Origin: Pandoraea iniqua
GTDB taxonomy: Bacteria > Pseudomonadota > Gammaproteobacteria > Burkholderiales > Burkholderiaceae
Direction of reading: 5' to 3'
NCBI RefSeq assembly: GCF_902459685.1
Contig: NZ_CABPSF010000002.1
Span: 744,001-808,000, forward strand
Length of the DNA: 64,000 nucleotides
The notes below the pieces were generated by a model that saw nothing but the letters and a program-made list of their open reading frames with translations, made no database searches and was not told the DNA's origin. This document shows, piece after piece, positions 1-64,000 of the stretch; position 1 is the stretch's first letter; each line of letters starts with the position of its first letter. The position numbers and the translations under genes are program-made.

Positions 1-263
1 GTGGCGACCATCGCGAGTTGATAGGCGTTGACGATCCATACGGAAGCCGACGGCGTGGTGTTCAGATCGATCGCCATCTGCGGCAACGCAGTGTTGCAGA
101 TGGCGGTGTCGAGGCTGGCCAGCGAGACGGCAAGCAGAATCGCCGTCATGGCCAGACCGCGGCCGTTGGCCGGCGGTTCGTGCGTCTGGGTTGCGCGGGT
201 CACACTCGCAGCAGCGGAGGCGCTCGCCGCCGGGGTGGCGGCGGTCGGGGGCAGCGATGACAT
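1..263 (-). CDS. MFS transporter, N-terminal part (runs off window)
   Basis: Only the first 87 or so codons are present. A proline/alanine-rich cytoplasmic leader of about 40 residues is followed by TM1 with the phrase LASLDTAICNTALPQMA and then SVWIVNAYQLA, which is the N-terminal signature of the DHA2 (14-TM) drug:H+ antiporter family. It starts 6 bases after the stop of the upstream DsbA-like gene, so the two are probably cotranscribed. The substrate cannot be predicted from this part. Confidence 0.85.
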   Translation of the reverse strand, partial: MSSLPPTAATPAASASAAASVTRATQTHEPPANGRGLAMTAILLAVSLASLDTAICNTALPQMAIDLNTTPSASVWIVNAYQLAMVA

Positions 264-269
264 GACGGA

Positions 270-923
270 TCAGCCCTCGGCCAGAATTTGGCGGATGGCC
301 TGTTCGAAGACTTCCGGCGGCTGACCGCCGCTCACGAGATGGCGATTGTTGAAGATGATCGCGGGCACCGAGCTGATGCCGAGATTCTGATAATGACGCT
401 CCAGCGCACGCACCTGCTCGGCGTATTCATCGGTGGCGAGAATTTCGCGAGCGCGCGCGGGATCGAGCCCGGCCTGACTGACGGCATCGACCAGCACTTC
501 CGGATCGCTCGTGCGCTTGCCGTCAACGAAATACGCGCGGAACAAGGCTTCTTTGAGCGCGAGTTGCTTGTCGTTGCCGACGGTCTGTGCCCAGTGGAGC
601 AAACGATGCGCGTCGAACGTGTTGTAGGCGTGCGTGCGCAGATCCATGCGCATCGGGAAGCCTTCCGCTTGCGCGCGGGCGCTGATGTTGGCCTGATTCT
701 GCGCGAGTTGCTCGGGCGAGAGACCGTACTTGCGCGACATGTAATCGGCAAGCGGTACGCCTTCGACGGGCATATCGGGGTTCAGCTCGAAGGGGCTGAA
801 GTGCAGGTCGGCGTTGACCTCGTCGCCCAGACGGCCGAGGGCAGTCTTCAGGGAGGCAAGGCCGATAGCGCACCAAGGGCACGCGACGTCGGAGACAAAA
901 TCGATGTTGAGGGTGGCTGGCAT
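270..923 (-). CDS. DsbA family (FrnE-like) thiol oxidoreductase
   Basis: A 217-residue protein with the thioredoxin-type active site CPWC at residues 15-18 close to the N terminus, the DSBA-fold helical insert in the middle, and the cis-proline region SSVPAIIFNN near residue 187. No signal peptide is visible, so it should be cytoplasmic like FrnE, acting in dithiol/disulfide exchange or related chemistry. It ends 6 bases before the MFS gene, suggesting a two-gene operon. The partner substrate is unknown. Confidence 0.9.
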   Translation of the reverse strand: MPATLNIDFVSDVACPWCAIGLASLKTALGRLGDEVNADLHFSPFELNPDMPVEGVPLADYMSRKYGLSPEQLAQNQANISARAQAEGFPMRMDLRTHAYNTFDAHRLLHWAQTVGNDKQLALKEALFRAYFVDGKRTSDPEVLVDAVSQAGLDPARAREILATDEYAEQVRALERHYQNLGISSVPAIIFNNRHLVSGGQPPEVFEQAIRQILAEG

Positions 924-1147
924 GGGCTAACGGCGCCGTGGCGGCGCGTGCAATGAAAAACGCGCCGCCTTGGCGCGACGCAACTTCGCAATCGTCGCAC
1001 AAATCGCCTGATCGCGCCCGGACCGGACTCGCGTGCAGGCAGGGCCGGCAGCGTTGATGCCGTCCGGGGCCAGATGCGTTAGCATCGTCGGAACATTGCG
1101 CGGACTCCGTTGAATCCGCTGACTCCGTCGACTCTTTTTCTGCCCCC

Positions 1148-1768
1148 ATGACAAACGACGTTCATTTCTACGACCCGGCCCAAGGCCACGGCCTCTCGCA
1201 CGACCCGTTCAAGGCGATTGTCGCGCCGCGCGTCATCGGCTGGATTTCCAGCCGGGACGCGCAAGGGCAGGTTAACCTCGCGCCGTACAGCTTCTTCGGT
1301 GCGTTCGCGACGTTCCCGCCGATCATCGGCTTCTGTAGCGAAGGCTTCAAGGATTCGATCGCGAATATTGAAGCGACGCGCGAGTTCGTCTGGAATCTGA
1401 CCAGCAAGTCGCTCGTCGAGCAGATGAACAAGTCCTCCGCACCGGTGGCGAGCGATGTCGACGAGTTCGAGTTGGCCGGGCTGACGAAAGCCCCCGGCGT
1501 CAACGTGGACGTGCCGCACGTGGCCGAGTCGCCCGCCTCGCTCGAGTGCAAGCTGTTGCAGGTGGTTCGGCTGCACGATCTCGATGGCAAGCCGATGAAC
1601 AACTGGCTGGCGCTCGGGCAAGTGGTCGGCGTGCATATCCGCCGTGAGTTTCTGCGCGACGACGGCACCTTCGATACCTTCAAGGCGCATCCGGTGATGC
1701 GCGCCGGCTATCTCGGCGACTATGCCGAAATCGGCCCGATGTTCGATCTGCGCCGGCCGAAGGCGTAA
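1148..1768 (+). CDS. flavin reductase family protein (FMN-binding)
   Basis: A 206-residue protein with the flavin-reductase-like split-barrel pattern: PFKAIVAPRVIGWISS at residues 13-28, NLAPYSFFGAFATFPPIIGF at 34-53, then RDAQG and FVWNLT. Members bind FMN and either reduce free flavin or carry out flavin-dependent reactions. The gene is divergent from the DsbA-like gene, with 224 bases between the two starts. The true substrate is not evident from context. Confidence 0.85.
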   Translation: MTNDVHFYDPAQGHGLSHDPFKAIVAPRVIGWISSRDAQGQVNLAPYSFFGAFATFPPIIGFCSEGFKDSIANIEATREFVWNLTSKSLVEQMNKSSAPVASDVDEFELAGLTKAPGVNVDVPHVAESPASLECKLLQVVRLHDLDGKPMNNWLALGQVVGVHIRREFLRDDGTFDTFKAHPVMRAGYLGDYAEIGPMFDLRRPKA

Positions 1769-2223
1769 CGCCTACCGCCTACCGCCTACCGCTTCAACAT
1801 CCTCCGCACGGCGTGGGCGTTTCTCTGCCCACGCGTCACCCCCCAATCCCTGCATTTTCCGCAATGCGCTATTGACGAAATCGACGCGGCGCACGATTGA
1901 CATCGTCACGGGTTGCACGGCGTCCACCGGTGGACATTGCGGGGCGGGGCTGCACGTACGCCCTCATTCATCGACCGGCCGGTCGGAAAATGCGCTCGCA
2001 ATCATTTGTAAAATTTGCTGCGGTGCAAAATGTTTTCGAGCCGCGTATGCTTGCGACCTTCATTGACGCCGCCGCGCCTGGCGTCCCTTCCTGCGGGCAT
2101 TGATATGCCTTGATTAGCGCGCATCGCCACGGGTGATGCGTGCGGGGTCGATTCGTGCCTGGCTGCGTCGATGGAGAGCTTCTGCTCTCTGTTTTTGTTG
2201 CAGCACACCAGGACTCTCCCCCC
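1769..2223. other. Intergenic stretch upstream of the NuoM-like gene
   Basis: No convincing gene. It holds three copies of GCCTACC directly after the flavin reductase stop, a stem GCGTGGGC/GCCCACGC (1811-1834) without a T-run that may be a weak terminator, and two perfect 14-base palindromes, GTCCACCGGTGGAC at 1922-1935 and CGACCGGCCGGTCG at 1972-1985, which could be operators. An AT-richer patch at 1985-2035 is a plausible promoter zone for the downstream gene. Confidence 0.5.
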
Positions 2224-3789
2224 ATGTTTCCCATCCTGTCGCTTCTTATCTGGACACCTATTCTGGCCGGCGCGCTCATCATGCTGCTCGGGCAGGACCG
2301 CCATCCCAACGCCGTACGCTGGACATCGCTCGCCGCCGCCGTGGTCGCTGCGTTGCCGATCATTCCGCTCGTGCGCGGCTTTCGCACGCGCGTGGCGGAT
2401 ATGCAATTCGTCGAGCACTTCCGCTGGATCTCGTCGTTCGATGCATCGTGGCACGTCGGTATCGATGGCCTCTCGCTTTGGCTCGTGGCGCTGACCGGCG
2501 TGACGACCATCATCGTGGTGCTGGCCTCGTGGCGCGCGGTGACCACGCGCATGAGCGCCTACTTCGGCAGCTTCCTCGTGCTCTCCGGGCTGATGCAGGG
2601 CGTGTTCACGGCGCAGGACGGCATGTTGTTCTTCGTGTTCTTCGAAGCCACGCTGCTGCCGCTGTATCTGCTGATCGGTGTGTACGGGCGCGCCAATCGC
2701 ACGCGCGCGGCGGTGAAGTTCTTTTTCTTCTCGCTGACCGGCTCGCTGATGATGCTGCTCTCGATGCTGTATCTGTACATGCAGACGCAGAGCTTCGATC
2801 TCGCGCGCTGGCACGAGCTGCATCTGCCGCTGGCGGTGCAAGTGATGCTGTTCATCGGATTCCTCGGCGCGTTCTCGGTCAAGGTACCGATGTGGCCGGT
2901 ACATACGTGGCTGCCCGACGTTCACCTCGATGGTCCGACGGGCGCAGCCGTTATGCTCGGCATGTTGAAGATGGGCGGCTACGGCCTGCTGCGATTCAAT
3001 CTGCCGCTGCTGCCGGATGCGAGCCACTTCGTCGCGCCGGTGATGGTGGTGCTGTCGTTGATCGCGGTGATCTACGCAAGCCTTGTGGCGCTCGTGCAGA
3101 CCGACCTGCGCAAGCTGCTGGCGTATTCGGCCGTGGCGCATATGGGGCTGGTGACGCTCGGCCTTTTCCTGTTCTCGGAGATGGGCACCGACGGCGCGGT
3201 GATGCAGATGATTTCGTATGGCATCGTCTCGGGCGCCATGCTGCTGTGCACGGGTATGTTGTACGACCGCACGGGTAGCTCGTCGATCGACGCATACGGC
3301 GGTGTGGCCGCGACGATGCCGCGTTTCGCCGCGTTCGCGATGCTGTTCTCGATGGCTAACGTGGGCATGCCGGGCACGTCGGGTTTCGTCGGCGAGTTTC
3401 TGGTGTTGATGGGCGCCATCAAGGCCAACTTCTGGATCGGCGCGCTCGCCTCGTTGACGCTGGTGCTCAGTGCGGCCTACACGCTCTGGATGTACAAGCG
3501 CGTGATTTTCGGGCGCGTTGGCAATGCGAGCGTGGCGTCGCTCAAGGACGTGAGCCGTCGCGAATTCGCGCTGCTCGGGGCCATGGCGGTGATGGTGCTG
3601 GCCATCGGCCTTGATCCGAAGCCGCTCACCGACGGCATCGATGCGACGGCGATTCAGGTGGTGCAGGGGATCGAACAACACCGCCTGCCCGCTAACGATC
3701 CGGGCAGCAGCGAAGTGGCGGGGCGCCGCCATGGCGACGCCGCCGGGCACGCTGCGGTAACGGTGAAGGGTGTGCAGCCGGACGCCTGA
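2224..3789 (+). CDS. Orphan NADH-quinone oxidoreductase chain M-like protein
   Basis: A 521-residue polytopic membrane protein of the NuoM/MrpD antiporter-like family. It has the NuoM motifs FFEATLLPLYLLIG (the TM5 glutamate) and VKVPMWPVHTWLPD (the TM7 lysine), then KMGGYGLLRF, YSAVAHMG, and the C-terminal MANVGMPGTSGFVGEF, so the proton-path residues look intact. It stands alone, with no nuoL, nuoN or other nuo gene beside it, so it is probably a second copy in addition to the main complex I operon. The start at 2224 is the first that gives a hydrophobic TM1 (MFPILSLLIW). The last 45 or so residues are a soluble tail. It could work in a partial complex or in cation/proton transport; this is inference. 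Confidence 0.8.
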   Translation: MFPILSLLIWTPILAGALIMLLGQDRHPNAVRWTSLAAAVVAALPIIPLVRGFRTRVADMQFVEHFRWISSFDASWHVGIDGLSLWLVALTGVTTIIVVLASWRAVTTRMSAYFGSFLVLSGLMQGVFTAQDGMLFFVFFEATLLPLYLLIGVYGRANRTRAAVKFFFFSLTGSLMMLLSMLYLYMQTQSFDLARWHELHLPLAVQVMLFIGFLGAFSVKVPMWPVHTWLPDVHLDGPTGAAVMLGMLKMGGYGLLRFNLPLLPDASHFVAPVMVVLSLIAVIYASLVALVQTDLRKLLAYSAVAHMGLVTLGLFLFSEMGTDGAVMQMISYGIVSGAMLLCTGMLYDRTGSSSIDAYGGVAATMPRFAAFAMLFSMANVGMPGTSGFVGEFLVLMGAIKANFWIGALASLTLVLSAAYTLWMYKRVIFGRVGNASVASLKDVSRREFALLGAMAVMVLAIGLDPKPLTDGIDATAIQVVQGIEQHRLPANDPGSSEVAGRRHGDAAGHAAVTVKGVQPDA

Positions 3790-3807
3790 AGGCAACGGGT
3801 TGTGTAG

Positions 3808-3843
3808 AAAGAGGGGGCTAGCGCGAGCTTGCCCCCTCTTTTC
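3808..3843. terminator. Bidirectional rho-independent terminator
   Basis: Perfect stem AAAGAGGGGGC (3808-3818) / GCCCCCTCTTT (3831-3841) with a 12-base loop and flanking A and T runs. It lies between the convergent NuoM-like gene and the amidohydrolase and should serve both. Confidence 0.85.
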
Positions 3844-5519
3844 TATTCACTGGCTCGATGAACTTCCCGGCCGCCAACGAGTGTGAGGCTGGCCTGCACG
3901 GTGAGCAGCGCTTCGTCGGAAGCCGTCAGCGGATCGGTGTTCAGAACGGCCAGATCGGCCCATTTACCGACGGCGAGGGTGCCTTTCAGCGATTCCTCAT
4001 AGCTCAGGTACGCGCCATTGCGCGTGACCGTCTCGAGCGCCTGCATGCGAGTGAGCCGTTGGTCCAGTCCAATGATCTGGCCGGTCGTGCGCTCTGTTCT
4101 GACGACGCTGGCCCACACTGCACTGAAGGGGCTCACGGGAATATTGTCGCTCCCCGAGGCGATGTCGATGCCGGCTTCGAGCAGCGTGCGCTGCGGGACG
4201 AAGTGATTGCCGTTGTCGTGTTCTTGCAGACGTGACGCGCCATTCTTCCAGAGCATGTAGAACGGAATGGTCGTGACGCGCAGGCCGAGACGTTTGATTC
4301 GCGCGAAGTCTGCCGGATCGGTGCGGCCCACATGCTCCACGACCCAGCGCCGTCCGGCTAACGGGAAGCGTTTGTCGATGGCGTCGAACACGTCGAGTAC
4401 CTCGCTCAACCGGTCGATCACGACGCTGTGGACACGCAGATCGAATTCTGCGGCGAGCCACGCGTAGTCGCTGAAATCTTCAATGCGATTGGCCCATTCG
4501 ACGAAGCCCGACCATCCGGTATTCGGCAGCACCTTGCGCACGGCGCGCGCGGTGGCAGGCGAGCCACCCAGTCCGATGAACACGCCGGCAACCGAGAACC
4601 ACGGGTCGCCCAGCCCGTTGCCTCGTGCAAACGACAACCAGTCGCGCATGGCCAGACGCGCTTCGGCGGCATCGTTCCACGTGGGGCTGACGCACAGGCG
4701 AGTGCGCATCGTCAGTTCTCCCGCCTCCCACAGCGCGCGGTAGACGGCGATGCTTTCCGGCGCGGAGCCGTGGCCCTCGTACACGCTTGTCGTACCGAAG
4801 GCGTGGTACAGCGGGAGCGAGCGGCGCAGTCCTTCGAGTCGATCGGCAAAGCCGAAGGCGGGTACCTGAGACAACACGGAGAACTCGATCAACGGCCGCT
4901 TGTTGGTCTCCACGATTACGCCGGAAGGTCTGCCGTCGGCGCCGATTTCGATGTTGATCCCATCGCAGTCCGGGCACGTGTCGGCATGGATGCCATTGCG
5001 CGCGAGTGCCAGCGAATTGAGGGCGCTGAAGCCCGGCGGAACGCCCCAGTTACCGAACAGCCCGGGAATGTACACGGGATGATCGGGCGCAACGGCGTCC
5101 AGCTCGTAGCGGTCCGGCATGCGCTTTTCCGCCAGCGTCAGCGGGCCGTCGAAATAGAACGGCGGCTGGCCCACCGGCATGGTGATGATCCACTCGCCTT
5201 TGGGAACGCGTTGTACTTCGTGTCGAATGACGTCGAGCACGTCGGACAACTGGCGCGCATGGGCAAGCGACGGGCGCAGCGTTTTCAGCCCCTCGCGCTC
5301 CATATGCGCATGCGCGTCGATGACGCCGGGGATGACCGTCCGGCCATCGAGGTTCACCGATCGGGTATGGGGCGCCTGCGATTGCGCTCGCACCTCGGCG
5401 TCGGTGCCCACGGCGACGATACGATCGCCTCCGATGGCAACGGCCTGTGCCGGTGCGGCGCCGCGCTCCATGGTGAGGACTTGCCCGCTATGCAGGATGA
5501 GATCGGCTTTGGCGGTCAT
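3843..5519 (-). CDS. Amidohydrolase family protein (YtcJ-like)
   Basis: A 558-residue metal-dependent hydrolase. It has the short N-terminal beta domain (DLILHSGQVLTM), the metal-binding DAHAHM motif near residue 70, the phrase VEHVGR in the barrel, and a C-terminal GTLAVGKWADLAVLN, as in the YtcJ/amidohydrolase_3 group. The start at 5519 overlaps the permease stop by 4 bases (ATGA), so it is the last gene of the DszC-like/ABC operon and is translationally coupled. That context suggests it hydrolyses an amide, carbamate or similar bond in the compound that the transporter brings in. The exact substrate cannot be read from sequence. Confidence 0.85.
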   Translation of the reverse strand: MTAKADLILHSGQVLTMERGAAPAQAVAIGGDRIVAVGTDAEVRAQSQAPHTRSVNLDGRTVIPGVIDAHAHMEREGLKTLRPSLAHARQLSDVLDVIRHEVQRVPKGEWIITMPVGQPPFYFDGPLTLAEKRMPDRYELDAVAPDHPVYIPGLFGNWGVPPGFSALNSLALARNGIHADTCPDCDGINIEIGADGRPSGVIVETNKRPLIEFSVLSQVPAFGFADRLEGLRRSLPLYHAFGTTSVYEGHGSAPESIAVYRALWEAGELTMRTRLCVSPTWNDAAEARLAMRDWLSFARGNGLGDPWFSVAGVFIGLGGSPATARAVRKVLPNTGWSGFVEWANRIEDFSDYAWLAAEFDLRVHSVVIDRLSEVLDVFDAIDKRFPLAGRRWVVEHVGRTDPADFARIKRLGLRVTTIPFYMLWKNGASRLQEHDNGNHFVPQRTLLEAGIDIASGSDNIPVSPFSAVWASVVRTERTTGQIIGLDQRLTRMQALETVTRNGAYLSYEESLKGTLAVGKWADLAVLNTDPLTASDEALLTVQASLTLVGGREVHRASE

Positions 5520-6454
5520 CGCTTCGCCTCCGCCCCGTACCACGGAAACATGCGGTGCAGCAGCCACGCAAACAGCTGATCGGCCACGAAACCCACCGCG
5601 CCGAGATAGATCAGGCCGACGAACATGATGTCGACGCGAAATACCAGATGCGCAAACGAAATCAGATAGCCCAGTCCTTTCTCTGAGCCGACCAGCTCGG
5701 CCGCGACGAGGACCACGAACGAGACCGACGTCGCCTGCCGGAGTCCGGCGAACACGAATGGCAGTGCCGCTGGCAACGCCACCTGTAGGGCGATGGCGAT
5801 CGGCCGCGTGCCGAGCGATGCCGCCGAACGCAGGTACGCCGGCGAGATGTCGCGTACGCCGAAGAACGTGTTGATCCACACGGGGAAGAACGCGCCCCAT
5901 GCGATGAGCATGACCTTGGAGAGATCGCCTAAGCCGAACCACACGATCGCCAACGGCACGATGGCGATGGACGGGATGGCCCGCAGCCCGTGCAGCACCG
6001 GATCGCTCAGGTGACGCAGCGTGGCGAAATGACCGGTCAGTACGCCCGCGATGACGCCGAGCGATGAGCCCAGCAGAAAGCCCCACAGCGCGCGTTGCAG
6101 GCTGGCGGCGATGTGTGGCCATATTTCGCCCGTTCCCCAAGTCATTTCGGCGAACACGCCCGCGACGCGTGAGGGCGGCGGGAACATGTTGAGGTTGATG
6201 CCCGGGATCAAGCGGGGGCCGACCTCCCAGACCGCCAGAAAGATCAGGCAGCCGAGCACGCCCAGCAGCGACTGCCTGCCGACGGCGCTCCAATGGCGGG
6301 TGCGGCGCTTTTGCCGCACGGCGTCCTCGATGGCGCGGCGTTTGAGAGTGTCCTGATGGCTTACCTGTCTTTGGGGCGCTGGGTTCGCACGCACTTCAGG
6401 GGTGTCCGTGAAGTGGGCGACGTGCGCGACATTGGATTGAGGGTTGGCGCTCAC
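5516..6454 (-). CDS. ABC transporter permease (SsuC/TauC/NrtB type)
   Basis: A 312-residue inner-membrane permease of the nitrate/sulfonate/taurine group. After a polar leader come six or so TM segments and the EAA-type loop around SLGTRPIAIALQVALPAALPF, which contacts the ATPase. The chosen GTG start at 6454 overlaps the ATPase stop as GTGA, and the amidohydrolase overlaps its end in turn, so the operon is tightly coupled. The open frame continues upstream but without a sensible membrane start. The N-terminal leader of about 50 residues before TM1 is longer than usual. Confidence 0.9.
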   Translation of the reverse strand: MSANPQSNVAHVAHFTDTPEVRANPAPQRQVSHQDTLKRRAIEDAVRQKRRTRHWSAVGRQSLLGVLGCLIFLAVWEVGPRLIPGINLNMFPPPSRVAGVFAEMTWGTGEIWPHIAASLQRALWGFLLGSSLGVIAGVLTGHFATLRHLSDPVLHGLRAIPSIAIVPLAIVWFGLGDLSKVMLIAWGAFFPVWINTFFGVRDISPAYLRSAASLGTRPIAIALQVALPAALPFVFAGLRQATSVSFVVLVAAELVGSEKGLGYLISFAHLVFRVDIMFVGLIYLGAVGFVADQLFAWLLHRMFPWYGAEAKR

Positions 6455-7260
6455 GCTGCGCTCTCCGTCGTGTTCAGTGATTCGAAAGCCCGGCTGATGC
6501 GTTCGTAGATTTGACCGAACGCCGGATCGCCGCGCTCGCGCGGGTAGGGCAGGGGCACGTCGATGATGTCGTGGATGCGTCCCGGGTGCGGGCTCATGAC
6601 GACGACACGCTGGGCGAGGAATACCGCCTCTTCGATGTTGTGCGTAATGAAGAAGATCGAGAGTTTCAGCTCGCGCCAGACGCGCAACAGTTCGTCTTGC
6701 AGCAGCGCACGCGTCAGTGCATCGATGGCGGCGAAGGGTTCGTCCATGAGCAGGACGCGTGGCTCGGTGGCCAACGCGCGCGCAACGGCAACACGCTGGC
6801 GCATGCCACCCGACAACTCGAACGGATAGCGATCGCCCGCATGCGCCAAACCGACGAGCTTGAGCAATGCCTCTGCGCGGGCGCGCCGTTGTGAACGGTC
6901 GACGCCTTGCTGCTTCAAACCGAATTCCACATTGCGTCGTGCCGACAGCCACGGGAACAGCGCGTATTCCTGAAAGACGACACCACGGTCGGGGCCCGGC
7001 CCCTCGATCGGTTGGCCGTGCGCCGTGACCGTGCCCAAGGTCGGTTTGATGAACCCGGCAATCATGTTGAGCAACGTCGTTTTGCCGCAGCCGCTGGGGC
7101 CGATGGCGCAGACGAACTCGCGGTCGTTGATGTCCAGATCGACGTCGGTCAGCGCCCAGTTCAGGTCGCCGGTTCGCGTGGTGTATAGCTGCGAAACGCC
7201 TTGTATCGAGATCGCAGGTGTCGCCGGCGCAAGCGCTGCGGCGCGCGGGGCGGCGCTCAC
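6451..7260 (-). CDS. ABC transporter ATP-binding protein (SsuB/TauB/NrtD type)
   Basis: A 269-residue nucleotide-binding subunit with Walker A GPSGCGKTT (about residue 53), signature LSGGMRQR, Walker B VLLMDEPFAAID and the switch histidine in FFITHNIEEA. It overlaps the binding-protein gene and the permease gene by 4 bases at each end. It powers import of an organosulfur, nitrate-like or related small anion, judged by family only. Confidence 0.93.
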   Translation of the reverse strand: MSAAPRAAALAPATPAISIQGVSQLYTTRTGDLNWALTDVDLDINDREFVCAIGPSGCGKTTLLNMIAGFIKPTLGTVTAHGQPIEGPGPDRGVVFQEYALFPWLSARRNVEFGLKQQGVDRSQRRARAEALLKLVGLAHAGDRYPFELSGGMRQRVAVARALATEPRVLLMDEPFAAIDALTRALLQDELLRVWRELKLSIFFITHNIEEAVFLAQRVVVMSPHPGRIHDIIDVPLPYPRERGDPAFGQIYERISRAFESLNTTESAA

Positions 7261-8270
7261 GACAGTGTCACCCGGTCTGGCGCGACGGCTTTAAGCGCGT
7301 CGGTGTAGACGAGCTTCTTGTACAGCGTGCGCAGATCTTCCTTCGGGCGCTGGGCCAAGCCGGCATTGATCGCCCATTCGCCGTTGAGCACGAGGTCATC
7401 GAGCAGGCGATTGTCCAGGCGCACGCCGACTTGCATGGTGCCAAAACCGGCTTGTGTGGCGGCAATTGAGGTCTTCGTGCGTTCTGCCACCAGTGCGACG
7501 GCTTCCTGCGGTTGTCCTCGATAGAACTTCTCCGCGGCCAGCAGCGCGCGCACGGCGCCTTCCACCAGCTTGGGCTGCTGACGTACGACCGATTCCGGGG
7601 CCGTCAGCACGTAGTGGCTCACGAAGACTTTTTCCAAGCCCGTGTCGGGCAGCAGGCGAACCAGTCCGGGGTAGTCGGCCACAGCTTTCTGGCCGGAATC
7701 GAATCCCCATGCGAAGGCGTCCACGCCATTCTTTCCGATCGCCGTGACCACGTCGCCGCCGCCCACGTTCACCAACGTCACGTCCTTGAGACTGAGACCC
7801 CACAGCGAGAGATAGCGCGACAGGAAGTAATGCCCGCTGGTGCCCAGCGGGGTGGCGATACGCTTGCCTTTGAGTTGCGCGGGGGTGTCGATGCCACGGT
7901 CGGTGCGGGCTGCGACCACCATGCCGCTCGACAGGCGTGTGAACTCGGCCACGATGACGGTATTGACGCCGTTGGCACCGGCAAGCCCGACGACGCTGTC
8001 GGTGGTGGTGGCGAACTGAGCTTTGCCTGCCTGCACGGCATCGAACGCGAGTCGGCCGGACGTGAAGGCCAGCGTTGTCGCCTCGATGCCTTGCGGCTGC
8101 CAGTAGTTCTTGCTCGACACCAGATACGGGATCGCCCAACTGAAGCCTTGGCTTTCCGCGACCACAATTTTGTCGGCGGCGCGGGCAACCGGTGTGAGGC
8201 TCAACCCCATGCCGAGTGCGCCCAGCGTTTTGACGAATCCCCGACGATCCATGCTCAACTTCTCACTCAT
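7257..8270 (-). CDS. ABC transporter substrate-binding protein (sulfonate/nitrate type)
   Basis: A 337-residue periplasmic binding protein of the SsuA/TauA/NMT1-like family, with a twin-arginine-like leader (DRRGFVKTLGALGMG) ending near ARAAD and a mature start KIVVAESQG. The family phrases TPAQLKGKRIATPLGTSGHY and GNGVDAFAWG-like text are present. The ATG at 8270 has AAGG six bases upstream. It precedes the ATPase with a 4-base overlap and follows the DszC-like flavoprotein by about 100 bases. Confidence 0.88.
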   Translation of the reverse strand: MSEKLSMDRRGFVKTLGALGMGLSLTPVARAADKIVVAESQGFSWAIPYLVSSKNYWQPQGIEATTLAFTSGRLAFDAVQAGKAQFATTTDSVVGLAGANGVNTVIVAEFTRLSSGMVVAARTDRGIDTPAQLKGKRIATPLGTSGHYFLSRYLSLWGLSLKDVTLVNVGGGDVVTAIGKNGVDAFAWGFDSGQKAVADYPGLVRLLPDTGLEKVFVSHYVLTAPESVVRQQPKLVEGAVRALLAAEKFYRGQPQEAVALVAERTKTSIAATQAGFGTMQVGVRLDNRLLDDLVLNGEWAINAGLAQRPKEDLRTLYKKLVYTDALKAVAPDRVTLS

Positions 8271-8374
8271 GATCAACCTTCTTTTATCGTTACCGTGGTC
8301 AGTCTTCGCAGCCCGGAATGGACTGTTCTCTTGTCATGCCGTCTTGTCGACATGACGATTCATCGGCGCGGCGA

Positions 8375-9574
8375 TTAGCCGTACGGGTCGGGAAGCTGCC
8401 CCGTGAGCAGCCACTGTCCGAGCGCTTTCTGCCGATAGTCGAGCGGGTCGTGAAGCGTGTGCACGCGCACGTTGCGCCAATAGCGGTCGAAGCCGTCGCG
8501 GCGCGTGGTGGCGCTCGCGCCCATGAGTTCGAAGATGTCGGCGGTGATGTCGAGCGCTGTGCGACCGGCGTGCAAGCGTGCTGCACTGATGCGCAGGGCA
8601 ACTTCGCCACGCGCTTGCGCACTCAGGTCGAGGCCTGTTTGCCAAGCGCGTTCGAATTCGACGAGCGCGTCGTCGGCGAGCAGTACGGCGGCTTTCAGGC
8701 GCGGCCACAGACCACCGGTGCGGAGTTGCAGTAGCGCGTCTTCACTGGCGGCAGCGACGCCCGCCATGGCCCACGGGCGGGCGCGTTCTCTGACGTAGGC
8801 GACGGCGTCTCTTAGCGCGCCAAGTGCGTTGCCAAGATAGATTTCTGTGAGGATGAGTTGCCCGATCAGATTGCGCAGCGTGGCGCGTGGGCTGCTGGCG
8901 ACCCCGGGAGGGCCGAGCACTTCCGATGCGCTCACGGCGACGCGATCGAAGGTGATCGTGCCGCTGTCGGTCTGTCGCTGCCCGAGGTTGTCCCAATCGT
9001 CGTTGACGGTGATGCCGGCGCGTTGCGTGGGGATCGCGAGGAAGAGGCGATCGCCGGGGGCGTCACCCAGCGTGACCGAAATGTTGAGCATGTCGGAGCC
9101 TTGCGCGCCCGAGCAGAAGCTCTTGATGCCGTTGAGCTCGAACCCCGTCGACGTGCGTGTGACGGTGAGCCGCGTGTCGCGGGCATTGACGGCGTTGCCC
9201 CAGAACCAGCGATGTTCAGTAGTGTTGCCGAGATAGTGGGTTTGCTGTTCGGGCGAGGCGAACAGGCGGATGGACGCGACTTGCAGGTGCTGGAAGCCGA
9301 AGAGATGAGCGAGTGAACTGTCTTCGACGGCCAGACGTCGTACCGCGCGCAAGATCAGCGGCCAGTCGGCACCGAGACCACCGAAGTCGCGCGGGACGGC
9401 GAGCGCGAGAAGGCCGCTGTTGCGAAGCACTTCCCGCTCGTGCCAAGCCGTACCGCCGTCTCGATCGCGTTGCGCGGCCGAAGATTTCAGCGCGTTCGCG
9501 ACGCGGATGACTTCTGCGGCATGTTCACCGAATTGGTGTGCTGGCACCCATTCGTCAAGGAAAGGCTCATCCAT
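8375..9574 (-). CDS. Acyl-CoA dehydrogenase-fold flavoprotein (DszC/SfnB-like monooxygenase)
   Basis: A 399-residue protein with the acyl-CoA dehydrogenase fold: the N-terminal helical part (GLLALAVPRDFGGLGADW), the flavin-binding middle (FWGNAVNARD), and a C-terminal DGFDRYWRNVRVHTLHDP typical of the DszC/SfnB/DBT-monooxygenase branch rather than true acyl-CoA dehydrogenases. Such enzymes use reduced flavin and oxygen to oxygenate sulfur or nitrogen centres. It is the first gene of an operon with a sulfonate-type ABC transporter and an amidohydrolase, so a role in scavenging an organosulfur or N-containing compound is a reasonable inference. The flavin reductase at 1148 could supply FMNH2 but is not in the operon. 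Confidence 0.85.
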   Translation of the reverse strand: MDEPFLDEWVPAHQFGEHAAEVIRVANALKSSAAQRDRDGGTAWHEREVLRNSGLLALAVPRDFGGLGADWPLILRAVRRLAVEDSSLAHLFGFQHLQVASIRLFASPEQQTHYLGNTTEHRWFWGNAVNARDTRLTVTRTSTGFELNGIKSFCSGAQGSDMLNISVTLGDAPGDRLFLAIPTQRAGITVNDDWDNLGQRQTDSGTITFDRVAVSASEVLGPPGVASSPRATLRNLIGQLILTEIYLGNALGALRDAVAYVRERARPWAMAGVAAASEDALLQLRTGGLWPRLKAAVLLADDALVEFERAWQTGLDLSAQARGEVALRISAARLHAGRTALDITADIFELMGASATTRRDGFDRYWRNVRVHTLHDPLDYRQKALGQWLLTGQLPDPYG

Positions 9575-9791
9575 GCTTCCACTACTCGTCTGATGCTTGT
9601 CTGATAGTCCGGGGTGGCCTGAACAGGCATGAACAGCCACCCGACGCACTATAGGGAGCGCGACACATGAACCAAACCAATATTTGCGTATTAGGTTATC
9701 TGCGAGGCCGTCGCGGCGGGTTGCCAGCGAGGTAGTTCTGACGGGACTGCCGGCCGGGTGATAGGGTGGCCGGCAGTCTGAACGGAGTGGA

Positions 9792-10511
9792 TTACAGCTT
9801 GCCGCAAAGTGCGCCGGTGAGCCCGGAGATCACGGAGTCGCCGTTGAGGGCGACGTCGGATTTATCGATGACGGTGCCGTCGAAATTCAGTTCGTACATG
9901 GTGCCGAAGCCGCGTTGGCAGTCGGCGACCGCGATGACGTATTCGCTGTACGCGAAGGTCTTCTTGCTCAGGTCGTCCTTGCGGGACAACGCAGCGATCG
10001 AGGGTTTGCCTTTGAAGCTGCGGCGTTGGACCGTATCGGTCTTGAGCATGTAGCGATTGCCGGATTTCTCCGCGACCGAGCCCACTTCCCATACGTTGTC
10101 GTTGTCTTGTCGCGAGACCTTACCGGTGTCGTCATCCCAACTGAGGCAGGCGAGGCTGCCGAGATTGTCGGCGACGGAGGGGCCGAAGCGCACGAAGGCA
10201 TCCTTGCCTAAGAACTGACCTTCCATGCCGTTGTAGTAGACGTAGCCGTAGCCCTTCTTGCAGGATTCCAGCAACACGAAGGCCTGACCGTACTCGTAAG
10301 TGCCTTTCGATTTGTTGCGGGTCTGGTACAGATATTTGTAGCCGTTGTTCTTCTTGCCATCGACGTTCATCAGACCGCCGCTGCCTTTCTTTGCCTGCCA
10401 CGTGTAACCGGGCGACTCCGCCGCGGTGATCCAACTTCCCGAATCGGCGGCGCTCGCCGTGTTGACGATAGCAACGCCCATCAGAACCCCCAGTACCGCT
10501 TTTACCGACAT
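9792..10511 (-). CDS. Secreted hypothetical protein
   Basis: A 239-residue protein with a clear signal peptide (MSVKAVLGVLMGVAIVNTASA) and a Lys/Gly/Tyr-rich mature part with four or five cysteines that may form disulfides. I do not recognise a domain. The start at 10511 has GGAG about ten bases upstream; a longer in-frame start at 10592 would hide the signal peptide. It stands alone between the DszC-like operon and the tRNA. Confidence 0.75.
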   Translation of the reverse strand: MSVKAVLGVLMGVAIVNTASAADSGSWITAAESPGYTWQAKKGSGGLMNVDGKKNNGYKYLYQTRNKSKGTYEYGQAFVLLESCKKGYGYVYYNGMEGQFLGKDAFVRFGPSVADNLGSLACLSWDDDTGKVSRQDNDNVWEVGSVAEKSGNRYMLKTDTVQRRSFKGKPSIAALSRKDDLSKKTFAYSEYVIAVADCQRGFGTMYELNFDGTVIDKSDVALNGDSVISGLTGALCGKL

Positions 10512-10690
10512 GCTTATTCTCCGCAGCATTGATTCATCGGGGCGACTTCCCGCACCCGCTTCTCCATCAGACAGCCTGATATCTACCGACACGTCGTCCG
10601 GAGCCAGAACGTTACTTCGGCATGTGCGATGGAAACTTTAGGGGAGGGACTTGCGAAGAAAGCGGGAGGCGGTGCGGCGGCGGGCAGAAA

Positions 10691-10720
10691 AGAAAAAGGG
10701 CTGCACGATGTGCAGCCCTT
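10691..10720 (-). terminator. Rho-independent terminator after tRNA-Lys
   Basis: On the minus strand, stem GGGCTGCAC/GTGCAGCCC with a 3-base loop is followed by TTTTTCTTTTCT. It lies 11 bases beyond the tRNA 3' end. Confidence 0.85.
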
Positions 10721-10730
10721 CGAATTCGTT

Positions 10731-10806
10731 TGGTAGGCCGTGCGGGACTCGAACCTGCGACCAACGGATTAAAAGTCCGCTGCTCTACCAACTGAGCTAA
10801 CGACCC
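10731..10806 (-). tRNA. tRNA-Lys (anticodon TTT)
   Basis: Read on the minus strand the 76 bases begin GGGTCGTTAGCTCAGTTGG, carry an anticodon loop CTTTTAA flanked by the stem GCGGA/TCCGT, a T-arm with GTTCGAGTC, and end in an encoded CCA. The acceptor stem pairs GGGTCGT with ACGGCCT (allowing G-T pairs). Confidence 0.95.
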
Positions 10807-10911
10807 AACGAAGAAAAAGATTATAGCGATGACTTCGCTATAGTGTCAATACTTGTATGGCGCGAATATGTCAGTTCGCCCATGATTACTCGCATACTGC
10901 GCGGAATTTCC

Positions 10912-12027
10912 TCAAACGCTGCGCTCAATACGCCACATTTGGTATTTGAACGCGCAGACGCCGCCCACGAGAATCGCCACGATCGCCACGAACGAGCCCA
11001 ACGCCAGCGTCGACACGCCCGACAACCCTTGGCCCACCGTGCAGCCCAACGCCGTCACGCCACCGAAGCCCATCAACACGCCGCCCACCATGTGATTGGC
11101 CGTGTCCTCGGTGCCGTGAAAACCTTCCCACCGGAACGTGCGCGATACTAGCGCATAAGCGAACGACCCGACGATCACGCCCAGCACGCTCGCGATGCCC
11201 AACGTGATCACGTTGCTCGTGTCGCTCCACATCATCAGCCAGTACAGCGTGTAGGCCAGCGGCGAGACGAACGACAACGCTTCCATCTTGCCGGAGTTGG
11301 TGGCGACGAAGCTCTCTTCCAGCGTGTTCGGATTTTCTGCGACGTAACCGATCTTGCCCGACACGTACCACAACGCCACGATGATGGCGCCGACCACAAG
11401 GCCGCCCAGCAAGTTGTCGAACGTCCAGAATTCTCGGCGCGCGAGCGCGGCGATCACAAACGCACCGCCAATCACCAAGCCCAGCATCAGCTGTGCACGA
11501 TGCAGGTCGCCCCCAAACACGCCATTCAATAACGTCGGCAGATCCTGTGACGTGGCAAACGTCGTCTGCACGCTGTCGAGTGCCGCAACACGCCAGACCG
11601 CAAACAAGCCCTTGAGCGTCATGTACGCCGACAGGCCGATCATCACGAACACGAGCAGCGATTTCAGATTGCCGCCGCCGATGCGCACGAGCGTCTTGCT
11701 GCCGCAACCGGACGCCAGCACCATGCCGAAGCCGAACAACCAGCCGCCGACAAGGTACGAGAGCCACGTGAAGCGCGGCGTCGTGTAGATCGCCTTGATC
11801 GGATCGATGATGCCAAGCGAGGCCAGTACGCCGGTGCCGATGGTGGCTACGCCAATGGCCAGCCACCACATGCGCATGCGGTTCCAGTCACCGATGTTCA
11901 CGATGTCGGAAAGGGCGCCCATCGTGCAGAAGTGGGTGCGTTGCAAGACGGCGCCGAACACGAAGGCTAGGCCGAAGGTGAGCCACACAACGGTGTGGGA
12001 GATGGCAGTGAGATCGACGTCTGTCAT
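10912..12027 (-). CDS. YeeE/YedE family sulfur-compound transporter
   Basis: A 371-residue inner-membrane protein with two YeeE/YedE repeats. The conserved cysteine motifs are visible: QRTHFCTMGALSD near residue 30, LASGCGSKTLVRIGGGNLKSL near 105, and ALGCTVGQGLSG near 335. In TsuA the equivalent cysteines relay thiosulfate across the membrane, so uptake of thiosulfate or a related sulfur species is likely. It lies downstream of tRNA-Lys in the same orientation, with no partner TusA gene beside it. Confidence 0.88.
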   Translation of the reverse strand: MTDVDLTAISHTVVWLTFGLAFVFGAVLQRTHFCTMGALSDIVNIGDWNRMRMWWLAIGVATIGTGVLASLGIIDPIKAIYTTPRFTWLSYLVGGWLFGFGMVLASGCGSKTLVRIGGGNLKSLLVFVMIGLSAYMTLKGLFAVWRVAALDSVQTTFATSQDLPTLLNGVFGGDLHRAQLMLGLVIGGAFVIAALARREFWTFDNLLGGLVVGAIIVALWYVSGKIGYVAENPNTLEESFVATNSGKMEALSFVSPLAYTLYWLMMWSDTSNVITLGIASVLGVIVGSFAYALVSRTFRWEGFHGTEDTANHMVGGVLMGFGGVTALGCTVGQGLSGVSTLALGSFVAIVAILVGGVCAFKYQMWRIERSV

Positions 12028-12340
12028 GAGGCGAGACCGGCCGTGCCCGGCCGTTCAATGCATGGTCGCGAGCCGCGGGGCGCAGCCGGCTATTGTTGTT
12101 ATCTGACGCGCATTTCACGATCGGTGAATGCACGTCGCGGGTGCGGTCGCCATGTCGCGCAGGCCGTTGACCTGTGCGCATCCCCTGAGACGCCGCGCCT
12201 CGTACGCTTGGAAAGTCCGTATTCTACTTGAGCTCGTGTGTCGCGCCTTGAAACGACAACGCCGCCCTGAGGCGGCGTCATACGTTTTGACGAGTGACCT
12301 GACACGGGAAGCAGGTTCGCACAACCTCCCGAGGGGCGTC
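12028..12340. other. Intergenic stretch between cpoB and the YeeE/YedE gene
   Basis: No gene is visible in these 313 bases. It holds the presumed promoter of the YeeE/YedE gene and, at 12259-12278, the probable tol-pal operon terminator. Confidence 0.5.
12257..12278 (-). terminator. Possible terminator of the tol-pal operon
   Basis: Stem ACGCCGCC/GGCGGCGT with a CTGA loop, followed on the minus strand by GTCGTTTC, 60 bases past the cpoB stop. The T-run is poor, so this is tentative. Confidence 0.5.
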
Positions 12341-13084
12341 TTACTTCAGCTTGGCCGCACGCTTCTTGGCCTCCGCTGCCGATTCGGTGTCCGGGTACTT
12401 GGCCACCAGATCCTGCAACGTTTTCTTAGCTGCCGCCGTCTGCCCGGATTCGGCCTGATTACTGGCGATTGCCAGCATCGATTCGGCCGCCTTCGGACTC
12501 GTCGGATACTTCGCCACGACCCCTTGCAGCGTCGCAGTCGAGCCCTTCAGATCCTTATTGGCATACTGCGCATTGCCAAGCCAGAACTGTGCTTCGGGCT
12601 GATACGGGCTGTCGGGATACTTGGCCGCGAAGGTCCGGAATGCCACTTGCGCACCCTTGTAGTCACCGTTGCGGAATTTCGTCAGCGCGGCGTCAAAGAC
12701 ATCTTTCTCGCCCGGTTGGACGGTGCCTGTCACGCCGCCGACGGTCATCTGCTGCGGTTCGAATTTCTTCAGACGACCGTCGAGGTCGTTGTAGAAGTCC
12801 TTCTGACTCTGTTGCAGGTTCGCAAGCTGGTTTTTCAGATCTTCGTTCTGACCGCGCTGGTCGGCCAGATCACGCTGCAACTGCTGGATCTGGTTGTTCA
12901 AATCCAGCACGTTGCGCGTGAGCCCCTCGATCCGCTGCTTGTCTGAATCCAGACGGCTGCGGATATCGAGGATCGCTTTGCGCGCCTCGTCGTCGTCGAA
13001 CAATCCGGCATGTGCGAGCGGGCTCAGCAACGTCGTGCCGAGCGTCGCTGCACAGATCAGGTTTTTAAGCAAACGAGACGTCAT
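12341..13084 (-). CDS. cpoB: Cell division coordinator CpoB / tol-pal protein YbgF
   Basis: A 247-residue periplasmic protein: signal peptide ending at AHAG, an N-terminal coiled coil (residues 35-105) with many Gln and Leu for trimerisation, and C-terminal TPR repeats (FDAALTKFRNGDYKGAQ, then YPDSPYQPEAQFWLGNA and YPTSPKAAESMLAIA). CpoB links Tol-Pal with peptidoglycan synthesis at the septum. It is the last gene of the operon, 10 bases after pal. Confidence 0.95.
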   Translation of the reverse strand: MTSRLLKNLICAATLGTTLLSPLAHAGLFDDDEARKAILDIRSRLDSDKQRIEGLTRNVLDLNNQIQQLQRDLADQRGQNEDLKNQLANLQQSQKDFYNDLDGRLKKFEPQQMTVGGVTGTVQPGEKDVFDAALTKFRNGDYKGAQVAFRTFAAKYPDSPYQPEAQFWLGNAQYANKDLKGSTATLQGVVAKYPTSPKAAESMLAIASNQAESGQTAAAKKTLQDLVAKYPDTESAAEAKKRAAKLK

Positions 13085-13094
13085 GGCGATTCAA

Positions 13095-13595
13095 TCAATA
13101 AGCCAGATCGGCGCGACGATCTTGCGCCCAGCTAGCTTCGTCAGTACCGGTGGCTTTTTCCTTACCCAGCGAAACGGCTTCCATCTGGTTGGTGTTGGCG
13201 CCCAGTGCCGACATGGCCTTCACGACAGCTTCAGCACGCTTCTGACCCAGGGCCAGGTTGTACTCGCTCGTGCCGCGCGGGTCGGTGTTGCCCTGAACCA
13301 GCACGTGACGTTGTGCGTACTTGGCCAGGAAGGCAGCGTGTGCCTGGAGCAGCGGGGTGTACTGTGCATCGACCGAGTACGCGTCGAAGCCGAAGTACAC
13401 GCTGCGCTTGGCGAGCGGGCCGTTCGGGTTGTTCAGTTCGTCAGCCGATGCGTCGACGGGGGCGACAGCGCGGGCGTCCGTGGTGGTCTGACCCTTGTTG
13501 GCGTTAGCCTGGTCGTCGAGCTTCACGCCCGACGAGCAAGCTGCCAGAGCGGCCAGCGAAGAGATGGCGAGGATATTACGAAGCAGGGAACTCAT
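13095..13595 (-). CDS. pal: Peptidoglycan-associated lipoprotein Pal
   Basis: A 166-residue outer-membrane lipoprotein with a signal peptide and lipobox LAAC, and an OmpA-like peptidoglycan-binding domain containing VYFGFDAYSVD and VLVQGNTDPRGTSEYNLALGQKRAEAV. The start at 13595 is preceded by GGAGG six bases upstream; the longer frame from 13607 includes that ribosome site and is rejected. Pal anchors the outer membrane to the wall and binds TolB, encoded just upstream. Confidence 0.97.
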   Translation of the reverse strand: MSSLLRNILAISSLAALAACSSGVKLDDQANANKGQTTTDARAVAPVDASADELNNPNGPLAKRSVYFGFDAYSVDAQYTPLLQAHAAFLAKYAQRHVLVQGNTDPRGTSEYNLALGQKRAEAVVKAMSALGANTNQMEAVSLGKEKATGTDEASWAQDRRADLAY

Positions 13596-13624
13596 ATGAG
13601 CCTCCATTGATGTTGCTGTTGATG

Positions 13625-14917
13625 TTATTGCATGAAAGGGCCCCAGGAGGGTTCGCGAACTTCCCCTCCCCGAACCTGAAGAATCTGCCGGGTTTGCCCG
13701 TCCACCGATACTGCCGCGAGAACCTTACGGCCCCCGGATTGCGTTGCATAAAGAATGTACTTGCCGTTCGCGGCAAAGCTCGGTGACTCGTCGTGGCTGG
13801 TGTCGGTCAGAGCCGTAACATCGCCAGTACTCATGTCCTGCACGCACAGCTTGAACCCGCCGCCTTGGCGAGCGATGAACGCGAGCAACTTCCCATCGGG
13901 GCTCACTCGCGGGCTGACGTTGTAACTCCCCTTGAAGGTCACGCGCTGTGCAGCGCCATCACCTTCGCCCCCGGCCGGCATCTTGTAGATTTGCGGACCA
14001 CCGCCACGATCGCTCGTGAAGTAGATCCATTTACCGTCGGGAGAATACTGCGGTTCGGTGTCGATCGCGCCGCTGCGCGACAGACGCTTGAGGCCGCCGC
14101 CATTGGCGTTGACCTGATAGATCTGCGTGTTGCCATCGCGCGAGAGAGCCACGGCCAGACGGCTGCCGTCCGGCGACCATGACGGTGCCGAGTTGTTGCC
14201 CTTCTCATTGGCCAGCACGGCACGACGGCCCGTCGGCAGATCGTGGATGTACACCACCGGCTTGCGCTTCTCGAACGAAACGTACGCCACCTTGGTGCCG
14301 TCCGGCGACCACGCCGGCGAGATGATCGGTTCGCGGCTGTTCAACGCGACGCGGGCATCCTGGCCATCGGAGTCCGAAATCTGGAGCTGGTAGGTCGAGC
14401 CGGTATGCAGCACGTACGACAGACGCGTTGCGAACACGCCGCGATCGCCCAGCAGCTTTTGATAAATATAGTCGGCAATCTTGTGGGCGGTCAGGCGCAG
14501 GTTGGCCGCCGACGAGGTGAGTGCGAGGCCGCCCAGCGGCTGGCCGCTCACGGCGTCGTAAAGACGGAAGCTCACCTGGAAGTTGCCATTGCCGGCCGGG
14601 GCGATGGTGCCCGAGACGAATGCGTTGGCGCCCTTGGCTTTCCACGTGCCGAGATCGACCGAGTCGTCCACGCCAACCGTTGCACCGCCCGTATCGATTT
14701 GATTGAAGCGGCCGCTATTGCTCAGGTCGGATTTGACGACGGCAACGATGTCCGTCGGCGCGGTGCCCTTGAAATTCGACACGGCAATGGGGTACCGGTT
14801 GGTACCCACGCCGGTGATGTCGACAGTCAGCGGTGTCTGCGCATGGGCGATCGTGCAAGCCGCGGTGAGCCAGGTGGCCACCACCGCACGCCATGCATAT
14901 TTACTGGAAATTCGCAT
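13625..14917 (-). CDS. tolB: Tol-Pal system protein TolB
   Basis: A 430-residue periplasmic protein with signal peptide (ending AHAQ), an N-terminal domain, and a six-bladed propeller with repeated SPDG motifs ([48 protein letters not shown]). It interacts with Pal and with the TolA C terminus. It sits 29 bases before pal and about 100 bases after tolA. Confidence 0.97.
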
Positions 14918-15018
14918 GCGTTCGATTGGTCAGTTGCGCGGGGCAAGCGCCATTTTTACCATACTCAGATGGAAATGGACCTGCAACGCTCGGTTTTCGT
15001 TCCCGTTGGACAACATAC

Positions 15019-16059
15019 TCATCCTTTCGGACTAAAGCGAAGGTTGACGCTCGGGGGGGCTTTGCCGTTAGTGTCGCGCGGCAAGGGGTCGGATTTGCTG
15101 ATGGCGGCCTGAACGGCGGCATCCCAGGCAGGGTTGCCGCTTGACTTCACCAACTGCATGGAAAGTACGCTGCCATCCGGCGCAAGACGTACCGCGACGA
15201 CGGCCGTGGGGTTGCCATCGGTGTCGCCGCCATAAGCGATATTCGGTTTGACCTTGGCGCGCACACGGTCAGCATAACCGGCAGACGCCGTGCCGCCCGC
15301 GCCCGAACCCGTGCCACCCGCCTGCGAGCCCAGGCCATTGCCTGTCGCGCCCGGGGTGCCACCGGCCATACCGCGCAGCGAGGAAAGCCGTTGCTCACGT
15401 GCGGCGTCGGCGGCCTTCTGCGCGGCGGCCTGCTGGGCCGCCTTCGCTTTCTCGGCTTTTTCCTCAGCAGCCTTCTTCTCGGCGTCCGCTTTCTTCTGGG
15501 CGTCGGCGAGTTGTTGCTGCTTCTGTTGTTCTGCCTTCTTGGCCTCGTCTTCCTTCTGACGCTTCAGGTCGTCGGCCTTCTTCTGATCGGCAAGTTTTTG
15601 CTGGCGCGCCGCTTCATCGGCGGCAGCCTTCTTGCGAGCGAGATCGGCGGCGGCCTGCTGATCGGCCAACTGTTTTTGCTTGAGGGCTTCCTGACGCGCC
15701 TTTTCCTGCTGCGCTTCGAGCAGGCGAGCCTGTTCGGCGGCCTGCTGCTCTTGCTTGCGCTTCTTCTGCTGGAGGGCGATGTCGGCGTCTTCGGCCGGCG
15801 GCGTCGGCGCCGCGATGGCGGGCGGCGCTGGCGTCGGCGGCGGTGTCACCACCGGCGGCGTCGGCTCGGCGACTTCGGTCGGTGTCCACAATTCGGCTTC
15901 GGAGCCTGCGGGCGAGCTGTTCTGCCAGCGCATGCCGTAGAAGAGCAGCGCAAACAGCAGCGCGTGCATGAACAGCGCGAGGAGGAATGCCCGCCCCGTG
16001 CCGCGCTCATCTTTGCGCGGGCCAATGGGGCGGTCGGAACGGGCTACGGAGCTGCTCAT
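15019..16059 (-). CDS. tolA: Cell envelope protein TolA
   Basis: A 346-residue protein with one N-terminal TM segment (FLLALFMHALLFALLFYG), a proline-rich stretch, a long Lys/Ala/Gln/Glu-rich helical domain (residues about 95-215), a glycine-rich linker and a C-terminal TonB-like domain (VRAKVKPNIAYGGD, VRLAPDGSVLSM). It spans the periplasm and transmits the TolQR force. It overlaps tolR by 4 bases. Confidence 0.96.
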   Translation of the reverse strand: MSSSVARSDRPIGPRKDERGTGRAFLLALFMHALLFALLFYGMRWQNSSPAGSEAELWTPTEVAEPTPPVVTPPPTPAPPAIAAPTPPAEDADIALQQKKRKQEQQAAEQARLLEAQQEKARQEALKQKQLADQQAAADLARKKAAADEAARQQKLADQKKADDLKRQKEDEAKKAEQQKQQQLADAQKKADAEKKAAEEKAEKAKAAQQAAAQKAADAAREQRLSSLRGMAGGTPGATGNGLGSQAGGTGSGAGGTASAGYADRVRAKVKPNIAYGGDTDGNPTAVVAVRLAPDGSVLSMQLVKSSGNPAWDAAVQAAISKSDPLPRDTNGKAPPSVNLRFSPKG

Positions 16060-16490
16060 TTTTGCTTGACGAGCAGGCCCACGCGCTTGACACCCTGGGC
16101 CTTCAGATCGGACATCACGTTCATGACGATTTCATAGCGCACCGACTTGTCGGCGGCGATGACGACCGGTTGATCCGGGTTGGCCGCCTGACGGCCTTGC
16201 AGGAAACCGGTCAGGTCGCCCGCGCTCATGCGTTGTTCGATGGTGTTCTGACCATCTTTATAGCGAATCAGCACGCGGTTGTCGGCCTCGATATTGACGA
16301 CGACCGGCGGCGTTTGTTGCTGCGGACTTGCGTTGGCGACGCTGGGCAAATTGACGATCGACGGGGCCACCAGCGGGGCGGCCACCATGAAGATGACGAG
16401 CAGCACCAGCATCACGTCGATGTACGGTACGACGTTGATGTCTGCCATGGCGCGACGGCCGCGGCGAGCGTTGCGCATTGAACCTGCCAT
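16056..16490 (-). CDS. tolR: Tol-Pal system protein TolR
   Basis: A 144-residue ExbD/TolR protein: short basic N terminus, DINVVPYIDVMLVLLVIFMV containing the essential membrane aspartate, and a periplasmic domain. It forms the proton-driven motor with TolQ. The spacing to tolQ is 21 bases and it overlaps tolA by 4 bases. Confidence 0.97.
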   Translation of the reverse strand: MAGSMRNARRGRRAMADINVVPYIDVMLVLLVIFMVAAPLVAPSIVNLPSVANASPQQQTPPVVVNIEADNRVLIRYKDGQNTIEQRMSAGDLTGFLQGRQAANPDQPVVIAADKSVRYEIVMNVMSDLKAQGVKRVGLLVKQK

Positions 16491-16511
16491 GTCTCGGCGC
16501 TCCCGGAGTGC

Positions 16512-17186
16512 TTAGTGAATCTGCCGTTGCAGGATGTTGGAGAACTCTTCGATGAAGCTTTCGAAGCGGATCGACAGCCGGTCGATGTCGGTGGCGAAGC
16601 GGTTATAGGCAACCACGGCAGGGATAGCGGCGAACAGGCCGATGGCGGTGGCCACCAGCGCTTCCGCGATACCCGGCGCCACATTGGCGAGCGTGGCTTG
16701 TTGCACGTTCGACAGGCCGCGGAAAGCGTTCATGATACCCCACACCGTACCGAACAAACCAATGTACGGGCTCACCGAACCGACCGACGCGAGGAACGGC
16801 AGATTGGCTTCGAGCGAGTCCATTTCACGTTGAAAGGAAGCGCGCATGGCACGACGTGCACCGTCGAGAATCGCATGCGGATCGTTCAGGCCTTTCTCGC
16901 TCGCCTTCATGTATTCGCGCATGCCCGATTCGAAGATTCGCTCGAGCGCGCCAGTCTGATGGCGGTTGTTGAGCGCGCTCTGGTAGAGCGCCTGAAGATC
17001 GCCGCCCGACCAGAAGTCGCGTTCGAAACGCTCGGTCTGGGCACGGGCACGGCGAATCGCGAAGATCTTGCGGAAGATGTGCGTCCACGACATCAACGAC
17101 AGCAGCAACAGCAGGGCCATCACGGCCTGTGCGAGCACGCTGGCATGCAGGACCAGCGTAATAATGGAAAGGTCTTGATCGGGCAT
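16512..17186 (-). CDS. tolQ: Tol-Pal system protein TolQ
   Basis: A 224-residue ExbB/TolQ motor subunit with TM1 near residues 10-33, a cytoplasmic loop, and two C-terminal TM segments with SVSPYIGLFGTVWGIMNAF and GIAEALVATAIGLFAAIPAVVAYN. It pairs with TolR to use the proton gradient for envelope constriction. Confidence 0.97.
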   Translation of the reverse strand: MPDQDLSIITLVLHASVLAQAVMALLLLLSLMSWTHIFRKIFAIRRARAQTERFERDFWSGGDLQALYQSALNNRHQTGALERIFESGMREYMKASEKGLNDPHAILDGARRAMRASFQREMDSLEANLPFLASVGSVSPYIGLFGTVWGIMNAFRGLSNVQQATLANVAPGIAEALVATAIGLFAAIPAVVAYNRFATDIDRLSIRFESFIEEFSNILQRQIH

Positions 17187-17225
17187 GGTGTGGTTATTGA
17201 CTGACCGGAATTCTTGTCCCTGGGA

Positions 17226-17708
17226 TCAGGCGGCTGCCGCGCCGCTCCCGGCGTGTGCAGCAACACTGACGGACTTGTTGGCAACAATGGCCGATTGCAT
17301 GGCGAGCCGCACGTTCGCCGGGATTCTGCCCGGACGCAATGTGTCGGCCGACACACAGCCGATTTTGATGCTGCCGCGCGCCAACAGTTCGCTGCTGCCG
17401 TCGGGCGCATCGCGCCAGGCTTCTTGCAGAAACTCGACAGTCGCGCCGCCGAGGTGCTCGATCCGGCTCCTGACGACCACGAGATCGTCCAGCCGGGCGG
17501 GGCTCAGGTAGTCGAGCGCTGTCGCGCGCACGATGAAGATCATGCCGGTATCGCGGGCCAGTTGGAGTTGTTCGATGCCGAGCGAACGGAGCCACTCGGT
17601 GCGGGCCCGTTCAAAGAATTTAAGGTAGTTGGCGTAGAACACGACGCCGCCGGCGTCAGTGTCCTCGTAGTAAACGCGGATTGACCAACTGGTATCAAAA
17701 TCAGCCAT
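17226..17708 (-). CDS. ybgC: Tol-Pal-associated acyl-CoA thioesterase YbgC
   Basis: A 160-residue hotdog-fold thioesterase with the 4HBT motif VYYEDTDAGGVVFYANYLKFFERARTEW at residues 11-38, including the active-site Asp in the DTDAGG loop. It is the first gene of the tol-pal operon, 39 bases before tolQ. In-frame ATGs at 17738 and 17717 also exist. 17708 begins at the family-typical MADFDTSW, and a TACAAT -10-like box at 17716-17721 lies immediately upstream, so the exact start is uncertain. Confidence 0.93.
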   Translation of the reverse strand: MADFDTSWSIRVYYEDTDAGGVVFYANYLKFFERARTEWLRSLGIEQLQLARDTGMIFIVRATALDYLSPARLDDLVVVRSRIEHLGGATVEFLQEAWRDAPDGSSELLARGSIKIGCVSADTLRPGRIPANVRLAMQSAIVANKSVSVAAHAGSGAAAA

Positions 17709-18005
17709 GCCGCGCATTGTATCGGAACGCGGCAACAACGCCAGTCACGGAAACAGAATTTTTCAACTACGTGCAACAACGGTGCTTCAACGCGCGATTT
17801 ATCCCGTTGCCGGTTCGCACCAAAGTGGGGCGGAATCGCCCCAATGCCCCGTCGGGTGGGCGATCACGCTGGCGCGCCCGGGCCGGGCGTCCCTATAATG
17901 ACGGCTCGCAAGCCCCCTGATATTCGAACGAATCCGGCACGCGCATGCATGCATCATGCAATCGCCGGATTTCAGTCTGTAAAACTACCTGCGAGGCCCT
18001 TCGAA

Positions 18006-18926
18006 GTGACTTCCCCCGAAACGCAAGCTGCCGTCAGCTCTAATCCCCTTCGCATCGCATTTCTCGGACTGGGCGTCATGGGTTATCCCATGGCCGGTCA
18101 TCTTCAACGCGCCGGTCACACGGTGACTGTCTATAACCGCACTGCCGCTAAGGCCGAGCAGTGGGCGAAAGACTACGGCGGCAAGCACGCGGCCACCCCG
18201 GCCGAAGCCGCGCGCGACGCCGATATCGTGGCTGCCTGCGTGGGCAACGACGACGATCTGCGCAGCGTGGTCCTCGGTGAGCACGGCGCGTATGCCGGCA
18301 TGAAGCCGGGCGCGGTGTTCGTCGATCACACGACGGCATCGGCCGACGTGGCGCGCGAGCTCTACGCCGTGGCCCGCGAGCAGGGCCTGCATTTTGTCGA
18401 CGCGCCGGTCTCCGGCGGTGAAGCCGGTGCAAAGAACGGTGTGCTCACGATCATGTGCGGTGGCGATGCCGACGCTTTCGATCGAGTGGCGCAGACGCTG
18501 CATGCCTATGGCCGTGCCGTCACCCGGATCGGTGAAGCGGGCGCCGGGCAACTGGCCAAGATGGTCAATCAGATCTGTATCGCCGGGCTGGTGCAGGGGT
18601 TGTCCGAGGCGATCAATTTCGGTCAGCAGGCCGGTCTCGACATGAAGGCCGTGCTCGACGTCATCAACAAGGGTGCGGCAGCCAGCTGGCAGATGGACAA
18701 TCGCGGCCAGACGATGATCGACGGTAAGTTCGACTACGGTTTCGCGGTGGACTGGATGCGCAAGGATCTCGGCCTGTGTCTGGCGGAAGCGCAGCGTAAT
18801 GGCGTGTCGCTGCCGGTCACCGCACTGGTCGATCAGTTCTATGGCGATGTGCAGGCACTGGGCGGCCGCCGTTGGGACACGTCCAGCCTGATTCACCGTC
18901 TGCGCGTGCTGTCGGGCAAGGCCTGA
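18006..18926 (+). CDS. NAD(P)-dependent beta-hydroxyacid dehydrogenase family protein
   Basis: A 306-residue protein of the 3-hydroxyisobutyrate dehydrogenase/GLYR group. It has the nucleotide-binding FLGLGVMGYPMAGHLQRAGH at residues 18-37, substrate motif FVDAPVSGGEAGAKNG, and the catalytic lysine region GAGQLAKMVNQICIAG. The GTG at 18006 has GAGG 12 bases upstream and keeps the N terminus to a normal length; the frame is open further upstream. A TATAAT box at 17894-17899 could drive it. The substrate is not clear (hydroxyisobutyrate, tartronate semialdehyde or glyoxylate types are possible). Confidence 0.88.
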   Translation: MTSPETQAAVSSNPLRIAFLGLGVMGYPMAGHLQRAGHTVTVYNRTAAKAEQWAKDYGGKHAATPAEAARDADIVAACVGNDDDLRSVVLGEHGAYAGMKPGAVFVDHTTASADVARELYAVAREQGLHFVDAPVSGGEAGAKNGVLTIMCGGDADAFDRVAQTLHAYGRAVTRIGEAGAGQLAKMVNQICIAGLVQGLSEAINFGQQAGLDMKAVLDVINKGAAASWQMDNRGQTMIDGKFDYGFAVDWMRKDLGLCLAEAQRNGVSLPVTALVDQFYGDVQALGGRRWDTSSLIHRLRVLSGKA

Positions 18927-19175
18927 TCGCTTGGCCGATCGATGCCAATCGATGGCGTTCGATTCGTGGATCGGTGAGCAGGTGTTGTTTTGGAGCCAGC
19001 CTTCGGGTTTATCTCCAATCGTCAGCACCTGCCGGTTGGCACTAGAATGCGGAAAACGGGACGTCGTGGTGCGACGGCACGGCGGCGGGTAACGCGGTAG
19101 GTGTGCGAGGCCGGTGTCGTGCGGGAGGAGACCGCCGCGATTGATAACGACACTTACAAAGATCCGAAAACCGGC

Positions 19176-19934
19176 ATGAGCAATCAGTCGAACGCCGCGG
19201 CCGTCCGCGCATTCCGCATTCTTGAAATTCTCTGCGCCGCAGGCGCGCCCATGACGCTGGCGGAGATCGTCGCCGCCATCGGTCTGCCCAAACAGACCGT
19301 GCACCGCATTCTCAAGCAACTGGAAGCCGCGTGGCTGGTGACGCGCGAGGCGGGCAGCCGGCACTACGAGCCGTCGTCGCGCGTGCGTGCGCTGGCGGTC
19401 AATGCGCTGATGCATGCCGGCCCGGCTGCGGCGCGGCACGCCATTCTCCAGCAATTGGTCGATAAGCTCGGCGAGACCTGCAACCTGTCGATGCTCTCGG
19501 GCGACGATCTGGTTTATCTCGATCGTGTGGAGACCGAATGGTCGCGCCAGCTCAAGCTCTCGCCGGGTTCGCGCGTGCCGTTGCACTGCACGGCGAGCGG
19601 CAAGCTGCTGCTGGCATTTTTGCCCCGCACGCGGCGCGAGAAGCTGATTGCGCATCTGCCGCTGCGTCCCCGGGCAGAGAACACGATTACCGATCTCGAG
19701 GATTTGCGGGCCGAACTGGCCGAGACGCGCAAGCGCCGTGTGGGCACGAATAACGAGGAACATGTGCCGGGCATGATCGCAGTCGCGGTGCCGGTCATGC
19801 TCGACCGCAACCGCGCCTGTGCGGCGATTGCGGTGCAAGCCAGCGCCGAGCACTCGACGCTGGACAAGCTCATGACCTATCTGCCGGAACTTCAGGCCGC
19901 CGCCGAGACGATGGCCGCTACGTTCAACGAGTAG
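19176..19934 (+). CDS. IclR family transcriptional regulator
   Basis: A 252-residue regulator with the N-terminal winged helix (VRAFRILEILCAAG, then MTLAEIVAAIGLPKQTVHRILKQLE) and the IclR effector domain (LPLHCTASGKLLLAF-like text, MIAVAVPVM). The start at 19176 (MSNQSNAAAVRAF) matches family length better than the upstream in-frame codon at 19101. It lies 249 bases after the dehydrogenase in the same direction and may control it, which is only inference. Confidence 0.9.
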   Translation: MSNQSNAAAVRAFRILEILCAAGAPMTLAEIVAAIGLPKQTVHRILKQLEAAWLVTREAGSRHYEPSSRVRALAVNALMHAGPAAARHAILQQLVDKLGETCNLSMLSGDDLVYLDRVETEWSRQLKLSPGSRVPLHCTASGKLLLAFLPRTRREKLIAHLPLRPRAENTITDLEDLRAELAETRKRRVGTNNEEHVPGMIAVAVPVMLDRNRACAAIAVQASAEHSTLDKLMTYLPELQAAAETMAATFNE

Positions 19935-20511
19935 GCCCGGCAGGGTCAGCAGGTTCAGCAGGTTTGGCAGGCTCGGTCGCCGTAGCGGCCATCGCATCGA
20001 AGGCCTGCGTCAACTGCAAGGCGCCTTGTGCCGATTCCGCCCGAACGCGAGGCCCGATGAAGATCGGGTCGAGCACCAGAAACAGCAGATTCGGTGTGCG
20101 ATAGATGAAGTCACGTTCGAAGCGCGTGCCCGTGCCGTCGGGCGTGAGCTTATAGCGCACCTCGCCTGATGGGCGGCGGTTGACTTCGCCTTCAATGCGC
20201 CATTCCAGTGGCGGCTGCGCCTCGACCACTTTCCAGTGAATGATCCCGTGCCGTCCGGCGAGACGGAATTCTTCCGCGACCTCTTCGCCCAGCGTGAGCG
20301 GATGATCGGTCGCGCCCTCGACAGCGAGCGACGCCGGATGCCACTTGGGCCAGTTGGCAGGGGTGGTCACGTAGTTGTAGACGACCTGCGGCGGCTGACG
20401 CAGGGTGATCACGTTGGTCACATGTGTCTGGCGCTCGAACGGCAGCGGGGCGAGCGACAGAACGGCAATGATGGCAACGGCGGTGAGAACGATCAGGAAG
20501 GCTCTCTTCAT
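19924..20511 (-). CDS. SRPBCC family membrane-anchored protein
   Basis: A 195-residue protein with one N-terminal TM (AFLIVLTAVAIIAVLSLAPLPF) followed by a START/SRPBCC-type domain (ITLRQPPQVVYNYVTTPANWPKWHP). Such domains bind hydrophobic ligands; the ligand is unknown. The last residues are a Pro/Ala/Thr repeat (EPAKPAEPADPAGPT). The end overlaps the convergent IclR gene by 11 bases. It starts 10 bases after the ACT-domain gene, so they are probably cotranscribed. Confidence 0.8.
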   Translation of the reverse strand: MKRAFLIVLTAVAIIAVLSLAPLPFERQTHVTNVITLRQPPQVVYNYVTTPANWPKWHPASLAVEGATDHPLTLGEEVAEEFRLAGRHGIIHWKVVEAQPPLEWRIEGEVNRRPSGEVRYKLTPDGTGTRFERDFIYRTPNLLFLVLDPIFIGPRVRAESAQGALQLTQAFDAMAATATEPAKPAEPADPAGPTR

Positions 20512-20521
20512 CGGCGCGCGC

Positions 20522-21052
20522 TCAGGCACCGGCGGGCGAATCGAGTTCAACGTCGACCATCAGGTCGTTGGCGAGCCCCTCGAGTACCTGACGCAGCGCA
20601 TCGGTCGAGACGCTGGCGGGCACGCGAAGGCGCGCAGTGGCGCGAAACAGCGTGCCGCCGGACATCGATCCTTCGACGCACTCGGTGTCGAGCTCGTCGA
20701 TGCTGATGCCGCGTGCAAAGAGCACGTGCGAGATTTCCTTGACGATGCCGGGGTGATCCTGACCGACGAGATCCAGCTGGAGCAGACGTGCACCGGGATC
20801 GGCGGCGGCGCTTTGCGCATGGGTGACCGATACGCGCAGCCCGTGGGTTTCGAGGGCTTGCAGGGCTTGCGTGAGCGTGGCGACGCGCTCGTCGGCGACC
20901 TGAAGATGCACGATGCCGGCGAACTGCCCAGCGAGATTGGCGAGTCGGCTTTCGAGCCAGTTGGCACCGGCAGCGGTGGCGCGATCGGCGATGGCGTTGA
21001 CCAGCCCCGGGCGGTCCGGGCCGATCACGTTGAGAATCAGGGACGTCGTCAT
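20522..21052 (-). CDS. ACT-domain protein, GcvR-like
   Basis: A 176-residue cytoplasmic protein with two ACT domains, the first opening LILNVIGPDRPGLVNAIADRATAAGANWLESR and the second LLQLDLVGQDHPGIVKEISHVL. This is the layout of the glycine cleavage system repressor GcvR and related amino-acid-sensing regulators. No gcv genes are nearby, so the specific function is open. Confidence 0.85.
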   Translation of the reverse strand: MTTSLILNVIGPDRPGLVNAIADRATAAGANWLESRLANLAGQFAGIVHLQVADERVATLTQALQALETHGLRVSVTHAQSAAADPGARLLQLDLVGQDHPGIVKEISHVLFARGISIDELDTECVEGSMSGGTLFRATARLRVPASVSTDALRQVLEGLANDLMVDVELDSPAGA

Positions 21053-21150
21053 AGCAGGCTCCGTCGAATTAGCGCGCGAAGCTCAAGTGTAGTGCAATCG
21101 CACCAGTCGCCGCTATGGCCGTGCTTGCCGCCCTCATGGCGGCGGCGTGC

Positions 21151-21801
21151 TCAGGGGCCCGCGTCAGCCATGCGCAACAACGCGATGACGGTGGCGTCGT
21201 CGGTCTGTGCGAAATCGCTGTACGCGATGCTGACGGCGTAAAACGGTTGCGGCATCTCAAGGCAGATGACGGCATCGGCCAATGGCTGGAGCCGTGCCAC
21301 GGCGTCGTGCGCGCCGACCGGCGCACAGGCGACGAGCGGCCCGGCACCGAGCCGTCGCAAGGCGCGCAGCGCGGCGGTCATGGTCGCGCCGGTGGCGATG
21401 CCGTCGTCGACCACCACGACCGGTTGTCCCGCGACGCGCGGCGCCCCGCGCCCCGGTGTGTAGGCCTGACGCCGTTGCTGCAACAACGCCCGCTGACGCG
21501 ACGTTTCCCGTGTGAGATAGACGCCGGTGGCGCCGAGCGACAAGGCATGGTCGGCGAGAAAGATGCCACCGAATTCGTCGACCGCGCCCACGGCCAGCTC
21601 GCTCTGATGCGGCGCGCCGAGTTTATGGGCGAGCAGCACGTCGAGCGTACCGTTCAGTTGTCTGGCAATGGGCAGGGCGACGGGCACGCCGCCGCGCGGG
21701 ATCGCCAGCACGAGCGGCGGGGCGCAGCGCGAGAGTACGGCGTGCGAGGCGAGAACTTCGGCGAGGGCGTTGCCGGCAGCGGCGCGATCGAGGAACGGCA
21801 T
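21151..21801 (-). CDS. Phosphoribosyltransferase family protein
   Basis: A 216-residue type I phosphoribosyltransferase-fold protein. The PRPP-binding loop is VVVVDDGIATGATM at residues 126-139 and the N-terminal part has LVLAIPRGGVPVALPIARQL. The insert RETSRQRALLQQRR is found in the stand-alone predicted phosphoribosyltransferases of proteobacteria; the base it acts on is unknown. It is 74 bases downstream of the TauE-like gene on the same strand. Confidence 0.85.
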   Translation of the reverse strand: MPFLDRAAAGNALAEVLASHAVLSRCAPPLVLAIPRGGVPVALPIARQLNGTLDVLLAHKLGAPHQSELAVGAVDEFGGIFLADHALSLGATGVYLTRETSRQRALLQQRRQAYTPGRGAPRVAGQPVVVVDDGIATGATMTAALRALRRLGAGPLVACAPVGAHDAVARLQPLADAVICLEMPQPFYAVSIAYSDFAQTDDATVIALLRMADAGP

Positions 21802-21874
21802 GACGGCGGCGGGGGCAAGCCCGGCAGGAGGGACGATTCTGCCATCGTAACGCCGCAGCCTGATGCCCGTTTGT

Positions 21875-22627
21875 TTAGCGCGCGAGCAATTCGGGCACGG
21901 TGCCGACCAGCAGCGTCACACCCGAACAGGCGAGCAGCGCGAGCACCATACGGCGGAAGGCGTGATCCGAGAGGAATTTGTAGGCCCACGCGCCCGCCAG
22001 CGTCGGCAGGATCATCGATGGCACGGCAATCGCGAACAGGTGGAGGGTCTTCGTGGTGATCACGCCATGCACCGTGTACATGATGATCGTCAGCGTGTGC
22101 ATCACGATGAAGAAGAGTTGCATGACGGCGCGCTGTAAGTCTTTGTCCCAGCCGCGCAACGTGCACCACAACGTCGGCACGACGCCCACGAGCCCGCCGA
22201 TGCCGCCCATCACCCCGCCGACGAACCCGACCACGCCATCGGCAGCGCGCCCGCCGTGCGTGATGCGGGGCAGGTGGGCCGAGAGCAGCAGGATTGTGCA
22301 GTACACGACGAGAATGGCGCCGATGCCCGCGCGAAACCATACGGGGTCGAGATAGCGAAGAATCCATACGCCGACCGGCACGCCGACGAGGCCGCAAACG
22401 ACGAAGGGCGCCAATCGGTCCAGCGGCACGGACCGGCGCACGGCACGCAGCCCGAGAATCTGGCCGATCAGCGAGCAGAAGGCGACCAGCGGGCCCGCGA
22501 GGGTGGGCGGGAGCGACCATGCCCAGAACGACAGCGCGACCAGACCGAAGGCGAAGCCGGACAGGCCTTGAACGAAGCCGGCCACGCAGGCGCCGACGAT
22601 AAGCGGAAGTATGGGGTCGAATGTCAT
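21875..22627 (-). CDS. Sulfite exporter TauE/SafE family protein
   Basis: A 250-residue membrane protein with about eight TM segments and the family pattern VGACVAGFVQGLSGFAFGLVAL at the N terminus and GGVMGGIGGLVGVVPTLW in the second half. Members export sulfite, sulfoacetate or related anions, or act as general anion permeases. No sulfur-oxidation genes are adjacent. Confidence 0.88.
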   Translation of the reverse strand: MTFDPILPLIVGACVAGFVQGLSGFAFGLVALSFWAWSLPPTLAGPLVAFCSLIGQILGLRAVRRSVPLDRLAPFVVCGLVGVPVGVWILRYLDPVWFRAGIGAILVVYCTILLLSAHLPRITHGGRAADGVVGFVGGVMGGIGGLVGVVPTLWCTLRGWDKDLQRAVMQLFFIVMHTLTIIMYTVHGVITTKTLHLFAIAVPSMILPTLAGAWAYKFLSDHAFRRMVLALLACSGVTLLVGTVPELLAR

Positions 22628-22757
22628 GAATCGGGCGAGCGCACAGTGCTGCCGGGCCCGGTGCCGGCCTCTGCCGTGCAGCAGATCAAGGCGGCATTAT
22701 GCGGCGATCTCGCCGATTCGCTCAACGCTTACGTTAGCGGTTACATCAGCGGTTACA

Positions 22758-23504
22758 TCAGCGCTTGCCCAGCACCGCTGGCGACCACTTCCCCCATGCC
22801 GCGACGAAAACCGTCCCCATGGAAATGCCGAGCGCGGCACCAGCGAGCGCATCGCTCGTCCAGTGGTACGCCGACGCTATCTGCCCGAAGCCGGTCGCCG
22901 CGACGGCCAGTGCACACGGCAAGCGCAACGCGCGGTGACGCAGCGCGACGACGGTTGCGAAGGCGAGCATCACCGTCAGGTGGCCGGACGGGAACGACGC
23001 ATACGCCACACCGTCGCCGCCGAACAGCCGAAATTCGAAGACGCCGTCATGCAGATACGACGGGTTGTTGTGCGTCCATGTGTCGGGCCACGTGCGGCCG
23101 AACAGGAGTTTCAGCGCCTGCTTGACGACGCTCGCCACACCGACCGCGCCACCCGCCAGCCACAGCGTGACGAGCCAGTCGGGCAACGTGCGGCGCCAGA
23201 ACAGCACGGCGCCCAACACGATAAACACCGGCCACCCGGCGACGAACAGCGGCGAGGGCAGTTCGGCCATGTGCTGCATCCAGCGCGTGCCCTGTGTGTG
23301 CAGATGCGCGAATTCGACGATGGGCCGGTCAAGCCATGGAATGGCAACGAGCGCGAGCAACAGGCAGCCGATGGCGCTTAGCCAAGCGGCGCGCAAACTG
23401 ACGCGAGGCGCGGCCGGCGGCGAGGCGGGGGCGCTGGGCGAGTTGGGCGAGTTGGGCGGGTTAGGCGGGGTAGAGGTGGCGTGGCCGGGGGTGAATTCAG
23501 TCAT
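22758..23504 (-). CDS. PAP2 family phosphatase
   Basis: A 248-residue integral-membrane lipid phosphatase. All three PAP2 motifs are present: KLLFGRTWP (motif 1 KxxxxxxRP-like), YASFPSGHLTV (motif 2, PSGH) and SAYHWTSDALAGAALG (motif 3, SxxxHxxxD). The N terminus has a Pro/Asn/Ser repeat (PPNPPNSPNSPSAP) before TM1. It is divergent from the Mrr-like gene with a 294-base gap. Substrates may be phosphatidylglycerophosphate, undecaprenyl pyrophosphate or lipid A phosphates. Confidence 0.88.
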   Translation of the reverse strand: MTEFTPGHATSTPPNPPNSPNSPSAPASPPAAPRVSLRAAWLSAIGCLLLALVAIPWLDRPIVEFAHLHTQGTRWMQHMAELPSPLFVAGWPVFIVLGAVLFWRRTLPDWLVTLWLAGGAVGVASVVKQALKLLFGRTWPDTWTHNNPSYLHDGVFEFRLFGGDGVAYASFPSGHLTVMLAFATVVALRHRALRLPCALAVAATGFGQIASAYHWTSDALAGAALGISMGTVFVAAWGKWSPAVLGKR

Positions 23505-23798
23505 GAGGCAGGTTCGGGTAAGTCGGGCGGTAATGCAACTTCCGGGCGAAAGCCTGAGGCAGCGGCATGGCGATTTGATGACGATCAGTACGCACGCGTT
23601 GCGCTCATGACATTGTTCTGCCGCAAGGAATGGAAAGATTTTTTGCGAGATCGATGCCCATCGTCCTACAATCGTCCCCTGCATGGCGTGGGTCATGAGC
23701 GGGTCATGAGGGGCGGTGGCCAGACAGTTCAGATCTATCGTTTTCGTGCGGGTAGTTTGCCAGTCAAAACAAAATCAATAACGCATGCGGGGGCAGCA

Positions 23799-25427
23799 GT
23801 GATTCGGGGATTCAACAGCATCATCGACCGTCTGGCGCGAGACTTCTGGCGCGCCGCGCATACGCGCGAGCAGCAGCACGCGCAGTCGCAAATGCGAAGT
23901 CTGGCAGAAGTCCGTGCCGTCGAGCAGGCCCAGCGCGCTTTTGAGGAAGCGCCCATCGCCGACGTGGCCGCGCGGGAGCGGCTGCATCTGGCCCTGCGCC
24001 AAGCCGAGGCCGCCGCCGAGGGCGCCCGCGCCAAGTTCGAAGTCGCACGTCTGGAGCGCCTGCTGGCCGACGGCCTCGCGCGCGACTTGCGCATTCCGCC
24101 GGCCGATCTGCGCGCGCGCAACACGCCGCCGGTGCTCGACACCCGTCATCTGCCGAAGATTCTTGCCAAGCCCGAATGGGAGACGTTCGCGCCGGAGAAG
24201 CCCGGCCGGCTCTCGCTGGCCATGCCCGGTGCGTCGGCACGTTATGAACAGGCGGTCTCGAAGGCACGCAGCGAGTTCGTGCATGCCGAGCGTGAATACG
24301 AAGGCTCGAAGATCCGCCGTACGCAGGGCTCGATGATTCTGCAAATCGCGCAGCAAAAGGCCACCGAGGCGGCGCGGGCGGAAGCGTCTCGCCAGAACGC
24401 CGCCGTTGCCGATTTCGAAGGCGCGCTGTTGCGCGGTGAAGCGGCGGCCGTGACCGGTTACGCGCGCATCGTGCTGAGCCGCAGTCCGTATCCCGAAGCG
24501 TTCGAGCAGACGCTCGCAGCGCATTACGTCGAAAACCACAAGTTGCTCGCCATTGGCTACGACGTGCCGACGCTCGACGCTGCCGTGCCGATTGCGCTCG
24601 ACTACCGCTACGACAGCATCGAGAAGGCGCTTCAGGGTGTACCGGCCGGCGATGCGCTGCGCGCGCAGGTGTACGCCAACGCGTTACGTCAGATCCTGCT
24701 GCGTTCGCTGTACGAGTTGTTCGCGGCCGACCCGCTGCGGCATGTGAATGCCGTTGTCTTCAATATCTACGTCAACGCTGGCGACGAGCGGCTTTGCCTG
24801 GCGAGTGCGCACGTATCGCGCGCCGATTTTGCTGCGCTCGTGTTGACCGAGGGCGATGCGGCCACGCATCTGACGACGCTCGGCGCACGCGTGTCGGCAC
24901 GCCCCGAGGCGTTGCAGGCCGTCACGCCGGTGGCCGGGGTCGATATGACGCAGGCGGTCACCGATGCGGATGTGGCCGTCGATCGACGCTTCAATCTGAT
25001 GACGCTCTCGGATAAGGACTTCACGCAGGTGATGTTCCATCTGCTGCGCTCGCATGGCTTCGAAGGACCGCCGCTGCTGCCCACGGAGGACGGCATGCTG
25101 GCTTGCCGGGCGTGGGACCCGCATCCGATTTTCGGTGGCGACGTGGTCGTGCATATCCGCCGCGATACGCCCCGGCTGGGGATGAACGCCGCGCGCGCCA
25201 TGCTGGCCGAAATGCAGCAGATCGGCGCGGCGCGCGGCATGCTGATTACGACCGGGGAGTTCGACGACGGTGTGGCGGAGTTTGCACGCGACCGTCGTAT
25301 CGAACTGCTCGGCGGTCAGCATCTCGTCTTCCAGTTGAAGGAAAACGCGGGCGTCGACGCCAGTGTGGCGGCACCCGAGTCTGCCGATGCCACCGGCGCT
25401 GCCGGGGCGGCCACGTTGCCGGTGTAA
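23799..25427 (+). CDS. Coiled-coil protein with C-terminal Mrr-like restriction endonuclease domain
   Basis: A 542-residue protein. Residues about 20-230 are Ala/Glu/Arg-rich and predicted helical (REQQHAQSQMRSLAEVRAVEQAQ). The middle is an unknown alpha/beta region. The last 130 residues look like a type IV/Mrr-type nuclease fold (FTQVMFHLLRSHGFEG, FGGDVVVHIRR, GAARGMLITTGEFDDGVAEFAR, ELLGGQHL). The usual QxK catalytic lysine seems to be replaced by HIRR, so activity is uncertain. The start is the GTG at 23799 with GGGGG upstream; the longer frame gives an unlikely N terminus. Confidence 0.75.
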   Translation: MIRGFNSIIDRLARDFWRAAHTREQQHAQSQMRSLAEVRAVEQAQRAFEEAPIADVAARERLHLALRQAEAAAEGARAKFEVARLERLLADGLARDLRIPPADLRARNTPPVLDTRHLPKILAKPEWETFAPEKPGRLSLAMPGASARYEQAVSKARSEFVHAEREYEGSKIRRTQGSMILQIAQQKATEAARAEASRQNAAVADFEGALLRGEAAAVTGYARIVLSRSPYPEAFEQTLAAHYVENHKLLAIGYDVPTLDAAVPIALDYRYDSIEKALQGVPAGDALRAQVYANALRQILLRSLYELFAADPLRHVNAVVFNIYVNAGDERLCLASAHVSRADFAALVLTEGDAATHLTTLGARVSARPEALQAVTPVAGVDMTQAVTDADVAVDRRFNLMTLSDKDFTQVMFHLLRSHGFEGPPLLPTEDGMLACRAWDPHPIFGGDVVVHIRRDTPRLGMNAARAMLAEMQQIGAARGMLITTGEFDDGVAEFARDRRIELLGGQHLVFQLKENAGVDASVAAPESADATGAAGAATLPV

Positions 25428-25565
25428 GCGAGGCGCGTCGCCGGCGCACCCAATCCCCGCGATGAGCGAGATCGCCGGTGAAAGTTCGGCCTGCTATAGT
25501 GGGCCGGACTTTCCCACGGCAACGTCATTACGCCATTTCGCCATTACGCCATAACGGAGGTTGGT

Positions 25566-26060
25566 ATGTCGCGACGCACGAAACGACTTTCAGTCCTGAG
25601 CACGATGGGCGCCATGGGCACGGCCCTGGTGCTGGCACTCGGCGCACCCACGCTGGCCCACGCGCAACTCGATGCGCTGAAGAACGCCATTGGCGGCGGA
25701 AATTCCGGTGGGTCCAATTCGGGCGGTCTGGCCGGCAGTCTGGGCGGACTCGGCTCGGCAAGTTCGCTGACGTCGGGCAGTATCGGCAACGCGACCGGCG
25801 TGTTGCAGTTCTGCATCAAGAACAACTACCTCAACGGCGGCAATCTGAGTTCAGCGACCGACGTCAAGGACAAGCTGCTCGGCAAGCTCGGCACGCAGTC
25901 GGGCTCGCCCGCGGCAAGCCCGGGCTATCTCGATGGTGCCAAGGGCCTGCTGTCCTCGCCGGATGGCAAAACCGTCGACCTGAACGGCGGCGGGCTCAAA
26001 GAACAACTCACGCGTCAGGTCTGCGACAAGGTGCTCGATCAGGCGAAGTCGTTCCTCTGA
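25566..26060 (+). CDS. DUF2501 domain secreted protein (YjjA-like)
   Basis: A 164-residue exported protein with a signal peptide ending AHAQ, a Gly/Ser-rich region (residues 40-80) and the DUF2501 core VLQFCIKNNYLNGGNLSSATDVKDKLLGKL through GLKEQLTRQVCDKVLDQAKSFL. Two cysteines may pair. Its role is unknown. GGAGG lies six bases before the ATG. Confidence 0.88.
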   Translation: MSRRTKRLSVLSTMGAMGTALVLALGAPTLAHAQLDALKNAIGGGNSGGSNSGGLAGSLGGLGSASSLTSGSIGNATGVLQFCIKNNYLNGGNLSSATDVKDKLLGKLGTQSGSPAASPGYLDGAKGLLSSPDGKTVDLNGGGLKEQLTRQVCDKVLDQAKSFL

Positions 26061-26290
26061 CGCCTGATCGCTGTCTACCAGCGTCATCGGCTAACGGCTA
26101 TCGGCTGGCGTCGGACTGACGCCGCTGCGCATCTTCTCACGGCGGACGGCAGGATTTTGGCCGTCCGCCGCGTCTTATCCACCCCTCGGTGGTACCAAAA
26201 AATTCATCGAATTTGGGTCTTTGCGATGGGCCACGGCTGGGCGTACGCTAGGCGTTATTCCATCCCCACCGCTTCCGCCCGGAGTCATCG

Positions 26291-26935
26291 ATGTATCTGC
26301 CCGCCGCCTTTGCCGACGATCGTCCCGAAGTTCTGCACGATCTGATTCGCGCCAATCCGCTTGGCCTGCTCGTGAGCGCCGGTGCGCTCGGGCTGGTGGC
26401 CGATCCGATTCCGTTTCTGATTTATCCCGATGAAGGCGAGTTCGGCACGCTGCGTGCCCATCTGGCGCGCGCCAATCCGCACGGCCCGACGTTGAACGAT
26501 GTCGACGATTGTCTGGTGGCATTCACCGGTGCACAGGCCTACATCACGCCATCGTGGTACGCGGCCAAGGCGGAGCACGGCAAGGTGGTGCCAACGTGGA
26601 ACTATGCCGCGGTGCATGTCTGGGGCAAGCCGCGCCTGATCGACGACGCTGCGTGGGTTCGTCGGTTGGTCGGCGATCTGACGACATCGCAGGAGCAGGG
26701 CAGGCTTGCGCCGTGGGCAGTGGAAGATGCGCCGGCCGAGTTCATCGACGGCATGCTGCGTGCAATTGTCGGTGTGGAAATTCCGATTCGTCGCATCGAA
26801 GGCAAGTTCAAGGCGACGCAGAACCGGGCCATGGCAGACCGCGTCGGCGTGGTCGAAGGGCTTCGCGCTCAAGGGCCGTTGAGCGAACCGATGGCAACCC
26901 TCGTCGCACAGCGTGGCGACGTGCCGAAGCCCTGA
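26291..26935 (+). CDS. PaiB family FMN-binding regulator
   Basis: A 214-residue protein of the PaiB/FMN-binding split-barrel group: MYLPAAFADDRPEVLHDLIRANPLGLLVS at the N terminus, AYITPSWYAAKAEHGKVVPTWNYAAVHVWG in the middle, and KFKATQNRAMADRVGVVEGL near the C terminus. Members bind flavin or heme; PaiB in Bacillus represses sporulation and protease genes. The promoter and ribosome site are ordinary. Confidence 0.92.
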   Translation: MYLPAAFADDRPEVLHDLIRANPLGLLVSAGALGLVADPIPFLIYPDEGEFGTLRAHLARANPHGPTLNDVDDCLVAFTGAQAYITPSWYAAKAEHGKVVPTWNYAAVHVWGKPRLIDDAAWVRRLVGDLTTSQEQGRLAPWAVEDAPAEFIDGMLRAIVGVEIPIRRIEGKFKATQNRAMADRVGVVEGLRAQGPLSEPMATLVAQRGDVPKP

Positions 26936-27064
26936 AGACGCGAGCGTCCGGCCGGCGTGCCCGGCCGTCCCTAAAGTAACGAAAGGAAACAATTTCGCGG
27001 GTTTCAGACAGGTTTGCCGTCAGTGTCCCCGCATACAATGCGGCATCCCGACTCAGGTGCCGCG

Positions 27065-27223
27065 ATGAAAACATTGCTCGCCATGCTTGCGCTGCTGCTC
27101 TGCCTCTTCCTGCTGGAACAGGGGGACGTGCCGAGCGCGCAAGCCGACGAGTGCGGCAACCTCGCACCGGACCAGACACTGCAATGCGCCGCCTACGGCG
27201 TGGGAAACGTGTCCCCCGAATAG
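27065..27223 (+). CDS. Small secreted hypothetical protein
   Basis: A 52-residue protein with a strong signal sequence (MKTLLAMLALLLCLFLLEQG) and a short mature part with two cysteines (CGNLAPDQTLQCAAYG). It lies just upstream of the secreted nuclease. No family is recognised. Confidence 0.6.
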   Translation: MKTLLAMLALLLCLFLLEQGDVPSAQADECGNLAPDQTLQCAAYGVGNVSPE

Positions 27224-27271
27224 CGTTCCTCCGATACAATCGCACCCCCAAGTCTTACCGTAAGTAGTGCG

Positions 27272-28183
27272 ATGAAGCAGTCTGAACGGACGGCCACCGC
27301 AGTGCGCGCAACTCGCTTGCGCGCGATGGCCCGGCAATTGGCAACACTCGCAGTCAGTCCTCTTTTCGCGATCTCCGGCAGTGCATTCGCCGCGACGACC
27401 GCTTGCGGCGATCACTACTTCTCGGGCACCGCACCCGATATCACCAACACGTCGATGACACGGGCAGCACGCGAAGTGTGCTTCAGTGCGTTCGGCGTGA
27501 TGCACTCGGGCGTGACGCGTACGCCGCTCTGGTCGGCCGAACATCTCACACGCGACAGGCTGGCCGACGCGCGCGAGATGACCCGCGTCAACAATTTCCA
27601 CGCCGAATCGAATTTGCCCGTCGGCGAGCGTGCTGAACTGCGCGACTACCTGCGTTCGGGATACGACCGCGGGCACATGGCGCCGTCGGCGGATATGCCC
27701 GATGCGCGCGCGCAATCGGAGAGTTTTTCGCTGTCGAACATGGTGCCGCAGAACAGCGAGAACAATCGCTATCTCTGGGCCGGTATCGAGTCTAGTGTGC
27801 GGACGTTGGCAAAGGACCGTGGCGAGTTGTTCGTGATCACGGGGCCGCTCTACAAAGGGCAATCGATCACACAGATCGGCAATCGGGTGATGGTGCCCAC
27901 GCAGCTCTATAAGGTGGTCTACGACCCGAAGCGGCGACAGGCCGGCGCCTACCTTGTCGCCAACGAAGCAACCGGCGACTATTCGGTGGTGAGCGTGGCA
28001 GAACTGGAGAAGCTGGCGGGCATCGACTTCTTTCCCGGCATGCCGGCTTCGGTGAAAACCACCGCGATGCGCCTGCCGACACCCAAGGCGGCGGGCGGTG
28101 GCAAACGCAAGCGTGACCCCGAGGTGCCGTCGTACCGCGAAGTGCAGACGGTGCTCGACTTTTTGCGCACGATCATTCGCTAA
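27272..28183 (+). CDS. Secreted DNA/RNA non-specific endonuclease (NucA/EndA type)
   Basis: A 303-residue protein with a signal peptide (residues 1-44, ending AFAA) and a beta-beta-alpha-metal nuclease domain. The active-site motif DRGHMAPSADMP (His is the general base) lies near residue 133, followed by the metal asparagine in MVPQNSENNRYLW. It should degrade DNA and RNA outside the cytoplasm. The C terminus is Lys/Arg-rich. Confidence 0.93.
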   Translation: MKQSERTATAVRATRLRAMARQLATLAVSPLFAISGSAFAATTACGDHYFSGTAPDITNTSMTRAAREVCFSAFGVMHSGVTRTPLWSAEHLTRDRLADAREMTRVNNFHAESNLPVGERAELRDYLRSGYDRGHMAPSADMPDARAQSESFSLSNMVPQNSENNRYLWAGIESSVRTLAKDRGELFVITGPLYKGQSITQIGNRVMVPTQLYKVVYDPKRRQAGAYLVANEATGDYSVVSVAELEKLAGIDFFPGMPASVKTTAMRLPTPKAAGGGKRKRDPEVPSYREVQTVLDFLRTIIR

Positions 28184-28213
28184 CCGATGTTTCCCCCGAC
28201 ACAGGAGTCTTCG

Positions 28214-28495
28214 ATGACCGCTTCGTCCCCGGCCAGCACGACCTTTCAACCGTTCGCCAACGATGCCGACGCGCTCTCGCTGGGTGAGCTCAGCGTGGAG
28301 AACCATACGGACAACGTTGCCATCTTTGGAAGTCTGACGATTCGCCGCGATGCCGAAGGGCTGCGGCAGGCGCAGGCGCTGAAGACGGTGCTCGACGCCG
28401 TGGTGGCGGCGCTGTCGGCCGGCAAGCTGCCGGAGCACGCCGAGCCCGTCGCCGACGCCCCCTCGCGGCAGGTGAAGAATCCCTTCGCAGACTGA
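28214..28495 (+). CDS. Conserved-looking hypothetical protein
   Basis: A 93-residue acidic soluble protein without signal or TM (LSLGELSVENHTDNVAIFGSLTIRRDAEGL, then LKTVLDAVVAAL). AGGAG lies seven bases before the ATG at 28214. It follows the nuclease by 30 bases and may share its transcript. Function unknown. Confidence 0.7.
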   Translation: MTASSPASTTFQPFANDADALSLGELSVENHTDNVAIFGSLTIRRDAEGLRQAQALKTVLDAVVAALSAGKLPEHAEPVADAPSRQVKNPFAD

Positions 28496-28955
28496 TCGCT
28501 CCGGATTTACCCGGTGTTGATGCTTAATTCAAACATTTGATGTTGCGGCGCACTAGGTGATTCGGTTCGACGGATCACCTGCCGCAACGGCCACTGCGCC
28601 CCGAAATTCATCGGGCGGCATGCCGCGTGTCGCGATGACCTCGCGCACCCCGGCCATTTCTCGTCGTTCCCCAATCCATGCGGGTTGCGCGACAACTTGT
28701 CGCACCTGCGACAAAGTGTCGCATTGACACTCTTGGTCAAAAATCCGGTTTCGCGTCATTCAATCGCTTTTCGGTGAGGTCTTTTTTCGTCTCGAAAAAC
28801 GTTCGAAGCGGGTGGTTTTCTTGTGGCGACGCAACACCGATAAGGGGTTTACGACTTTCTTGCGAAGCGCATACTAGCCCTGCGTCCCGTCGATTTCGAT
28901 ATCAGGGAGTCGGTGATGGGAAAGGCCACGAGCACTAAACAACGCGAGGTTACTT
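28496..28955. other. Gene-poor stretch upstream of the first small membrane protein
   Basis: These 460 bases are lower in GC than their surroundings. I see no convincing gene: a minus-strand frame at 28553-28759 has no ribosome site. It holds two palindromes at 28689-28723, a TTGACA at 28724-28729 without a matching -10, and an inverted pair GGTGAT/ATCACC at 28557-28580. It probably carries promoters and operators of the gene at 28956. Confidence 0.55.
28689..28723. promoter_or_regulatory. Two tandem related palindromes (putative operator pair)
   Basis: GCGACAACTTGTCGC at 28689-28703 (7-base arms, 1-base centre) and TGCGACAAAGTGTCGCA at 28707-28723 (7-base arms, 3-base centre). Both share the arm GCGACA/TGTCGC, and their centres are 19 bases apart. 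This is what a pair of dimer binding sites on nearly the same face of the helix looks like. The regulator is unknown. Confidence 0.6.
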
Positions 28956-29141
28956 ATGCACATCCGTTGGAAAAAAGTGTATTCGAGTGGATGGGGTTCG
29001 GTTCATCACATTCAACCCCGTTCGAACCGCAGCGCCATTGAGCGCGAGCAACTCTTTCAACGCCTTCTGGCGGTAGCGATCGCCTGTAGTGTCGGCGGAT
29101 TCGTTCTTCTGTCAATTGGTGCGGCCTTTCTAGGGCGCTAA
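28956..29141 (+). CDS. Small single-TM membrane protein, copy A
   Basis: A 61-residue protein: MHIRWKKVYSSGWGSVHHI, a charged linker, then one TM (LLAVAIACSVGGFVLLSIGAAFL) near the C terminus. GAGG is eight bases upstream of the ATG. Its N terminus matches that of the protein at 29634 (MEIRWEKLYSGGLG), which supports both as real genes of one small family. Function unknown. Confidence 0.65.
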   Translation: MHIRWKKVYSSGWGSVHHIQPRSNRSAIEREQLFQRLLAVAIACSVGGFVLLSIGAAFLGR

Positions 29142-29633
29142 AGTCCCCAATCTTCCTTTCGCGCGCGGCACCGCCTTCCGACGGCTTGCCGCGCATCGTT
29201 GCATTCCCCTTCTGATTTGAGCGCCCCCGCCTCTGCGGGCGGCTTAGCTGCGCCTGTCACGCCAAACTATCAAAGCGAACGTTCGTGCCGTTTTGAAACG
29301 TTTTGTTACAGATGTTTGAAGTGTCGAAGGGGTTGAATCGCACACGCCCCGCCAAATCGTAAAAAATCCATTGGAAACAATCGCAATGCCGCGTGAAGCA
29401 CGTTTTCACTCATCGTGATAAACGTCGGCTGGCGTCGTTTTGGCGCGGCATCCTGTAAGTCGACGCTATTGCAATTCCCCAAGAATAGTGACATCTTGAA
29501 GCGACATCGGGATGTAGGAATTCAAGGTAGTTGGCTCTGAGGATTTGTCCGAATTGCCTTGCGTCTCTAAATTTTCGATAAAGAAGAAAAGAAAAGCATT
29601 GCGGGCCGGTTTGTTTGATTTGTGAGGTGCGCC
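29142..29633. other. Gene-poor, AT-richer stretch between the two small membrane proteins
   Basis: No gene supported in 492 bases. The region contains AACGTTCGTGCCGTTTTGAAACGTTTTG-like short repeats (ACGTT at 29280-29307) and an A/G-rich run just before the second small gene. It is probably the long leader and promoter region of the gene at 29634. Confidence 0.45.
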
Positions 29634-29801
29634 ATGGAAATTCGCTGGGAAAAGTTGTATTCGGGCGGATTGGGTCGTTTTTACGACACTTCGGAATCGA
29701 GCCGCCGCCGGGCACGGCGAGCGCAGTTGGCGTGGTTCGGCATTGCCATTTCGGTCGCCGTCGCGGTGGGCGCTGTCGCCATCGCGTGGCGCTGGATCTG
29801 A
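29634..29801 (+). CDS. Small single-TM membrane protein, copy B
   Basis: A 55-residue protein with N terminus MEIRWEKLYSGGLG, an Arg-rich linker (SSRRRARRAQ) and one TM (FGIAISVAVAVGAVAIAW). GAGG precedes the ATG by seven bases. The stop codon TGA shares its A with the next ATG (TGATG), so the following secreted protein is translationally coupled. It is related to the protein at 28956. Confidence 0.7.
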   Translation: MEIRWEKLYSGGLGRFYDTSESSRRRARRAQLAWFGIAISVAVAVGAVAIAWRWI

Positions 29802-30184
29802 TGCCTGCCCGCCGTTATCACCACATTCTGACTACGGGGATGCTGGCGCTGCTCGCCGCCATGGCGGGCGCGTCTGCGCATGCGCAGCCACTCCAGCCAG
29901 CCCCGCCGCCGCCCGTCATGCCGATGGCGGCCGAGCCGCTCGACGCCGCCGGACAAGCCTGTGGCAACGTTCGCGCACTGCCTGCCGACGTGACCAATTA
30001 CCGCTATGAGGTGAAGAACCGCTGCCAGCGGCCGATTACCTTTAGCTGGCGTTGCAACACGTCGGACACCGAGCACTCGCTCGATGTGGCAGGTCAGGGC
30101 ACCCAACTCGCCACGTGCGTGAAGGCCACCGGTGCCGCCGGGGAGATCATCTTCCGCTTTGGGCCGCCGGGTACCGGCAACTGA
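29801..30184 (+). CDS. Secreted hypothetical protein
   Basis: A 127-residue protein: signal peptide (residues 1-28, ending AHAQ), a proline-rich linker and a mature domain with four cysteines (ACGNVRALP, NRCQRPITFSWRCN, LATCVKATG) suited to two disulfides. Its start overlaps the stop of the small membrane protein. No family is recognised. A perfect 16-base palindrome GACCGGCCGGCCGGTC (30183-30198) follows its stop and may act as a hairpin. Confidence 0.7.
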   Translation: MPARRYHHILTTGMLALLAAMAGASAHAQPLQPAPPPPVMPMAAEPLDAAGQACGNVRALPADVTNYRYEVKNRCQRPITFSWRCNTSDTEHSLDVAGQGTQLATCVKATGAAGEIIFRFGPPGTGN

Positions 30185-30322
30185 CCGGCCGGCCGGTCGC
30201 CACAGTTGTCCGGAATGGCTATCATGGCGCCATGCCGCTCGTTCGCGAGCGACGCTGACAGTACCGGCGCACGTGCGCACCCGAGACACTCGATCCGCCA
30301 AGGACACCCTCCGAGGACCCCC

Positions 30323-31783
30323 ATGAACGACTCCGTCACCTCGACCCAGCCGTCGCTCGACACGGCCGCATTGCGTGAATTCGTCGAACGCAAATGGAAC
30401 GACGAAATCCTGCACGCCCTCACCGATTACATTGCCGTACCTGCCAAGAGCCCGGGCTTCGACGCCGACTGGGCGCGCAACGGCTATATCGACCGCGTGG
30501 TGCGCGACGCTGCCCAATGGGCCGAGCGTCAGCCCGTGAAGGGCCTCAAGCTTGAAGTGATTCGTCTCGAAGGCCGCACGCCGGTGATCTTCTTCGAAGC
30601 ACCGGCGACGCGCTCAGGCAGCAACGAGACCATCGTGCTTTATGGTCACTTGGACAAGCAGCCCGAATTCGACGGCTGGCGCAAAGACCTTGGCCCGTGG
30701 ACGCCCAAATTCGAAGACGGCAAGCTGTACGGCCGCGGCGGTGCGGATGACGGCTATGCGATCTACGCCAGCGTGACGGCACTCGCCGCGCTCGATGCGC
30801 AAGGCGTGGAACGCCCGCGCTGCGTCGGCTTGATCGAGACGTGCGAAGAGTCGGGCAGCTACGACTTGCTGCCGTATGTCGACGCGTTGCGCGATCGGCT
30901 GGGCAAGGTGAGTCTGGTCGTCTGTCTGGATTCGGGCGCCGGTAACTACGATCAGTTGTGGCTGACCACGTCGCTGCGCGGTCTGATTTCCGGCAGTCTG
31001 GAAGTGCAGGTGCTCGACGAAGGCATTCACTCGGGCGGCTACGGCGGTATTGCGCCGTCGAGCTTTCGCATCATGCGTCAGCTTTTCGAGCGGCTCGAAG
31101 ACGCGGGCACCGGCAACGTTTTGCCCAAGGGCTTTCACAGCCCGATCCCGCTGCAACGGCTGAAAGAGGCCGAAGCCACCGCCGCCATTCTCGGCGATGA
31201 CGTCTGGAAGAAGATGCCGTGGGCCTGCGGTCAGGACGGCCTGTCGGTGCTGCCGACGACGACCGATCCGAAGGAGGCGTTGTTGAATTCGACGTGGCGC
31301 CCCTCGTTGTCGGTGACCGGGGCGGCCGGTCTGCCGGCACTGGCCGACGCGGGTAACGTGCTGCGCCCGCGCACGGCATTCAAGCTGTCGCTGCGCCTGC
31401 CGCCGCTGATCGATGCCGCGCAGGCGGTGGCCGAACTCAAGGCGTTGCTCGAATTCGATCCGCCGTACAACGCGAAGGTGACGTTCAAGTCCGATGCCGG
31501 TGCGGCCTCCGGCTGGGATGCGCCGGAAGTGGCGCCGTGGCTGTCGTCCGCATTGAACACGGCGTCGCAACGTCACTATGGCGAGGACGTGGCGTTTATC
31601 GGGCAGGGCGGTACGATTCCGCTGATGAACACGTTGCAAGCGGGCTTCCCGAGCGCACAGTTCATGGTGTGCGGCGTGCTCGGACCGAAGTCGAATGCCC
31701 ACGGTCCGAACGAATTCCTTCACGTGCCCTACGCGAAGAAGCTGACCGCCGCCGTTGCCGAAGTGATTGCGCTGGCGCCGTAA
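30323..31783 (+). CDS. M20 family metallopeptidase (dipeptidase-like)
   Basis: A 486-residue zinc hydrolase of the M20 group, close to CNDP-type dipeptidases. The metal motifs are visible: VLYGHLDKQPEFDGW, GRGGADDGYAIY and the catalytic CEESGSYDL, then GGYGGIAPSSFRIMRQ and the C-terminal HGPNEFLHVPYAKK. It should cleave small peptides in the cytoplasm. The ATG at 30323 is chosen because the frame upstream reads through non-coding text. Confidence 0.9.
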   Translation: MNDSVTSTQPSLDTAALREFVERKWNDEILHALTDYIAVPAKSPGFDADWARNGYIDRVVRDAAQWAERQPVKGLKLEVIRLEGRTPVIFFEAPATRSGSNETIVLYGHLDKQPEFDGWRKDLGPWTPKFEDGKLYGRGGADDGYAIYASVTALAALDAQGVERPRCVGLIETCEESGSYDLLPYVDALRDRLGKVSLVVCLDSGAGNYDQLWLTTSLRGLISGSLEVQVLDEGIHSGGYGGIAPSSFRIMRQLFERLEDAGTGNVLPKGFHSPIPLQRLKEAEATAAILGDDVWKKMPWACGQDGLSVLPTTTDPKEALLNSTWRPSLSVTGAAGLPALADAGNVLRPRTAFKLSLRLPPLIDAAQAVAELKALLEFDPPYNAKVTFKSDAGAASGWDAPEVAPWLSSALNTASQRHYGEDVAFIGQGGTIPLMNTLQAGFPSAQFMVCGVLGPKSNAHGPNEFLHVPYAKKLTAAVAEVIALAP

Positions 31784-31805
31784 CCCACGCGCGCGATCGT
31801 ATCGC

Positions 31806-33068
31806 TCAGAGGCGATGCGTTGTCGCCTCGAGCACTTGTACCCCCCGCATGAAGTCATCGATATCCATGGCTTCATGCGGATTGTGCGAACCGTTCGCGT
31901 TGCGCACGAACACCATCCCGCTTGGAATACCTGCATTGGCGAAGATCGCGGCGTCGTGACCGGCGCCGCTCGGCACGCGCTCTTGCGGCAGATCGAGCGC
32001 ACGGCACGCTTCGGTGAGCAGCGACGACACCTGCGCATCCATGATCGCCGGCGCGGATGCCAGCCGCCGGTCGAACACGAACTGCACGCCGCGATCGCGT
32101 TCGATGGCGCGGCATTCGGTGCGCATCAACTCATAGAACACGTCGAGCGTATCGGCGCTTTGACTGCGCACTTCGAGGCTGAAGTCCACGCGCCCCGGAA
32201 TGCGCGAGATCGCATGTTCCGCCGGATCGGTGCCGACGATGCCTGTCGTCACCACGAGATCGATACCGCGTTCCAGCAGGGCACGCCAATGTTCATCGAG
32301 CCGGGTGATGAGGTCTGCGACGGCAAACATCGCATCGTGCCGCAGCCAGCGCGGCACCGCGCCCGAGTGACCGGCTTCTCCCACGCACGACACACGGTTG
32401 TGGCGCACGTTGCCGCGAATGCCGGGCACGATGGCCACCGGCATGTCGCGGGCAATCATCACCGGGCCTTGTTCGATATGCAGTTCCAGCCACGCTTTGG
32501 CCCGCGACGCATCGAAGAGCATTGCCCCTTCGCGAATCGCATCGACGTCTGCGCCGGCCTCGGCCATGCACTCGCCGAGCGAGCGTCCATGCGTGCGATG
32601 GGGCATCGCGAGATCGGCGTCGCTCAATTTGCCGAACAGCGCACCGGACCCCATGTAAGCCTTCCCGAACCATGCGCTTTCTTCGCCGCGTAATGCGAGC
32701 ACGCGCACCGGCGTCGCCGTCGGGCGGCCGCTACGTTGTTGTTCGACGAGACACAGCAGGCCCGCAATGATGCCGGCCATGCCGTCGTAGTTGCCGCCCT
32801 GAGGTACGGAATCGAGGTGCGAGCCGATCCATGTGGCGGGCAGCTTGTCGCGTTCCCCGGCATCGCCCGGCAGGGAGAAGATCAGGTTGGCCGCGCGATC
32901 GCGCGTGACCGTCAGCCCCTGATGACCGGCCCATTCGGTCAGATACGACGCCGCAGCGTTCTCGCCCGCGCCGTAGCTGTCGCGGGAGACGCCGACACCG
33001 TCGTCGCCGAGACGGCGCAGGTCGGTAAAAAGTTGATCGGCCAGCGAGGCCAGCGCGGTAAGACTCAT
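31806..33068 (-). CDS. N-carbamoyl-L-amino acid hydrolase / Zn-dependent hydrolase (M20)
   Basis: A 420-residue M20-type hydrolase of the hydantoinase/carbamoylase branch, with GSHLDSVPQGGNYDGMAGI (first zinc site), LRGEESAWFGKAYMGS (bridging glutamate), ELHIEQGPVM and SGAGHDAAIFA near the C terminus. Enzymes of this group cleave N-carbamoyl amino acids, ureidoglycolate/allantoate or beta-ureidopropionate. It is the last gene of a four-gene operon with an importer and PyrK/PyrD-like subunits, so N-carbamoyl-aspartate (ureidosuccinate) is a good candidate substrate. Confidence 0.88.
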   Translation of the reverse strand: MSLTALASLADQLFTDLRRLGDDGVGVSRDSYGAGENAAASYLTEWAGHQGLTVTRDRAANLIFSLPGDAGERDKLPATWIGSHLDSVPQGGNYDGMAGIIAGLLCLVEQQRSGRPTATPVRVLALRGEESAWFGKAYMGSGALFGKLSDADLAMPHRTHGRSLGECMAEAGADVDAIREGAMLFDASRAKAWLELHIEQGPVMIARDMPVAIVPGIRGNVRHNRVSCVGEAGHSGAVPRWLRHDAMFAVADLITRLDEHWRALLERGIDLVVTTGIVGTDPAEHAISRIPGRVDFSLEVRSQSADTLDVFYELMRTECRAIERDRGVQFVFDRRLASAPAIMDAQVSSLLTEACRALDLPQERVPSGAGHDAAIFANAGIPSGMVFVRNANGSHNPHEAMDIDDFMRGVQVLEATTHRL

Positions 33069-33160
33069 GAGCGTGTTTTCTGCAATGACGAAATCAATGG
33101 GGAAGGGGCGCAACGCACGCTTCGCAACACATCGCGAAGGCGTGCGTCAGGGGTCCCCTG

Positions 33161-34156
33161 TCACCCGGACTGCTGGGCAAAACGCAGCCAGCGATCGGTG
33201 AGCTGGGCGTCGAGGGCGACGGCCCCCGTGAGTGCTGCCAGTTTGTCGATCTGGTGCCGCGCGCAATACGCGGTGAGGCCGTCGACGATATGGCCCATCG
33301 CGGCCGGATCGCGAAACGATGCCGTGCCCACTTGCACGGCCGTGGCGCCCGCGAGCATGAATTCGACGGCGTCATCTGCCGTCTCGATGCCGCCGCAGCC
33401 GATGATCGGAATACGCACGGCGCGATGGCATTGATGGACGAGCCGCACGGCGAGCGGTTTGATCGCCGGGCCCGACAGGCCGCCCATGACGTTGCCGAGT
33501 TTGGGGCGGCGCGTGTGCACGTCGATGGCCATGCCGAGCACGGTGTTCCCCATGACGATGGCATCGGCCCCGGCGTCTTCCGCCGCCCGTGCGATCTGCG
33601 CAATCTGCCCGGCATTCGGCGTGAGCTTGACCCACAGCGGATGTTTCGTGCGCCGCCGGATAGCGCTCACCGCCTTGTAAGTCGTCTCGGGCAGCATGGC
33701 GAACGCCATGCCGTCCGCCTCGAGATTGGGGCACGAGATATTGGCTTCGATAGCGGCGACTTCGGGCAACGACAACCGCTCGCAGGCTTCGGCGAACGAC
33801 TCGGCGGTATCGGCCGAGACCGACACCACGACGGGCGTGTCGAATTGCGTGTACGGCGGCAGTACGTCGCGCAGATAGGCGTCGAGCCCCTTGCTCGGAA
33901 TGCCGATGGAGTTGAGCATGCCGGCGGGTGTCTCGGCCACGCGCGGCGTCGGGTTCCCCGCGCGGGTGGCGGGCGACACGCTCTTGATGACCAGCGCGCC
34001 GAGTCGATTGAGATCGAGTGCTTCACGGTACTCGATGGCGAAGCAACCCGACGCCGGCATCACTGGATTGCGAAGCGTGAGTGCGCCGATGCGAACGCTC
34101 AGATCCAGCTCGGCAAGCGTGCGTTGGTCGTCGTCGGACGCGCGCCGCGTCGTCAT
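33161..34156 (-). CDS. Dihydroorotate dehydrogenase, class 1B-like catalytic subunit
   Basis: A 331-residue TIM-barrel flavoprotein. It has the N-terminal LTLRNPVMPASGCFAIEY, the lysine-bearing ALVIKSVSP and NPTPRVAETPAGMLNSIGI, the active-site cysteine in ANISCPNLEADG and phosphate site GGIETADDAVEFMLAGATAVQVGTA. It starts 7 bases after the PyrK-like gene, so the pair forms the heterotetrameric NAD-linked class 1B enzyme. Betaproteobacteria normally use membrane PyrD (class 2) for biosynthesis, so this second type, next to a carbamoylase and an importer, points to catabolism (orotate reduction) by inference. Confidence 0.88.
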   Translation of the reverse strand: MTTRRASDDDQRTLAELDLSVRIGALTLRNPVMPASGCFAIEYREALDLNRLGALVIKSVSPATRAGNPTPRVAETPAGMLNSIGIPSKGLDAYLRDVLPPYTQFDTPVVVSVSADTAESFAEACERLSLPEVAAIEANISCPNLEADGMAFAMLPETTYKAVSAIRRRTKHPLWVKLTPNAGQIAQIARAAEDAGADAIVMGNTVLGMAIDVHTRRPKLGNVMGGLSGPAIKPLAVRLVHQCHRAVRIPIIGCGGIETADDAVEFMLAGATAVQVGTASFRDPAAMGHIVDGLTAYCARHQIDKLAALTGAVALDAQLTDRWLRFAQQSG

Positions 34157-34163
34157 TTGGAGA

Positions 34164-35018
34164 TCAGCCAAAATCCACCTCCCCAATCACATCGCGAATC
34201 GGAAACACGGGGCCTTCACGGCACACGCGCAGGAATTGCTTATCGCCGTCGCAATCGAACAGGCGCACGCACGACAGGCAAACGCCCATGCCGCACGCCA
34301 TGCGCTGTTCCATCGCCACTTCTGCAACGATCTGCGGGTGCCCGGCGACCACACGTTGCAAGAGCATCAGCAGCCGGTGCGAGCCGCAGGTGTAGACGGC
34401 GTCGTGCGGGGCGGCGCTCAGCAGGGCGCACACGCGCGCTTCTACCGCCTCGACGGACGACGAGCCGTCGCTATCGAACACGCAATGCACGTCGGCCAGC
34501 TCACGGGCCATGTCGCTGCGCAGGAACTCGTCGCGCATCAGGTCGGCCTCGCTGCGTGCCGACATCACCACAGTGAGTCGAATGCCCGCTGCGGCAGCGC
34601 GCTGCACGAGCGGTGCCATCGTGGCCAGCCCGACGCCGCGCGCCACCACCATCACACGCTGCCAGCGCGTGTCGAGCGTGAAGGTATTGCCGAGCGGGCC
34701 GACGATATCGAGCGATGCGCCTTCCGCCAGCGAGGCGAGCGCACGTGTGCCCACGCCGGTGACGTTGTAGAGAAACTCGATCGTGCCGGGCTCGGGGCCG
34801 GTGCCGTAGACGCTCATCGGGCGCAGCAAAAACGGCGCTTCCTGATCGGTCACCGGGCACTTGAGTTGATAGAACTGGCCGGGGCGCGTGGTGTCGGCAA
34901 GCGGCGCGTCGGCGTGCAGACGCAGATAGCGATAGCGGGCATTCACAGCGCGATGGGTCACCACGCGGCAGCGATGCGTCGCGACCGTAGGCGAGTGGCA
35001 GGGTGCGTCTTGAATCAT
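34164..35018 (-). CDS. Dihydroorotate dehydrogenase electron-transfer subunit, PyrK-like
   Basis: A 284-residue FAD/2Fe-2S protein: ferredoxin-reductase fold with RPGQFYQLKCP and FLLRPMSVYG (FAD site), a Rossmann part (VVARGVGLATMAPL) and the C-terminal cluster motif ACGMGVCLSCVRLF with a further cysteine in LRVCREGPVF. It carries electrons between NAD(H) and the PyrD-like subunit. The ATG at 35018 overlaps the MFS stop by 4 bases. Confidence 0.88.
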   Translation of the reverse strand: MIQDAPCHSPTVATHRCRVVTHRAVNARYRYLRLHADAPLADTTRPGQFYQLKCPVTDQEAPFLLRPMSVYGTGPEPGTIEFLYNVTGVGTRALASLAEGASLDIVGPLGNTFTLDTRWQRVMVVARGVGLATMAPLVQRAAAAGIRLTVVMSARSEADLMRDEFLRSDMARELADVHCVFDSDGSSSVEAVEARVCALLSAAPHDAVYTCGSHRLLMLLQRVVAGHPQIVAEVAMEQRMACGMGVCLSCVRLFDCDGDKQFLRVCREGPVFPIRDVIGEVDFG

Positions 35019-36271
35019 TCGAGTTCGGTGCCCTTGAGTTCGGGAATCAGAAAGCGCGTGGCGATCATGTCGAGCACGTAGAGGCTCGCGAGCAATGCGA
35101 TGGCGATCTGGAAGGAGTAGCGCACGGCGAGTGCGCCGACGACGAGAGGCCCCAGGCCGCCGATAGCGCGGCCGATGTTCCACAAGACGTTTTGTGCGGT
35201 GGCGCGTGCGGCGGTGGGATAGGCCTCGGACATGAGCGTGCCGTAGCCGCCGACCATGCCGTTCACGAACATGCCCATGAGCGCGCCGGCAAACAGCATG
35301 ACGGTCGGATCGGTCAGTTGCGCGTAGACGAGCACCATGACGACAGCGCCTGCCTGATAGAGCAGGAACGTGGGGCGGCGTCCGATGCGGTCGGCGAGCT
35401 GGCCAAATGCCCACACGCCGAACATCATTCCGACGACCGTGGCGGCGGTCCACAACCCCGATTTGGTCAGCGAAAAACCGAGCTTCTGCGAGAGGAACGT
35501 CGGCAGCCAGATCATGATCCCGTAGTAGCCGAAGTTCTGGACCGAGCACAGGATCACGATGCCCAGACTGACACGCGTGGTTTGCGCGTCTTTCACGAGC
35601 AGACGGAACGCATTCGAACGGTTGGCCCCGGCATTGCCGGTGCGGCGCACGAACACTTCCGGCTCATGCAGCTTGTTGCGAAGCACCCAAGCAACGAGCG
35701 CCGGCAGCACGCCGACGAGGAACATGCCGCGCCAGCCGATGTGGATCAGCAGCATCGGCGTGAGCAGGGCGGCAGCGAGCACGCCGGTCTGCCAGCCGAG
35801 TGCCACATACGACGACACGCGGGCGCGTTTGGCGGCCGGCCATGCTTCGGCGGCAAGTGCCATGCCGATGCCGAACTCGCCGCCAAGGCCGATGCCGGCA
35901 ATGGTGCGATAGGCCAGCAAGTCCCAGAAGCCCTGAGCAAATGCGCACAGTCCGGTGAAGACGGCAAAGAGCAGGATCGTCCACGTCAACATGCGCACGC
36001 GCCCGTAGCGATCGGAGAGGGCGCCGAACAGGATGCCGCCGGCGACCGCGCCGATGAGTGTCCATGTGACCAGCGCACCTGCCTGCCCGGGTGTGAGCGA
36101 CAGACCGGCCGTGATCGCTGGCAGCATGAAGCCGAGAATCAGCAGGTCGAATCCGTCCATCGCATAACCGATGGCGGACCCGGCGAGCGCTTTCCATGCG
36201 TAGGGCGTCACGGTGTCGGACGGCGCCGCAGCGGCGCGTTGCGAACCCGGGGTGTTCAGGTTGACTTCCAT
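35015..36271 (-). CDS. MFS transporter (AAHS/SHS-type), probable importer of the operon
   Basis: A 418-residue 12-TM permease with the acid:H+ symporter signature GYAMDGFDLLILGFMLPAI in TM1, the loop GALSDRYGRVRM, and TIAGIGLGGEFGIGMALAAE in TM4. This group imports aromatic and other organic acids. It is the first gene of the operon with the PyrK/PyrD-like subunits and the carbamoylase, and an operator palindrome lies 84 bases upstream. An organic acid such as orotate is the likely cargo; this is inference. Confidence 0.88.
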   Translation of the reverse strand: MEVNLNTPGSQRAAAAPSDTVTPYAWKALAGSAIGYAMDGFDLLILGFMLPAITAGLSLTPGQAGALVTWTLIGAVAGGILFGALSDRYGRVRMLTWTILLFAVFTGLCAFAQGFWDLLAYRTIAGIGLGGEFGIGMALAAEAWPAAKRARVSSYVALGWQTGVLAAALLTPMLLIHIGWRGMFLVGVLPALVAWVLRNKLHEPEVFVRRTGNAGANRSNAFRLLVKDAQTTRVSLGIVILCSVQNFGYYGIMIWLPTFLSQKLGFSLTKSGLWTAATVVGMMFGVWAFGQLADRIGRRPTFLLYQAGAVVMVLVYAQLTDPTVMLFAGALMGMFVNGMVGGYGTLMSEAYPTAARATAQNVLWNIGRAIGGLGPLVVGALAVRYSFQIAIALLASLYVLDMIATRFLIPELKGTELE

Positions 36272-36354
36272 GGTCGTGTCCTGTGGGGCAGCGAGTGATC
36301 GAATGAACGAATGGACGAGTCCCGAAGCTGTGCCGCCGCAGTGATCGTCAAATT

Positions 36355-36370
36355 GTCTAAATATTTAGAC
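36355..36370. promoter_or_regulatory. Operator palindrome 1, upstream of the MFS/pyrKD-like operon
   Basis: Perfect 16-base palindrome GTCTAAATATTTAGAC, 84 bases before the MFS start codon. The same sequence recurs at 36753 and a relative at 38117. A degenerate version (GGCTAAAAAAATTGTC) follows at 36376-36391. Confidence 0.75.
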
Positions 36371-36414
36371 GGATAGGCTAAAAAAATTGTCGGACAGTGC
36401 GCTGACCCGCAGAC

Positions 36415-36738
36415 TCACGCATAAACGTCGCGGGTGAACTGTGCGGCAAAATCGTTGAGCGTGGCGAGAAAGCTGGCGTCCGACGCTTCGGCCGCATCGC
36501 GCAGCTTCGTCGCATAGGCCTTGCTGTGGGCGAGAAACGCATGAAAGGTTTCGCCGTTCGTGGCAATGCCGGACTGCCGTTCCGTAAATGCCTGCGCTGC
36601 CTGAGCGAGCAACAGCAACGCGGCCGATTCACGGGTGGCGGCGCGGGAGGCATTCAGGCAGCGTGCGGCAAAGTCTTCGATGTCGGACAGGCCGACGGTG
36701 TCGCGCTGCAACCAAGCACAAGCGAGCTTCAAATCCAT
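36415..36738 (-). CDS. Hypothetical helical protein
   Basis: A 107-residue soluble protein, Ala-rich and probably all-helical (AARCLNASRAATRESAALLLLAQAAQAF), with no recognised domain. GGAG lies nine bases before the ATG at 36738, and an operator palindrome covers the zone 15-30 bases upstream, so the operator should overlap its promoter. It lies between the importer operon and the porin, all on the minus strand. Confidence 0.7.
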   Translation of the reverse strand: MDLKLACAWLQRDTVGLSDIEDFAARCLNASRAATRESAALLLLAQAAQAFTERQSGIATNGETFHAFLAHSKAYATKLRDAAEASDASFLATLNDFAAQFTRDVYA

Positions 36739-36752
36739 CACGTGCTCCATTT

Positions 36753-36768
36753 GTCTAAATATTTAGAC
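36753..36768. promoter_or_regulatory. Operator palindrome 2, upstream of the hypothetical gene
   Basis: Exact second copy of GTCTAAATATTTAGAC, 15 bases before the start codon of the gene at 36415-36738. On the minus strand a TTGCCT at 36796-36791 may be the -35 box, putting the operator over the -10 and start site. Confidence 0.75.
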
Positions 36769-36898
36769 TAAACGAACCTAAAGGGTCAGGCAAGACGAAA
36801 ATTATTGGGTGAAACCCTGATGCGAAAGACGCCGCGACGGCGCTAAACATGACGTGCACCGTCGCAGAAGAGGGCGCGCGAGGCGCCCCCGGCAAGGC

Positions 36899-37969
36899 TC
36901 AGAACTTCATCCGCAGGCCGGCACCGTAGGTCTGGCCGGTCGACAAGTCGCTCATATGGTCGTACTTGTAGGCGGCGTAAATATCGGTGCGCTTGGACAG
37001 CGGGTAGTCGTAGCCGAGTGCCCACGTGGTGCGGCGCTGGTTGTCGCCCGAGCCGTTCGAGCCGGTGTAGGCGACCGAGGCGAGCACGCTGCCGCGGCCC
37101 AGCGGCACCGAGGCGCCCAGCTGCCCCGTGTTGCTGTGGAAGTTGCCGCTGGCGGCCTGACTGGCGACCAGCATGTATTGCGCAAACAGCTTCACGACGG
37201 TGAAGTCGTACGAGAGACCGAGCTGCGCGGTGTTCTGGTTCGTCAGCCCCGTCACGCCCGGCAGTTGGGTACCGAAGTCACCCGGGGCGTTGCTGAAGTT
37301 CACGTACTGATAATTCACGGCCACGCCGAACGGGCCGTTGCCATAGGTGAGGGCAGCGCCCCACTTCTTGGCGCTGTGGTCCGTCGGGCTGTTGCCGGTC
37401 GCGTAGATGAGCGTGCCCGCCAGCCCGGCGTAGCCCGGCGACGTGTACGCAATGGCGTTGTTCCACGCCGAGTCGCCCACGACGCCTTGCGTCCCCAGAC
37501 CCTTGTAGGTGTGGAAGATCATCGGCGAGAACGTGTACGAGTTGTTGAACGGGTTGAACTGGATCGTCGCCAGATACAGCGGCGTGGTGATGCGCCCGAG
37601 CCGCAACGTGCCGGCGGTGGTGTTCGACAGGCCGACGTAGGCGTTGCGCGAGAAGAAGCTGTCGCCGGAGAAGCGGCCGTAGGTGCCGTTGTTCGGCTGG
37701 AAGTAGCTCTCGAGCACGAACAGGGCGCTGTTGCCGCCGCCCAGATCTTCGGTGCCGGCCATGCCCCAGTACGACGTGGTCATGCCGCCGCCTTGCTGCA
37801 CGGCTGCCGCTTGGCCGCCGGGGTTCTTCACCGAGCCGACGTAGGCGTCGGCCAGACCGTAGAAGCTCACACTCGATTGCGCATGGGCAGACGTCGCGAG
37901 TGCGGCCGCGCCCAATGCGGCGGCGCCAGCCACCTTCGCTACCTTTGCCACCTTGTGCCAGGTTTTCAT
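36899..37969 (-). CDS. Gram-negative porin (OmpC-like)
   Basis: A 356-residue outer-membrane trimeric porin of the Burkholderiaceae type: signal peptide with the run VAKVAKVAGAAALGAAALATSAHA, mature start QSSVSFYGLADAYVGSV, beta-strand pattern throughout, the constriction-type loop with TSYWGMAGTEDLGGGNSALF, and the C-terminal GAGLRMKF ending in the Phe recognised by the Bam complex. Tandem ATGs (37972, 37969) both follow AGAGGGA. An operator-like palindrome lies 150 bases upstream. Confidence 0.93.
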   Translation of the reverse strand: MKTWHKVAKVAKVAGAAALGAAALATSAHAQSSVSFYGLADAYVGSVKNPGGQAAAVQQGGGMTTSYWGMAGTEDLGGGNSALFVLESYFQPNNGTYGRFSGDSFFSRNAYVGLSNTTAGTLRLGRITTPLYLATIQFNPFNNSYTFSPMIFHTYKGLGTQGVVGDSAWNNAIAYTSPGYAGLAGTLIYATGNSPTDHSAKKWGAALTYGNGPFGVAVNYQYVNFSNAPGDFGTQLPGVTGLTNQNTAQLGLSYDFTVVKLFAQYMLVASQAASGNFHSNTGQLGASVPLGRGSVLASVAYTGSNGSGDNQRRTTWALGYDYPLSKRTDIYAAYKYDHMSDLSTGQTYGAGLRMKF

Positions 37970-38116
37970 CATTCCCTCTGTTATGTGTACAAATTTCTGG
38001 ACGGCGCGCAGGCTATCACTGCCGGCTCGCCCGGTCATCCCCAAAATTGCGCTGGACGTCGATCCCTACCGGCCATTCCCGTGGTGTGGGGCAGACCTGC
38101 ACGGCATCGTGCCGAT

Positions 38117-38132
38117 GTCTAAAAAAATAGAC
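38117..38132. promoter_or_regulatory. Operator palindrome 3, upstream of the porin
   Basis: GTCTAAAAAAATAGAC has the same GTCTA/TAGAC arms and spacing as the two perfect copies at 36355 and 36753, with an A-rich centre. It is in the porin-regulator intergenic region. Confidence 0.65.
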
Positions 38133-38254
38133 AATCGGAAAAATAATGGCGTGGCAGTGGCGTCACGGTGGCGTAGCGGGGGAGCAACGGCGTGGTAATG
38201 CCGATGAGATGGCGGTGCGGGGCGCGACGTCGTCACCTGCGCAGAGTGCGTCGG

Positions 38255-38260
38255 TATAAT
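38255..38260 (+). promoter_or_regulatory. Probable -10 box of the XRE regulator gene
   Basis: Consensus TATAAT 109 bases before the start codon. The matching -35 (GTCACC, 38232-38237, 17-base spacer) is weak, which would fit a modestly expressed or activated regulator gene. Confidence 0.45.
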
Positions 38261-38368
38261 CCCGGCACGATGTTGCGAGGGCGCGCGACGACGTTGTGCG
38301 TCCTTGATTCATCAGTGAGAGCGCCCTGAAGCGGCGCGGCATTCCGAGGCATTCCAACAGGGGGAGAT

Positions 38369-39283
38369 TTGAACCGAACCGCGACGACATCCCGGGCGCC
38401 GAGAGGCGCGCGTTTCAACTTCCGGGCCATTGGCGAGCGCTTGCGTGCCTACCGGCTCGCGGCCGAACTGCGCAGCGAAGACGTTGCCGAACGGCTCGAT
38501 ATTTCGCGCGCGGCCATCTATAAGCTCGAACGCGGCGAGATCGTGAAGATCGATACGCTGGAGCGGCTCGCGGCGTTGTTGGGCGTGTCGCTGGCGAACC
38601 TGCTGGGCGTCGAGGTCGAGTATCACGATTCGGCGGTGAGCTACTTCGAGCGCATGCGCCAACTGGAAAGCCGTTCGGAGCGCATCGTCGCGCATTTCGA
38701 CCCGATCTCGTTTCTGCTGACGTCGAGCGATTACGACGTATGGCTGCGTCACATGCTCGAAGAGAGCATTCCCCCGCGACTCTCCGATAAGCATTGGGCA
38801 ACGACGATCGATCGTGTGCTCGGCATTCTGCAAGAGCGCAAGGCGAGTTTTTCGCGCCATCGTCTGGCCGTCACCAGCCTGATCGGGCTGCGCCAGATCG
38901 AGCAGTTTCTGCATCACGGACTTGTCGGGCGGCTCGGGCTGCCGCCGGGCGTGCAGCTTGAACGCAAGATGGCGGCGCGCCGCGAAGTGACGCGCATTAT
39001 CGAGTTTCTCGAGGCGGATACGTCGGGCGTGCAGATCGGCATCGTGAGCGACAACATGCCCAACGAGTCATTCCAGATATTCGAGGCGGAAGGTGAAGCG
39101 TATGTCGCAGTGTCGCCGTTCCGTCTGGGCGAGCTGCCGAACTTGCGTACCGGCATCGCCACCATCACCACGTCACCCGATGGCGTGGGCATGTATCGCG
39201 CGATGATCGACCGCTTGTGGGCCGACTCCGCCAAAGGCAAGGAAGGCGCTGCCTTGCTGGGGCAATTGCTCGCGCGATTCTGA
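38369..39283 (+). CDS. XRE family transcriptional regulator with C-terminal sensor-like domain
   Basis: A 304-residue protein with an HTH_XRE domain (FRAIGERLRAYRLAAELRSEDVAERLDISRAAIYKLERG, residues about 18-60) and a roughly 220-residue C-terminal domain of unknown ligand (SSDYDVWLRHMLEESIPPRLSDKHW). The start is a TTG after GGGGAG, which is unusual and not certain. It is divergent from the porin. The three GTCTA-N6-TAGAC palindromes nearby make it the obvious candidate to control the porin, the hypothetical gene and the MFS/pyrKD-like operon. Confidence 0.82.
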   Translation: MNRTATTSRAPRGARFNFRAIGERLRAYRLAAELRSEDVAERLDISRAAIYKLERGEIVKIDTLERLAALLGVSLANLLGVEVEYHDSAVSYFERMRQLESRSERIVAHFDPISFLLTSSDYDVWLRHMLEESIPPRLSDKHWATTIDRVLGILQERKASFSRHRLAVTSLIGLRQIEQFLHHGLVGRLGLPPGVQLERKMAARREVTRIIEFLEADTSGVQIGIVSDNMPNESFQIFEAEGEAYVAVSPFRLGELPNLRTGIATITTSPDGVGMYRAMIDRLWADSAKGKEGAALLGQLLARF

Positions 39284-39417
39284 GCGCACACCCTGCGCGG
39301 CGCATGCCTGCGCCGCCATCTTCGCCGTGCAAAGCCGCGGGTTAGTGGGTTAGCGGGTTAAGTCGAAACACAAAAATCCGCGCTCGGGGACGATATCCCG
39401 CACTTGAGAAGACATTT

Positions 39418-39463
39418 AGTCTCCCTTGCCAAGACGACCCTTCGGTCGGATGACAAGGAGACT
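39418..39463 (+). promoter_or_regulatory. 5'-UTR hairpin that hides the ribosome binding site
   Basis: AGTCTCCCTTG (39418-39428) pairs with CAAGGAGACT (39454-39463) over ten base pairs with one bulged C, and an inner stem CGACC/GGTCG with loop CTTC sits between. The paired strand includes AAGGAG, the ribosome site of the gene starting at 39471. There is no T-run, so it is not a terminator. It could be an RNA thermometer or another translational switch. Confidence 0.6.
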
Positions 39464-39470
39464 GAATCGC

Positions 39471-41483
39471 ATGATTGAGCAAACCCCCGGTGTCGGCGCA
39501 CGGCGCGACTCACCCCCTCTGATCTCGAGCCTCGCGATGCGCGACGACGGCGCTCGCACGCTGAACAACGACCTGAGTGGCGTTGTGCAACTGGTGGCGC
39601 CGCATCGCAAGGCGTGGTCGACGTATCCGTCCCGCGCTTACCGAATGCCGGACGGCGACGTCTGCGTGCCGTTCCGTGAGTGGGCCAATCAGAACGCCGG
39701 CCGGCAAGTCAAAGCGATGGGCCTGAAGGCCGATGACGATGTGCCGGTGATGATTCGCGACCAATTGGGTGAATGGCGCGAGGCGTTCACCGGCCGCGAG
39801 ACGTCGGTCCTCGCGTTCGAGGGCGGGCGCTACGTGACGCTGTTGGACGTGCGCGCCGGCACTTGGGCGACGAAGCGCCATGCACGCGAATTCCCCGTCA
39901 CGGCGCATATCGCGCAGTTGGACGCGATACGTCGGCTGTCCGTTTTTGTGGCGGGTGTGGGCGAACTCGACAGCGAGCAGGAGGGGGGTGTCGACGCGCC
40001 TTATTTCGCGCGCATGCGAAATCATCTGGCCGACTTGCGCGATTCGGCGCTCGATATGACGACGGTCTCGTTGCGCAGCCAACTGGCATTACTGAATCGC
40101 GAACTCACCGAGGTGAGGACGCTCAACGAACTGACCGCCGCGGCACAGCCGGAGCGTACGAGCGGGGGGGAGAGTGTCCCCCTGCGATTGGCCCGGCGAG
40201 GCGACAACTTTGTACTCAAGCCGGCGGCAACGCATTCCGTTTTTTCGGATAAACAAAAGCGCGCACGCACGGAGACCGCCAGTCTTGCGTTGTTGCTGGG
40301 TCTGCCCGCATCGACGCCGGTGACGCTCGATGTGCTGCGTTCGCGCGGCTTCTGCGGCGGGAATGGCGACGGCCCGCAATGGTTGCAGGCACGCGAGGCG
40401 GCGCTGGTCGGCTGGCGCGAGGAGAGCGAAGCCGTGCTCGAGGGGATCGAGAAAATGCGCGCCGGCGGAGGTGTCGACAGCAGTCCCAATCTGGTACCGG
40501 ACGACGCCATGGTGGAGGACAACGTGATCGAGGCTCCTGCGCCCGTGGCGCTACGCGAGGACATCGTGACGGTGCATCGGGCAGACGACGAACCTGAGGC
40601 CGAGGCCGAGGCCGGCCCGCATCGGCAAAGCGGTGCCGCCCGTCATCGCGAGGGTTCGACGCCGGTGGCCGGCGGTGCTCGCACACGCAAGCCGGCGGCA
40701 CAGCGCTCGGCGGCGTCTCGGGCGGCACGCCGGCAGACGATCGCGATGTCGGGCTTGCCTAAAATGGGCGCACCCGAAGCGGATCCGGCCTCGCGGCAAC
40801 CCCAGTCATCGCGCCTATCCCGCGTATCGCGGCCCAAGTCCCCACCCCCGCCGCCGCCGCCCAGATCGCTGCCGCCATCGGACGACGAGTCGCCGGCCGT
40901 CGCGCCAACCGCGCGGCAACCGCTCAGACGGGATAAATCATCGGTCAGATATCTCTGTGATCTCCTGTCGGGCGACTGGAAAACCGGGGGCGCCCACGCG
41001 CGGGCGCATGCGCAGGCACTCAAACGCTTTCCGGAGGGAGATAGCACTGAACGGGAGACCAGAGACCGGGTGCAAGGCGTTGCGCACACGGCAGCCGAGG
41101 CCAATGCGCTGGCCAGCGACAGAGCCCCTTATGGTCCGTTCGCCACCATGATCGACAAGCACTACCGGGCGAGCGATGAGGTGGTTTATGAAATGCTGAG
41201 CCGACTGTTGGCGTTGCACGCCTGGTTGGATAAATACTTTCTGCGCTGCGACGCGAACGATCAGCTCTTCCAATGTGGGCGGGACCGGATGTGGCTCGAC
41301 TTGTATTTCGATGCCGAAGCGGCGATGACAAAAGACGTCTCGATGGCTGAAGTCGACGAGATCATGTTGCGTGCTGCCGAGGCGATCGATCCCGCCCGCA
41401 CGATGTGGGACGCCTTCACGGAGTGCGAATCGAAGCTGCCCGATGACGAGTTTTCCAAACTCTGGCCGTCTACGCGCTTGTGA
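39471..41483 (+). CDS. Large hypothetical protein A of a tandem pair (effector-like)
   Basis: A 670-residue protein with no signal peptide or TM. Residues 1-230 are an unknown folded-looking part; about 233-294 is a domain shared with the downstream protein (PLRLARRGDNFVLKPAATHSVFSDKQK and LLLGLPASTPVTL); 380-500 is a low-complexity Arg/Pro/Ser linker with a run of seven prolines; the last 170 residues are helical. The modular layout, disordered linker and duplicated partner look like a secreted effector or toxin, but no secretion signal or system is visible here. Starts at 39471 after AAGGAG; 39426 and 39450 are in-frame alternatives. Confidence 0.75.
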   Translation: MIEQTPGVGARRDSPPLISSLAMRDDGARTLNNDLSGVVQLVAPHRKAWSTYPSRAYRMPDGDVCVPFREWANQNAGRQVKAMGLKADDDVPVMIRDQLGEWREAFTGRETSVLAFEGGRYVTLLDVRAGTWATKRHAREFPVTAHIAQLDAIRRLSVFVAGVGELDSEQEGGVDAPYFARMRNHLADLRDSALDMTTVSLRSQLALLNRELTEVRTLNELTAAAQPERTSGGESVPLRLARRGDNFVLKPAATHSVFSDKQKRARTETASLALLLGLPASTPVTLDVLRSRGFCGGNGDGPQWLQAREAALVGWREESEAVLEGIEKMRAGGGVDSSPNLVPDDAMVEDNVIEAPAPVALREDIVTVHRADDEPEAEAEAGPHRQSGAARHREGSTPVAGGARTRKPAAQRSAASRAARRQTIAMSGLPKMGAPEADPASRQPQSSRLSRVSRPKSPPPPPPPRSLPPSDDESPAVAPTARQPLRRDKSSVRYLCDLLSGDWKTGGAHARAHAQALKRFPEGDSTERETRDRVQGVAHTAAEANALASDRAPYGPFATMIDKHYRASDEVVYEMLSRLLALHAWLDKYFLRCDANDQLFQCGRDRMWLDLYFDAEAAMTKDVSMAEVDEIMLRAAEAIDPARTMWDAFTECESKLPDDEFSKLWPSTRL

Positions 41484-41668
41484 TCCGTGGGGGGGGCGTG
41501 CGCGTGATGTTGCCCGGCGTCGTCCTGCTTGTTCTGCATGGCGCTTGGGCAATGCCCCCTTGCGGGGCGTCTGCGCAACTGACGCCCCGTTTTCCAAAAT
41601 CGCTCCCTCACAATCGACATAGCCTTGCGCGAGGTGGCAAGCCCGTCGGTTTGCCCGCGTGGAGTTGA
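41480..41668 (+). CDS. Possible small exported protein between the tandem pair
   Basis: A 62-codon frame whose GTG overlaps the stop of protein A (GTGA) and which ends just before protein B starts. From the internal ATG at 41507 it reads like a signal peptide (MLPGVVLLVLHGAWAMPPCG). The position suggests coupling, but there is no strong ribosome site and the frame may be chance. Confidence 0.3.
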   Translation: MIRGGGVRVMLPGVVLLVLHGAWAMPPCGASAQLTPRFPKSLPHNRHSLARGGKPVGLPAWS

Positions 41669-41673
41669 GCGAT

Positions 41674-42894
41674 ATGACGAATAGTGTGAGGGGCATGCCG
41701 GGGCCCGTTCTGCCGGCGAGTGAGCCGCTGGGGCGTGTACCGGGAGGTAGCGATCGCCGCGCGATGGGCAGGGCAGTGTTCTCGGAGAACTTCCGTTCGG
41801 CAAGTGCAACGTCGACGGAACGTCCGAAATACGCGTCCAACGCTTCGCGGCCGTCGTTGAACACGGAAAGCGGCGGGGCCGGGGCCGCGGTCTATCGCAA
41901 AGCGCTAGGAGGGGTAGTGGCGTCGACGGATATGTCGGCCCGCACGGCGCGCCACCTCCGTTTTGCCGACGCGTTGCGGCTGCACAAATTGCCGCTTCCC
42001 CCGTCATCGGGGCATGCCGCGAAATGGGGGTTGGAAACGCCGCAATCGACGTCCGCTATCGGCAAGTGGGCGCTCGCCATGCAAGACCATGCGCACGACA
42101 GCACCGGTTGGATACGAGTGCCGCAAGGCCGGTCGGCCGCTGCGTCCGGCACGTTCACAAAGGTGAGGGTCAATCCCGTGTCGGTGGGCGTCGATGGACT
42201 CGACCGTCAAATGGACGCCCTCGTGACGCTATGTGCCCGGTTGCAGACAGCCATGCCGGTGTCGTCTGGCGGCGGTGCGGATCGCCACCTCAAGGCATCG
42301 CTGCGTCTCGTTGGGGAAATGGTCTGGCATACCCGGCAGGCACTGTCCGACGCGGCGGCCGAAATTACCACGCAGATGAAAGCGCTGACGGGCGTGCAGG
42401 CCTCGACGCAGTTTCCGCCGGCGTTGTGCGGCACGGAAACGCCGTTGCGCATCGTCAGGGAGGGCCGAGATTATTTTCTGAAACCCGCCGCGAGTCACTC
42501 CTTGTTTTCCGTCAAGCAGAAGGTCGCGCGCGTTCAGGCGGAGCAACTTGCCGTACTGGTCGGACTGCCGGCCGAGACGCCGGTCACGTTGAGGCATTTG
42601 CGACACACGCGCCCCAGTGCGCACTCCAATGCGTCGAGCCCGTCGCGCGATGCCCATCAGGTTGAACGGCCACGCGGCGCCGGATTTCTCGAAGATCGTC
42701 TCGCTCTGCTAGGAGACCGGTTGCAAACGGTCAACGGGCATTTGCAGACGCTCGACACCCTCAGTCGCCCAGCCGGCGCTCGCCTGCCTGCATTTCCCGA
42801 TGACTTTGCCAGCGCGTCGGCAGCTACCGCGTCCGGAGCGCGCGGCGATGTCATCCATCGCCGTGTCGTCATGTCCGCTTGGGACCGCTCTTGA
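41674..42894 (+). CDS. Hypothetical protein B of a tandem pair (effector-like)
   Basis: A 406-residue soluble protein. The first 90 residues are Ser/Arg/Ala-rich and probably disordered; residues about 180-250 are helical; 252-313 carry the domain shared with protein A (PLRIVREGRDYFLKPAASHSLFSVKQK and LAVLVGLPAETPVTL), about 33 of 56 aligned residues identical by eye; the C terminus is again low-complexity. GGAG lies nine bases before the ATG at 41674. It ends at a strong terminator, so A and B probably share a transcript. Confidence 0.75.
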   Translation: MTNSVRGMPGPVLPASEPLGRVPGGSDRRAMGRAVFSENFRSASATSTERPKYASNASRPSLNTESGGAGAAVYRKALGGVVASTDMSARTARHLRFADALRLHKLPLPPSSGHAAKWGLETPQSTSAIGKWALAMQDHAHDSTGWIRVPQGRSAAASGTFTKVRVNPVSVGVDGLDRQMDALVTLCARLQTAMPVSSGGGADRHLKASLRLVGEMVWHTRQALSDAAAEITTQMKALTGVQASTQFPPALCGTETPLRIVREGRDYFLKPAASHSLFSVKQKVARVQAEQLAVLVGLPAETPVTLRHLRHTRPSAHSNASSPSRDAHQVERPRGAGFLEDRLALLGDRLQTVNGHLQTLDTLSRPAGARLPAFPDDFASASAATASGARGDVIHRRVVMSAWDRS

Positions 42895-42926
42895 GCGAGG
42901 GCGGGCCCGACGTCCTGTCACACAAA

Positions 42927-42964
42927 AGAACGCGCGCCTTCACCGGCGCGCGTTCTCATTTTCA
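42927..42964 (+). terminator. Rho-independent terminator after the tandem pair
   Basis: Perfect 12-base stem AGAACGCGCGCC/GGCGCGCGTTCT with loop TTCACC, followed by CATTTTC. It closes the A/B unit. Confidence 0.85.
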
Positions 42965-43070
42965 TGACGCGGGGTCGCGCCGACATGCCGCATGTTTTGT
43001 GTTCCGAAACAGATCGCGCGTGCGTAATAGTAAATATTTTAATTATTTGCAAGCCTTTCCAATCAATATG

Positions 43071-43128
43071 TTGCGCGATTTGCGCAATAGTCTCTTGCTT
43101 TGCCATGTACGTAGCTTGTGGGTAGAAT
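43071..43128 (+). promoter_or_regulatory. Promoter of the gluconate-dehydrogenase-type operon
   Basis: TTGCCA (43100-43105), a 17-base spacer and TAGAAT (43123-43128), close to sigma-70 consensus. A palindrome TTGCGC-N5-GCGCAA (43071-43087) just upstream of the -35 may be an activator or repressor site. The region before it is AT-rich. Confidence 0.75.
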
Positions 43129-43177
43129 GACCCGCGTCATATGCGCTACGCGAGGTGAATAGCCTGTCAGGTTTTCC

Positions 43178-43215
43178 TCACGCATGGCGAGCTATCGCTT
43201 GACTGTCATGCGTGA
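43178..43215 (+). promoter_or_regulatory. Perfect 9-base inverted repeat in the 5' UTR
   Basis: TCACGCATG (43178-43186) and CATGCGTGA (43207-43215) with 20 bases between, lying between the promoter and the first gene of the dehydrogenase operon. It may be an operator below the promoter or an mRNA stem. Confidence 0.5.
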
Positions 43216-43242
43216 TTCGTCCCCACAAAAACGGAGAATTCC

Positions 43243-43965
43243 ATGTCACAGGACAAGGAACCGCGCCGGCGCTTCTTGCGTCAGGTGCTGGCGATCGTGC
43301 CTGCCACGACGCTTGTCACCGGTGCGACGCTCACACAGTCCGCCTGTAGCAGCGACAAACCTGCTACGCCCGCCGCTTCGAACACCCCCTACGAGCCCAA
43401 GTACTTCACCGCCGACGAGTGGCGCTTTGTCAGTGCTGCGGTCGACCGTCTGATTCCCGCCGACGAACTCGGTCCGGGTGCGCTGCAAGCCGATGTCCCC
43501 CGGTTCATCGACGGCCAGATGGAAACGCCGTTCGGTCACGGCAAGCTCTGGTATATGCAGGGGCCGTTCCATACCGATCAACCGCCCGAGCTGGGTTACC
43601 AGTTGAGTCTGGCGCCGCGCGATATCTATCGCCACGGCATCGCGGCGTGCGACGCGTACTGCAAGAAGCAGTACAACAAGGCGTTTGCCGATCTGGATCA
43701 CGCCACCCAAGAGACGGTGTTGGGCGACATGGAGCACGCCAAGGTCGAGTTCGATAGCGTGCCCGCACGCACCTTCTTCTCTTACCTGCTGGCCAACACC
43801 AAGGAAGGCTTTCTCGCCGACCCGATTCACGGCGGCAACAAAGACATGGTGGGCTGGAAGCTCGTGGGCTTTCCCGGGGCACGTGCCGACTTCATGGACT
43901 GGGTCGACCAACCGAACGTCAAGTACCCGTACGGGCCTGTGTCGATTTCCGGAAAGCGGGGTTAA
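43243..43965 (+). CDS. Gluconate 2-dehydrogenase subunit 3 family protein
   Basis: A 240-residue small subunit with a twin-arginine leader (PRRRFLRQVLAIVPATTLVTGATLTQSAC) and the subunit-3 core YFTADEWRFVSAAVDRLIPADELGPGALQADVPRFIDGQME. In this enzyme class the Tat signal of the small subunit carries the folded flavin subunit across the membrane. First gene of a three-gene operon, 3 bases before the GMC gene. Confidence 0.92.
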   Translation: MSQDKEPRRRFLRQVLAIVPATTLVTGATLTQSACSSDKPATPAASNTPYEPKYFTADEWRFVSAAVDRLIPADELGPGALQADVPRFIDGQMETPFGHGKLWYMQGPFHTDQPPELGYQLSLAPRDIYRHGIAACDAYCKKQYNKAFADLDHATQETVLGDMEHAKVEFDSVPARTFFSYLLANTKEGFLADPIHGGNKDMVGWKLVGFPGARADFMDWVDQPNVKYPYGPVSISGKRG

Positions 43966-43968
43966 GTC

Positions 43969-45744
43969 ATGGCGATCAAGAAAGATAAAGTCGACGCCGT
44001 CATCGTGGGCTTCGGCTGGACCGGGGCGATTCTCGGTCAGGAACTCACCGATGCCGGTCTGAACGTCGTCGCGCTGGAGCGCGGCGCGATGCGCGACACG
44101 CCGACCGACGCGCAGTACCCCAAGGTCATCGACGAACTCGAATACTCGGTGCGCGGCAAGCTCTTTCAGGAGCTGGCGCGCGAGACCGTGACGATTCGTC
44201 ACGCGCCGGACGATCTGGCCGTGCCGTATCGCCAGAACGGCTCGTTCCTGCTGGGCAATGGCGTGGGCGGGGCGGGCTTTCACTGGAACGGCATGCACTA
44301 CCGCGTGCTGCCCGAAGAGCTGAAGCTGCGCAGTCACTACGAAGAGCGCTACGGCAAGAAGTTCATCCCCGAAGGCATGACGATTCAGGACTTCGGCGTG
44401 AGCTACGAAGAACTGGAGCCGCATTTCGACTTCGCCGAGAAGGTGTTCGGCACGTCGGGCAAGGCGGGCAATCTGAACGGCAAGATCGTGCCGGGCGGCA
44501 ACCCGCGCGAAGGGGCGCGCTCGAGCGAGTTTCCGACGCCGCCGCTGCAAAATACTTACGGCGCCACGCTATTTGAAAAGGCGGCGAAAGAGGTCGGTTT
44601 CAACCCGTATCCGGCGCCTGCGGCCAATACGTCGGAGCCTTACACCAACCCGTACGGCGTGCGTCTGGGCCCGTGCAACTTCTGCGGATTTTGCGAGAAC
44701 TACGGCTGCTACATGTATTCGAAGGCCTCGCCGCAGACGACCATTCTGCCGGTGCTGCTCAAGAAGCCGAACTTCGAATTGCGCACGCATTCGTACGTCA
44801 CCAAGGTCAATCTCGACAGCGACGGCAAGAAGGCCACGGGCGTGACCTACATCGACGCGCAGGGCCGCGAGGTGGAGCAGCCGGCCGACATCGTGATCAT
44901 GGCCGCGTATCAGATGCACAACGTGCGGCTGCTGCTGCTCTCGGGTATCGGCAAGCCGTACGACCCGAAGACGGGCGAGGGCGTGGTCGGCAAGAACTAC
45001 GCGTACCAGATGAACGGCGCGGTCAACGTGCTGCTGCCCAAGGGCACGCAGTTGAATCCGTTTGTCGGCACGGGCGCGGGCGGGGTGTCGATGGACGACC
45101 TGAACGGCGACCAGTTCGACCACGGGCCACTCGGTTTCCTCGGTGGCGCGAGCATTCGTCACATCCGCTATGGCGGGCGTCCGATCAAGATGACGCCGAC
45201 CGTGCCGGGCACGCCGTCGTGGGGCAGCAAGTGGAAGGCCGGTATCGCCGATGCGTATCAGCGCTACATGACCATCGGCATTTCGGGCTCGGTCATGTCG
45301 TATCAGGACGCCTTCCTCGATCTCGATCCGACGTACAAAGACGCCTACGGTATTCCGCTGCTGCGCATGACGTTCGACTGGCATGACAACGAATACAACA
45401 TGCTCGGCTATATGGGCGACCGCATGGAAGAGGTCGGCCGTGCGATGAACCCCGAGAAGGTGTTCCGCGCCATTCGCAAGAAGGGCAGTCATTACGACAC
45501 GCGCGTCTACCAGAGCACGCACACGACCGGTGGCGCCATCATGGGCACGAACCCGTCGAACAGCGTGGTCAACCGGTATCTGCAAAGCTGGGACGTGTCG
45601 AACGTGTTCGTGATGGGGGCGTCGGCGTTCCCGCAGAACATGGGCTACAACCCGACGGGCGTGGTGGCGGCGCTGGCGTACTGGTCTGCGAAGGCGATTC
45701 GCGAACAGTACCTCAAGAACGCCGGCCCGCTGGTGCAGGCCTGA
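43969..45744 (+). CDS. GMC oxidoreductase, flavin subunit of membrane gluconate/alcohol dehydrogenase
   Basis: A 591-residue FAD enzyme: Rossmann motif DAVIVGFGWTGAILGQELTDAGLNVVALERG at residues 7-37, the cysteine-rich GPCNFCGFCENYGCYMYS near 230 that may bind an iron-sulfur cluster as in FAD-glucose and fructose dehydrogenases, and the C-terminal STHTTGGAIMGTNPSNSVVN with the catalytic-type histidine. It oxidises a sugar or sugar acid in the periplasm and passes electrons to the downstream cytochrome. The exact substrate (gluconate, 2-ketogluconate, sorbitol and so on) is not decided by sequence. Confidence 0.93.
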   Translation: MAIKKDKVDAVIVGFGWTGAILGQELTDAGLNVVALERGAMRDTPTDAQYPKVIDELEYSVRGKLFQELARETVTIRHAPDDLAVPYRQNGSFLLGNGVGGAGFHWNGMHYRVLPEELKLRSHYEERYGKKFIPEGMTIQDFGVSYEELEPHFDFAEKVFGTSGKAGNLNGKIVPGGNPREGARSSEFPTPPLQNTYGATLFEKAAKEVGFNPYPAPAANTSEPYTNPYGVRLGPCNFCGFCENYGCYMYSKASPQTTILPVLLKKPNFELRTHSYVTKVNLDSDGKKATGVTYIDAQGREVEQPADIVIMAAYQMHNVRLLLLSGIGKPYDPKTGEGVVGKNYAYQMNGAVNVLLPKGTQLNPFVGTGAGGVSMDDLNGDQFDHGPLGFLGGASIRHIRYGGRPIKMTPTVPGTPSWGSKWKAGIADAYQRYMTIGISGSVMSYQDAFLDLDPTYKDAYGIPLLRMTFDWHDNEYNMLGYMGDRMEEVGRAMNPEKVFRAIRKKGSHYDTRVYQSTHTTGGAIMGTNPSNSVVNRYLQSWDVSNVFVMGASAFPQNMGYNPTGVVAALAYWSAKAIREQYLKNAGPLVQA

Positions 45745-45755
45745 GGAGAGCGACC

Positions 45756-47141
45756 ATGATCCGAAAATCAATGCTCAAGCGCTCTGCTCTGGTTCTGGCC
45801 GCAGGCTCGCTGACCTTTGGCGCCCTCGTGGCACTCGATGCGTGGGCGCAGGAGGCGGCACCTGCTGTAACACCGGTTCCGACGCCGGGCCCGGTTGCGG
45901 TGGTGGTGCAGACACCTGCGGCCAATGACCCGCAGGCGCAGCTCATCAAGCAAGGTGAGTATCTGGCGCGCGTGGGCGATTGTGCGGCATGTCACACGGC
46001 ACCCAAGGGCAAGCCGTTTGCGGGCGGTCTGCCGATTGCGTCGCCGATCGGCACGATCTATTCGACCAACATCACGCCGGACAAGGACACCGGCATCGGC
46101 AATTACAGTCTCGAGGACTTCGACAAAGCCGTGCGTCATGGCATTGCGAAGAACGGCTCGACGCTGTATCCGGCCATGCCGTACACGTCGTACGCGAAGG
46201 TGCGTCCGGCGGACGTGAAGGCGCTCTACGCGTATTTCATGTCGGGTGTGCAGCCGGTGGCGCAGGCGAACAAGGCGACCGATATTCCGTGGCCGATGTC
46301 GATGCGCTGGCCGCTGTCGTTCTGGCGCAAGATGTTTGCACCGGCCGTGGCGGCAGATGCTGCGTCGACGGATAACGACCCGATTTCACGCGGTCGCTAT
46401 CTCGTTGAAGGGCTGGGCCATTGCAGCGCATGTCACACCCCGCGTGGCGTGGCGTTGCAGGAGAAGGCGCTGACCGACGACAGCACTGCCTTCCTCTCGG
46501 GTGGCGTGGTCGATAACTTCCTCGCGAAGAACTTGCGGGGCGACGTGACCGACGGTCTGGGCAACTGGAGCGAAGGGGATATCACGGCGTTCCTCAAGGG
46601 CGGCCGTAACGACCATTCGGCAGCCTTCGGCGGCATGACCGACGTGGTGCAGCACAGTGCGCAGTACATGAGCGACGACGACCTGACGGCGATTGCGAAG
46701 TACCTGAAGACGCTGAAACCCGTCGACCCGAACGCCAAGGCGCTCGCGTATGACGAGACGGCGGCCAAGGCGCTGCGTGCCGGGTCTGACAAGAGCAACG
46801 GGGCGTTGACGTTCATCGACAACTGCGCGGCCTGCCACCGCAGCACGGGTAAGGGCTACACGCAGACCTTCCCGACGCTGGCGCTCAGTTCGACGGTGAA
46901 TTCGGCCGATCCGACCTCGCTCATTCACATCGTGCTGCGCGGTGCCGAAATGCCGTGGACGAAGTCGGCGCCGACGCATTACGCGATGCCGGGCTTCGAC
47001 GATCGCCTGACCGATCAGGACGTGGCCGATGTGCTGACGTTCGTGCGCACGAGCTGGGGCAACACGGCACCCGCCGTGACGGCCGCGCAGGTCGCGAAGG
47101 TGCGCAAGGACGTGGGCGCTGCACCGCAGCCTGCACGGTGA
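45756..47141 (+). CDS. Triheme cytochrome c subunit of the dehydrogenase
   Basis: A 461-residue periplasmic protein with an N-terminal signal/anchor (ALVLAAGSLTFGALVALDAWAQ) and three heme c sites, CAACH near residue 77, CSACH near 224 and CAACH near 358. It moves electrons from the flavin subunit to ubiquinone or oxidases. It starts 11 bases after the GMC gene and ends before a strong terminator. Confidence 0.95.
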   Translation: MIRKSMLKRSALVLAAGSLTFGALVALDAWAQEAAPAVTPVPTPGPVAVVVQTPAANDPQAQLIKQGEYLARVGDCAACHTAPKGKPFAGGLPIASPIGTIYSTNITPDKDTGIGNYSLEDFDKAVRHGIAKNGSTLYPAMPYTSYAKVRPADVKALYAYFMSGVQPVAQANKATDIPWPMSMRWPLSFWRKMFAPAVAADAASTDNDPISRGRYLVEGLGHCSACHTPRGVALQEKALTDDSTAFLSGGVVDNFLAKNLRGDVTDGLGNWSEGDITAFLKGGRNDHSAAFGGMTDVVQHSAQYMSDDDLTAIAKYLKTLKPVDPNAKALAYDETAAKALRAGSDKSNGALTFIDNCAACHRSTGKGYTQTFPTLALSSTVNSADPTSLIHIVLRGAEMPWTKSAPTHYAMPGFDDRLTDQDVADVLTFVRTSWGNTAPAVTAAQVAKVRKDVGAAPQPAR

Positions 47142-47212
47142 TCTTGTGATGTTATGACGGTGTGACGGTGCGCGCCCTCGCGGGCAAGTGCCATGCGCCT
47201 GTGGTGAAATGG

Positions 47213-47249
47213 AGCCCTGCCGGGCGGCGCTGCCGGCAGGGCTTTTTTA
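47213..47249 (+). terminator. Rho-independent terminator of the dehydrogenase operon
   Basis: Perfect 11-base stem AGCCCTGCCGG/CCGGCAGGGCT, 9-base loop and a T6 run. Confidence 0.92.
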
Positions 47250-47285
47250 TCGCGCGATCGATCGCGTGGAATGCAGGAGGTTGTC

Positions 47286-47753
47286 GTGCCGTTTATTTTG
47301 TTGGGACTGGTGGTGCTGGCGGGGATCGTCTACGGCGCGGTGCGGCTCTATGGCGAGGTCGCGATGCGCTTTGGCACGCCGGCGGCGGTCGTGACGATTG
47401 TCGTTTGCGTGCTGATCGTCGTCTGGCTGATAGTCGATGCGGTGCGTCGATATCGTGCGGTGCACGGCGTGCGGCGCAACGGCGAGCGCGTCGTGAGCAT
47501 CGAAGGCGAGTGGGGCGCACTTCGCCTCGACGCCGATCGCAAGATGGGCACCATTCGCGTGGGCGAGAACGCGTCGCGTTTTGTGTTCTCCGATGTGACG
47601 TCAGCACACCCGGTGACCGACAACGGGCGTTGGACGCTCGTGCTCGAACTCGCGCATAACGCACAGGCGCAGTGGACGGTCCCGATGGCAAATCGCACAC
47701 TCGCGCAACGCTGGACGAAGATCTTTCGACTGGCGAATTCTCATCGTCTTTGA
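47286..47753 (+). CDS. Small membrane protein of unknown function
   Basis: A 155-residue protein with two TM segments (PFILLGLVVLAGIVYGAVRLY and PAAVVTIVVCVLIVVWLIVDAV) followed by a cytoplasmic beta-rich domain of about 90 residues. The GTG at 47286 follows GGAGG at ideal spacing, and the ATG at 47271 would include that site. No family recognised. Confidence 0.7.
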   Translation: MPFILLGLVVLAGIVYGAVRLYGEVAMRFGTPAAVVTIVVCVLIVVWLIVDAVRRYRAVHGVRRNGERVVSIEGEWGALRLDADRKMGTIRVGENASRFVFSDVTSAHPVTDNGRWTLVLELAHNAQAQWTVPMANRTLAQRWTKIFRLANSHRL

Positions 47754-47820
47754 ATGCTCCCGTCGCGAGTGGCGGTGTCAGGTGTGCCGATTCTCACCAT
47801 CGGCGATCAGCGATCAGCGA

Positions 47821-48738
47821 TCAGCGATTCGCGAACTCGCGAATGTCGCGTGTCATTCGGGCGGCCTGATTGAAGTACATGCCGTGCGTGCCACCTTCGT
47901 AGACCTTGAGCACGGCGCCCGCAATCGCCTGCGCCGTCGGTCGGCCGGTGACCTCCAGCGGCGCACTCGCGTCGCAATCTCCATGCAGTACCAGCGCCGG
48001 AATGTCGAGCGCAGCCATCTCGGGCCGGAAGTCGGTCGATGTTTGCACGCGGTTGAGCGCGGCGGCAGCGTCCAGCGAGGTGCGCAGCATCAGGTCTGAC
48101 GTCCAGCGAATCACGGCTTGCGACGTGCCCGGCCCGAAATAGGGCGCGGCACGACGTTCGATCCAGTCGGGGAACGAGGTGAGCATTTCGTCGAGTGATG
48201 CGTAGAAGAGTTGTGCGTCCACGCCAGTGGGGTTGTCGGCAGTCTTCACGAGATACGGCGTGGCGGCCGGTGACACGAAGACGATCCGTGAGACGCGTCG
48301 CATGCCGTGGCGCGTGAGATAGCGCACGATTTCACCGCCCGCGAACGAGTGGCCGACGAGCGTCACATCGCTCAGATCGAGGGCGTCCAACACGGCATGC
48401 AGGTCGTCGGCGAGGGTGTCGTAGTCATAGCCGCGTCCGGTGTCGGCCGAGCGTCCGTGTGCGCGACGGTCGTATGCCACGCAGCGAAAGCCGTCACCGG
48501 CGAGGGCGGTCATCTGATAGGCCCAGATATCGCTGGCGAGCGTCCATCCCGAGAGAAACACCACGGGTTTGCCGTGTCCCCAGTCGCGGTAGAAGAGTGC
48601 GGTGCCATCGCTGCCGGCGAGGTAGCCGGAGGCGGTGATCGGCGGTGTGTTGCCGGGGCTCGCGACGCCCGCGTCGTGGTCGGCAGCGGGATGGCGGGCA
48701 GTGAGCGTATTCGAGGAAAGCGGCAGTCGGGTCAGCAT
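47821..48738 (-). CDS. Alpha/beta hydrolase (non-heme chloroperoxidase-like)
   Basis: A 305-residue alpha/beta hydrolase: oxyanion-loop PVVFLSGWTLASDIWAYQM, nucleophile elbow LVGHSFAGGEIVRYL (Ser), the acid in LVLHGDCDASAP, and the catalytic His in EGGTHGMYFNQ. This pattern resembles bacterial esterases/cofactor-free haloperoxidases. GGAG precedes the ATG at 48738. A three-fold GCGATCA repeat overlaps the stop region. Confidence 0.88.
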   Translation of the reverse strand: MLTRLPLSSNTLTARHPAADHDAGVASPGNTPPITASGYLAGSDGTALFYRDWGHGKPVVFLSGWTLASDIWAYQMTALAGDGFRCVAYDRRAHGRSADTGRGYDYDTLADDLHAVLDALDLSDVTLVGHSFAGGEIVRYLTRHGMRRVSRIVFVSPAATPYLVKTADNPTGVDAQLFYASLDEMLTSFPDWIERRAAPYFGPGTSQAVIRWTSDLMLRTSLDAAAALNRVQTSTDFRPEMAALDIPALVLHGDCDASAPLEVTGRPTAQAIAGAVLKVYEGGTHGMYFNQAARMTRDIREFANR

Positions 48739-48879
48739 GATCAGGCTCCACAAGGCCGGGGAATCCGGCAAAACGTGAAGCCATTGTCTCGGGCGGTGTG
48801 CACACGGTCGATTACCTCGGAGGTAATGACCGTGTGTCGCTATGGCGCTGTATCCCGACCTTCCGATGTCCTGATGAGG

Positions 48880-50205
48880 CTATGCCGTTGCCGGGACCGG
48901 CTGGCGCATGGGCGGCACGACGCTGGCGTCGTCAATCGGGAAGTGCAGTGCAGCGGCGACGGCCCCGAGAATCGCGGTGGCGGCCCAGATGAGGTTGTAC
49001 GAACCGGTGACGTCGAGCACATAGCCGCCCAGCCACGCGCCGAGAAACGAGCCCACCTGATGGCTCATGAAGCACACGCCGAAGAGCGTGCCCAAGTGCC
49101 GTGCACCGAATACTTTGGCGACCAGACCGCTTGTCAGTGGCACCGTGCCCAGCCACGTCAACCCCATGACGGCCGCGAAAATCACCACACTCGTGTCGGA
49201 TTTCGGCAGCAGGAAGAACAGCGCGATGGCGCCGCCCCGGATCAGGTACAGCCAGCCGAGCACGTGATGTTGACGATAGCGTCCGCCGAGCCAGCCGCAG
49301 GCCCAGCTTCCGGCCATGTTGAACAGACCGATCAGGGCGAGTGCCGTGGCGCCGAGCCCGACCGGCATGTGACACATGAGCAGATAGCCGGGCAAATGCG
49401 TCGCGATGAAGGCGAGCTGGAAGCCGCAGGTGAAGAAGCCGAGCGTGAGCAACTGGAAGCCGCGATGGGTGCGTGCTTGGTACAGGACGTCGCGTAAGGA
49501 GACGTGTTCGCCGTCGTTATGCTGGGTTGTCGTCGTTGTTGATGAGGACGATGCAGCGGCGCTCGTCGTGGCCTTCATCGTGGCCTTCGTGGCCTTCGTG
49601 GCGGACGCCTTGCGTCGGTGCAATGTCATGAAGAAGCCGAGCGGCGCGGCGCAGCACAGGATCAGCGCGAGGACGAACAGCGACGTTGAAACGCCGTACG
49701 CCTGACGCAGTCCCTGTGCTACCGGCACGAGGGCGACCTGCCCGAGTGAGCCGCCCGCACTCACAAGGCCCATGGCCATCGAGCGCTTTTCGGGGGACAC
49801 GGCGCGGCTCACCGCCGGTAGAACGACGCCGAATGTCGTGCAACTGATGCCCAGTCCGACCAGCACGCCAAGCCCGATGACGAGCCAGACACCCGAGGGC
49901 GCGAGGGCCGCCATCGCGAGTCCGCCCGCAAAAGCAAAGGCGCCGAAGGCGACCACCGGTGCAGGACCATAGCGGTCGGCCATGGCGCCCGCGAACGGCT
50001 GCGCAAACCCCCATACGAGGTTATGCAGCGCAATGGCGAAGGCGACTAACGTGACGGGCACGCCACGGTCGTAGGAAAACGGATTGATGAAGAGCCCGAA
50101 CGTCTGCCGGGTGCCCATGGCGGCGCTCAGCACGAGTGCGCCAGCGAGAATGATGAGCGTGACGCGGCCTTGCAGCGATGGCGATGCCGATGCGGTTTGT
50201 GTCAT
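48880..50205 (-). CDS. MFS transporter (OFA/MCT-like)
   Basis: A 441-residue 12-TM permease, with GTRQTFGLFINPFSYDRGVPVTLVAFAIALHNLVWGFAQPFAGAMADRYG in the first half, typical of the monocarboxylate/oxalate-formate type group. The middle loop (residues about 205-240) has a low-complexity Lys/Ala/Thr repeat (KATKATKATMKATTSAAASSSS). AGGAGG lies nine bases upstream of the start at 50205. Substrate unknown. Confidence 0.88.
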   Translation of the reverse strand: MTQTASASPSLQGRVTLIILAGALVLSAAMGTRQTFGLFINPFSYDRGVPVTLVAFAIALHNLVWGFAQPFAGAMADRYGPAPVVAFGAFAFAGGLAMAALAPSGVWLVIGLGVLVGLGISCTTFGVVLPAVSRAVSPEKRSMAMGLVSAGGSLGQVALVPVAQGLRQAYGVSTSLFVLALILCCAAPLGFFMTLHRRKASATKATKATMKATTSAAASSSSTTTTTQHNDGEHVSLRDVLYQARTHRGFQLLTLGFFTCGFQLAFIATHLPGYLLMCHMPVGLGATALALIGLFNMAGSWACGWLGGRYRQHHVLGWLYLIRGGAIALFFLLPKSDTSVVIFAAVMGLTWLGTVPLTSGLVAKVFGARHLGTLFGVCFMSHQVGSFLGAWLGGYVLDVTGSYNLIWAATAILGAVAAALHFPIDDASVVPPMRQPVPATA

Positions 50206-50309
50206 ATGGTGAATCCTCCTCACCGAAGTTTCGCAACGGAATCTCCGTGTGGCAAAGGAGTAATGCGATATAGCGAGTGAATAAAATTCACTCAGTGCGA
50301 TGATTCAGG

Positions 50310-51206
50310 CTATCGCAGGGCTTGGCTGGCTTCTTCGATGACCCAGTCGCGAAAGGCGGTGCATGCCGGATGGGGTTCGATATCGTCCGCGCAAATCAGC
50401 CAGTAGGCGCCTTGTGACGTGGTGGTGATGTCGTGTGCCGGCATCAATGCGCCATTCGCCAGATATTCGTCGACCAGCGGGCGGCGGCCGATGACCACGC
50501 CCAGCCCAATGATCGCCGCGTCGAAGGCCATTTGAATGCTGTCGAAGCTCAGGCCGCCGCGCGCGTCGAAGTCGTCGACGCCGGCCCCTTCGATCCAGCC
50601 TTGCCAGTCTTCGCTGGCGCTGCTCACGTGAATACGGGTGACGGCTTGCAAGTCGATCTTGCCGTGCGCGTTTGCGTGGGCGGCGTGATAGGCCGGGCTG
50701 CATACGGGCACAAACTGTTCGCCGAAGAGCCGGTGCCACGTGTCGCTGGCGACCGGTGCGCGGGACAGCCGTATGGCGAAGTCGAAACCATCGGTCGGGA
50801 AACCGACTTGCCGGCGCGAGGTGTCGAGTGTGACGTCGACATCGGGCATGCGTTGGGTAAAGCGTGACAGGCGAGGCAGCAGCCAGCGCGACGCGAGCGT
50901 CGGTGCGCAGGTGAGGGCGATGGCACGTGTCGAGTCGCGTGTGGGCAGGCGACGTGTGCCGGTCATGAGCAGCGAGAATGCCTCGGTCACGTAGGCGAGA
51001 TAGTCGACACCTTCGGGCGTGAGCGAGAGCCCTTGCGGCGAGCGCGTGAAGAGGGCGATGCCGAGCGTCTGCTCCAGCCCGACGATGCCATGGCTCACCG
51101 CACTGGGTGTGAGGTGCAGTTCGGCGGCGGCGCGTTTGAAGCTTTGATGCCGTCCGGCAGCTTCGAACAAACGCAGCGCAGACAGCGGGGGCAGGCGAGG
51201 CGGCAT
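50310..51206 (-). CDS. LysR family regulator (GcvA-like)
   Basis: A 298-residue regulator with the N-terminal winged helix (LPPLSALRLFEAAGRHQSFKRAAAELHLTPSAVSHGIVGLEQTLGIALF) and a periplasmic-binding-like effector domain. The frame stays open upstream to 51641 and an ATG at 51410 would add 68 Pro/Thr/Ser-rich residues, but the family start MPPRLPPLSALRLF is at 51206. It is divergent from the LysE-type exporter at 51568, which it may control. Confidence 0.88.
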   Translation of the reverse strand: MPPRLPPLSALRLFEAAGRHQSFKRAAAELHLTPSAVSHGIVGLEQTLGIALFTRSPQGLSLTPEGVDYLAYVTEAFSLLMTGTRRLPTRDSTRAIALTCAPTLASRWLLPRLSRFTQRMPDVDVTLDTSRRQVGFPTDGFDFAIRLSRAPVASDTWHRLFGEQFVPVCSPAYHAAHANAHGKIDLQAVTRIHVSSASEDWQGWIEGAGVDDFDARGGLSFDSIQMAFDAAIIGLGVVIGRRPLVDEYLANGALMPAHDITTTSQGAYWLICADDIEPHPACTAFRDWVIEEASQALR

Positions 51207-51567
51207 GGCGGGGCGTGTTTCATCGGTCGGCGCGCCAGAGATTTCGCGCGCTTTGGATGGGCTTTCAATGGGCTTCGGATGGCGTCGATTTTCGCATGAC
51301 ACTGCGGGGTCTGTGTGATCGGGCGATTCAACTGGTTGAGTCGATTGAGTTGGTTGAGTCGGTTCAGCCGATTCGCGGCGGATTGGTGAGGGGGTAAGAC
51401 GAACTGTCATGGCTGGCCGCCAGTACAGGCCTGTCCGGTTTTGGTGAACTGTACCGGGATTCGTGCGGACGCACTGCCTATGCTGTCTCACCGTAATCCT
51501 CGGGCTGGTTTCTGGTCCGATGCGCCCCGTGGGGTCTTGCCGGGGCAGCAAAAAACCGTATTCGATC

Positions 51568-52167
51568 ATGACGACTGAACAACTGCTGGCCTTCTGCGCT
51601 TTCGCTGTCATCACGCTGGTGACACCCGGACCCAACAACATGATGGTGCTCGCGTCCGGCCTGAATTATGGCTTTCTGCGCACGCTGCCCCATCTGGCGG
51701 GTATTGCTTGCGGCTTCGCTTTGATGGTGTTTCTCACCGGCACCGGTCTGCATACGGTCTTCATCAAATTTCCTATCATTCACACGGTCTTGAAGTTTGT
51801 CGGCGCGGCGTATCTGCTGTGGCTGGCGTGGCATCTGGCGCGCTCGGGGCCGATGGACGACGCGAGTCGCGAGCGGGCTCGGCCGATGGGATTTCTCGGT
51901 GCCGCGGCGTTCCAGTGGGTCAATCCGAAAGCGTGGGTGATGGCGGTGGGGGCAATCAGCACTTATTTGCCCAACGGCTCGAATCTGCTGGATGTGTTGC
52001 TGCTGGCGGCGATCTACGGCGTGCTGGGCGCACCCTGCATCGGCCTCTGGGCAGGCTTTGGCACGGCCATGCGCCGCGTGCTGACAGACGCCCGTTCGGT
52101 CCGCATCTTCAACGGTGTGGCGGCGGCGCTGCTGGTGGCATCCCTGTACCCGATTCTCGTGGATTGA
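51568..52167 (+). CDS. LysE/RhtB family amino acid exporter
   Basis: A 199-residue membrane protein of about six TM segments with the family signature FAVITLVTPGPNNMMVLASGLNYG near the N terminus and the AAFQWVNPKAWVMAVGA motif. It exports amino acids or related metabolites. It is transcribed away from the LysR gene. Confidence 0.92.
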   Translation: MTTEQLLAFCAFAVITLVTPGPNNMMVLASGLNYGFLRTLPHLAGIACGFALMVFLTGTGLHTVFIKFPIIHTVLKFVGAAYLLWLAWHLARSGPMDDASRERARPMGFLGAAAFQWVNPKAWVMAVGAISTYLPNGSNLLDVLLLAAIYGVLGAPCIGLWAGFGTAMRRVLTDARSVRIFNGVAAALLVASLYPILVD

Positions 52168-52520
52168 TGCGATGCAGGGTGTCGCTGCCGTTTTCGTTGC
52201 GGGAAATTGGATGGAACGGCGGCGGGGCGGAGGTGTTGGCGGGGAGGTCAGGTGCGAGCTACGCACCTGCAACGCTATGGCTTTCTGCGATACGGTAACG
52301 GAATGCCGTCAGTAAGCGAGTGAGCGAATGTGCTGCAAAGGCCTTTGCTTCGCGTCTGGCGGGTTGATTTCACCGTATCCGAATGTCGAGGCGAGCGAGG
52401 GCTGAACCAGCCCGAGCCGAAATTATGTTGGGAACACTCCGTAAACTCTCCATTGCCCCTTTCCGCATGTCGTTACGCGACGAATCGTGCGCGGGCGCTG
52501 CACCGAGGGGCAATGCACCC
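52168..52520. other. Intergenic stretch before the repeat protein
   Basis: 353 bases with no supported gene. It should include the promoter of the gene at 52521; I see no clear consensus boxes or repeats. Confidence 0.4.
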
Positions 52521-53000
52521 ATGACCTTAGCGAAACGCGTTGCACGCATCGAGGCAGTGCTGCCGACGCTGTGCACGAAGACCGATCTCCAACGAGAGAC
52601 AGGCGCCTTGCGCGTCGAACTGCATGAGCAGGTTGGGGCACTGCGCAGTGAGATGCACAGTGAATTCAAGGCAGTGCGAAATGAAATGCACGTTGAATTC
52701 AAAGCGGTGCGTATGGAGATGCATGCCGGTTTTCAAGCGGTGCGCATGGAGATGCATGCTGAATTCAAGGTCGTTCACGCGGAATTCAAAGCGGTGCGCA
52801 CCGAGATGCATACCGGTCTTCAATCACTACGCACCGAAATGCACACCGAGTTCAAAGCGGTCCGCTCGGAGATGCACGCCGGATTCACGACGATAAGTCA
52901 GATGATGATGTCGCAAACGCGCTGGATCATCGGCACATTGCTGACGGTCTGCCCCGCGTTGGTGGCTGCGACGCTGTTTATTGTGCGGTATCAGGGATAG
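52521..53000 (+). CDS. Hendecad-repeat coiled-coil protein with C-terminal TM
   Basis: A 159-residue protein. Residues about 43-126 are tandem 11-residue units of the form xEMHxxFxAVR (SEMHSEFKAVR, NEMHVEFKAVR, MEMHAGFQAVR and so on), giving a regular right-handed or mixed coiled coil; one unit has lost four residues. The C terminus is one TM (WIIGTLLTVCPALVAATLFIV). This layout resembles small DUF1640/CCDC90-type coiled-coil membrane proteins. It is the last chromosomal gene before the prophage edge. Confidence 0.7.
   Translation: MTLAKRVARIEAVLPTLCTKTDLQRETGALRVELHEQVGALRSEMHSEFKAVRNEMHVEFKAVRMEMHAGFQAVRMEMHAEFKVVHAEFKAVRTEMHTGLQSLRTEMHTEFKAVRSEMHAGFTTISQMMMSQTRWIIGTLLTVCPALVAATLFIVRYQG
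52647..52898 (+). repeat. 33-base tandem repeat inside the coiled-coil gene
   Basis: Seven full 33-base units and one shortened 21-base unit (the fifth), each beginning around GAGATGCA and containing GAATTCAA or a relative. The repeat keeps the reading frame and encodes the hendecads; copy number could vary between strains. Confidence 0.85.
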
Positions 53001-53013
53001 CGGCGCAGAAATG

Positions 53014-53039
53014 AAAAACGGACCCGAAGGTCCGTTTTT
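53014..53039. terminator. Bidirectional rho-independent terminator
   Basis: Perfect stem AAAAACGGACC/GGTCCGTTTTT with a CGAA tetraloop, 13 bases after the coiled-coil gene. Confidence 0.92.
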
Positions 53040-53083
53040 CAATCGATCAGCGCATCTTCCGTTGTCGTCGATACGCTATGTTT

Positions 53084-53107
53084 TGGTGGAGCCGGCGGGG
53101 ATCTGAA
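53084..53107 (-). other. Putative prophage attachment site (tmRNA/tRNA 3'-end fragment)
   Basis: On the minus strand this reads TTCAGATCCCCGCCGGCTCCACCA, which is what the T-arm and acceptor 3' strand of a tmRNA or tRNA with an encoded CCA look like (the acceptor half CGGCTCC would pair with GGGGCCG, as in ssrA). No 5' half is adjacent, so it is a displaced fragment. It coincides with the switch from chromosomal genes to phage genes. Confidence 0.55.
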
Positions 53108-53180
53108 TAACGCCTGCGATGCAGTATTTACGGTGGTCCCGGCGTATCGGTGTTGTCAGATACCACCAGAAATACCACCG

Positions 53181-53435
53181 TCAATGCGCGGCTTGCACCG
53201 TACCTGAATCGGCATCCTCCACCGAACCGCCGCGCGCCGCCGCGACCTGCTTGGCGATCCACTGCTGAATTTCGGACTCAAGCCAACGGCTCGCGTACCC
53301 GACGTTCACGGGCGCGGGGAACGTGCCATCCTTCACGCGCTTATAGATCGCGGTCTTGCCGTAACCCACCTGATCGATCACGTCTTTCAGCTTGAGCATG
53401 CGTTCAGGTTTGTTGCTGTGTTGGGCGCTCATCAT
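53181..53435 (-). CDS. AlpA family phage regulator / excisionase-like
   Basis: An 84-residue MerR-like winged-helix protein: MLKLKDVIDQVGYGKTAIYKRVKDGTFPAPVNVG then SRWLESEIQQWIAKQVAAARGG, the AlpA signature. Such proteins regulate integrase or act in excision. Its ATG at 53435 overlaps the stop of a 25-residue frame (ATGA) and GGGAG precedes it by five bases. It is the leftmost phage gene, with two ATACCACC direct repeats between it and the att-like site. Confidence 0.85.
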   Translation of the reverse strand: MMSAQHSNKPERMLKLKDVIDQVGYGKTAIYKRVKDGTFPAPVNVGYASRWLESEIQQWIAKQVAAARGGSVEDADSGTVQAAH

Positions 53436-53509
53436 CGTATCTCCCGTGCGCGGGACGTAACCCGCAGAATCTCTTCCAGTGCTTCGGCCGTGGCCAGGTG
53501 GGTGGTCAT
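53432..53509 (-). CDS. Possible 25-residue phage protein
   Basis: MTTHLATAEALEEILRVTSR followed by AREIR. The ATG overlaps the methylase stop and the stop overlaps the AlpA start, both as ATGA, so it fits the overlap pattern of the whole operon. It is an amphipathic helix; function unknown. Confidence 0.4.
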   Translation of the reverse strand: MTTHLATAEALEEILRVTSRAREIR

Positions 53510-54171
53510 GCTGCCTTCTCGATTGCTTGTGGCTTGTGGTTCGCGTAGAAGACCGCGCGTGCGAATCCCATCGGCGTCGCGCTACGGAAATCGGCTCGGT
53601 CTTGGCCGGGGGGAGCTTTGTGGATTCGATCATCCGGCGTCCCCAAGAGGAAATCGCGCTGTGCCGACGGCATGACGAAGCCACCGCCGGTCCACAGGCA
53701 AGTCTTCTTCGTGTAGTTGTCATCCGCGCACAGGTCGGAAAACTCGTAGGGGTGAAAGGTGTAGTCCGGTTTTCGCCAGTACGAACTCACCGTGCTCACC
53801 GGGTTCTCGATCAGGTACGGTGCGCCGGACCATTCGGCCAGTTTCACGGATGCCTCGAACAGACGTAGCGCCATGATGAGAGAGCCGATGCCTTTGTCTT
53901 TGAACCAGCGCGCGCCAGACACCGCCACGTCGGTACAAGGCGGAAAGAAGAATGCGGCAGCAATATCACCTCGTGGCGGCATCCAGTCGAGCATGTCAGC
54001 ACCCACCCAGACGATATTTCCGTCATGCCGTTTGCCTGCTTGGTGCTGGATATCGACGCAGTAGCAGAGGTATCCGGCGTCCGCCCACGGCTTGACCATG
54101 TTCCCCGTCTTGTCGAAGCACGAGATAACGATGCGTCGGCAGTCGCCCAGAATGATCTCGTTCTGTCTCAT
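53506..54171 (-). CDS. C5-methyltransferase-like phage protein
   Basis: A 221-residue protein with a catalytic-type loop FFPPCTDVAVSG near residue 80 and the ENP motif (YLIENPVSTVSSYW), as in cytosine-C5 DNA methylases. The usual N-terminal SAM motif (FxGxG) is not obvious; it has SCFDKTGNMVKPWADAGYLCYCVD instead. It may methylate phage DNA for protection or be a diverged, inactive form. It overlaps both neighbours. Confidence 0.65.
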   Translation of the reverse strand: MRQNEIILGDCRRIVISCFDKTGNMVKPWADAGYLCYCVDIQHQAGKRHDGNIVWVGADMLDWMPPRGDIAAAFFFPPCTDVAVSGARWFKDKGIGSLIMALRLFEASVKLAEWSGAPYLIENPVSTVSSYWRKPDYTFHPYEFSDLCADDNYTKKTCLWTGGGFVMPSAQRDFLLGTPDDRIHKAPPGQDRADFRSATPMGFARAVFYANHKPQAIEKAA

Positions 54172-54347
54172 GGCAGATACCTCCACGCCAGCATGCAGAG
54201 GGATACCAGCATCATGATGATCCCGATGAGAAACAGCGCCACGCACACGAAATCGGGTACGTCCGGTTCTTCATAGAACGCGGGTTGAATTGCCTTTGCT
54301 ATCGTCCCGAAGACGATGGCTAGAGCGAAGCCGATGACGAAGATCAC
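54168..54347 (-). CDS. Small two-TM phage membrane protein
   Basis: A 59-residue protein with TM segments VIGFALAIVFGTIAKAI and VALFLIGIIMMLVSLCMLAWRY. The GTG start overlaps the HNH gene stop (GTGA) and AGGAG lies eight bases upstream; the stop overlaps the methylase ATG. Function unknown. Confidence 0.6.
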   Translation of the reverse strand: MIFVIGFALAIVFGTIAKAIQPAFYEEPDVPDFVCVALFLIGIIMMLVSLCMLAWRYLP

Positions 54348-54754
54348 GATTTCCGCTCCTGTAATACGCGCTCGAAGTGAAACACGACGGCCGCGCCGGT
54401 CTCCTGAATGAGTCCGTACTGCTTCGCCAGCCGGTAGATCGGGTGGTAGCTGTTCAGCGAGCTGACGTGCCCGGCGAGCCAATTTCGCCAGGATGCGAGC
54501 GACATTGACGCCTTGCTGATGTTGCACGGCGGGCAGGCAGGCATCATGTTCTCGATGACATCGCGCTCTGGTCTGAGCGGTGTAGTTGTCGCGAGACGCA
54601 CGCCGCCGTTGGGAGTGTCCACGCGCTTCAGGTCGCGAATGCACGGCTCGAAGTGGTCGGCGTGCCAACGCTCGGGAAGGTCGCATCCGCAATAGGCGCA
54701 CCGGCCGTCGTACTTCATGCGCAGTTGCTCGCGTTGAGCTTTCGTCAGCTTCAC
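54344..54754 (-). CDS. HNH endonuclease domain protein
   Basis: A 136-residue protein with a zinc-supported HNH site: CAYCGCDL, then WHADHFEP (the catalytic His-Asp-His area), and a second pair in MPACPPCNISKA. It is the size of free-standing phage HNH nucleases. It overlaps its neighbours by 4 bases on each side. Confidence 0.88.
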   Translation of the reverse strand: MKLTKAQREQLRMKYDGRCAYCGCDLPERWHADHFEPCIRDLKRVDTPNGGVRLATTTPLRPERDVIENMMPACPPCNISKASMSLASWRNWLAGHVSSLNSYHPIYRLAKQYGLIQETGAAVVFHFERVLQERKS

Positions 54755-55140
54755 GATTTCCGCTCCTCCGCTGCCTGCGAGGCGGCAGCAGTAACAATGG
54801 CGCGGCGTGCCGCGCGCTCCCAGTCGGCATCGTCTGAAACGCTCTCTTGCGCCAAATCACGGTAGCTTTTCGACCCGGTGACGTTGACCCACATGTCGCC
54901 GTCCCCATCGAAAAATTCCACTTCCAACCGAAGTTTCACAGCGAGCGCGAACGCGTCGTGATTCTCGGCCAACGGATTCCACCGAAATTCCCGGTCGCAT
55001 CCGTTATGGTCTTGGTTGTCGGCATGCAGATAGAGCATCCCATCATCGGCTTCGCTGTATCGCAGGCCGATTTCATCGTCTGCTACCTCGCGTGCCCAAT
55101 TGGCCCGTGCTGCCAGTTCCAACAGTTCGCGGTCAGTCAT
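54751..55140 (-). CDS. Phage hypothetical protein (NinX/DUF2591-like)
   Basis: A 129-residue acidic soluble protein: MTDRELLELAARANW at the start, NPLAENHDAFALAVKLRLEVEFFDGDGDMWVNV in the middle, and AARRAIVTAAASQAA at the end. The phrase NPLAENHDAFALAVKL is common in small phage proteins of unknown role. It overlaps the HNH start. Confidence 0.7.
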   Translation of the reverse strand: MTDRELLELAARANWAREVADDEIGLRYSEADDGMLYLHADNQDHNGCDREFRWNPLAENHDAFALAVKLRLEVEFFDGDGDMWVNVTGSKSYRDLAQESVSDDADWERAARRAIVTAAASQAAEERKS

Positions 55141-55487
55141 CACTCCCCCTTCGCCGGTATCACCGGGCATTTGAGGCATTCGCTGCCGGGCCATGAACCG
55201 CATACGCACGGCCCTGCAACATCACCGGTCGGGTAGGGCGGTAATCCGTGAGCCTTGGGATTGAAGCTATCGAACCGGCGTCGCATACGCTCGCGAACCT
55301 TCTCGATGCTGTGTTCGTATCCGGTGTCGCCGCCGTTCCCTTCGCCCCACGCTTTCACGTGCGATAGGGCATCGACCGCATCGGGGAACTCGGCAAGCCA
55401 TCTGTCCGCGCATTGCACTGCCGCTCGATAGCGTTCGAGTGCCGCCATCTCCTGACGTGCAACTATCCACTTGAGCCAGTTTCGCAT
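55140..55487 (-). CDS. Phage hypothetical protein
   Basis: A 115-residue protein with a Trp/Arg-rich N terminus and a C-terminal cysteine cluster (GPCVCGSWPGSECLKCP) that may bind a metal. Its stop overlaps the next ATG, and its own ATG overlaps the P-loop gene stop (TGATG). No family recognised. Confidence 0.65.
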   Translation of the reverse strand: MRNWLKWIVARQEMAALERYRAAVQCADRWLAEFPDAVDALSHVKAWGEGNGGDTGYEHSIEKVRERMRRRFDSFNPKAHGLPPYPTGDVAGPCVCGSWPGSECLKCPVIPAKGE

Positions 55488-56059
55488 CACGCCCCCTTCG
55501 CCTTGCCGGCAATGGCGGCGTCATATTCCTCGATGGAATCGAAGAACGTTCCGTTCTCGCGTAACAGGCGTTCCAACTCGCGCTCGTTGTGAGTTTCTGC
55601 CTTGAAGCCTCCGTGCACGAAGATGCTGGCGATCAGCCACGCAATCTGCGACAGCCGTTCACCATCCCCGCCATCCGCCGACAGCGCGGCGCGTACCGCC
55701 TCGCCGTATGCATTTGCGTAGCCCCGCATCTGGTGCTCGGTGAAATACCCACTGCCATTGGCGTGCCGGATGGTAGGCGTCGGGAACCGTGGGAGAGCAG
55801 GCCATTCAAGCGCTTCATGCTCATCACCGCCCACCTTTGCGGGAGACGGCCCCTGCTCCACCAGAATGACTGACGGCTTGTACATTTCAAGCGAGTCCGT
55901 CCAATCGGCGTGCGTCATGTTCTTCTCGGACTTGGCGGCCGCAGCATCCTGATATCGCACCGGCAAGCCAAGCGCTTTCATCAGGATTTCGATTTCACCC
56001 AGCAACGCCGACTTACCGCTGCCGACCCTGCCGGAAACCGTGATTGTCACTTCGCTCAT
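55487..56059 (-). CDS. P-loop phage protein
   Basis: A 190-residue protein opening with a Walker A motif SGRVGSGKSALLGEIEIL (residues 9-26) and a later strand PSVILVEQG. It could be an NTPase or nucleotide kinase; the C-terminal half (SQIAWLIASIFVHGGFKAETHNEREL) resembles short helper segments found in phage early regions. Confidence 0.7.
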   Translation of the reverse strand: MSEVTITVSGRVGSGKSALLGEIEILMKALGLPVRYQDAAAAKSEKNMTHADWTDSLEMYKPSVILVEQGPSPAKVGGDEHEALEWPALPRFPTPTIRHANGSGYFTEHQMRGYANAYGEAVRAALSADGGDGERLSQIAWLIASIFVHGGFKAETHNERELERLLRENGTFFDSIEEYDAAIAGKAKGA

Positions 56060-56808
56060 TATTTTTGCTCCTTCGCGGGAGACGTGAGGGCATCGGGGAG
56101 AGGTCGCCAGTCTTCGCTATCGTCAAGAGAAACAGTCCCGATCATTTCCGGGTTCATGCGATTGATCGGATGAGCGCATTCGCCGAACTCGCGCTTGAAG
56201 ACATGGCGCCAATGCATCGGCGAACCGTCATCGTGCTTGGCTTCTTCGTAGACGAGGCTCCTGCCTTTGTATAGCCAGAAAAATTGCTGCCCGATCTTCA
56301 CGCCAAGCTCGGCGATATCGTTGACGACCCATTCCACTTGGTCGTCGCGCAAATTTCCCACCTGCGGCGCATCTGCGGCGCGCACTAAGTCAGCCGTGTG
56401 CAATTCCTCGTTCAACTGAAGCACCTGCTTTTCGAGGCGCTGAACGTCTAGCCGCAGACTGGAATTCTCAGCTACCAAGTTCGTGAAGTCGTGCGCGGAA
56501 TACGGTTGATAGCCGGTCTCGCGCTCGCCGCCATTCACGGGCGCGGCGTAGAACTTCGTGCCATAGGGCAGTTTCTGAATGTCGGTGAGCGTGACCAGTT
56601 CGCGCTCACCGAACACTTCCGGGTCACCGTGCTTCGACCGCACTTCCGCCACCGCCTCTTGCCCTGCGCTCTGTGCGGCTGGCGTGTCCTCGCAAACGCG
56701 CTTGATCGCGTCGCGCACAGCATCCGGAATCGTCCAGTTTTTGTACATCGGGTCCGCGATCTGCTTGATGATGGCGTCGGCCAACGTCACGGTCTTGAGA
56801 TCATGCAT
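56059..56808 (-). CDS. Modular phage hypothetical protein, copy 1 of the AAQSAGQEAVA module
   Basis: A 249-residue soluble protein: N-terminal helical part, then the linker TPAAQSAGQEAVA, the segment KFYAAPVNGGE, a short coiled coil (LRLDVQRLEKQVLQLNEELH) and a C-terminal part with CAHPINRMNPEMIG. The two linker segments also occur in the protein at 58942 and are identical at DNA level. Function unknown. Confidence 0.7.
   Translation of the reverse strand: MHDLKTVTLADAIIKQIADPMYKNWTIPDAVRDAIKRVCEDTPAAQSAGQEAVAEVRSKHGDPEVFGERELVTLTDIQKLPYGTKFYAAPVNGGERETGYQPYSAHDFTNLVAENSSLRLDVQRLEKQVLQLNEELHTADLVRAADAPQVGNLRDDQVEWVVNDIAELGVKIGQQFFWLYKGRSLVYEEAKHDDGSPMHWRHVFKREFGECAHPINRMNPEMIGTVSLDDSEDWRPLPDALTSPAKEQK
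56523..56549. repeat. 27-base direct repeat B, copy 1
   Basis: Identical to 59940-59966. It codes the AAPVNGGE segment in the modular phage protein at 56059. Confidence 0.9.
56647..56686. repeat. 40-base direct repeat A, copy 1
   Basis: Identical over 40 bases to 60058-60097. It codes the TPAAQSAGQEAVA segment. Confidence 0.9.
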
Positions 56809-57091
56809 TCTGGTTCTCCTGTTTGGCGCCACCGACCAGAAGTTCGGCGCCGCGAAATGCTTCAGCGACCGCCTCGTCGACGGTCCGGTGCCCGCTATCG
56901 CTCCACCAGCCGTCGTACAGATACCCACCGTCCGGATGCTTGACGGTGATGTACCAGTCGTTGGTGTAGTCCTCATCCTGGGCGACTCGGATCCAATAGC
57001 CGTCGCTCCACCACCCTTCGAACTCGGATGGCGTGTTCACATCGACTTGACCGGCAGCGATTACGCGTTGAATCGGCGTACAGACGGTCAT
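56801..57091 (-). CDS. Phage hypothetical protein
   Basis: A 96-residue protein rich in Trp and Asp (FEGWWSDGYWIRVAQDEDYTNDWYITVKHPDGGYLYDGWWSD). The repeated GWWSDG text suggests a small beta-rich fold. It overlaps the next gene by 8 bases and the previous one by 4 bases. Confidence 0.65.
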   Translation of the reverse strand: MTVCTPIQRVIAAGQVDVNTPSEFEGWWSDGYWIRVAQDEDYTNDWYITVKHPDGGYLYDGWWSDSGHRTVDEAVAEAFRGAELLVGGAKQENQNA

Positions 57092-57444
57092 TTGTCGTCT
57101 CCGTTGGACGTGCCTTGGACATCGTCGATTTCGGCATCCATGCACCGAAGGCAGCAGCGATAGCTGCCCCAGTAGTCGCCGTCTACCAACGCCTTTTCGT
57201 ACCGGTGCAGTTCGCCGACGGCTATCTCGTGCGGCTTTGCGCCGAGGGCCTGACCAAGCCAGCATGCGTGAGGTTTGCGAGCCGTGACGAGCTTCACGGT
57301 GCGGCACTTGATGTCGGCCTCCTCGCCCATGAAGAGGTCATGCGTGAGGTACTCGGCCTCGGTGCGGCGCGTCAGCGTCTCCACCACTGAAGGCGGCGCT
57401 GGCTGGGTATTCAGCCCTTCGGGGCGTGGGTCCATGTAGCTCAT
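57088..57444 (-). CDS. Phage hypothetical protein with cysteine pairs
   Basis: A 118-residue protein with KPHACWLGQALGAKPHEIAVGELHRY and GSYRCCLRCMDAEID, suggesting a possible zinc site. It is downstream of the RecA-like ATPase by 72 bases and overlaps the following gene (ATGA). Confidence 0.65.
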   Translation of the reverse strand: MSYMDPRPEGLNTQPAPPSVVETLTRRTEAEYLTHDLFMGEEADIKCRTVKLVTARKPHACWLGQALGAKPHEIAVGELHRYEKALVDGDYWGSYRCCLRCMDAEIDDVQGTSNGDDK

Positions 57445-57516
57445 GAATCTCTCCTATATAAGTCCGGCTGTTCTCCCCATTGGGTGAGATACGGCCAGCC
57501 GGGAGCCTCGAAGGCG

Positions 57517-58602
57517 TTACGCGGCGTCAACGGAAAGGGTTTCGTCCGGTCCTTCATCAGGAAGTGGGCTGGGCGGTTCAAGGCAGATACGAAGCTGCTC
57601 CAATCCTTCCTTGAGAGCATCGCTAGGAGTGTTCTCGACCTTCGTCCAACTGCGGGTCTCGAAGATTCGTTCCAGCCATTCAGCGCGCTTTTGCTTGTCC
57701 TCTGCGCCTTGTGACGGGAAGTGCTTCTTGAGCAATTCGGCAATTTCTTCGCTGTAGATGGTGCGTTGGCGTTGCTCGAAAGACCACGAATCAGAGCCTT
57801 CCTCGGTATATAAGTCCTTGCTATCGCGTCGCTCCATGCTCTCGAAGTGCTGACCACCGAGATTAAGGAAGGCAAAGTGCGGCTTGAAAGAGTCGAATGT
57901 GGGAAAGTCCAATTCGTGGCCGTTGATGCGGTCAGAACGATCTTTCTCGATTAGGGCGCGATTGATCGTGCGCCCGTCTTCACGCTTGCGCTGCATTTCG
58001 ATGAGCAGGCTAGGCTCGTAGCCCAGTTCCTTCTCTGTCGCCATACGCGAACCATCCGTGATCAACTCCTTCTTGCCGGTCTCTTGGTTCTCTTGGTACG
58101 TGTAGATCGCACCAGCACGACCGCAAATGATCATGTGCAGTTTTGACGACAGGAAACGGTCTGTGAAATCCCCCCAAGCGGCCTTAATCGGACGCCAATG
58201 ATGGAATTCCAGGCCATAGATCGGGCGACGCCCTTTCTTCTTCAGACCCTCATTGATCTTTGCCAGATACGATTCTTGGGCGTCGCGCCAGACGTGCGTG
58301 ATCGAGTCGACAATGACGATGCTGCATTCCTGTTCTGCCTCATCCATGAAGGCCATCAGGTCTTTCAACGCGCGGCTTTCGTCGTACACCAAGAACTCAA
58401 TGCCAGCAGCATCAAAAATCGGTTTGATGTAGGAGGCTGCCGGTTCAGTGTCAAACATGCCGACCGGTTTGTCGCACTTCGCGAATTGGTGAAGACCAAC
58501 AGCAATTTCAGCAGCCGTGCGCGTCTTTCCAGAGCCAGCCGGGCCATAGATGCCAACCTTGGCGAAGGCGTGTTTGTTGGTGGCGGGTTTAAGCATTCCC
58601 AT
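57517..58602 (-). CDS. RecA-like phage ATPase (Sak4-type annealing/recombination protein)
   Basis: A 361-residue AAA/RecA-fold protein with Walker A YGPAGSGKTRTAAEIA at residues 19-34, Walker B SIVIVDSITHVW near 95, and a sensor region KLHMIICGRAG. The length and motifs match phage single-strand annealing proteins of the Sak4 group, used in phage recombination and replication restart. The C terminus (after about residue 290) is charged and helical. Confidence 0.85.
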   Translation of the reverse strand: MGMLKPATNKHAFAKVGIYGPAGSGKTRTAAEIAVGLHQFAKCDKPVGMFDTEPAASYIKPIFDAAGIEFLVYDESRALKDLMAFMDEAEQECSIVIVDSITHVWRDAQESYLAKINEGLKKKGRRPIYGLEFHHWRPIKAAWGDFTDRFLSSKLHMIICGRAGAIYTYQENQETGKKELITDGSRMATEKELGYEPSLLIEMQRKREDGRTINRALIEKDRSDRINGHELDFPTFDSFKPHFAFLNLGGQHFESMERRDSKDLYTEEGSDSWSFEQRQRTIYSEEIAELLKKHFPSQGAEDKQKRAEWLERIFETRSWTKVENTPSDALKEGLEQLRICLEPPSPLPDEGPDETLSVDAA

Positions 58603-58610
58603 GATTTATC

Positions 58611-58721
58611 TCAATGAATCCGCGAAAAGGTCGGCCAACCGTCATGCCAGCCACCGTTAAGCACGAAGCCGAGACGCCGCATCGTGGCCACGTACTCATC
58701 CCAACTCAGTTCTTGTTCCAT
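58611..58721 (-). CDS. Very small phage protein
   Basis: A 36-residue acidic/Trp-rich peptide, MEQELSWDEYVATMRRLGFV then LNGGWHDGWPTFSRIH. It lies 8 bases before the ATPase gene and overlaps the end of the zinc-knuckle gene. The start at 58721 gives a plausible small protein; function unknown. Confidence 0.5.
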   Translation of the reverse strand: MEQELSWDEYVATMRRLGFVLNGGWHDGWPTFSRIH

Positions 58722-58945
58722 GCGGGCCTCCCGTAGGTAGGAACATCGTTTGCATATGTCTCGGCGCAGTAATCGAGCGTGCCGACGAGAAAGAAGAAGA
58801 TCGCCAGAATTGCTGTCGTGCGAAGGATCAGAGCGAAGAAGCTCACGAGAATCCGAGGCATGCCGTTCGGGCAATCCTCCGAGCTATGGCCCGCTTTCCC
58901 GCAGCGAAGGCATTGCTCTTGGTCGAGGCGGCGAAGGAGGTTCAT
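58706..58945 (-). CDS. Phage zinc-knuckle membrane protein
   Basis: A 79-residue protein with a complete CCHC zinc knuckle (CLRCGKAGHSSEDC, C-x2-C-x4-H-x4-C, residues 12-25) followed by one TM (ILVSFFALILRTTAILAIFFFLVG). It overlaps the gene before it by 4 bases. A knuckle able to bind single-stranded nucleic acid tethered to the membrane is unusual in a phage early region. Confidence 0.65.
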   Translation of the reverse strand: MNLLRRLDQEQCLRCGKAGHSSEDCPNGMPRILVSFFALILRTTAILAIFFFLVGTLDYCAETYANDVPTYGRPAWNKN

Positions 58946-60219
58946 GCGGCACCTCCGAATTCGAGTTCTTCGACGAGTGCTTTCGCTTTGGCGAGTTTCT
59001 GGCGAGCTTCCTCAAGCATTAGCTTGTTGGTACTCTCGTCTTGCTGTTTTGCCCATTCAGCGATGTCATCCGGTACCGGCAGATGGAACTTCGCAGCCTC
59101 GGCAGCAAGCGAGCTAGCGCTATGTTTACGTTCTTGTTTGCGGCATTCGATATAGCGGCTGTCGAGCCATTTGGCGGCGTGCGTTACTGCCTCTTCAAAT
59201 GACAGCGAAGGGAAGCAACGGCCATGGCTGCCACCGGAACCGTCTGAATATCGGTCTACATGCCACGAAAGTTCGCCGTTCGATTCGCCGTAAAGGGACA
59301 GCAGCCGTAGCTTTCGACCGTAGCGTTCTGACGTTTCTTTCATGAAGTCGTCAAATGTCTGAATCGACATGCGTTCACCGTAGCCTTCAACCACGAAAAA
59401 ATGCGTGATCTTTCCGGCGATGAAATCGTCTAGTGTCTTCAGTTGGTCGAACTGCATGCGTTCGGCCTTTCGAGCAGCGAAGCCGCGATCCATTTGGTCG
59501 CGTTCTTGGCGAAGCTCTGCCATTTCCGCGCGCTGTGCATTTGCTTGCCGCTCCAGTTCAGCGACTTCCGCATGCAGTTTCTCCACGGGGGGCGTAGAGA
59601 ATACTTCGCGCCACGTCTCAGGCTTTCCATAACTCGGCTCGCAATCCTCGTGCTCGAAGATGGGTTCGACGATGTAGCCATTCCCCGTAACGGCCACGTA
59701 GACCGCTGCCCGACCGTGAATGTCATAGACTTCATCGCCGACCACGGGCGTCTTTTTGATCTCGCATACCTGTTCACCTCGTGCTTTGGAGAGGGCGGCG
59801 CGCGCGGCGTCGAGCGTCATCGTTTCAACAGACCAGCCGTCCTGTGGATACTGCTTAACAAGTTCCACTCGCATCGCGGCGTAGACATCCGTGAGTTTGT
59901 CCAGCGCTTCCAGCAGTTCCGCGTTGATGGCGTTGGATTGCTCGCCGCCATTCACGGGCGCGGCGTGTCGATACACGGGCACGGAATAGCTCGGCAGATG
60001 GTCGGCCTTGTTCCAGATGAACGCGTCGCCCGCATCGTGTTCGTCCGGATTCATCCACGCCACCGCCTCTTGCCCTGCGCTCTGTGCGGCTGGCGTGATG
60101 ACCGACGCAGCGGCAGCACGAAACTGCTCAGCGTTGGTGAAGAAGATGTTTCCGTCGCTGTGGACGATCCCACCTGCTGCACGAATCGCTTCAAACGTCA
60201 CGGTCTTGGTATCAGCCAT
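58942..60219 (-). CDS. Modular phage hypothetical protein, copy 2 of the AAQSAGQEAVA module
   Basis: A 425-residue protein. The N terminus (EAIRAAGGIVHSDGNIFFTNAEQF) is followed by TPAAQSAGQEAVAWM, YRHAAPVNGGEQ, a helical part, a long coiled coil near 220-260 (LHAEVAELERQANAQRAEMAELRQERDQMDRG) and an acidic C terminus (DESTNKLMLEEARQKLAKAKALVEELEFGG). Function unknown. Its start overlaps the previous gene by 8 bases, with GGAGG upstream. Confidence 0.7.
   Translation of the reverse strand: MADTKTVTFEAIRAAGGIVHSDGNIFFTNAEQFRAAAASVITPAAQSAGQEAVAWMNPDEHDAGDAFIWNKADHLPSYSVPVYRHAAPVNGGEQSNAINAELLEALDKLTDVYAAMRVELVKQYPQDGWSVETMTLDAARAALSKARGEQVCEIKKTPVVGDEVYDIHGRAAVYVAVTGNGYIVEPIFEHEDCEPSYGKPETWREVFSTPPVEKLHAEVAELERQANAQRAEMAELRQERDQMDRGFAARKAERMQFDQLKTLDDFIAGKITHFFVVEGYGERMSIQTFDDFMKETSERYGRKLRLLSLYGESNGELSWHVDRYSDGSGGSHGRCFPSLSFEEAVTHAAKWLDSRYIECRKQERKHSASSLAAEAAKFHLPVPDDIAEWAKQQDESTNKLMLEEARQKLAKAKALVEELEFGGAA
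59940..59966. repeat. 27-base direct repeat B, copy 2
   Basis: Identical to 56523-56549, in the gene at 58942. Confidence 0.9.
60058..60097. repeat. 40-base direct repeat A, copy 2
   Basis: Identical to 56647-56686, in the gene at 58942. Confidence 0.9.
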
Positions 60220-60613
60220 GATTAGCCTCCGCAACAAGACGCGAGCGGTGAAACGCATGAGCCGCAGCAATCTCGATAGGCTCGATACGATCCATCGTGC
60301 AGCCCTCAAGCGCCTTTTCCACCTCAAGCTCAGCCATTTCGTACCAAGCGCGGCGAAGCATGTTCGGCAGGATCGGGCCGAGGCGAAGAATGCTCGCCGG
60401 GCCACCACGGAACGCAGCGACGATCAGCACAGCCTCAGAGCGCTCCACAATGCCCGGAAGAGCCTGCATCACGCGCTCGATGGTCAGATTCGCCTCGATC
60501 ATTTGAGCGCGGCGCTCGGCTTGTTCTGCGACGAACGCACGCCGCATTTCTTCGTGCGACAGGTTCGCCAGGTGGCGATTGGTGTCGCGCTCTACTGCAT
60601 CAATTTGTGCCAT
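60212..60613 (-). CDS. Phage hypothetical helical protein
   Basis: A 133-residue, Glu/Arg/Ala-rich, probably all-helical soluble protein (HEEMRRAFVAEQAERRAQMIEANLTIERVMQALPG). No family recognised. It ends inside the start of the downstream gene. Confidence 0.65.
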   Translation of the reverse strand: MAQIDAVERDTNRHLANLSHEEMRRAFVAEQAERRAQMIEANLTIERVMQALPGIVERSEAVLIVAAFRGGPASILRLGPILPNMLRRAWYEMAELEVEKALEGCTMDRIEPIEIAAAHAFHRSRLVAEANHG

Positions 60614-60623
60614 TTCAGTTACC

Positions 60624-61196
60624 TCACTTCACGGCGATCATGCGAGCGAACAACTCGTGCGCGCTGACCTGAAGAGTTTTTACGGTGGGTTCGAGGGCGG
60701 CCCCTGCGGCGCCCCCTGCGGCGGCCCATGCGGCGCCCCCTGCGGCGTCCCCTGCGGCGGCCCGTGCCTCATTAATTTTTGGCAATGCAATATCGAGTTC
60801 AGCCCGGCACGTGATTTCGGGAAGCGAGACGAGAATGTCGGCGTGCACCTTCAGTGCAGGCGTGAGAGCGAGCCATGCAGCGCAGTGCACGCGCACGAGC
60901 CAATCGAAGGCCATCCACGAGCGCTTCTCAGAGAGTTCTTTCGAGCCAGCAGTGCCTACGAGCAGCGGGATGTACTGCTTGAGTTGGGCGCGTTCCTCGT
61001 CCGTGCGCATGCCGTCGTTCCAAGCGCGGCCGAACGCTGCCAGAACCGGATCGACGCACGCTGGAGAGTCACCGAAGGACTCGCCAGCGAATAGGCTCAC
61101 GACTTCGAGCAGGCAGTGTTGGCCGCTGTCGGCTTCATGTGCGCCAGCGCTCAGTACGACGCTGTCGAGATCAAGGGTGCTGCTGATGGTTTGCAT
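60624..61196 (-). CDS. Phage hypothetical protein with Ala/Gly repeat
   Basis: A 190-residue protein: an acidic N-terminal domain (CLLEVVSLFAGESFGDSPACVDPVLAAFGRAWNDGM, then KRSWMAFDWLVRVHCAAWL), a low-complexity Ala/Gly segment made by a 12-base DNA repeat, and a C-terminal helix (KTLQVSAHELFARMIAVK). The domain is common in phage early regions; its role is unknown. The start at 61196 has GAGG upstream. Confidence 0.7.
   Translation of the reverse strand: MQTISSTLDLDSVVLSAGAHEADSGQHCLLEVVSLFAGESFGDSPACVDPVLAAFGRAWNDGMRTDEERAQLKQYIPLLVGTAGSKELSEKRSWMAFDWLVRVHCAAWLALTPALKVHADILVSLPEITCRAELDIALPKINEARAAAGDAAGGAAWAAAGGAAGAALEPTVKTLQVSAHELFARMIAVK
60696..60767. repeat. Six tandem 12-base repeats
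   Basis: Units of the form GGCGNCCCNTGC repeated six times without gaps, coding an Ala/Gly tetrad repeat in the minus-strand gene at 60624. Length variation is likely. Confidence 0.85.
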
Positions 61197-61332
61197 GGCT
61201 GGCCTCATGTCGTTTCGTGAGCATGAGGCAAGTATAGAAAAGCTGGCCTTTAAGGTCAAGGAAAAATTGACGTTGAGTCGTGATTTTCTTTACCTAGTGA
61301 TTTCCCGTTGTCTTCTATGCTTCGTGCGGACG

Positions 61333-61356
61333 AAAAAAATCCCGCATTGCGCGGGA
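61333..61356 (-). terminator. Rho-independent terminator after the lipoprotein gene
   Basis: On the minus strand, stem TCCCGC/GCGGGA with a 5-base loop followed by TTTTTTT. It should stop repressor/lipoprotein transcripts and separate them from the early genes below. Confidence 0.85.
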
Positions 61357-61377
61357 CTTGTTGGCGTCGCTTTCGGG

Positions 61378-61815
61378 CTATTGTGCGCCGATCTGTTCTC
61401 TATATTTGTTCAGGCTCTGGATGTACGGCCTACAGCCACCAAGATTCCCGTTGTAGGCTCCACGTCTGACGATGGCCAAGCTATCGAGCTCAAGCGTAAT
61501 CGTGCAATTCAGGTTGATAGGGATGTAGCTGGTGTTGTATGTGGTGGATGAATAGTTGCCGTAAGAATTCCCAATGTTGAAGTTCCCATAAGTCTGAGAA
61601 GGCGATGTCATCGGCATAAATCCAGAGCTTGAGCGACCCCACTGAATGTAATGATGCCCTGCAATCCGTTGCTCGCCGGATGGCATTCCTAAGACACCTA
61701 TTGCGGTATCCACCGGTTTTCCTCCCAAGGCATCAAGCCCTTTATCCATTTGCCCCCAAGTGACACACCCTCCGAGGAAGATGCATCCAAGGGCCACGAA
61801 AACTGTTCTTTTCAT
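61378..61815 (-). CDS. Prophage lipoprotein (probable lysogenic-conversion gene)
   Basis: A 145-residue protein with a lipoprotein signal (KRTVFVALGCIFLGGC, lipobox LGGC) and a Ser/Tyr/Asn-rich mature part (SYGNYSSTTYNTSY). Its ATG overlaps the repressor stop (ATGA) and a terminator follows, so it should be made with the repressor in lysogens. This suggests a role in the host envelope such as exclusion of other phages; that is inference. Confidence 0.75.
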   Translation of the reverse strand: MKRTVFVALGCIFLGGCVTWGQMDKGLDALGGKPVDTAIGVLGMPSGEQRIAGHHYIQWGRSSSGFMPMTSPSQTYGNFNIGNSYGNYSSTTYNTSYIPINLNCTITLELDSLAIVRRGAYNGNLGGCRPYIQSLNKYREQIGAQ

Positions 61816-62456
61816 AGGCGTGCCCCCATCCAAAAAACGCGTCCGATGATGTTGATCAGGTCTTCTTTGTCAGGTGTGACGAGGATGTCCGGGTATTTCG
61901 CCTTGTCGGGGTTATCCGATACGATCCAGATGCCACCACCAATTTCTTTTCGTAGGCGTTTGACAAGAATTTCGTGTTCCAGTCGGATCACGTGAACTTC
62001 GTTATTCGCCAAATCCTTGCGGCTCGTATCCACGAGTAGGACTGCGCCGTCTGGGATGCGCGGCTCCATGCTTAGACCGTCCGCGTAAATGACAACGGCT
62101 TCTCGCTCGCTGACACCGCTTTGCTTCAAGAAGTCACGCCGGAAAGCGAGCCGCCCTTTTTCGGTCTCGTAAAAGACCAAATTGCCATTACCTGCGGATG
62201 CCTTGACATCGAGCCGACGTAGCATCGCAAAGTCAGGGGGCATGCTCTCGCCGTCAGTGTCAGGGGCGCCATCATCAATTGGTAGCGGCATCCCTGTCAT
62301 TGATCTGATCTTCAGCATTTGCGACCAGCTTGGCTCGTGGTGACCGTTTTCCCACGCTGAGATGTTGGCCTTCGACACGCCGAGGGCGTCTCCCATCTGC
62401 GTTTGCGTCATGCCACTTTTTGTACGCGCGTCGCGCACCCACTGCTTCAGTTCCAT
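61812..62456 (-). CDS. CI-type prophage repressor (S24/LexA-like)
   Basis: A 214-residue repressor: HTH_XRE (ARTKSGMTQTQMGDALGVSKANISAWENG, residues 10-38) and a C-terminal S24 domain with an Ala-Gly cleavage site at residues 88-89 (KASAGNGN), the serine in GLSMEP (Ser129) and the lysine in HEILVKRL (Lys166). It should self-cleave with RecA after DNA damage. It faces the Cro-like gene across a 103-base operator region. Confidence 0.92.
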   Translation of the reverse strand: MELKQWVRDARTKSGMTQTQMGDALGVSKANISAWENGHHEPSWSQMLKIRSMTGMPLPIDDGAPDTDGESMPPDFAMLRRLDVKASAGNGNLVFYETEKGRLAFRRDFLKQSGVSEREAVVIYADGLSMEPRIPDGAVLLVDTSRKDLANNEVHVIRLEHEILVKRLRKEIGGGIWIVSDNPDKAKYPDILVTPDKEDLINIIGRVFWMGARL

Positions 62457-62483
62457 TCCCCGATGGTAAAGAACACCTATACC

Positions 62484-62498
62484 TACTGGGGCAATAGT
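62484..62498. promoter_or_regulatory. Possible repressor operator
   Basis: CTACTGGGGCAATAG is a quasi-palindrome (CTAnTG...CAnTAG) just upstream of the rightward -35 box, in the position expected for a CI/Cro operator. Confidence 0.4.
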
Positions 62499-62501
62499 TT
62501 C

Positions 62502-62530
62502 TTGACCTCTGATTCCAGATTTTCTATACT
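62502..62530 (+). promoter_or_regulatory. Rightward early promoter (PR-like) for the Cro-like gene
   Basis: TTGACC (62502-62507), a 17-base spacer and TATACT (62525-62530), near sigma-70 consensus, 30 bases before the start codon. Confidence 0.85.
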
Positions 62531-62559
62531 CAGGCAAAACGTACTTTTGAGCTAAGGCC

Positions 62560-62808
62560 ATGAAAGAACATCCCATTGATGTAGCTGCTTCGATTGTTGG
62601 CTCTAAGGCCGCTCTAGGTCGGGCGCTCGGCGTATCAAAATCCGCCGTCGAGCAATGGACGGATGAGGATCGAAAGGTGCCCGCGAAGCATTGCCCGGCT
62701 ATCGAGCGTTTGACGGACGGCAAGGTCCGATGCGAAGACCTCAATGGTGAGGTCGATTGGACGTATATCCGTCAGGCTGCCGACGGCGCAAACGAGGTGG
62801 CCGCATGA
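62560..62808 (+). CDS. Cro-like regulator
   Basis: An 82-residue protein with a YdaS/Cro-type HTH (IVGSKAALGRALGVSKSAVEQWTDEDRKVPAKHCPAIERLTDGKV). It is the first rightward gene and divergent from the CI-type repressor. Its stop overlaps the next start (ATGA). Confidence 0.88.
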   Translation: MKEHPIDVAASIVGSKAALGRALGVSKSAVEQWTDEDRKVPAKHCPAIERLTDGKVRCEDLNGEVDWTYIRQAADGANEVAA

Positions 62809-63032
62809 AAAAGCGAGCTGAATTTCGCAACGAAGTAAAAACACGTCTACGTGATCGTGCATATGAAGCCCTCCAGCATTTCAAGGTTGTGCAGGGCATT
62901 GAGAGCGATTCTGCCGCGATGGCCCGCATTACTGAGCAGTTCTTGCTCGGTGCTGTAGGTACTTTGCCTGCCGACTTGATCGGAGTCAGTGACGACTCAG
63001 GCCGAAACGTCCCGCGCCGGGTGGCGGCATGA
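62805..63032 (+). CDS. Phage hypothetical protein
   Basis: A 75-residue basic protein (MKKRAEFRNEVKTRLRDRAYEALQHFKVVQGIESDSAAMARITEQFLLG), of the size and style of ribbon-helix-helix-like small phage regulators. It overlaps Cro by 4 bases and the next gene by 4 bases. Confidence 0.65.
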   Translation: MKKRAEFRNEVKTRLRDRAYEALQHFKVVQGIESDSAAMARITEQFLLGAVGTLPADLIGVSDDSGRNVPRRVAA

Positions 63033-63235
63033 GCGACGACCAGATCGTCTCCGCAAAGCTGCCGATTCCTGAGGCGGCAGACCTTGCCACGCGCGCGGCA
63101 GCAGAGGGCATTCCTGCTGACGAGTATTTCGGAATGCACATCCTCAGAAGCGCCTACGGTGTCTTACACCCGCGAGCCGTGCCGCACTTGCTCCGTCCGA
63201 AGCAGGGACAAAACGTCCCGAATGATGAGGAGTGA
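63029..63235 (+). CDS. Phage hypothetical protein
   Basis: A 68-residue protein (MSDDQIVSAKLPIPEAADLATRAAAEGIPADEYFGMHILRSAYG), helical, possibly another small DNA-binding or regulatory protein. It overlaps the previous gene by 4 bases. Confidence 0.6.
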   Translation: MSDDQIVSAKLPIPEAADLATRAAAEGIPADEYFGMHILRSAYGVLHPRAVPHLLRPKQGQNVPNDEE

Positions 63236-63238
63236 GTC

Positions 63239-63310
63239 GTGGACCTTTTCATAAGCGCCGTCGTCATTCTTCCGATGCTCTACGTCACCTATTTGATGTT
63301 CTGGAGGTGA
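63239..63310 (+). CDS. 23-residue membrane peptide
   Basis: GTG-initiated peptide MDLFISAVVILPMLYVTYLM followed by FWR, with GGAG seven bases upstream. It fills the only gap between the neighbouring genes. Almost all residues form one TM. Function unknown. Confidence 0.5.
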   Translation: MDLFISAVVILPMLYVTYLMFWR

Positions 63311-63313
63311 GCT

Positions 63314-63724
63314 ATGGCCATCCTCTACCGCGAATTCCAACTGCGTAGCCCTTCGATCTGGACGAGCGTTCTGGCCTTCGTCAAAGCGAACGCCAAGGCA
63401 TGTCTCGAGAAAGGCGAACCGCTTCGTGTGATCGTCACTAGCGATGAGAAGAAGCGCAATGCTGAGCAGAACCGCTTTTATTGGGGCGTCGCGCTGCGAG
63501 ACATTGCTGAACAGGCGTGGGTGGACGGCAAGCAATTCGACAAAGACGCATGGCACGAGTACTTCTCGCGCAAGTTCGGTGTCTGCGACGAAGTCACTCT
63601 TCCTGACGGCGAAATCATCACGCGCCGCAAGTCAACCTCGCAAATGACAGTCGGAGAGTTCTCGACCTACGTCAATCAGGTGCAGGCGTGGGCAGCAAAT
63701 CACCTCGGAGTCGAATTCGAATGA
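63314..63724 (+). CDS. ninB: Phage recombination protein NinB
   Basis: A 136-residue protein matching the NinB/Orf family of lambda (recombination mediator): VIVTSDEKKRNAEQNRFYWGVALRDIAEQAWVDGKQFDKDAWHEYFSRKFG and the C-terminal STSQMTVGEFSTYVNQVQAWAANHLGVEF. It helps load annealing proteins onto single-stranded DNA. It overlaps the next ATG by 4 bases. Confidence 0.92.
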   Translation: MAILYREFQLRSPSIWTSVLAFVKANAKACLEKGEPLRVIVTSDEKKRNAEQNRFYWGVALRDIAEQAWVDGKQFDKDAWHEYFSRKFGVCDEVTLPDGEIITRRKSTSQMTVGEFSTYVNQVQAWAANHLGVEFE

Positions 63725-64000
63725 AAGTCGACCGCCTTTGCCACGGTCGGGACTGCTATTTGCAGATCCCCGGCGTATGCACGAACAACCCTGAAACGGT
63801 CGTTCCGTGCCATTCCAACCAGCTTAAGCATGGAAAGGGTAAAGGCATCAAGGCGGACGACGAGAAGACGGTTCCGGGCTGTTACGCATGCCATCACGAG
63901 CTTGACCAAGGCAAGAATCTGAGCAAGCAGGAACGCCGTGACTACTGGGACACAGCGTATGACCGTTGGCGCATGGATCGAGAGCGCTTGATGGCGAAGA
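63721..64000 (+). CDS. DUF1364 nuclease-domain protein (runs off window)
   Basis: The first 93 codons: DRLCHGRDCYLQIPGVCTNNPETVVPCHSNQLKHGKGKGIKADD then VPGCYACHHELDQGKN and RRDYWDTAYDRW. The Cys/His pattern (CTNN...CHSN...CYACHHELD) is that of the DUF1364/HNH-like group found next to ninB in lambdoid phages. The C terminus lies outside the window. Confidence 0.88.
   Translation, partial: MKVDRLCHGRDCYLQIPGVCTNNPETVVPCHSNQLKHGKGKGIKADDEKTVPGCYACHHELDQGKNLSKQERRDYWDTAYDRWRMDRERLMAK

Follow-up and report, generated by a model that had tools for sequence, protein, structure and literature searches.

The 64,000-nucleotide stretch of Pandoraea iniqua DNA analysed here (the window) carries a cluster of genes for a porin, a 107-aa protein, an MFS carrier, a PyrK-like electron-transfer subunit, a PyrD dihydroorotate dehydrogenase and a hydantoinase/carbamoylase-family amidase, all on the reverse strand, and a divergent gene for an XRE-type regulator (Table 1). 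Three short palindromes lie among these genes, and their positions as given in a first-pass annotation of the same DNA were all exact.

Table 1. Genes, putative operators and putative promoter elements at the XRE locus (positions in the window)
Feature	Position	Strand	Sequence	Remarks
Hydantoinase/carbamoylase-family amidase	31806..33068	-		candidate N-carbamoyl-aspartate hydrolase
PyrD dihydroorotate dehydrogenase	33161..34186	-		class 1 by family model; active-site stretch NISCPN
PyrK-like dihydroorotate dehydrogenase electron-transfer subunit	34164..35018	-		below NCBIfam cut-offs
MFS carrier	35015..36271	-		nearest NCBIfam aromatic acid/H+ symport family, 348 bits, below the cut-off of 419
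Operator 1 (putative)	36355..36370	.	GTCTAAATATTTAGAC	83 nt 5' of MFS gene
107-aa protein (u111)	36415..36738	-		no family; start at 36738
Operator 2 (putative)	36753..36768	.	GTCTAAATATTTAGAC	over putative -10 of 107-aa gene
Putative -10 of 107-aa gene	36765..36770	-	TAGTCT	overlaps operator 2
Putative -35 of 107-aa gene	36788..36793	-	TTGCCT	17 nt from -10; unflagged by consensus scan
Porin (Porin_4)	36899..37972	-		Pfam
Putative porin -10	38106..38111	-	CACGAT	17 nt from -35
Operator 3 (putative)	38117..38132	.	GTCTAAAAAAATAGAC	over putative porin -35
Putative porin -35	38129..38134	-	TTGTCT	overlaps operator 3; unflagged by consensus scan
Putative XRE-gene -10	38255..38260	+	TATAAT	kept in 12 aligned Pandoraea loci; carries no operator
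XRE regulator, 304 aa	38369..39283	+		N-terminal Cro/C1-type HTH and ~200-aa C-terminal domain

The N-terminus of the XRE protein matched HTH_31, HTH_3 and HTH_26, all above the Pfam cut-off, and the NCBIfam PRK08154 match spans residues 18-97 only. No confident Pfam family was found for the C-terminal domain (~200 aa), and a DUF5753 match in the XRE family is marginal (best E 0.1, in two of 19 members). The 107-aa protein gave no Pfam or NCBIfam family, no match to DUF397 and nothing usable from the PDB. The first-pass annotation had placed a palindrome upstream of this gene, which holds; its start was corrected and is most likely at 36738 (GGAG followed by ATG, kept in relatives), 14 nt from the end of site 2. 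The distance from site 3 is 144 nt to the porin gene and 236 nt to the XRE gene. On the 3' side of the XRE gene two ORFs (39426-41483 and 41659-42894) share similar stretches, by eye, and have no Pfam match; the former, where found in other Pandoraea loci, is only 26-49% identical, and judged by their sequences the two are fast-changing proteins. At lower coordinates than the cluster, 23481-25427 and 27272-28183 encode an Mrr-type restriction endonuclease domain protein and a DNA/RNA non-specific endonuclease.

For the enzymes, the class 1 model gave PyrD 371 bits vs 132 bits for PreA, and from the PyrK partner encoded next door we infer that it belongs to class 1B. A separate class 2 PyrD is encoded elsewhere in the genome, apart from the class 1 PyrD and PyrK-like pair of the cluster. 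Dihydroorotase was found in the cluster at none of 18 named Pandoraea loci; in the P. iniqua genome PyrC, the sole match to the query used, is located on another contig. That the carbamoylase hydrolyses carbamoyl-aspartate and that the MFS protein carries orotate are guesses at the family level. The cluster probably serves uptake of orotate and its use, reductively to aspartate, an assignment made because the clusters of relatives add pyrC, orotate phosphoribosyltransferase and pyrF.

The exact pattern GTCTA-N6-TAGAC occurs three times in the window, compared to a shuffle mean of 0.02 and with three or more copies in none of 100 shuffles; when up to two mismatches are allowed there is no excess (seven matches vs a chance mean of 6.9). 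In the whole 6.34 Mb genome the exact pattern was found at four places, three of them within 1.8 kb at the XRE locus (two places for a reversed control pattern). Many unrelated copies, which the first-pass annotation had named as evidence against a regulon, were not found. With the spacer restricted to A/T (GTCTA-W6-TAGAC) the three window sites are the only exact copies in the genome, where independent bases predict 0.008; allowing up to two mismatches gave five places genome-wide, the three exact sites and two with two mismatches elsewhere, vs nine for the control. The fourth N6 place, GTCTAGTCGTATAGAC (C1:782950-782965; L001:1501-1516), has the spacer GTCGTA and is flanked by ORFs that, by eye, resemble phnG and a GntR/PhnF-type regulator gene; identical 16-base copies are present in most Pandoraea genomes among the matches listed. 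We set this place aside as a regulon member and treat it as unrelated, on account of the G and C in its spacer and of the adjoining ORF, GntR-like by eye; possibly it is an operator of that GntR/PhnF-like regulator.

Where the sites lie relative to promoter-like sequences was surveyed for 26 representative gene-facing sites, chosen by hand and some of them related. In thirteen of these, TA immediately precedes the site and TTG stands exactly 25 nt ahead of GTCTA (TTG at other offsets averages 0.24). The resulting layout, TTGNNN-N17-TAGTCT (= TTG-N20-TAGTCT), places the putative -10 under the operator, and TTG extends to TTGC in 12 of the 13. Specifically, four belong to the small gene (Pandoraea, Burkholderia and Paraburkholderia), two to a Rieske oxygenase gene, one to the remnant of that gene at locus L112, and the remaining six to the MFS gene in further genomes that are Paraburkholderia-like or Cupriavidus-like. 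In a second layout the operator covers a TTGTCT -35, with CACGAT or CATGAT as -10 at 17 nt; both the porin promoter of Pandoraea and the promoters of the small gene at L082, L111 and L118 have it. Neither layout fits the porin sites of Burkholderia/Paraburkholderia, and site 1 has no clear promoter beneath it and does not clearly fit either. A putative overlap of operator and core promoter would fit sites 2 and 3 and 13 of the 26 chosen sites, and not site 1, and a strict consensus promoter scan of the window reported none of these putative promoters, the hexamers of which match seven of 12 positions.

Within the genus, near full-length XRE orthologues are present in 28 of 32 Pandoraea genomes, and 15 of 18 named loci retain the cluster together with the full set of three sites (no more than one mismatch). 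The first-pass annotation had named missing conservation beside orthologous genes as evidence against a regulon; the comparison of loci showed the opposite. Across the 15 named loci plus the window (16 loci), the half-site columns of site 1 (flanks 0.65) and all 16 columns of site 2 are invariant. The mean majority in the half-site columns of sites 1, 2 and 3 is 100%, 100% and 95%, vs 65%, 87% and 80% in the 30-nt flanks; the best conserved operator is that in the promoter of the small gene. In P. cepalis, P. eparura and P. terrae the XRE protein is full-length and its recognition helix nearly unchanged, and neither the cluster nor a site (at most one mismatch) was found at the XRE locus; the genomes of the three have no class 1B pyrD at E 1e-20. 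In two of these genomes (G011 and G028) a one-mismatch site is present elsewhere, at one place each.

The distribution of the sites was also followed over 398 genomes of the family, in which an XRE match at E <1e-120 was counted as close and one at E 1e-120 to 1e-30 as weaker. A close XRE is present in 41 genomes, the exact GTCTA-W6-TAGAC in 40 and both in 35, i.e. the motif is found in 35/41 genomes with a close XRE vs 5/357 without (Fisher 1e-38, a value inflated by kinship). Outside Pandoraea the numbers are 10/13 vs 5/353 (Fisher 8e-14, likewise inflated by kinship). Six of the 41 genomes with a close XRE lack the exact motif, among them G063 and G213 with one-mismatch sites at the XRE locus. 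None of 18 genomes with a weaker XRE has the exact motif, and in four fetched Cupriavidus-like genomes of this kind the MFS promoter carries degenerate sites. When mapped on a 45-row XRE tree, the character "site within ~3 kb" (30 rows) requires five changes vs 12.8 when shuffled, a difference that near-copies help. Comparison supports the first-pass interpretation of an XRE regulon, the sites following the XRE gene over the 398 genomes, with exceptions.

The gene content around the regulator varies. The XRE gene, the small protein and one or more sites occur at all seven named Burkholderia/Paraburkholderia loci, six of which have the porin, MFS, pyrK, pyrD and carbamoylase genes as well. Two genomes have the XRE gene and an exact site and no class 1B pyrD genome-wide (G121, locus L117; G337, locus L120), and G213 (L112) has the XRE gene, a one-mismatch site and no class 1B pyrD, with one weak match at 34%. 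L119 is a copy of the cluster with sites and no adjoining XRE, the one XRE match of its genome being at L118; L080 has only the XRE and small genes in the stretch examined. No such site was found in the stretches fetched for L114 and L122 (XRE identity 58-59%) and L124-L126 (~33%), and pyrD is absent from the stretch in eight of 16 family-level XRE loci examined. At L113 (8516-10742) two XRE paralogues are encoded close together, a Pandoraea-type (67%) and a Cupriavidus-type protein (50%).

In Burkholderia/Paraburkholderia an additional site is present upstream of a Rieske oxygenase gene (L076, L078, L079, L083, L085 and L127), and at L127 a gene for a DASS-type carrier follows just past it. 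A DASS-type gene is also divergent from the XRE gene at L117, with a site between. The predicted extended regulon comprises the Rieske oxygenase and, probably, the DASS carrier. At L112 (10700-11060) the Rieske gene has, by eye, shrunk to a short remnant, with the promoter-operator kept and a DASS-type gene next to it. An SLOG cluster 4 (LDcluster4) gene is divergent from the Burkholderia Rieske gene at L078 (1984-2544) and lies beside the XRE gene in L112. Moreover, the PyrC gene adjoins the carbamoylase gene in L076, L083, L082 and seven fetched family genomes (L111, L113, L115, L116, L118, L121 and L123), and an aspartate ammonia-lyase gene (AspA) adjoins that of PyrC in L082 and in the same seven.

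In a search at the order level, the XRE gene lies by pyrK and pyrD in all eight loci fetched (of 13 non-window matches), six of which have pyrC. A plasmid collection gave 73 records with an XRE homologue of <60% identity, 53 of them from Klebsiella; among 11 records fetched for variety, one of them Klebsiella, pyrK, pyrD and a hydrolase gene are present in ten, including a Pseudomonas putida plasmid, and absent from a Proteus record (L196). The XRE gene is thus found beside pyrDK in alpha-, beta- and gammaproteobacteria, including on Klebsiella plasmids. The Klebsiella IncFIB plasmid NZ_CP050823.1 (L191; 55826-70692) encodes an MFS carrier, a PyrK-like protein, PyrD, a Zn-hydrolase, PyrC, the XRE protein and a 108-aa protein, and this orotate-type cluster adjoins lacZY. 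The Variovorax cluster adds orotate phosphoribosyltransferase or a related enzyme, those of Nitratireductor and Paracoccus a TRAP carrier and orotate phosphoribosyltransferase (PyrE), and that of Agrobacterium pyrF. In these plasmid clusters the sites drift, the 16-bp geometry being kept where they were found (GTATCTATTTTGATAC in Klebsiella, ATATCTTTTTTGATAC in Variovorax and GTCTAAATATTTAGAT in P. putida); none was seen in the fetched alphaproteobacterial loci. The recognition helix reads SRAA in the XRE proteins of Pandoraea, Burkholderia and Cupriavidus, with half-sites TAGAC or TAGAT, and SRAV in those of Klebsiella and Variovorax, with half-sites like GATAC. We do not claim a clean covariation of operator and helix, as half-sites of both kinds accompany SRAA on the Pseudomonas plasmid.

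The small protein is present in 25 of the 32 Pandoraea genomes, the same 25 that have the exact A/T-spacer motif, and among the 38 genomes that encode it an XRE match (E <=1e-30) is present in 37. In the Cupriavidus-like and Klebsiella-plasmid clusters a 108-aa protein is encoded directly after the XRE gene, and in Variovorax one gene further on. Homology between the 107-aa and 108-aa proteins is suggestive only (hhalign probability 1.8%; profile E-values of 0.023, 0.044 and 0.12 for three of the latter in a 10-sequence set). As a speculative extension, which we rate as rather doubtful, the XRE protein and the ~107-residue protein might form a new two-protein orotate sensor, in which the small protein tunes or releases the repressor and the pair governs a mobile locus for orotate uptake and its reductive conversion to aspartate in proteobacteria of three classes.

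The three sites are very likely operators of the adjoining XRE repressor, as predicted from the comparisons above. The two GTCTA half-sites are 11 bp apart with the A/T-rich 6-bp centre between them, and an XRE dimer would contact both; once bound, it would keep RNA polymerase from the promoters of three units, namely the MFS-pyrK-pyrD-carbamoylase operon, the gene for the 107-aa protein and that for the porin. The repressor itself would be made constantly, because the promoter-like sequence of its gene bears no operator. Release of the repressor would follow when an inducer, in the most likely case orotate or a downstream intermediate, binds to the C-terminal domain; the porin and the MFS carrier would bring orotate in and PyrK/PyrD would reduce it to dihydroorotate. 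Dihydroorotase (PyrC encoded elsewhere here, PyrC of the cluster in relatives) would open dihydroorotate to N-carbamoyl-aspartate, and the carbamoylase would convert the latter to aspartate and ammonia. XRE binding to the sites, the sign of control (repression), the inducer and the substrate are what we infer, and we regard the explanation as a whole, repression through the palindromes, an orotate or orotate-derived inducer and reductive use of orotate, as probably correct.

Several other readings of the same data were weighed. Short sequences do recur by chance in A/T-rich promoters, and the palindromes could in principle be a non-regulatory repeat; this has a negligible probability and is rejected on the rarity of the pattern in the window and in the genome and on the column conservation within Pandoraea, to which the link to the XRE gene adds. 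Assignment of the sites to a different protein, e.g. a GntR/HutC-type, PhnF-like regulator (named by eye) at the fourth place, could draw on the recurrence of GTCTAGTCGTATAGAC between phnG-like and GntR-like ORFs in most Pandoraea among the matches listed, and on the three Pandoraea genomes that have the XRE gene and no sites at its locus. We consider it very improbable, however, since the spacer of GTCTAGTCGTATAGAC differs and the A/T-spacer motif follows the XRE gene outside Pandoraea; moreover, in a Pfam scan of 27 window ORFs the only regulator domain besides the XRE is LysR-type, ~11 kb away, and no GntR-type regulator gene was found beside the three sites.

If the XRE protein is the regulator, it may act as an activator when loaded with its ligand, or do both, and the position of site 1 and of several porin sites off any recognisable -10 or -35 would agree with this. 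The best conserved sites, however, overlap a putative -10 or -35 at fixed spacing, where a bound protein normally blocks polymerase, and we therefore find activation unlikely. A similarly low probability is given to the cluster acting on another carbamoyl or dihydropyrimidine compound, such as uracil or hydantoins, in place of orotate. Carbamoylases and relatives of dihydroorotate dehydrogenase act on several substrates, and the Rieske oxygenase of Burkholderia/Paraburkholderia and the DASS gene of L127 suggest a further substrate, but the PyrD scores favour class 1 over PreA, and the clusters of relatives also encode dihydroorotase, orotate phosphoribosyltransferase or OMP decarboxylase.

With repression by the XRE protein as the preferred reading, the type of circuit is already known. 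BzdR is an XRE-type repressor of a single catabolic operon and shares with the present regulator a Cro/C1-type HTH, a C-terminal domain and local control of a degradation operon; here the PRK08154 match ends with the HTH, the operator is GTCTA-W6-TAGAC and the pathway is another. The 434 repressor recognises a palindromic operator with a 6-bp centre, which resembles the geometry of the present sites, and its HTH fold is shared, as is that of DdrO, a PDB match by sequence; in contrast to these lambdoid 434/DdrO systems, the window XRE adjoins catabolic genes and no phage or SOS switch. Streptomyces XRE-DUF397 pairs reportedly likewise consist of an XRE regulator and a small, conserved protein that is encoded close by, and the present pair differs in that the 107-aa protein lacks a DUF397 match and the DUF5753 match of the XRE protein is marginal (E 0.1). 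Clostridium oroticum breaks orotate down reductively via dihydroorotate and carbamoyl-aspartate to aspartate, the same steps as those proposed here; the present system differs in its proteobacterial hosts, the PyrK-PyrD pair, the porin, the MFS carrier and the adjoining XRE regulator. No paper on the regulator, the operator or the regulon was found in searches of open-licence PubMed Central papers.

Our analysis draws attention to the uncharacterised small protein that accompanies the regulator, and it makes of an anonymous XRE family, the C-terminal domain of which is unassigned, a repressor that can be tested, that probably responds to orotate, and for which operator and regulon are defined and the host range is wide. 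Finally, the ability to use orotate is predicted for Pandoraea, Burkholderia, Cupriavidus and Variovorax and for bacteria that carry certain Klebsiella plasmids.
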